This document shows, piece after piece, positions 1 through 20,245 of a DNA stretch of 20,245 bases (its first letter is position 1; each line of letters opens with the position of its first letter). The stretch covers positions 1-20,245 of IMG/VR virus record IMGVR_UViG_3300046000_007272, one strand, 5' to 3'. A program made the position numbers and the translations under genes. The stretch comes from a virus. The notes below the pieces were generated by a model that saw nothing but the letters and a program-made list of their open reading frames with translations, was not told the origin of the DNA and ran no database searches.

Positions 1-1281
1 AAAGAATGCTAGTTTATCCGCATTGTATCTTTTTAAGGCATCTTCACTTAGTTTCTTAGCTTCGGCATCGGCTTTAAAAGATGTTATACCAATGGCATCG
101 CTAAAGTTCTTAACGCCTTGAATTACGCCATTGATAGTTGAGCCAATCGCATCGAACGCATCTCCGATTATTTTTATTTTGTCTTTTAGCGCAAACAAGG
201 CTATGCCAACCGCTGCCACTACCGCTGCGAATAAAAATATCGGATTGGATAATAGTACTTTGCCGAATGCAGTAAACGAACTAGCCGCACCCTTTAACCC
301 GTCTTTTAAGCTGCTAAAAGTTAAGCCTTTTAAGGTTGTGCCTAATTGCGCTATACGTTCATTAGCTTGCTTAAAATCAAGGTTTCCGAGTGATTGCCCA
401 ACGCCCCCTAACTGCTCTCTAAATTTCTCAAACTCCGTGCCTTTCTCTTGTTTGATAGCTTCGTTGGCATCTTCTATTTTATCCTGTAATTTACCAGCTT
501 CGGCGGTTAATCTTTTAAAGTCTTCTGTACCCTCACCAGCCACGGCTGCGGCTTCTTTTAATGCCCTTAGTTTGCTTTTTAGGCTTTCGGCTGATGCGCC
601 TGCTTCGTTTTCAGTTTGGGTTAACGCCTTTAACTGATTATCTACTTCCTTTTCGGATTTGGCTAATATCTGATATTCTTCTGCTAGTGCTTGGATTGCT
701 GCTTCGTTGGCAACGAATACAGCGTTGTTTTCCTGTCCGCTTTTACGGGCTGCCGCTTGCGCTTGTAATAATTGTTTTAGGCTTGTTTCGAGTTCGCCTA
801 ATGCCTCTTTGTAGTTACCTACGTTCCTGCTTGTGTTACCTACTGCGCTTTCAAGTTTCTTTAGTTCATCGCTAATCGCTTTGGCTTGGTTTTGTACGTC
901 TTTGCCTTTTGCGCTTTCACGTTCCGCCCGGGTTAAATTGTTATATTCTTTGGTAAGGTTCGATAATTGCGCCCGTAAGGAAACAATGCTACCCTCGTTT
1001 TCGTTTAGTACTTTAGCTTCGTTTTGCGTTTCACGAATTAAGTCGCCTTTGGCTTTAGTTAGGTTGCGTTGTTGAACAATGTTCCTGCCAAGTTCATCGG
1101 TTAAATCTCTGTATTTAGCAGTACCTTGGTCGTTCAACTCTGTTAGGTTGACTAAGTCCGCCCTATTTCTTTTGATAGTTTGGTTTAGAGTCGTTAACTC
1201 GTTATCAACCTTACCAATTGCAGCGGCTTGGGCTTCAAGTCCGTCAAAGTTAATCCGATATACTAATGTTTTTTCAGCCAT
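1..1281 (-). CDS. Tape measure protein, N-terminal part (gene runs off the left edge)
   Basis: An open frame of 427 codons starts at the ATG at 1281-1279 and continues past base 1. Tape measure proteins set tail length and sit inside the tail tube. Residues 1 to about 290 are almost entirely charged or amphipathic helix rich in Glu, Lys, Gln, Asn and Leu, without Pro or Cys, as expected for a coiled coil. A hydrophobic stretch follows at about residues 335-362 (including IFLFAAVVAAVGIALFAL), typical of the membrane-active segments of these proteins, and then more helix. The start overlaps the end of the 853-residue upstream gene by 8 bases, which suggests translational coupling. It is the last visible gene of the tail operon. 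The C-terminal part is missing only because the window ends. The identity rests on composition and position. Confidence 0.82.
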   Translation of the reverse strand, partial: MAEKTLVYRINFDGLEAQAAAIGKVDNELTTLNQTIKRNRADLVNLTELNDQGTAKYRDLTDELGRNIVQQRNLTKAKGDLIRETQNEAKVLNENEGSIVSLRAQLSNLTKEYNNLTRAERESAKGKDVQNQAKAISDELKKLESAVGNTSRNVGNYKEALGELETSLKQLLQAQAAARKSGQENNAVFVANEAAIQALAEEYQILAKSEKEVDNQLKALTQTENEAGASAESLKSKLRALKEAAAVAGEGTEDFKRLTAEAGKLQDKIEDANEAIKQEKGTEFEKFREQLGGVGQSLGNLDFKQANERIAQLGTTLKGLTFSSLKDGLKGAASSFTAFGKVLLSNPIFLFAAVVAAVGIALFALKDKIKIIGDAFDAIGSTINGVIQGVKNFSDAIGITSFKADAEAKKLSEDALKRYNADKLAFF

Positions 1282-3835
1282 TGCCTAATTTATGTACTGT
1301 TTCGTAATTACCGTCTATTGTGGCGTAAACGTCCTGTATCGTGCTGTTTACTATTGTCCTTACCGTACCCCCGTGTACTTTAAATACGCCTGCTGGCGTT
1401 AGCTGCAAACCGTTGTATCGTGCATCGTCTCCCTCACCTATGCCAATAATCCAAACGCTATCATTGCCAAAATTATAGTTACCAAAAATATGTTGGTTGC
1501 TTTCGGTTTGGTAGTTGCCATTGCCTAGCACCGTACCGCCACCACGAATAATACCCACGTTACCGCTGCCGTTAAACCCTACCAAACTTTCAAAGGACTG
1601 TTTACCGCCTGCCGTTAACGTACCACCACCTATTGCGCTTAATTGCCTTGTACCGCCTTGTATGGTGGGTATCTCGGTAACTATCGGTCTGTCAAACGGC
1701 AAAGTATCGTAAGCCTTTACCAATTCGTAGATAGTGGTTTTGTTTTTGTTTGGGGTAAAGTCTATAACTTGGTTCACATAATACCACCCCTGTAAGTTCA
1801 CGTGCTCAAGATAAATAGGCTTGAACAAATCAAGGTTTTTGAAGTCTAAGCCCGTAATTTTAAAATAGGCTTTATGCACCCGTCTATCGCTTATTACGGC
1901 TACATCACCATTGTAGTATGTCCTTACTAATCCGTTGCGGTTCGTGCTGTCATTGTATAACAGATTAACATCAACGGGTGCAACCGTATCGGGGTCAATC
2001 ATGAAACAACTAGGCATAGTGGTTAGTATAACATTTAACCACTTCCAACTAGCCTTAACACCTCCCGATTGGAATACATCTACATAACCTTTGTAGTATA
2101 GTATTCGCGGAAGGAAATCAAAAGACTGTGGGGGGCTTGGTGCGTTCACGTTCCACATAACAGGGATAGGGCAACCGCTTGGACTCCACGGGTGCACATT
2201 GTAGCTTACCGTTGCTGCAAAAAACTTAGTGCCTAAATTAGTTACTCCGTCTTTGAAGTTGCTGCCTAAATCGTATAAGGCACTACCAAAAACACTACCT
2301 TGCTCTTGGTTGTAGTTTTGCTGCCATTTATCGTTGCTGTCACTTGCGTACTGAAACTGTAAGTTACGGTTGTATGCTTGGATTATATCGGTTGTGATGC
2401 GATTGTCAACATCTAGTTTATCCGTCAAGTCCTCGCCTTGTGTTAATGGTTTGAGTAAAACGGTTTTAGGCTCAATCCTAATTACACGGTCATTATTATT
2501 GGTGTCAAAGTAAAGGTTAAATATATTTTGCATACCGCCTAAAATATCCAATACCTTAATATCCTTTAAGACACTAGATAAAATATAGGTGCGCCCTGTG
2601 GTAATGTTTCTTTGAAATGTTTGAGTAAACTTTGACTCGTTTAATAGCCTAACGGTTAATAACCCGCCAGCACTTGTATATCCATACTTTAGCACTATCT
2701 CATATTGACCTATTGGTATGCTTTGTATCGTACTTTGCTGACTGAATGCTACAGGATTCAAGTAAGTTGGCACTGCTGCGTTAAAAGGCTGTGATGAATT
2801 ACTATCTAAGTCTATGTACTCTTGCAATGTGTTTATATCACGAACAATAATATGAAAATCTCCTAATAAAAAAGCAATAGTAGTTTCAAAACTTATTTCA
2901 GCTTCGACTGCATATTGATAATCTCCTTGCTCTGTAATCGTTATTATACCTGTCGTGTTATCATACACGTTGCTTTGGTCATCAAACTCTACATTAGGTA
3001 TTAACCTTACGTAAGTAGGGGGTTGTGGAGAAGCTAAAGTGCTAGGGGGCATTATGTTACTAGAAACAATAACATCACCGCCAGCACGAATATCGAAATC
3101 GAATAAACCGCCTTTATTAAAACCACCGCCCGTAAATGGAAGTATTAATTTGCTACCTACGCCCGTGCTAAAAAAATCACTTTCTAAAGTGTAGCCAATA
3201 CTTGCAAAGGCTTTAGTCAGCATTTTGCCTAAGTAAATAGCTGGGCGCATATCCGTTTCGGCTACGTAGTTCCCGTTAATAGGTTGCCCGTAACTTATCA
3301 ATGGATACAAGTAATCGAATAAACTTGGAAACCTCCAACTAGCTTCGATATACGCACGGCTCAATGTGGATTGCGTGGTGCTCGCTGGCAATACACCGCT
3401 TAGTTGACCGTTGCTCATGCCAAAACTAGCTACTTCCAAATTACCATAATCATAGCTATTAATCGTTGCACCACCTAGCAAAGTGTACCAATCCACATTA
3501 TCGCTGTAAATCCTTAGTGTGTACTCGTCTGCTTGGTTGCGTTGCCCTACGTTTATAGCAAATATTAAACCCGTTAAAATAGGCATACCGTTGTAACTAA
3601 TCGAACAATCTCGCCCACCTATTGCCGTGGCATTAGCGTTGTAAATATACTTTAGGAAGCGGTTGTTTTTAGCCGTTGCTAATACTTTGAAATCCTTAGT
3701 ATAAACGCCTTGCCTTTTGGTAATATCCCTAATATCGCTATTTGACTTCGTTAGCGACAAAGGGAACGTGTCACTATCGTTGATTTCAATAGTGCCAATA
3801 TTCGCATCGTTTTCGTATAGCGTTACCTCTATCAT
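1274..3835 (-). CDS. Large tail structural protein (Bacteroidota phage type, baseplate/hub-like)
   Basis: This gene encodes 853 residues. The N-terminus (residues about 20-60) carries a run in which a short beta segment is followed by a conserved-looking block around TKDFKVLATAKNNRFL. I associate this pattern with large tail proteins of Bacteroidota phages encoded beside the tape measure gene. The middle is beta-rich with many aromatic residues. The last 130 residues are Gly-, Asn- and Thr-rich with short repeated turns, like a fibre tip or beta-helix. No enzymatic motif is visible. Its ATG overlaps the upstream 394-residue gene as ATGA, and its end overlaps the tape measure start by 8 bases. 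A role in the tail tip, baseplate or receptor binding is inferred from position and composition. A tail hub or fibre are alternatives. Confidence 0.6.
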   Translation of the reverse strand: MIEVTLYENDANIGTIEINDSDTFPLSLTKSNSDIRDITKRQGVYTKDFKVLATAKNNRFLKYIYNANATAIGGRDCSISYNGMPILTGLIFAINVGQRNQADEYTLRIYSDNVDWYTLLGGATINSYDYGNLEVASFGMSNGQLSGVLPASTTQSTLSRAYIEASWRFPSLFDYLYPLISYGQPINGNYVAETDMRPAIYLGKMLTKAFASIGYTLESDFFSTGVGSKLILPFTGGGFNKGGLFDFDIRAGGDVIVSSNIMPPSTLASPQPPTYVRLIPNVEFDDQSNVYDNTTGIITITEQGDYQYAVEAEISFETTIAFLLGDFHIIVRDINTLQEYIDLDSNSSQPFNAAVPTYLNPVAFSQQSTIQSIPIGQYEIVLKYGYTSAGGLLTVRLLNESKFTQTFQRNITTGRTYILSSVLKDIKVLDILGGMQNIFNLYFDTNNNDRVIRIEPKTVLLKPLTQGEDLTDKLDVDNRITTDIIQAYNRNLQFQYASDSNDKWQQNYNQEQGSVFGSALYDLGSNFKDGVTNLGTKFFAATVSYNVHPWSPSGCPIPVMWNVNAPSPPQSFDFLPRILYYKGYVDVFQSGGVKASWKWLNVILTTMPSCFMIDPDTVAPVDVNLLYNDSTNRNGLVRTYYNGDVAVISDRRVHKAYFKITGLDFKNLDLFKPIYLEHVNLQGWYYVNQVIDFTPNKNKTTIYELVKAYDTLPFDRPIVTEIPTIQGGTRQLSAIGGGTLTAGGKQSFESLVGFNGSGNVGIIRGGGTVLGNGNYQTESNQHIFGNYNFGNDSVWIIGIGEGDDARYNGLQLTPAGVFKVHGGTVRTIVNSTIQDVYATIDGNYETVHKLGNG

Positions 3836-5016
3836 AAGCGTTGGTTGCGGATATTGTTAGCCAATCGGATTGCCAAAGTCAAGCTACCTAGCTTGTTTTG
3901 GTTGTCGTAAACAAACCGTTCATCGTCTATCGTTATCGGTATTAGTTGTCCTGCGGTTTCCATGTATGCTACGGGGCTACCTACCAACTCCGCTAACCAC
4001 TCCGACTCATCTTGTGACAAAATGTCACTGTTTAAAGTCATTGTTTGTACTACATCTCTATACTGCGCCTGTGCGCCCCTGTCTTTAGGTGTAAACCCGT
4101 TGCGTAAATACTTTTCGTATTGGGTGCTGCTTGGCTTTACTGAAGATGTGTTGAACCCTGTAAAGGTGTAGCTATCGTAACCGCCCCACCTATTTAGAAA
4201 ATGTACCCTAACTGCGCCCTCGCATTGTGTCACTATCCTAAAAAATACCACTTCGCTTGACAGGGCAAAATTTATATTCGGCGGTGTGCCCGTCTTAACG
4301 CCAACGGCTACCACATAGTAAGCCGAACCTGCTGGCGGTGTTATGCCTGCTGTGGCTAAATTGGCTAACCCTACGGCTACATCGTACCGCCCACTAATAC
4401 TAGCGGTGTAATCAATATATTGAACGGATATTGTGCTGCCCGCTTCGTTTAAAAATGATACGGCTATAGCATTCGGGCTACTATTGGAACTGTATAAACT
4501 TAGTACGTAGCTTTCGCCTGTGGCTATGTTTATTGTTCGGGGGCTATTCGTTAGGAACTCGCCAAACCCTACGCCAGCCGTTATGACCTTATTAGGCAAT
4601 CCTGCTGCATTGTATGTCTGACGGGCTGCATTGATAACCGTTTTATCAACGATAGCAAGCAAGTCGCCACCAGTCACTAGAACACCGTTGCTATTAAGCA
4701 ATTCCGTAAACTCATAAGATAACAAACGAAAGTAGCTGTTAGGTGCGGTGTACTGTCGTGCTGCAATCGCTGGCGTTTGAATGTCGTAACTTACATTGTC
4801 ACGGTAAAACTCCTGCAAATCAAACTCAAATACGGCTGTGCCTGCTATACTTGGTTGTACCTGCAAGGTAATATCCGATGCAACTGAATTGCCATTAACG
4901 CCTTGAAATACACCCACCATTTTTTTAATGTTCGGGTTATTGCTGGATACAGTCCATACCGCATTTGTAAATGACTCCAACGGTGTAGCTTGTTGACCTA
5001 GTAATGTGATTGCCAT
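3832..5016 (-). CDS. Tail structural protein, 394 residues
   Basis: This is a beta-rich protein with no signal peptide, membrane segment or catalytic motif. Residues 60-75 contain VFEFDLQEFYRD, and residues about 265-286 contain the signature CEGAVRVHFLNRWGGYDSYTF. I have seen this arrangement in structural proteins encoded beside the large tail protein in Bacteroidota phages and prophages. Residues 160-260 look like one or two Ig-like beta sandwiches. The start overlaps the stop of the upstream gp10-like gene by one base (TAATG), and its stop overlaps the next start as ATGA. Together with the 853-residue protein it probably forms part of the distal tail. The exact role, such as distal tail protein, tube or fibre adaptor, cannot be read from the sequence. 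Confidence 0.6.
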   Translation of the reverse strand: MAITLLGQQATPLESFTNAVWTVSSNNPNIKKMVGVFQGVNGNSVASDITLQVQPSIAGTAVFEFDLQEFYRDNVSYDIQTPAIAARQYTAPNSYFRLLSYEFTELLNSNGVLVTGGDLLAIVDKTVINAARQTYNAAGLPNKVITAGVGFGEFLTNSPRTINIATGESYVLSLYSSNSSPNAIAVSFLNEAGSTISVQYIDYTASISGRYDVAVGLANLATAGITPPAGSAYYVVAVGVKTGTPPNINFALSSEVVFFRIVTQCEGAVRVHFLNRWGGYDSYTFTGFNTSSVKPSSTQYEKYLRNGFTPKDRGAQAQYRDVVQTMTLNSDILSQDESEWLAELVGSPVAYMETAGQLIPITIDDERFVYDNQNKLGSLTLAIRLANNIRNQRL

Positions 5017-5492
5017 TATCCTAACTTATTAAACATTTCGTTAAAATGGTTCTTTATGTCTTTGTCAATGGCTGCCGTTACCATCTCGTCTATCTGTCGG
5101 TCTATTTGCTCAATAGCAAACTCAATTATGTTGGTAGCTGGTATGCCCTTTTGAAATATTGACTCACGGATTGCCCATGCTGCCGCCCGTGCGCTTTTGT
5201 CATCACTTGCTTTGCCTTTTATCAATACCCACTTTATTAGGTTCTCTAAAAATCCTTGGTCTTCTTTTGACTTTGGATAGCCTTTTTTACGCCCGTCACT
5301 TACGTTGTTGATGTACCTATCTGCCAATAAATCAACTTGGTAGCTGTTTTCGGTACGGGTTATCTCATACTCAACGCTATCTCTTAATTGGCCGCTTGCT
5401 ACTTTGCCCTTTGCGACTATCTCGGCTATCAAGATATTAGCCATGAATGCGCCAACTATGTTTAACTCCGTTTCAAGTTCCTTAAACTCCAT
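5016..5492 (-). CDS. HK97 gp10-like neck / tail completion protein
   Basis: This gene encodes 158 residues. It has an N-terminal helix, then VASGQLRDSVEYEI at residues 31-44, which matches the 'TGxLRxSI' region of HK97 gp10-type head-tail joining proteins. Beta strands and a long C-terminal helical half follow. Proteins of this family sit between head and tail and help complete the tail. The start at 5492 lies inside the end of the upstream gene (11-base overlap), and the stop is fused to the next start as TAATG, so it belongs to the tail operon. Length fits the family. The assignment rests on one motif and on context. Confidence 0.55.
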   Translation of the reverse strand: MEFKELETELNIVGAFMANILIAEIVAKGKVASGQLRDSVEYEITRTENSYQVDLLADRYINNVSDGRKKGYPKSKEDQGFLENLIKWVLIKGKASDDKSARAAAWAIRESIFQKGIPATNIIEFAIEQIDRQIDEMVTAAIDKDIKNHFNEMFNKLG

Positions 5493-5955
5493 AGTTGAAA
5501 ACCCCGTTTACACAAGCATCAGTAAATACTTCTATTTGCACGGGAAATTGCAACCTCAATAGCCTATCGTTGCCGTAATTAAATACAAAGTCGCCCCCTG
5601 TGATAGTATCGTTTACAATCCTAATACGGGGGTTCGCTTTGAACCTTGCCCGTATTTCTGTTAGGTACTGCTCGGCAATGCTCAATAGGTTTTCCTGCTC
5701 GGTTTGGTCAGTATTTAACGCTTCAACATCTCTATGAAACAAGCTAAAGAATTGCAACTGAAACGAGTAAACCCTACGCCCTTTTATCAAGTCCATTGTG
5801 TTTACGTTTAGGTTGCGGTCAACCAATAAACGTGGGTAGTTCTTTTCGCCTTGTGTGTTAATTTCGGAACGATTGCCGTATGTAAAACCTTCAAGCCCTG
5901 CCATTGCATCGGCTGTGGTTTGCAGTACGTTTATAACATCAATTAGGGTTGCCAT
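5482..5955 (-). CDS. Tail terminator-like / minor virion protein, first gene of the tail operon
   Basis: This gene encodes 157 residues with an alternating alpha/beta pattern. A helix at residues 1-20 is followed by strands, and Arg-rich beta segments lie near RVYSFQLQFFSLF and LLRLQFPVQIEVF. Size, fold pattern and placement before a gp10-like gene fit tail terminator proteins, but no diagnostic motif is visible. The ATG at 5955-5953 lies only four bases after the -7 promoter box, so the mRNA should be nearly or fully leaderless. No Shine-Dalgarno sequence is present. It overlaps the next gene by 11 bases. It could also be another neck component. Confidence 0.45.
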   Translation of the reverse strand: MATLIDVINVLQTTADAMAGLEGFTYGNRSEINTQGEKNYPRLLVDRNLNVNTMDLIKGRRVYSFQLQFFSLFHRDVEALNTDQTEQENLLSIAEQYLTEIRARFKANPRIRIVNDTITGGDFVFNYGNDRLLRLQFPVQIEVFTDACVNGVFNYGV

Positions 5956-5959
5956 GTTA

Positions 5960-5990
5960 CAAATATAGTGTTTTTAGTATTGCCAAACAA
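5960..5990 (-). promoter_or_regulatory. Bacteroidota-type promoter of the tail operon
   Basis: On the minus strand TTG (5990-5988) is followed by 20 bases and TATATTTG (5967-5960), an exact fit to the TTG-N17/23-TAnnTTTG consensus of Bacteroidota housekeeping sigma factors. The -7 box ends four bases before the ATG at 5955, so transcription is expected to start at or within a few bases of the start codon. Confidence 0.75.
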
Positions 5991-6025
5991 TAGTTTTAGG
6001 TTAGTCTAAATTATATTTTAGGCTG

Positions 6026-6051
6026 CTGTAAAATAATACTGTAAAAAAATA
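6026..6051. repeat. Tandem 13-bp direct repeat upstream of the tail promoter
   Basis: CTGTAAAATAATA (6026-6038) is followed directly by CTGTAAAAAAATA (6039-6051); 12 of 13 bases match. A weaker related stretch starts at 6052 (CCGTATAG). The pair lies about 70-95 bases upstream of the predicted tail-operon start site, where an activator could bind. Function is inferred from position only. Confidence 0.5.
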
Positions 6052-6097
6052 CCGTATAGTTTTTGGTATAGTGTTTCCTCTATAACAAGTTGTTTTC

Positions 6098-6116
6098 ATT
6101 GACACTTTTTGTCAAT
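6098..6116. promoter_or_regulatory. Perfect 7-bp inverted repeat between terminator and tail promoter
   Basis: ATTGACA (6098-6104), a five-base loop, then TGTCAAT (6110-6116). It is AT-rich and lies just downstream of the cassette terminator. On the plus strand it is followed by TTTTA, so it could act as a weak terminator for plus-strand transcripts, or be an operator. No direct evidence separates these. Confidence 0.4.
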
Positions 6117-6123
6117 TTTAGGC

Positions 6124-6155
6124 AAACAAAAGCCCCAACCTTACGGGGCTGGGGC
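6124..6155 (-). terminator. Rho-independent terminator of the glycosylation cassette
   Basis: On the minus strand the stem is GCCCCAGCC (6155-6147), loop CCGTAA (6146-6141), GGTTGGGGC (6140-6132), nine pairs with one G-U, followed by TTTTGTTT (6131-6124). It lies 35 bases past the stop at 6190 and separates the cassette from the tail operon. Confidence 0.85.
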
Positions 6156-6189
6156 AACACACTAAACCACTTGGCTAATGTAATACTTT

Positions 6190-6924
6190 TTAACTAAACA
6201 AGTTATCCGTTTCCACTATGCTATACTGTGGCATAAACGGGTGCGGTTGCCCTATCTGCCAATCGTCTATTTCCTTTAACCGCTTAGCCATGTCCTTTAT
6301 GTTGCCCCGTGCGCTGCTATTGCGTAGCTTCATTGGTATGTCATTCCTTACGTAACTCATGTGGTGCATCAGTATCGGAACTTCCTTGCATCTACCTTGT
6401 GGGCTTGTACCCCGTGTTGGGTCTACGTATATTCCAAACCCTCCGATATTGCATGAGGTTATTTTGCAAATAAACGGCACGAAGTAATTCTCTAAAGGCT
6501 CTAAACGGTAGTTGGGTTGTTTAAAGTACGTTACTAGCTTACAATAGCTTGTATCTAGGTTGTGCTCTAATACAAACGCTTTGCCATGTTCAAAGTCTGA
6601 CGGTACGTAATACTCATCGGTATCAATGTGTAGGAAATGGGTACAACCTAAATCTTTAGCAATCATTGAACCTTTGAACCGCTTGGCTATCTCGTTATGC
6701 GTACCGCCTTTCTGTATATCGGGGGTGTAGTAGCTATGCGTTACCTTTGAGTACTTAGCCGATAACGCTTGAATGCAAATAGATGTATCGGGGTTCAGTT
6801 CGCCAAAATTGCTACGGTCTTGCCACACTAGTATAACGTGGTCAATAAATGGATAGATTAGGCTTATAGACTTATCTAAGTGCTCTAGTCCGTCCCATAC
6901 GTTGTATATCGCTGCTAGTTTCAT
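6190..6924 (-). CDS. Glycosyltransferase-like protein with a DTDE motif
   Basis: This gene encodes 244 residues. The N-terminal beta-alpha unit (MKLAAIYNVWDGLEHLDKSI) and the HIDTDEYY motif at residues 99-106 fit the nucleotide-sugar and metal binding site of GT-A fold glycosyltransferases, such as the GT2 or GT92-like groups that begin with 'YN..D' and use a DxDE metal motif. No transmembrane segment is visible, so it should be cytoplasmic. The ATG overlaps the stop of the upstream methyltransferase as ATGA, so it is translationally coupled. It is the last gene of the cassette and is followed by the terminator. Donor and acceptor are unknown. The fold-level call is fairly secure, the specificity is not. 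Confidence 0.7.
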   Translation of the reverse strand: MKLAAIYNVWDGLEHLDKSISLIYPFIDHVILVWQDRSNFGELNPDTSICIQALSAKYSKVTHSYYTPDIQKGGTHNEIAKRFKGSMIAKDLGCTHFLHIDTDEYYVPSDFEHGKAFVLEHNLDTSYCKLVTYFKQPNYRLEPLENYFVPFICKITSCNIGGFGIYVDPTRGTSPQGRCKEVPILMHHMSYVRNDIPMKLRNSSARGNIKDMAKRLKEIDDWQIGQPHPFMPQYSIVETDNLFS

Positions 6925-7613
6925 TTGTTTGACGGTCTACCTCGTTTCTTTTTCGGTTGCTCAACTTCCTTAGCCGTTTCCGTTGGTTGCTCGTCATCTG
7001 ATGGGAAACGGTCAACACTCTCAACCATATCTAAAGCACTTGTATTAAACACACCTTTTTTGCTGCTTTGGTATGGTAAGCCTTCAAACACCTCACGGCT
7101 TGGAAACCGTGCTTTTGTTTTACGCAATACGGCATACACATTCCACCCGTCAGTTACATTACCCATTGCAGCATGTTCGCCTATCTCTAAAATCTCATAT
7201 CCTGCCAACTTTGCAAATTCGGAGTAGAAATCCATATTTACATAGTGATAGCCATGCCCGTGCCAATTATTGACTTTTGGGTTTTCGCTTATTATAAGCC
7301 CTCCAATCTTGCACGCCTTATGTTTGTTCAGCCAACAAATATAAAAGTCGGGAACGTGCTCGCTAGTGCCGAAATCGGTAACTAAATCATAAGTACCTAA
7401 GTCGTGCAAATGTGATAGGTCTTTTGCAATGCTGCCATATTCAGCGTTTAAATCTACACTTACATGGTCAAATCCTTGCGATTGATAATATTGTTTTGCT
7501 ATGCCTGTCGGTTCACTATCAAAGTAGGTGTTTTGGCTACCTAACTCTAGCATTGTTTTGGCGTTGCCTTTGTGCCTTTGCACTAGGTTGTTTGAGTGTG
7601 TTGTTAGTCCCAT
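6921..7613 (-). CDS. SAM-dependent methyltransferase with AT-hook-like C-terminus
   Basis: This gene encodes 230 residues. Class I methyltransferase features are MLELGSQN (motif I, residues 21-28), VSVDLN (acidic ribose-binding end of strand 2, 51-56) and the YDLVTDFGTSEHV block (75-87). The substrate is unknown; similar proteins occur among sugar and small-molecule methyltransferases. After about residue 195 the protein becomes charged and disordered and ends in KKKRGRPSNK, which contains the GRP core of an AT-hook with flanking basic residues. The gene starts four bases after the stop of the upstream glycosyltransferase gene and overlaps the next one by ATGA. The context suggests methylation of a glycan, but the tail raises the possibility of DNA contact. 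Confidence 0.72.
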   Translation of the reverse strand: MGLTTHSNNLVQRHKGNAKTMLELGSQNTYFDSEPTGIAKQYYQSQGFDHVSVDLNAEYGSIAKDLSHLHDLGTYDLVTDFGTSEHVPDFYICWLNKHKACKIGGLIISENPKVNNWHGHGYHYVNMDFYSEFAKLAGYEILEIGEHAAMGNVTDGWNVYAVLRKTKARFPSREVFEGLPYQSSKKGVFNTSALDMVESVDRFPSDDEQPTETAKEVEQPKKKRGRPSNK

Positions 7614-7616
7614 AGG

Positions 7617-8285
7617 TTAAATTGATAACAGGCATACATCAGTACCCCTGTCTAGTTTGATTAATTGATTATTATACTCGAATTTAAGCCCTACCATAAA
7701 GTAGTACATAAAAAAGGTTTCATGCCCTTGCAAGATAGCTATATTATTCCTGTTTATCAATAGACTTGCAACGGTTTGGTCGTGCCTATGGTCGTCCCAA
7801 CTGCCAACAAAAGAACCGTTTAAAGCACCTTCGTAATACTGTTCAATAAAGTCTTTTGCTTTCTCCTTATTCAGTCCCATAACGCAAGCCATAATCATAG
7901 GGGCTTGCAATTCCGTTTCAGTTATGTCGTAAATTTCTTTGCAGCTATCGTTACAGTACGAACCAATAGTATAGGTGTAGTTGTCAAAGAATGCAAAACC
8001 CATGTCTTGTATGTGCTCAAATAGCTTATCTAAAGGGGCTACGCATTGCACCACGCTATCAAGCCATAAGATATTATCGTACCCTTCATCAAAAGCCTTT
8101 TTAATCGCATAGGCTTTGAATGCATACGGATTATCTTTGTGGTTTGGGCAACCTAATTGCTTTTCACTGGTGTAGCAAATGTATTCGCCTGTATAGCCTT
8201 TAGCTATTAGGCTTTGCTTTTGCGCTTTGGCGGCAGCTATGTATCGGGGGTTGCCCTTTGCAAAGGTTAGTATAATGGTTTTCAT
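7617..8285 (-). CDS. Glycosyltransferase-like protein (WLDS motif)
   Basis: I place the start at the ATG at 8285-8283, giving 222 residues, because it forms an ATGA overlap with the upstream FkbM gene. The longer frame from 8348 adds 21 atypical residues inside that gene. The protein begins MKTIILTFAKGNPRY. It has a helix-rich donor-binding half with YDNILWLDS (residues 69-77), where LDS resembles the DxD metal site of GT-A enzymes, and SWDDHRHDQ near residues 162-170, a pattern common in these enzymes. No membrane segment is visible. It probably adds a sugar to the glycan built by the cassette. Donor and acceptor cannot be deduced. Confidence 0.62.
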   Translation of the reverse strand: MKTIILTFAKGNPRYIAAAKAQKQSLIAKGYTGEYICYTSEKQLGCPNHKDNPYAFKAYAIKKAFDEGYDNILWLDSVVQCVAPLDKLFEHIQDMGFAFFDNYTYTIGSYCNDSCKEIYDITETELQAPMIMACVMGLNKEKAKDFIEQYYEGALNGSFVGSWDDHRHDQTVASLLINRNNIAILQGHETFFMYYFMVGLKFEYNNQLIKLDRGTDVCLLSI

Positions 8286-8881
8286 ATTGCTGCAAAAATT
8301 AGGTTTTCTCCGTTGCGGTGTATTTCGGTCAAGTCGTATTGAGCGCAATAGTCAATATACTTTTTAGGCTCTATGCCGTTGTATTCCACACATACACATT
8401 TTACGCCCGTTAAATCAATTTGGCTCAACACTTCAAAGTCCATACCCTCAATATCAATATTGATAAAATCAAAGGTACGCCCGTTGATTATGCTCTTAAC
8501 CGTATCGCATGGCACTTGAACCTCTGTAAATTGTTCTTTAACCCATCGCTGTTTTTCGCTTTCGATTATCGTACTGACTAAGCTAACATCTTCACCACCT
8601 AAATGCGTACCGCTTTCATAAAGCGTTATAAAGCCCTTGTACGGGGCTATCGCTACATTGACTACTTCTACCCTGTTATTGCCATTATAAAGTAAACTAG
8701 CCTTGTTTGTGGCGTTTGCGCTGGCATCTACTAACACACCAATCCAACCATTCAAAGCAAGCGCACGGGTGTTACTAAGTGTTTGCCCGTCATTGCAGCC
8801 TAAATCTAAAAACGTGCCTATATAGTGCTCGCCAAAGTAGTCTAGTATTACTTGCTGCTCGTTGTTTTGTGAGTAATTCAT
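8282..8881 (-). CDS. FkbM-family SAM methyltransferase
   Basis: This gene encodes 199 residues. FLDLGCNDGQT (24-34) is the SAM-binding motif I, GVLVDAS (48-54) follows as strand 2, and FDFINIDIEGMDFEVL (137-152) is the hallmark of FkbM methyltransferases, which methylate hydroxyls on sugars and polyketides. Length fits a minimal FkbM domain. Both ends overlap neighbours as ATGA, so it is translated together with the glycosyltransferases on either side. An O-methyl capping or decorating step on a glycan is the natural reading of the context. Target position and sugar are unknown. Confidence 0.85.
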   Translation of the reverse strand: MNYSQNNEQQVILDYFGEHYIGTFLDLGCNDGQTLSNTRALALNGWIGVLVDASANATNKASLLYNGNNRVEVVNVAIAPYKGFITLYESGTHLGGEDVSLVSTIIESEKQRWVKEQFTEVQVPCDTVKSIINGRTFDFINIDIEGMDFEVLSQIDLTGVKCVCVEYNGIEPKKYIDYCAQYDLTEIHRNGENLIFAAI

Positions 8882-9435
8882 TTGCCTTGTGTACTTACTA
8901 ATGTTTGAAAATCGTAATGGTACATATCCTTGTTAATGTAAACCTCTGTTTTAAGTAACGGTCTAAGCCTGTTTGAATAGTCGGCATCTTCACCATTGTT
9001 TATACCCCTCGGAAACTTTACCCTCAAAGCTAATTCACGCTTAACAGGGCAAAGGTGGTTAATAGTCCGATAATACACCCCGTTCAATTCGTACCAACTG
9101 TCAAACGTATTACTAATCTTAAAGTTGTGGCGGTCTTTGCCGTTAGTTGTCATGTAGCCATCAAAACCTACGCAATCGGGTTTGCTTTCAATAGCTTTTA
9201 ATAGTTCGCTGATGTAGTAACTCGGCACTAGGTCGTCATCGTCAATAAACACAACATAGTCGCCTTTAGCCTTATCTAGTAACTCGTTGCGCTTATCGCT
9301 TATCTTTTTTTGTCGGTTGTCAATAGATACCAGCACTTCCGCATTCGGGTCGCTTTGCATATCCAGCGTAGCTAACAACCTAGCTAACAAGTGGCTGCGG
9401 CTTTCGATTGAGCATATTAAAATTGATAGTTTCAT
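8878..9435 (-). CDS. Family 2 glycosyltransferase
   Basis: This gene encodes 185 residues of GT-A fold. It starts MKLSILICSIESR, the usual first strand. DKAKGDYVVFIDDDDLV (residues 54-70) carries the DxD nucleotide-sugar and metal site, and NNGEDADYSNRL (147-158) holds the ED pair expected for the catalytic base. It is shorter than typical GT2 enzymes of about 250-300 residues and lacks a C-terminal membrane anchor, so it should be soluble. It overlaps both neighbours by ATGA. It probably transfers a hexose-type sugar in the pathway encoded by this cassette. Confidence 0.85.
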   Translation of the reverse strand: MKLSILICSIESRSHLLARLLATLDMQSDPNAEVLVSIDNRQKKISDKRNELLDKAKGDYVVFIDDDDLVPSYYISELLKAIESKPDCVGFDGYMTTNGKDRHNFKISNTFDSWYELNGVYYRTINHLCPVKRELALRVKFPRGINNGEDADYSNRLRPLLKTEVYINKDMYHYDFQTLVSTQGK

Positions 9436-10109
9436 AGCCCGTAATTATTTAACCTCCGTTTATTGTGGAGTGTTTGCCCTTGTGTCCACATACCATTAGA
9501 ACGGTTGTAAGTGTCATCGCTTTTACCTTGCATTGTTTGGGTCGGGTTGCTAGGGTGCAAGTGTGGAAACTTCAATTCAGGTGCAAGCACTAGCCCGTTT
9601 ATTATTCGGGCAACGTGGTATAAATCCTCATCGCAAAACATTGACTTATATTCAGGGTAAAAGAAATAACCAAACCTATCGTAAAAGGCTCTAGTCATTA
9701 TCGGTATCGTCAACACCGCTACGCCCATCGGCTGCAAACAGTCATCAACCTTTAATATTTGCTCTAGGTTAATATCCATTTTGTCAGCTATCAGCCTATC
9801 CCAATGTTGCGGACAGTCAAAGTCATCACTTAGATAAATCAGTATATCGCCTGTGGCGTATTTTGCCGCTGCATTAGTCGCACCCACTACATACCCATCG
9901 CTTGTATTCTCTCTCACTATGTGGTGCGCTCCAAACAACCTTACATAGTCATCGTATCTCGGTTCGTCTAAGTCCAACGACAAGATATGCTCAATGGTTA
10001 TCTTTGAGTTGCCGCTGTTGTGCGCTTCGCTTTTGGCTAACCAATTTAGATAGTTAGCGTGTGCCATTTCGGGGCGGTTACGGCTGGGGTGTATTAGTGT
10101 TATTCGCAT
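9432..10109 (-). CDS. Glycosyltransferase, GT2-like
   Basis: The start is set at the ATG at 10109-10107 (225 residues, MRITLIHPSRNRPEMA); a GTG seven codons upstream is less likely. GDILIYLSDDFDCPQHWD (residues 87-104) is a clear GT-A core with a DDFD metal motif. The preceding NAAAKYATGD is the helix that normally precedes this motif in GT2 enzymes, and FCDEDLYHV further on may hold the catalytic acidic residues. It overlaps the 139-residue upstream gene by 10 bases and the next glycosyltransferase by ATGA. It is soluble by appearance. The sugar specificity is unknown. Confidence 0.8.
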   Translation of the reverse strand: MRITLIHPSRNRPEMAHANYLNWLAKSEAHNSGNSKITIEHILSLDLDEPRYDDYVRLFGAHHIVRENTSDGYVVGATNAAAKYATGDILIYLSDDFDCPQHWDRLIADKMDINLEQILKVDDCLQPMGVAVLTIPIMTRAFYDRFGYFFYPEYKSMFCDEDLYHVARIINGLVLAPELKFPHLHPSNPTQTMQGKSDDTYNRSNGMWTQGQTLHNKRRLNNYGL

Positions 10110-10519
10110 ATAAATAGCCTTTTGTACCACGGCTTAATATTTTTAGAGCCGTTTTTTTGGTAGCCTTTGTAATTTACTAAAGCATTTTGAAACTGCTGAT
10201 TTATAGCTTCAACTGATACATCTAATGGGTAGCTATACATTAACAACTCAAAAGGTTTCGGGGTTAAGATATGGCATTTTTCTTTTGACAATTCAAAAAT
10301 GTATCGCTCATTAAATACCGTTTCAATGGTGTAAATTACTGGTTCAAATGGTGGCTTTACCCCCGAAAACCAAACATCTATACCTAAGTGCTCTTTTAAT
10401 ATTTCCATTGCATCACTGCCATTCATATAACATTGTTTCATGGTTATTGATGTAGTGCCACGCTCAATAAGAATACGTACATCATTAACAAAGTCATGCT
10501 CTTTACTTGTTAGTTTCAT
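10100..10519 (-). CDS. Protein of unknown function, 139 residues
   Basis: I do not recognise this protein. It has a helical N-terminus with many charged residues, a central beta-rich part with several aromatics (VWFSGVKPPFEPVIYTIETVF) and a basic C-terminus ending KPWYKRLFICE. There are no membrane segments or catalytic motifs. It sits between the coiled-coil gene at 10530 and a glycosyltransferase, overlapping the latter by 10 bases, so it is part of the same operon. It might support the glycan pathway, or simply be carried along. Confidence 0.6.
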   Translation of the reverse strand: MKLTSKEHDFVNDVRILIERGTTSITMKQCYMNGSDAMEILKEHLGIDVWFSGVKPPFEPVIYTIETVFNERYIFELSKEKCHILTPKPFELLMYSYPLDVSVEAINQQFQNALVNYKGYQKNGSKNIKPWYKRLFICE

Positions 10520-10529
10520 AAGTTAGTTA

Positions 10530-11003
10530 TTAAGCGTTAGGTACTTTTGCAGCGTTTACGTGCTCGTTAATCTCCCATATCCGTGCATACCATTCACTAG
10601 TTTCACGTTGTGGCATATCCTTTGTTAATCCTTCCAATACGTTAGCCCTGTCAGATTTGCGGTCTATACATACCCTTGCTTTTTTCAGAATATCAACAGA
10701 ATGAGTTTCGATAAATTGCATCTTGGCATCTTGAAAGGCTTGTTGTTGAATCCTATCCTGTTCCATAGATTTCAAGTAATGCTCCTTAACTGCTATGCTG
10801 GTTTGAATATCAAAAATTTCAATATCTAATTGAGCACAAGTTACCGCCCAATTAGCATCAAAATCACTAGGATTCCTTTCAAGTAATTTTTTGTATTGAT
10901 TTTCTTTAGCTTGCCTTAAATTATCTAGCAGCGTCATGTACTTTTGTTCACGGGCAAGGCGTTCCTGCCATGCTTGTTCTAGTTGTTCCTTATCGTACTC
11001 CAT
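10530..11003 (-). CDS. Helical protein of unknown function
   Basis: This gene encodes 157 residues, almost entirely predicted helix and rich in Glu, Gln, Lys and Ala. Residues 1-50 (EQLEQAWQERLAREQKYMTLLDNLRQAKENQ) have heptad-like spacing, consistent with a coiled coil. A second helical stretch lies at about 70-115. There are no membrane segments. The ATG lies 25 bases inside the end of the upstream glycosyltransferase gene, so the two are coupled. It has no recognisable family; a scaffold or oligomerisation role is possible but not shown. Confidence 0.6.
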   Translation of the reverse strand: MEYDKEQLEQAWQERLAREQKYMTLLDNLRQAKENQYKKLLERNPSDFDANWAVTCAQLDIEIFDIQTSIAVKEHYLKSMEQDRIQQQAFQDAKMQFIETHSVDILKKARVCIDRKSDRANVLEGLTKDMPQRETSEWYARIWEINEHVNAAKVPNA

Positions 11004-11665
11004 TGTGGGTTGCGTTTATGTGTTGAAATTATATCGGTTACTATTATGGGGGTTATGCCTGCCCTCATGCTGTCAAGGTGAAACCAACTATCGCTAAATT
11101 TACCTAGCTGGTTTGGGTCGTGCCTGAACTTTACTTTTGTCAGTAGTTCACGGCTAAACAGGCTACACCCGATTGAAGGTACGCCCGTCTTTAGTTTGCC
11201 ATCAAAGAACCCTATGCAGCTTTCGGGGGGTGGTACATCAAACCGCCTGTAAGTAGCTTGGTTAATACCCATCAACTGAACGCCAACGGTGGTACTTAAT
11301 CCTTCCTTCAAGAAGTACGGCACGTTAATGTTATCGGTACGGTAAACTAGCAACCGTTCAATGGTGTCTTGTGGGCAAAAGTTATCACACTCCAAACTAA
11401 ACAGATAATCAAACCCATTAGCTAGTGCGTACTCTCTTATTAGTTCTTGTGATGCTGCTATGTATGCTTCGGGTCTGCCTTTAGGCTCAACTCTACGTAC
11501 ATCAAAACCCTTTATTGTCTTGTGCCATTTAGGGTCGTTGCTGTTATCCACTAGTATAACGTGCAAATTAGGATAGGTAAGCGTTCTAATGAACGATAAC
11601 CATTCGTCAAGTACGTATGCCTTGCGTTGGTTAATCGGTGCGCCTAAAAGTATTTTTGGTATCAC
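10979..11665 (-). CDS. Glycosyltransferase, GT2-like, GTG start
   Basis: This gene encodes 228 residues and starts with GTG at 11665-11663; no ATG is available at the conserved N-terminus MIPKILLGAPINQRK. GT-A features are LHVILVDNSND (residues 34-44) and NGFDYLFSLECDNFCP (83-98), in which ECD replaces the usual DxD. Near the C-terminus lies KFSDSWFHLDSMRAGI, resembling the acidic acceptor-side region of GT2 enzymes. No membrane helix is visible. It is the first glycosyltransferase of the cassette, following three very small genes, and the next gene begins within its 3' end. Confidence 0.72.
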   Translation of the reverse strand: MIPKILLGAPINQRKAYVLDEWLSFIRTLTYPNLHVILVDNSNDPKWHKTIKGFDVRRVEPKGRPEAYIAASQELIREYALANGFDYLFSLECDNFCPQDTIERLLVYRTDNINVPYFLKEGLSTTVGVQLMGINQATYRRFDVPPPESCIGFFDGKLKTGVPSIGCSLFSRELLTKVKFRHDPNQLGKFSDSWFHLDSMRAGITPIIVTDIISTHKRNPQWSTIRNN

Positions 11666-11675
11666 TTAATGTGCT

Positions 11676-11828
11676 TTATAATTCGTTTTGTTCTAGGTAG
11701 TACTTTAACTTAGCTTTAGTTTCTTCATGACTTAGCCGTTCTTTGTGTAACGCAATCATGTGGCAATACTCTCTTATTGTTATAAGCAGTAAAAGTACCG
11801 AGGTAAATAACATAAAAAATATAATCAT
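11676..11828 (-). CDS. Small membrane protein, 50 residues
   Basis: The frame runs from the ATG at 11828 to TAA at 11676. The N-terminus IIFFMLFTSVLLLLITI (residues 2-18) is a strong single transmembrane helix. The remaining 32 residues are charged helix (KERLSHEETKAKLKYYLEQ). Such an organisation is seen in small holin, spanin and membrane-tether proteins of phages, but no family is recognised. It lies 6 bases after the 46-residue gene and 10 bases before the first glycosyltransferase, so it belongs to the cassette transcript. It may anchor an enzyme of the cassette to the membrane or act in lysis; neither is shown. Confidence 0.55.
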   Translation of the reverse strand: MIIFFMLFTSVLLLLITIREYCHMIALHKERLSHEETKAKLKYYLEQNEL

Positions 11829-11834
11829 ATAGTC

Positions 11835-11975
11835 TTAGTTTAGTTGTGGGTCAAACGGGAACACCCCGTATCGGTTATAATGGCAAATGGCGTTAAACTC
11901 TGCCCAATACGAACCGTAACAATTAAACAATGCTTGGCGGCATTCTCCATCGGTTGCATCGGCTAGAGTTGTCAT
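11835..11975 (-). CDS. Small protein of unknown function, 46 residues
   Basis: The frame runs from the ATG at 11975 to TAA at 11835. The start overlaps the end of the upstream gene as ATGA, which supports it being real. The product is aromatic- and cysteine-bearing: three Cys (ECRQ, NCYG, ICHY), many Tyr, Phe and Trp, ending RYGVFPFDPQLN. It has no membrane segment. I do not recognise it. Confidence 0.5.
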   Translation of the reverse strand: MTTLADATDGECRQALFNCYGSYWAEFNAICHYNRYGVFPFDPQLN

Positions 11976-12193
11976 ATCCTATCGGTTGCTATTAATGCGT
12001 TCTCAAATGCTCTATCTCTAAATCTGCCGTTATTTCGTGCGCCACGTTCTTTAAGTTTAGCTAGTCGCAATTGCGCTGCGGCTTCGGCTCTATCCTCATA
12101 CGGGTATGTCTGCCTACCGTTTACAACATCAAGTTCGGTTATGCCGTACTCGTATGTCCTGCTTTCGGGGTAATAACGCTCAACTATTTTCAT
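11972..12193 (-). CDS. Small basic protein, first gene of the cassette
   Basis: The ATG at 12193 gives 73 residues; an in-frame TTG at 12199 lies inside the promoter box and is rejected. The N-terminal half is beta-like (VERYYPESRTYEYGITELDVV). The second half is a basic helical region rich in Arg and Ala (AEAAAQLRLAKLKERGARNNGRFRDRAFENAL). The start codon lies three bases after a perfect -7 promoter box, so the message is expected to be leaderless. The family is unknown. The basic helix could bind nucleic acid. Confidence 0.6.
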   Translation of the reverse strand: MKIVERYYPESRTYEYGITELDVVNGRQTYPYEDRAEAAAQLRLAKLKERGARNNGRFRDRAFENALIATDRI

Positions 12194-12196
12194 GCT

Positions 12197-12227
12197 CAAA
12201 TATAATTAATTATTAGCTACTTAGCAA
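12197..12227 (-). promoter_or_regulatory. Bacteroidota-type promoter of the glycosylation cassette
   Basis: TTG (12227-12225), 20 bases, TATATTTG (12204-12197) on the minus strand. Sequence and spacing are the same as in the tail-operon promoter. It overlaps the last codons of the frameshift product and ends three bases before the ATG at 12193. Confidence 0.72.
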
Positions 12228-12989
12228 CTTCACTCATGTAAATCTGCATCTTATATTCCACTTTACCGCTCATTCGTTTATGCATTATGTACGCAAACAC
12301 TTCATGCACGGGTAATGCTTTAACTATATTATCCTTGCTTATGTCGGGGCTTGCCTCCCTTAGAGTGGCATACCACCCAAACGGGGCTAGTTTGTCTTCA
12401 CCAGCCCGTTGCCCTGCCGCTTTATGTTTTGCCGTGCGATAGTCACCGCTAGTTGGTTTGATAAATGTGTTGTATATCCACGCCCTAACCTCGCAAAAAA
12501 AAAGAACGCACTAGTGGCATCTCTCGCATCCATATCTAAAAACTCGTTAGCCTTTTCGGTAACGTGTCCCTCACCTTCGTACAAGTAAGCTAACACCATC
12601 GGCATAGCTTTGTGTGTGTGGGTGGTGTTATCCATTATGGTTAGGGCTTCGATGCAGTTGCCAAATTCGATATTGCCGTAAGGTATTCTTACTTTGCCCA
12701 TCTCCATTAGCAACGGCTCACAAGCGGTGTAGGTTTTGCCGTTTACCTCAATAAATGGCACTTCGTAAGGTGTGGGTACGTATAACCCTTGTACGGCTAT
12801 TTCCAGCATTCCTACGACCTCTGTAACGGGTTTGGCTAGTAGTTCAGCTTCAGTCATATCCGTGCAAGCTAGTAGCACTTTATACGCTTGCTTTGGATAG
12901 CTAACGAGCATATCCGTTCCCGTCATATCGTCTGTTATGTCAACGCCTATTAAGGCATCCATTACTTGTATGTACTGTCGTAAAGTCAT
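12217..12989 (-). CDS. Frameshift fusion product of the chaperone-like gene (257 residues)
   Basis: If the ribosome or polymerase slips by -1 on the T9 run at 12503-12495, residues 1-165 of the 200-residue frame continue into an open frame of 92 further residues ending at TAG 12219-12217. The extension begins CEVRAWIYNTFIKPTSGD and includes KLAPFGWYATLREASPD and VHEVFAYIMHKRMSGK. It has normal protein composition and fills an otherwise empty 170-base gap, which strongly suggests that it is translated. A short/long pair made by frameshifting is characteristic of tail assembly chaperones (lambda G and GT). A single-base assembly error in the homopolymer is the main alternative, in which case only the long form exists. 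Confidence 0.65.
12387..12989 (-). CDS. Putative tail assembly chaperone, unshifted 200-residue product
   Basis: This gene starts MTLRQYIQVMDALIG. A central strand-turn block FIEVNGKTY (79-87) and a helical end at about 128-165 (MPMVLAYLYEGE, ANEFLDMDARDATSAFFFF) are present. This layout, a short helical head, then a second head after 'xVNGKxY', then 'FLDMxxxxATxxFFF', resembles the chaperone-like proteins that precede tape measure genes in Bacteroidota phages; recognition is by eye. The last 35 residues after the T9 run look less protein-like than the alternative frame. The start overlaps the TerL stop by one base (TAATG). Finding it beside TerL rather than next to the tape measure gene is unusual. 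Function is therefore tentative. Confidence 0.6.
   Translation of the reverse strand: MTLRQYIQVMDALIGVDITDDMTGTDMLVSYPKQAYKVLLACTDMTEAELLAKPVTEVVGMLEIAVQGLYVPTPYEVPFIEVNGKTYTACEPLLMEMGKVRIPYGNIEFGNCIEALTIMDNTTHTHKAMPMVLAYLYEGEGHVTEKANEFLDMDARDATSAFFFFARLGRGYTTHLSNQLAVTIARQNIKRQGNGLVKTN
12495..12503 (-). other. Homopolymer slippery site (T9) for -1 frameshift
   Basis: On the minus strand the zero-frame codons are TTC TTT TTT TTT GCG. The U UUU UUU heptamer allows both P- and A-site tRNAs to re-pair after a -1 slip, and runs of nine T also favour transcriptional slippage. A strong downstream hairpin is not obvious; only weak pairing is seen 35-60 bases on. Confidence 0.6.
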
Positions 12990-14188
12990 TAGTAGTAAAT
13001 TTGGTTTTTAGGCTGTCCAAGTAACCCCGTAACAGCGTACCTTTTTGCGTCAATTCCGTGATTAAAGGCATCTATTGGCTTGTTCAGCAAGTTACCGTTC
13101 TTATCCGTTGCCCACGTGTAATTCTTTAACTCCTTCATTAAATCGGGGCTTTGGCAAATTATCAATGGGTATTGTTTGATTAGCTGTATTCCTAAATTAA
13201 TGCTATCCGCACCTTTTACCGTTGGCTTGATATTAAAACCTTGACGGTAAATTTCCTCAATGCTTTTCGGTTCAGCACTATCAGCAAATATAACATCGTT
13301 TCGTGTAACGCCCAAACCTCGCATCTTATCGCAAATATCTGAATTGGTTAACCCGTAGCCATAAATTAGCTGCTTAACGTAAATTGCGCCCTCTGAATAG
13401 CGTATGTGTACTAAAGCGGTAGGGTCATTGGTAAAACCAAAGTCAAGCCCGTAGGCTTCGCTTGTGAAGTGTTGCGGAAATTCGCCTGTATCGTATTTGT
13501 CGAATATCTTACCTTGCTTACCGCTACCCCATTCGCCCAACACAACCACCCTGTAATATTCGGGGTCAATTTTCAATAGGCTCTCCATCTTACGTATGTA
13601 GTCGGGGTGCAAGTTCCTAATATTGCAATGGTACGTTGTATGAATAAACTCGCACTCTGAATAGTTAGTATCGTGAAACTTGGTTTTTAACCAGCAATCC
13701 TCATTCTCGGTATTGTAGCTTAAAACTATCTTTAGCTTTTTGCCTTTGGTGGTTCTTAAGGATAGGTCAAACTTGTTGAAGTCGCTGTAACCTACCTCAT
13801 CGGCTTCCTCAACCCATGCGTAGTTTACTTCTGTAATTGATTTCATTTTAGCCGTTGCGCTGCCGCTGCTTGCTCTAAAGCCTTTAGCGATTATCTTGTT
13901 GCCGTTTAGCTTGCATTCTATTTCCATTGTGTTTTCTCGGATATGAAATAGGTGCTCCATACCTCCGTCATTGATAATATCCTTTATTTGCTGAAACTGC
14001 GAACCTCGAATGTCGCTAAAGTTGGCACGGGCAATAACACAACGGAAATAGTCTTGCTCAACCATGTTAATCACAATGTCTTGTGCTGATGTGTAGCTTT
14101 TAGCTGAACCCCTGCCACCTACCAAACATACATAACGCTTGTTGGTTAGCCTTAGTTGGTTGTATGTGCTGTTAAACTCTAGTTGCAT
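12989..14188 (-). CDS. terL: Large terminase subunit (packaging ATPase-nuclease)
   Basis: The start is set at the ATG at 14188 (399 residues, MQLEFNSTYNQLRLT), which has a GGAG 12 bases upstream. The longer frame starts with TTG at 14215. The ATPase domain contains GGRGSAKS (24-31, Walker A) and AWVEEADE (124-131, Walker B with catalytic Glu), followed by LSYNTENE (coupling motif region). The C-terminal RNase H-like nuclease has acidic residues in GLDFG (247-251, D249), IFADS (300-304, D303) and HGIDAKRY (377-384, D380). Length is normal for the phage terminase_3-like group. It pumps DNA into the prohead through the portal and cuts concatemers. It follows the TerS gene by 55 bases and overlaps the next gene by one base. 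Confidence 0.95.
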   Translation of the reverse strand: MQLEFNSTYNQLRLTNKRYVCLVGGRGSAKSYTSAQDIVINMVEQDYFRCVIARANFSDIRGSQFQQIKDIINDGGMEHLFHIRENTMEIECKLNGNKIIAKGFRASSGSATAKMKSITEVNYAWVEEADEVGYSDFNKFDLSLRTTKGKKLKIVLSYNTENEDCWLKTKFHDTNYSECEFIHTTYHCNIRNLHPDYIRKMESLLKIDPEYYRVVVLGEWGSGKQGKIFDKYDTGEFPQHFTSEAYGLDFGFTNDPTALVHIRYSEGAIYVKQLIYGYGLTNSDICDKMRGLGVTRNDVIFADSAEPKSIEEIYRQGFNIKPTVKGADSINLGIQLIKQYPLIICQSPDLMKELKNYTWATDKNGNLLNKPIDAFNHGIDAKRYAVTGLLGQPKNQIYY

Positions 14189-14225
14189 AAAAAAACGGTC
14201 TCCACGCTGTGGCAAAAGTTGTTTG

Positions 14226-14244
14226 GGTATTGATTATCAATGCC
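14226..14244. promoter_or_regulatory. Palindrome between TerS and TerL
   Basis: GGTATTGATTATCAATGCC: ATTGAT (14229-14234) and ATCAAT (14236-14241) are perfect arms around one base, flanked by GG and CC. It begins at the TerS stop codon and lies in the 55-base gap before TerL. It could be a protein-binding site (operator or packaging-recognition site) or a small mRNA hairpin. Confidence 0.35.
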
Positions 14245-14624
14245 TACTTTTCGGGCTTACTCATATCCACGTGCTTAATCACTATCGTATTGTCTATCTT
14301 ATCACCCCCACTAGTAACGTCATTGTGCTGCATACTCATTGCCTTGCGTTCATCTTGGCTGCATATTAGCTTGTATAGGCTTATCTGCAACGCTGGTGCT
14401 TCGCTTTTGTACCACTTGCTACGCATACTCGTTTTGATTTCGACCTTGTTACGTTCCAATAGTTCGTCAATCTCCTTTCTCTCGTTCGTTTCGTTCGCAA
14501 AGTGCTCGTAAAAGGCTGTTTTACCACACGGCAAAAACGCCACAACATCCTCAATAAAGAACAGCTTGTGTTTCTCTATTGCTGCTTTTGCTTTTGTTAA
14601 AAGGTCTTTAGTGTTGTATGCCAT
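14244..14624 (-). CDS. terS: Small terminase subunit-like DNA-binding protein
   Basis: This gene encodes 126 residues. Residues about 15-45 (IEKHKLFFIEDVVAFLPCGKTAFYEHF) form a helix-turn-helix of the type used by small terminase subunits to recognise the packaging site. A helical oligomerisation segment follows (KEIDELLERNKVEIKTSMRSKWYKSEAPALQISLYKLICSQDERKAMS), then a polar tail. The block around SKWYKSEAPALQ is familiar from TerS proteins of Bacteroidota phages. It lies directly before TerL and starts 17 bases inside the end of the methyltransferase gene. The call is supported by both the HTH and the position. Confidence 0.8.
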   Translation of the reverse strand: MAYNTKDLLTKAKAAIEKHKLFFIEDVVAFLPCGKTAFYEHFANETNERKEIDELLERNKVEIKTSMRSKWYKSEAPALQISLYKLICSQDERKAMSMQHNDVTSGGDKIDNTIVIKHVDMSKPEK

Positions 14625-15672
14625 TGTTATCTATTTTGTCTAACCATTGCAATTTGATTTGATTAGCTATTTGCGCTGTCATTACTGGGGGCACACTCAT
14701 TCCAATTAAATATTTTGGCTCTATGCTTTTGAAATTGTAATCAAGTGGGTAAGTACCAGTATGCTTAAAATCATTATCTGAAAACCATTGCTTATCATAA
14801 GCTCTAAAGTTTTTACCCGCACTTGTAATTGTTTGTGGCGTTTCTGTATCTTTTACAATACTATCAGTAAACCCAGAATTTTTGCCAGTTCGTTTTATTT
14901 CAATTTCAGCAAGTGTTTTTTCTCCTTGGTATAATTTCAATAATTGGTATTGCCTATCTGTTAACTTTGTTTCATTTCCTTTTGCACTTCTGTATTCTCC
15001 AAAACTTATTGCAACTTCATTAAAGTCTAATTTTAACTTTGGTAGGTTGTATTCCTTTTTATGCCCAATAAAAAACACCCTTTCACGTTTTTGCGGCACT
15101 CCCATTGATGCAGCATTTAAGCAAAACACTTGCACGTTATAACCTGCATCGGTCATTTTTTTAACTATGTTTTTTGAATAAACTTTTGCATTGCCTTGTA
15201 TTATGCCTTTAACGTTTTCAAGTAAAAATACTTTAGGTTGCAGCTTAATGATGGTATCGCAAAACACAAAAACCAAATCATCTAGAGATTGCATTTTTTG
15301 CCCTTCTCTGAATTGTTTTTCTTTCCCCCATGCTTTTTCTCTACTGCCTGCCATTGAAAATGTTGAACACGGTGGGCTACCGTCTAAAATATCCAGTTCA
15401 TACAATTCTTTAGGTAAATCATTCCTTTGATTAAATTGCCTTATGTCTTCATTAAATAAATACTTTGGATTGTGGTTAGCTTTATACACATCTGCTATCG
15501 GTGGGTCTATTTCAACACCGCCAAAATGATTAAATCCTGCGAGCTTGTAGCCCATTGTTGAACCACCACCGCAAATAAATGTTCCAAAAACATTGTAATT
15601 ATTTTTTGCAATACCGCTACTTGGATAGCCGTCTGACAAATTCCACTTATAAGGAAATAAATGCTTATTCAT
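14608..15672 (-). CDS. C5-cytosine DNA methyltransferase
   Basis: This gene encodes 354 residues. Motifs in order are a variant motif I FGTFICGGGSTMGYKLAGF (29-47), motif II/III around VEIDPP (53-58), motif IV GSPPCSTFSMAG (98-109) with the catalytic Cys at 102, motif VI FLLENVKG (149-156), motif VIII QKRERVFFIG (194-203), a target-recognition region (about 210-320), and motif IX/X near IGMSVPPVMTAQIANQI (about 323-339). It methylates C5 of cytosine in a DNA site that cannot be predicted, probably to protect phage DNA from host restriction; no cognate nuclease is present. PCS instead of the usual PCQ, and the unusual motif I, are worth noting. It overlaps the ParB-like gene by 8 bases and the TerS gene by 17. 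Confidence 0.93.
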   Translation of the reverse strand: MNKHLFPYKWNLSDGYPSSGIAKNNYNVFGTFICGGGSTMGYKLAGFNHFGGVEIDPPIADVYKANHNPKYLFNEDIRQFNQRNDLPKELYELDILDGSPPCSTFSMAGSREKAWGKEKQFREGQKMQSLDDLVFVFCDTIIKLQPKVFLLENVKGIIQGNAKVYSKNIVKKMTDAGYNVQVFCLNAASMGVPQKRERVFFIGHKKEYNLPKLKLDFNEVAISFGEYRSAKGNETKLTDRQYQLLKLYQGEKTLAEIEIKRTGKNSGFTDSIVKDTETPQTITSAGKNFRAYDKQWFSDNDFKHTGTYPLDYNFKSIEPKYLIGMSVPPVMTAQIANQIKLQWLDKIDNNGIQH

Positions 15673-16234
15673 TGTTTAATCCTAAAAGGGTAAAAATAGC
15701 TTGTTCAGGTGTTGATGCAATTTTACTTAGCTTATCTTTTACTAGATGGTAATCGCTTTCTGTAAACTCTAGCTTAATAATCATTTTATCGTCAAAGTCA
15801 TCAGTATCAATTTCTTTATTTTTTTCAGAGTAATCTACATCACTACCAAAATTAGGCACTTCCAAACCCCACTCGCTCAACTCCTCACTATTCCATTCGT
15901 TTGCCAGTAATTCCCAATCCCACTCACCAAAACCTACGTTATCCTTCACAATAAACTGCCGTTGCTCATCTTCTGTCAAGTCTTCTGCTTTGCGTACCCA
16001 TGTTACAGGTATTTCGGTGTATTTAAGGTGTTGCAGGGCTTTTAAGCGCATATTACCGCCGAGTAGTATATTATCCTCGTTTACCACCATTGGGCGCAAT
16101 TCAAGCATCTTTGGGAAGTCTTGAATACTTTTAACTAGCTTGTGAAATTTATCGTCCTTTATTACCCTCGGGTTGTTCGGGTTCGGTTTAATCTCACTTA
16201 GCTTTATTGTTTCACTTGGGTTACTTGCTGGCAT
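15665..16234 (-). CDS. ParB/Srx-domain protein
   Basis: This gene encodes 189 residues. The N-terminal half is a ParB/Srx fold: LSEIKPNPNNPRVI (12-25) and the nucleotide-binding ILLGGNMRLKALQHL (56-70) with the GGxxR signature. Phage proteins with this domain are usually encoded next to DNA methyltransferases and terminases and are thought to bind or nick DNA. The C-terminal half is acidic (Glu/Asp-rich, about residues 115-160) and ends in a small helical region. It lacks the HTH of true partition ParB, so plasmid partition is unlikely. The start is ATG at 16234; the stop overlaps the methyltransferase start by 8 bases. Confidence 0.85.
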   Translation of the reverse strand: MPASNPSETIKLSEIKPNPNNPRVIKDDKFHKLVKSIQDFPKMLELRPMVVNEDNILLGGNMRLKALQHLKYTEIPVTWVRKAEDLTEDEQRQFIVKDNVGFGEWDWELLANEWNSEELSEWGLEVPNFGSDVDYSEKNKEIDTDDFDDKMIIKLEFTESDYHLVKDKLSKIASTPEQAIFTLLGLNNE

Positions 16235-16294
16235 AATTATTTTTTGTTTAGCTAAGTTAGTGTTAATCTTTGATAATGTTACTTTACGGGTGTT

Positions 16295-16495
16295 TCATTG
16301 TGGTTTGGTAATCCAATCGTAAAAATGTTGAGCATCTGCAATAACCATATCGGTTAATACATTCCCCTCTATTGGGAACATCTCACATATTTGTTTTGCA
16401 AGCCAATCAGGAGTAAAAACCACATCATTTTGGTTAACATGTGCATACTTACCAATTAAATAGGGGTTATGTTTTTGTCCTTTAATACTACCCAT
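16295..16495 (-). CDS. Internally deleted adenine methyltransferase-like remnant (66 residues)
   Basis: Residues 23-47 (NDVVFTPDWLAKQICEMFPIEGNVL) match the start of phage N6-adenine methyltransferases, where '.VVYTPDWLA..I..FFP..G.IL' is followed by DPCAGDG-type motif I. Here motif I and the rest are absent: the frame goes straight to TDMVIADAQHFYDWITKPQ and stops. The HFYDW end resembles the 'DFYDW' that precedes the NPPY motif in that family, as if the middle had been deleted. Without SAM-binding and NPPY motifs it cannot be catalytic. It overlaps the upstream gene by 8 bases, so it is still translated in register with the operon. Confidence 0.5.
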   Translation of the reverse strand: MGSIKGQKHNPYLIGKYAHVNQNDVVFTPDWLAKQICEMFPIEGNVLTDMVIADAQHFYDWITKPQ

Positions 16496-16829
16496 TGGTA
16501 AGCTTGTTGAATTGCTTGATTGCGTTCTTTAGATTGAGGGCTTGGCAGTAAGCAAACCCATCGACTCTTTTGGCTTGATATGTAAAACCTGCCTCTGTTT
16601 TTAGTTCTTGAAATCCGTTTAGCAAAACAGTTTTGCCAATATGATAGACAGGCTCAAGCAATGCTTTGGTAATTTCGCCCGTATTTAGGTTTTTCTGCCA
16701 AACTGTAAGCCCAGCAATCCTACGCTCAGAATGCAATAGTTTTTGTTCTTTTTCAATTCCAATATTGTAATGAACAGCATCCTTATCTTTTAAGGCTTCG
16801 CTATCAATTATTATTTGAAATGGTTTCAT
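16488..16829 (-). CDS. Protein of unknown function, 113 residues
   Basis: This is a beta-rich N-terminal part (MKPFQIIIDSEALKDKDAVHYNIGI) with further strands around EAGFTYQAKRVDGFAYCQAL and a helical C-terminus (NLKNAIKQFNKL). There are no membrane segments or catalytic motifs. The ATG overlaps the stop of the upstream gene as ATGA, and the next gene starts within its 3' end. I do not recognise it; it belongs to the row of small middle-region genes. Confidence 0.6.
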   Translation of the reverse strand: MKPFQIIIDSEALKDKDAVHYNIGIEKEQKLLHSERRIAGLTVWQKNLNTGEITKALLEPVYHIGKTVLLNGFQELKTEAGFTYQAKRVDGFAYCQALNLKNAIKQFNKLTNG

Positions 16830-17014
16830 TTCTGCTTGTTTTCAAGTTCGAGAAATTTATCGACAGATTTTTGCAATCCAGCAAGTTTAATGTCTAATTC
16901 GACCTTTTGCTTAGGGGTCAACTTCATTCTAAGTCGACCCAAAATACCCATCGTTTTAATGCGGCCATCATCTTTGAAGTCTGGTGGAACATTATCGTGT
17001 CTAATGTCTATCAT
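16826..17014 (-). CDS. Small protein of unknown function, 62 residues
   Basis: I choose the ATG at 17014 because it lies one base after the upstream stop (TAACATG); the longer frame from 17059 would run inside that gene. The product is MIDIRHDNVPPDFKDDGRIKTM followed by a basic and then acidic helix (LTPKQKVELDIKLAGLQKSVDKFLELENKQ) with possible coiled-coil character. The stop overlaps the next start as ATGA. No family is recognised. Confidence 0.55.
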   Translation of the reverse strand: MIDIRHDNVPPDFKDDGRIKTMGILGRLRMKLTPKQKVELDIKLAGLQKSVDKFLELENKQK

Positions 17015-17015
17015 G

Positions 17016-17222
17016 TTATTGCGTTTGATTTTCAAGTTCAATGATTTGTTTCTTAGCATTCACCCACGCATTGCTTTCAGTTTTACCGCTTGCAAAGTAC
17101 ATCGTATTCCTACCTTCACGAATTAACCAATACACTTCTTGCAATCCTTTTATCATGCCCCTTACTTGGCGTTCTGCTCGTGCCCGTGGCATTTTTTCTA
17201 AAACAAATTCTTTCGCTGTCAT
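17016..17222 (-). CDS. Small basic protein of unknown function, 68 residues
   Basis: This product is mostly helical and basic: MTAKEFVLEKMPRARAERQVRGMIKGLQEVYWLIREGRN, then a short beta-like piece (TMYFASGKTESNAW) and a final helix. The Arg-rich first half could bind nucleic acid. It starts 4 bases after the end of the upstream gene. I do not recognise a family. Confidence 0.55.
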   Translation of the reverse strand: MTAKEFVLEKMPRARAERQVRGMIKGLQEVYWLIREGRNTMYFASGKTESNAWVNAKKQIIELENQTQ

Positions 17223-17226
17223 GTGC

Positions 17227-17598
17227 TTATATTCCTGTTTTATCGGTTAGTATTTCAATACAATTATTATAAGCCATACCTAATATAATAGTATCTGCGT
17301 AAAGCTTCTTCCTAAATTGATTATTCATTTCAGCCTTAGCATCTTTAACCCCTTGCAAAAGTTCTTTGTAAAGGGCTTTATAGTCGGGTTCTGTTACCTC
17401 GTTAGGTGATGTGAGTTTGGTTATTAATTTTTCAATACATTGTTTTGCCTCGAACAAACAATTATTAGGGGTAATTCTATAAGTTTTTCCAGAAATGAAA
17501 AGCGTTCCCAACCACTCGTTTTGATACAAATGTACTTGCGCCGAAAAGTTGCCACCTCGTAGTAAGTAAATTTCCTTGTTTCGCTTCATCCAATTCAT
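17227..17598 (-). CDS. Protein of unknown function, 123 residues
   Basis: The N-terminal 50 residues are beta-rich (IYLLRGGNFSAQVHLYQNEWLGTLFISGKTYRI). The rest is helical (EPDYKALYKELLQGVKDAKAEMNNQFRKKLYADTIILGM) and ends with several hydrophobics but no clear membrane helix. The start may be Met1 or Met4. It begins 3 bases after the stop of the upstream gene. No function can be assigned. Confidence 0.55.
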   Translation of the reverse strand: MNWMKRNKEIYLLRGGNFSAQVHLYQNEWLGTLFISGKTYRITPNNCLFEAKQCIEKLITKLTSPNEVTEPDYKALYKELLQGVKDAKAEMNNQFRKKLYADTIILGMAYNNCIEILTDKTGI

Positions 17599-17601
17599 AA
17601 C

Positions 17602-17973
17602 CTAATCTTTAGTTGCGTTAAGTAATCGGGCTACTAGTATAGCCTCGGCTTGTTGTGCAGGGGCGGTGTCGAAGTCTTTAATCAGCCCTTTTGATTCGGG
17701 AAAATAATCGCTGTAATCAGACCTTACTATGTATTGAGAATTACGCTTGGCGTAAAATTGACCTCTTTCCGATGGGTACAATTCAAGTCCCATTTCCTTT
17801 ATCTTAACCTCAACTTGGGCACGGGTAGCAATAGTGGGTGTTCCATCTAACGCATCAGTTGTTTGGTCTAGCCACTCTACATAATACCTGTCAGTAGACA
17901 TAGTAGATTTACCATCGTACCAAGCAAGCCCGTGCTCGGTCATTACCAGTGTTCCTTTAGTTAGTTCTTTCAT
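17602..17973 (-). CDS. Protein of unknown function, 123 residues
   Basis: This product has a short beta-rich N-terminus (TKGTLVMTEHGLAWYDGKSTMSTDRYYVEWLD), a central segment and a helical Ala-rich end (DTAPAQQAEAILVARLLNATKD). There are no diagnostic motifs. It is the first gene after the structured stretch at 18011-18285; the 12-bp inverted repeat ends 37 bases before its start codon, so translation could be affected by that structure. I see no promoter directly upstream. Confidence 0.55.
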   Translation of the reverse strand: MKELTKGTLVMTEHGLAWYDGKSTMSTDRYYVEWLDQTTDALDGTPTIATRAQVEVKIKEMGLELYPSERGQFYAKRNSQYIVRSDYSDYFPESKGLIKDFDTAPAQQAEAILVARLLNATKD

Positions 17974-18010
17974 GGGTTAGTTTTTGGGGTTTTGATAATA
18001 ATGCTTTTTA

Positions 18011-18061
18011 GCTGCCCACTACCCTAACAGCCTTGCACAAATTGATAAAGTAGTGGGCAGC
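18011..18061. repeat. Perfect 12-bp inverted repeat upstream of the 17973 gene
   Basis: GCTGCCCACTAC (18011-18022) and GTAGTGGGCAGC (18050-18061) are exact reverse complements around a 27-base loop. On the minus strand the right-hand flank is TAAAAAGC, not a T-run, so it is not a standard terminator. It belongs to a group of inverted repeats reaching to 18285. Confidence 0.7.
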
Positions 18062-18072
18062 CGTTTAAAAAT

Positions 18073-18285
18073 TTATCCGTTAGCAACACGCCCACGGGCG
18101 GTAAAAGTATTATAAGGGGTAATGGCTGAAATCCATATGCCAACTAGCAAACAACATTCAATTTTGTAACCATTACCCCCTGTATTATAGGCAACCAGCA
18201 ATTAGAGATTATCTCGTTACTTTGCTCACTCTAAGAGTAGTAACAAATTCTTTAGCATCACACTTTATCGCATTGCTTGGTTGCC
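18073..18285 (-). other. Structured, probably non-coding stretch with degenerate reading frames
   Basis: Three further inverted repeats are present: GGGGTAATGG (18116-18125) with CCATTACCCC (18170-18179); GGCAACCAGCAAT (18190-18202) with ATTGCTTGGTTGCC (18272-18285), 13 pairs with one bulge; and, nested inside the latter, GTTACT (18216-18221) with AGTAAC (18239-18244). No ATG-started frame longer than about 15 codons exists on the minus strand. A stop-free 42-codon frame without an ATG (18201-18073), ending ITPYNTFTARGRVANG, and a second protein-like frame just upstream (KCDAKEFVTTLRVSKVTR) suggest either a decayed small gene or a conserved RNA that happens to be open. It could be a phage non-coding RNA or a leader of the 17973 gene. 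Confidence 0.4.
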
Positions 18286-18302
18286 CGTATCTTCAAAGAA
18301 CT

Positions 18303-18479
18303 TTAGGCTAGTATTTCGCAAATAAACGTATCATCCATTGCAGGATCATTTTTGCTGTAAAACTCAACAAAATTTCCGTTTTGGCTTTCAATACCTACCC
18401 CGTCATTGTAGTTAAAGTTTGCAGAAAAAAATAATTCTGCGCCTTCCATTGCTTCGGTCATGTTCTTGTAAATGTTCAT
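18303..18479 (-). CDS. Small acidic protein of unknown function, 58 residues
   Basis: The frame runs from the ATG at 18479 to TAA at 18303. The product is MNIYKNMTEAMEGAELFFSA, then NYNDGVGIESQNGNFVEFYSK and an acidic end (NDPAMDDTFICEILA). It is a small alpha/beta protein with a net negative charge and no membrane segment. It has its own promoter about 35-65 bases upstream. I do not recognise a family. Confidence 0.6.
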   Translation of the reverse strand: MNIYKNMTEAMEGAELFFSANFNYNDGVGIESQNGNFVEFYSKNDPAMDDTFICEILA

Positions 18480-18513
18480 TGTGGTTATTTTTAGTTGGTT
18501 AATTACTACCCTT

Positions 18514-18545
18514 CAAATATACAATTACTTTTTTTAATTACGCAA
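18514..18545 (-). promoter_or_regulatory. Bacteroidota-type promoter upstream of the 58-residue gene
   Basis: TTG (18545-18543), 21 bases, TATATTTG (18521-18514) on the minus strand. It leaves a leader of about 30 bases before the ATG at 18479, unlike the two near-leaderless promoters at 12197 and 5960. It could also drive the small genes further left. Confidence 0.68.
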
Positions 18546-18563
18546 ATTATTAAGCAATTATTT

Positions 18564-18806
18564 TTACGATTTTGCAATCTTTTTTTCTTGCGCCCGAATT
18601 AAAGTATAGTAATCCTGCATAGCCGCTTTGTTTTCCGTCAAATACCACTTAACCCCAAACAATACTGCATCGCTTAAATACTCAAATTCGTTTGCCTGTG
18701 TCCTGCTTTTATCGTTAATTAAATCCTGTATTTCTGCTGGCATCTTTTTAAACCAGTAATCAAAAGGGTATATCACTTCCAATGTCATCGGTAAAATCTT
18801 CTTCAT
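18564..18806 (-). CDS. Protein of unknown function, 80 residues
   Basis: This is a helical, mixed-charge protein: LEVIYPFDYWFKKMPAEIQDLINDKSRTQANEFEYLSDAVLFGVKWYLTENKAAMQDYYTLIRAQEKK. The frame opens with ATG at 18806, overlapping the helicase gene by 47 bases. A second ATG at 18788 (MTLEV) would shorten the overlap to 29 bases and is equally possible. It is probably made together with the primase-helicase. No family is recognised. Confidence 0.55.
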   Translation of the reverse strand: MKKILPMTLEVIYPFDYWFKKMPAEIQDLINDKSRTQANEFEYLSDAVLFGVKWYLTENKAAMQDYYTLIRAQEKKIAKS

Positions 18807-20245
18807 TTGGTCTTGCTATTTTATTTAAAGGTTTATCTAATTCTGTTTTTATGTGCGGTGCTGGCTCATGCAATAGCCTGTATGTTGCGGTGGTTCTATC
18901 GTGCAAAAATTGCACCGTGCCTTGTTTACCTAAAACTCCTTCAAATTTGATTTTCCAAATCATTACATCAATAATCTCTGTATCAAAATTTCGATAAATG
19001 GTTATACCCATATCCGCTTTATTGTAAAAGTGAGCACTACCCGAAACGTTGTAACCCGTCGGCACTTTGTACGTACCGTTGTCATTCTTTTGCATCTTCG
19101 TAGGGTGCGCTACTAACAAGGTAGCACAATCAAACCGCTTACTGAATAATTTTAATTTGGTAAGGGCTTTGCTAGTATATTGACCTTCATCCATGCCTTT
19201 TGGTATTTGGTGGTCAATAGTGTTCCACGGGTCAAGCACTAAAGCATTTACGCCTTTTTGGGCTACTAGTTGTTTGCTAATATCCAAAATGTTATCCAAT
19301 CCAAAATCTTCATTATCGGGCATGATGTAAAAAATACGCTCATTTAACCACCCTAACGCATCTATCATTTCCTGTTCAGTCATTCTGTCGTGTCCTGTCA
19401 TCGGGCGCAGCAAAAGCATTCTTAACAATCTATGCAAGTGCATTTGGGGTTCATGCTCGGGTGAATATACGGCAAACTTCCAATTTTCGTTTTGCATTAG
19501 CTTGACTATTATTTGGTCAAGCCATGTTGATTTTCCATGTGAGGGTATGCCCGTAACTATGTACAATAGTCGGGGCATCCAACGAATATGACTATCAAGT
19601 TCAGAATACCCTACCCCTATGCCATTTTCAAAACCGTTGTGGTAAATATTGCGCATTTCTTCAACAAAGGTATCAACCGTTTGCGCACCCTCAATAGGAT
19701 AGGGCTTTGCGTTGATTATAGCCGCCTGTAAGTACTCAATACCGTCAACCCTACCCAACGTACATAAAACCTCGTTAGCGTCTTTATATTGCCCTAAATT
19801 GATTATACGGCATTTTTCCCTACCTACCCTGCGGCTAAGTTCAGATTGCAAATGTTGCCCAACGGGGTCGTTATCAAGTGATAAATAAATTTCCTTAACT
19901 CCTAACAAAACATCAATATCGTTATCAATGTACTCAAATTTGGTGTCCGAGTAATTAGCCCCTAGCGGTAGTGCTCCATCGGGAACGGATATGCCATAAT
20001 TAAACCCTGCTTCTTCCCATGTAAGGGCATCAAATTCTCCTTCGCAAATTATAGCCGTGTCCTTTACATCGTCAATCTTGTAAAAATGTTTTGATGCGCC
20101 CTTGACTTGGGTAAAATGTTTTTTGGGGCTGCGAAACTTGGTATTAACGTGTTCTTTGTTTTTGAAGTAGTTAAACCAAATGCAATTCATTTCCTTATTT
20201 TCCGCTGGTATGTACCGTGCGCCCTCTGTTATCCTGTTTCGCTTT
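18760..20245 (-). CDS. Primase-helicase (T7 gp4 / Twinkle type), N-terminus outside the window
   Basis: The frame is open to the right edge; an internal Met at 20190 is not the start, because 18 in-frame codons (KRNRITEGARYIPAENKE) precede it. Counting from that Met, the Toprim primase domain has CEGEFDAL (49-56) and LSLDND (104-108), the acidic metal-binding residues. The RecA-like helicase has TGIPSHGKST (213-222, Walker A), NALVLDPWN (315-323, Walker B), LLVAHPTKM (358-366) and GSAHFYNKADMG (384-395). The C-terminus is acidic (PNEEDFTDDIGSDIPF), as in proteins that contact SSB or polymerase. The zinc-binding primase domain would lie beyond 20245. It unwinds and primes DNA at the phage replication fork. 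Confidence 0.92.
   Translation of the reverse strand, partial: KRNRITEGARYIPAENKEMNCIWFNYFKNKEHVNTKFRSPKKHFTQVKGASKHFYKIDDVKDTAIICEGEFDALTWEEAGFNYGISVPDGALPLGANYSDTKFEYIDNDIDVLLGVKEIYLSLDNDPVGQHLQSELSRRVGREKCRIINLGQYKDANEVLCTLGRVDGIEYLQAAIINAKPYPIEGAQTVDTFVEEMRNIYHNGFENGIGVGYSELDSHIRWMPRLLYIVTGIPSHGKSTWLDQIIVKLMQNENWKFAVYSPEHEPQMHLHRLLRMLLLRPMTGHDRMTEQEMIDALGWLNERIFYIMPDNEDFGLDNILDISKQLVAQKGVNALVLDPWNTIDHQIPKGMDEGQYTSKALTKLKLFSKRFDCATLLVAHPTKMQKNDNGTYKVPTGYNVSGSAHFYNKADMGITIYRNFDTEIIDVMIWKIKFEGVLGKQGTVQFLHDRTTATYRLLHEPAPHIKTELDKPLNKIARPNEEDFTDDIGSDIPF

Follow-up and report, generated by a model that had tools for sequence, protein, structure and literature searches.

Promoter-like boxes set against start codons suggest near-leaderless messages in a probable Bacteroidota phage

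Results

Gene content of the phage fragment

The virus record analysed here, referred to as the window (IMG/VR IMGVR_UViG_3300046000_007272), comprises 20,245 bases and represents a fragment, since genes extend past both of its ends. All the genes that we followed lie on the minus strand, among the recognisable ones being a terminase, a primase/helicase and a tape measure, and the host of the phage is probably a member of the Bacteroidota. The genes and elements around the tail operon are the following:

5482..5955, minus strand: first gene of the tail operon, 157 aa, without family match
5492-5016, 5016-3832, 3835-1274 and 1281-1 (within 1..5492), minus strand: later genes of the tail operon
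5953..5959, minus strand: TAAC (5959-5956) followed by ATG, leaving a 4-base gap, read from the sequence
5960..5967, minus strand: -7 box TATATTTG of the tail promoter, read from the sequence, invariant in 4/4 records
5988..5990, minus strand: -33 TTG of the tail promoter, read from the sequence, invariant in 4/4 records
5994..6021, minus strand: block CTAAAA-N5-TTTAG-N6-CTAAAA, candidate regulator site common to the tail promoter and the portal promoter of relatives
6132..6155, minus strand: terminator-like hairpin, two overlapping predictions (shuffle mean 0.6)

The last gene of the tail operon (1281-1) is the tape measure (phrog_167, 5.6e-07), and from their tight spacing the tail genes are presumably carried on one transcript. 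The cassette between the terminase and tail regions is headed by a 73-aa gene and encodes, at 8282-9435, an FkbM methyltransferase (1e-12) and a family-2 glycosyltransferase (1.8e-10), both recognised with Pfam; two other cassette genes that were tested gave no Pfam match.

The window had no match among named phages by megablast, and neither did its first tail protein by tblastn. Its terminase matches 1121 records, all of them below 60% identity, and a search with the terminase for a prophage relative in a genome contig collection found none. Within IMG/VR, the first tail gene has three relatives and the 73-aa gene has six. When seven records were compared by tblastn, the 73-aa gene was present in all of them, the tail gene in G000, G001, G002 and G005 only, and the portal gene in G001, G002, G003 and G006 only. 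Few lineages stand behind the conservation described below, as the window differs little or not at all from G003, and G001 from G005, in the aligned stretches.

Two promoter-like cores abut start codons

A preliminary description of this DNA had placed two promoters of identical geometry immediately before the tail operon and the cassette. This layout is borne out by the sequence: both sites read TTG-N20-TATATTTG on the minus strand, with the box ending 4 bases before ATG 5955 in one case and 3 bases before ATG 12193 in the other. The same description had assigned a normal leader to a third box near 18514, and this agrees with our measurements, as the 34 bases between that box and ATG 18479 would correspond to a leader of about 30 nt; the TTG spacing at this site is N21. 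The elements outside the tail region are:

11972..12193, minus strand: 73-aa gene heading the cassette, without family match
12191..12196, minus strand: AGC followed by ATG, leaving a 3-base gap, read from the sequence
12197..12204, minus strand: -7 box TATATTTG of the second promoter, invariant in 7/7 records
12225..12227, minus strand: -33 TTG of the second promoter, within the -1 frame extension of the upstream gene
13285..13315, minus strand: decoy TTG-N20-TATATTTG inside the terminase frame
18514..18521, minus strand: leadered promoter-like TATATTTG, 34 bases before ATG 18479

At the tail operon, the TTG, TATATTTG, TAAC and ATG are invariant in the four records that carry the tail gene, and the alignment of these records diverges beyond about 70 bases upstream. 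The hairpin at 6155-6132 (fold -18.6 kcal/mol, z -3.1) follows the last cassette gene and precedes the tail promoter, and a terminator-like structure in this place suggests that the tail operon needs a promoter of its own. Applying the start-site rule described for Flavobacterium johnsoniae in PMC6847099, the predicted RNA 5' end is 5955 for a spacing of 4 nt and 5954 for a spacing of 5 nt. In G001 (reverse complement, 41068-44984) three frames (320, 609 and 377 codons) without counterpart at this place in the window lie ahead of the tail promoter, which stands intact behind them; the 377-codon frame has TATATTTG upstream at a gap of 7.

The site at 12193 is embedded in a different context. 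TATATTTG-AGC-ATG is kept, and TATATTTGAGCATG is invariant, in the seven records with the 73-aa gene. The site does not lie in a long intergenic gap, since a -1 frame from upstream reaches TAG 12219-12217; the -33 TTG is consequently part of a frame, leaving just 23 non-coding bases ahead of ATG 12193. This -1 frame of 94 codons is permitted by a run of nine T in gene 12989-12387, which is invariant in 7/7 records, and in all seven there are 12 bases from its end to the -7 box. The 94-codon extension terminates in ...YMSEVAK/VVK and the other shifted frame stops after 5 codons; a programmed frameshift is likely in this gene, which follows the terminase (window 12989-12217, minus strand). Conservation at 12193 is thus partly due to coding. 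The scan that detected the tail hairpin found no terminator-like site in 12150-12550, and with a gap of 3 bases an RNA start 4-5 nt after the box would fall inside AUG 12193.

The core motif can be expected to occur by chance at some frequency. TTG-N20-TANNTTTG occurs three times in the window, where shuffled sequence averages 0.67, and 3 of 100 shuffles also reach three, so that the motif by itself is weak and its placement at the start codon is the unusual part. One of the copies, at 13315-13285, is probably coding, given that it lies in the terminase frame and that relatives read either TATATTTG or TATCTTTG there. In turn, TTG-N19-21-TANNTTTG-N3-5-start was found at 2 of 31 gene starts chosen by hand. 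In dinucleotide shuffles of the 70 bases upstream of these starts, the full core at a gap of 3-5 averages 0.002 and none of 3000 shuffles reaches two, while the -7 box without the TTG averages 0.04 and reaches two in 3 of 3000.

A promoter of the same kind precedes the portal gene of relatives

The portal gene (identified in its G001 copy through phrog_33693, 1.5e-09) is preceded by TATATTTG-TAAC-GT-ATG in G001 and G003 and by TATATTTG-TAAC-AGT-ATG in G002 and G006. The gap of 6-7 makes this promoter near-leaderless in the four records that have the gene; a start 4 nt after the box would leave the portal messages with 2 or 3 nt ahead of the AUG. As at the tail and 12193 promoters, TATATTTG conforms to the -7 element TAnnTTTG (TAHHTTTG). 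Both window sites have the -33 TTG at N20, whereas the sole TTG in the 40 bases upstream of the portal box is at N14 and none is at N20, which indicates that TTG-N20 does not mark the near-leaderless class.

To describe spacing in the whole family, TAHHTTTG followed within 44 bases by the ATG of a frame of at least 60 codons was searched in the seven records. Nine of the 53 places were dropped (ATG internal to a frame), leaving 44 pairs of motif and first ATG. Their gaps fall at 3-7 (19 pairs) and 20-42 (25 pairs), with none at 8-19, although these counts are not independent, many pairs being orthologues. The short-gap class comprises the 73-aa gene (7), the tail gene (4) and the portal gene (4), together with a gene of G001/G005 (2, gap 7) and two G003 genes (gaps 4 and 6). 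The gaps of 4 (tail), 3 (12193) and 6-7 (portal) would all place the start on the AUG or within a few bases of it.

The tail and portal promoters also have in common a three-part block. On both strands of the seven records, CTAAAA-N3-5-TTTAG-N3-7-CTAAAA occurs only at the tail promoter of G000, G001, G002 and G005 and at the portal promoter of G001, G002, G003 and G006 (shuffle mean 0, 30 shuffles per record), but the pattern was defined from the sites that it finds, so that its confinement to them does not amount to independent evidence. The block is missing from the 12193 promoter. A two-part form, CTAAAA-TTTAG, was considered as a specific signal and discarded, as it is not clearly above shuffles in every record (one occurrence in G000 against a mean of 0.42 and a maximum of 3; four in G001 against a mean of 0.93 and a maximum of 5), and only the three-part form is specific. 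In G001, G004, G005 and G006 the two-part form also precedes a TATCTTTG promoter-like box that has a leader. We regard the CTAAAA/TTTAG/CTAAAA block as a candidate, possibly new, phage regulator site.

Preference for a gap of four bases in IMG/VR

IMG/VR was scanned for TTG-N20-TATATTTG at gaps of 3, 4, 6 and 12 before ATG, and for the reversed motif at a gap of 4, with up to 120 stretches taken per scan. Matches were taken as gene-start-like when the frame begun by the ATG was 50 codons or longer (10 or longer if cut by the end of the record) with no in-frame ATG upstream, and when the box lay outside any ATG-started frame of at least 80 codons on either strand. From the motif, these matches would come from viruses of Bacteroidota. 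Among the matches listed, the gene-start-like fraction was 75/121 at gap 4, 38/121 at gap 3, 25/112 at gap 6 and 12/114 at gap 12, and it was 1/106 for the reversed motif. The difference between gaps 4 and 12 in these matches (p 5e-17) persists after clustering, by protein for gene-start-like matches and by DNA for the others (66 against 39 others at gap 4, 12 against 84 at gap 12, p 9e-14). Gap 3, the spacing found at 12193, is less often gene-start-like than gap 4 but more often than gap 12 among the matches listed (38/121 against 12/114, p 1e-4). The family of the window contributes one match to the gap-3 set and one to the gap-4 set. A first pass, with 80 loci listed, had given 48/81 for gap 4, 5/78 for gap 12 and 1/71 for the reversed motif.

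The best of the gaps scanned is the one at which the F. johnsoniae rule of 4-5 nt (PMC6847099) would start the RNA at the A of the ATG or at the following base. A pyrimidine before the ATG was also considered as a start-site signature; it was present in 42/48 and then 67/75 of the gap-4 cases, but also in 9/12 of those at gap 12, and being equally common there it carries no independent start-site signal. Other copies of the motif at 47 gap-4 loci, with the seed excluded, show a small peak at a gap of 4 (7, reversed motif 0) and another at 32 (10), numbers too low to carry weight.

Genes behind short gaps

The preliminary description had raised the possibility that leaderless initiation marks one expression class, that of late messages. 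Within this family the proposal fits in part, since the tail and portal genes would be near-leaderless and stand against 25 leadered pairs. It does not extend to phages in general: primases and further DNA-metabolism genes are found among the gap-4 genes of other viruses that could be named. When 45 gap-4 proteins (the first set of 48 matches less three short ones) were compared with PHROGs, the families listed included DNA primase (3), Erf-like annealing protein (2), exonucleases and phosphoesterases; there was no structural family in the 25 listed of 33 PHROGs families, and many of the proteins are without a named family in PHROGs or Pfam.

In five cultured phages of Bacteroidota, a gap of at most 5 was found in 4 of 31 motif-start pairs, some of which are two boxes before one gene, and in 0 of 6 for the reversed motif. 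Leaderless starts would hence be a minority in those phages (0/9 at such gaps in Bacteroides phage B124-14 and 0/3 in FCL-2). One such pair, in Flavobacterium phage 11b, starts a 740-aa gene (ATG 21116) located just before the major tail protein. In the same phage (L390), an in-frame ATG at 4930, within the small terminase annotated at 4858-5340, follows a TATCTTTG box at a gap of 4, and the true start of this gene may be 4930, not 4858.

Discussion

Promoters of the sigma-ABfr type in Bacteroides fragilis, B. thetaiotaomicron and Flavobacterium have a -7 TAnnTTTG and a TTTG near -33, according to PMC6847099, PMC7366714 and PMC9723704, and the boxes described here are like them. PMC6847099 reports that many promoters of F. 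johnsoniae have 4 or 5 nt between the -7 element and the start, that the -33 element is weak in general and that Bacteroidota are without Shine-Dalgarno sequences. The absence of a Shine-Dalgarno sequence, which had been noted alongside the proposed leaderless messages, consequently carries no weight, as such sequences would be lacking in any case. Leaderless mRNAs are a minority in the Bacteroidota hosts that these sources measured: 87% of F. johnsoniae leaders are longer than 10 nt (PMC6847099), 5.5% of F. psychrophilum mRNAs are leaderless (PMC9723704) and 3.7% of B. thetaiotaomicron 5'UTRs are below 10 nt (PMC7366714). The phage box abuts the ATG, unlike in these hosts, where most mRNAs are leadered (medians of 24 and 32 nt in two species).

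Such an arrangement has precedents in bacteria, and the present case is its use by a phage. The '-10 next to ORF' of Deinococcus-Thermus, as presented in PMC12340547, is also a box a few bases before the ORF, with leaderless, spacing-dependent activity, and there too the boxes let gene starts be corrected; it differs in being TANNNT, in belonging to host genes of another phylum and in having been tested experimentally. The TA-led leaderless genes of Zheng et al. 2011 (PMC3160421) similarly have a promoter-like signal about 10-12 bases before the start, but that signal is TANNNT-like and Bacteroidetes are listed in that work among the clades rich in 'atypical' signals. With respect to phages, the paper on AR9 remarks in general terms, with a citation, that phage transcripts are often leaderless, although AR9 itself has UTRs of 26-491 nt (PMC5312081). 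A parallel in timing would be Thermus phage phiYS40, for which a review (PMC3594737) reports transcripts that form a temporal class of middle and late leaderless messages, along with changes in IF2 and IF3, whereas the present phage is known from sequence alone. No study of leaderless messages in Bacteroidota phages was found in the literature searched. The portal promoter of the same kind, the block common to tail and portal promoters and the gap-4 enrichment in IMG/VR are new here.

We consider it probable that these elements are Bacteroidota primary-sigma promoters set directly against the start codon, giving rise to near-leaderless messages. The observations on which this explanation is based are the sequence, the spacing, the conservation, the terminator-like hairpin and the enrichment, and a near-leaderless mRNA is the best reading of them because RNA in Flavobacterium often starts 4-5 bases past the box, as reported in PMC6847099. 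The promoters would serve the primary sigma factor of the sigma-ABfr type (-33 TTTG, -7 TAnnTTTG), and the host RNA polymerase, starting 4-5 bases past the -7 box, would begin the tail message at position 5955, the A of its AUG, or at the next base. Ribosomes would then initiate at a 5'-terminal or near-terminal AUG, without a leader. The first tail gene and the portal gene, presumably expressed late, would combine this near-leaderless design with the common upstream block as a putative regulator site, and elsewhere in the family promoter-like boxes stand 20-42 bases from their ATG. The promoter at 12193, with the same core, a 3-base gap and no block, is probably internal to an operon. The earlier proposal of leaderless starts at both sites thus fares unequally. 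At the tail operon a leaderless or near-leaderless start is well supported by spacing, conservation, hairpin and the viral preference for gap 4; at 12193 it is plausible and weaker, since gap 3 is less used, the scan of 12150-12550 gave no terminator-like site and read-through could supply the message.

That everything described is chance in A+T-rich DNA is very improbable. A third identical core does lie within the terminase frame, three cores are reached by 3 of 100 shuffles, and two -7 boxes alone by 3 of 3000; none of 3000 shuffles, however, gives two full cores at a gap of 3-5 from gene starts, and the conservation in relatives (4/4 and 7/7) and the gap and reversed-motif controls in IMG/VR also speak against chance. 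A more substantial alternative, though unlikely, is that the true promoters are further upstream and that the A+T-rich TATATTTG-TAAC is a part of the leader that aids ribosome binding. Most host mRNAs are leadered, and the 176 A+T-rich bases from the hairpin to ATG 5955 could contain another promoter; a role in ribosome binding, on the other hand, predicts neither the excess of gap 4 over gaps 3, 6 and 12 nor a motif identical to the -7 box.

For the second site alone, we give appreciable though minority credence to the box at 12193 being a chance match and the 73-aa gene being read by read-through from the terminase operon. Merely 23 bases separate the upstream stop from ATG 12193, the -33 TTG is inside a frame, the scan of 12150-12550 gave no terminator-like site and, among the matches listed, gene-start-like cases make up a smaller share at gap 3 than at gap 4. 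Against this stand the invariance of TATATTTG-AGC in 7/7 records and the excess of gene-start-like cases at gap 3 over gap 12 in those same matches (38/121 against 12/114, p 1e-4).

A broader scheme can be put forward, rather unlikely when all its parts are taken jointly: a dedicated class of near-leaderless structural-gene promoters with a dispensable -33 element, on whose block a phage-coded regulator would co-activate the tail and portal operons, with ribosomes shifted to leaderless initiation during infection and Bacteroidota phages in general favouring leaderless starts, at a set of genes, well beyond the few per cent of their hosts. Our results offer a positional test of leaderless transcription for phages of a phylum without Shine-Dalgarno initiation. 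They also offer a check on start codons in Bacteroidota phages, and point to a candidate regulator site for the structural genes of this family.
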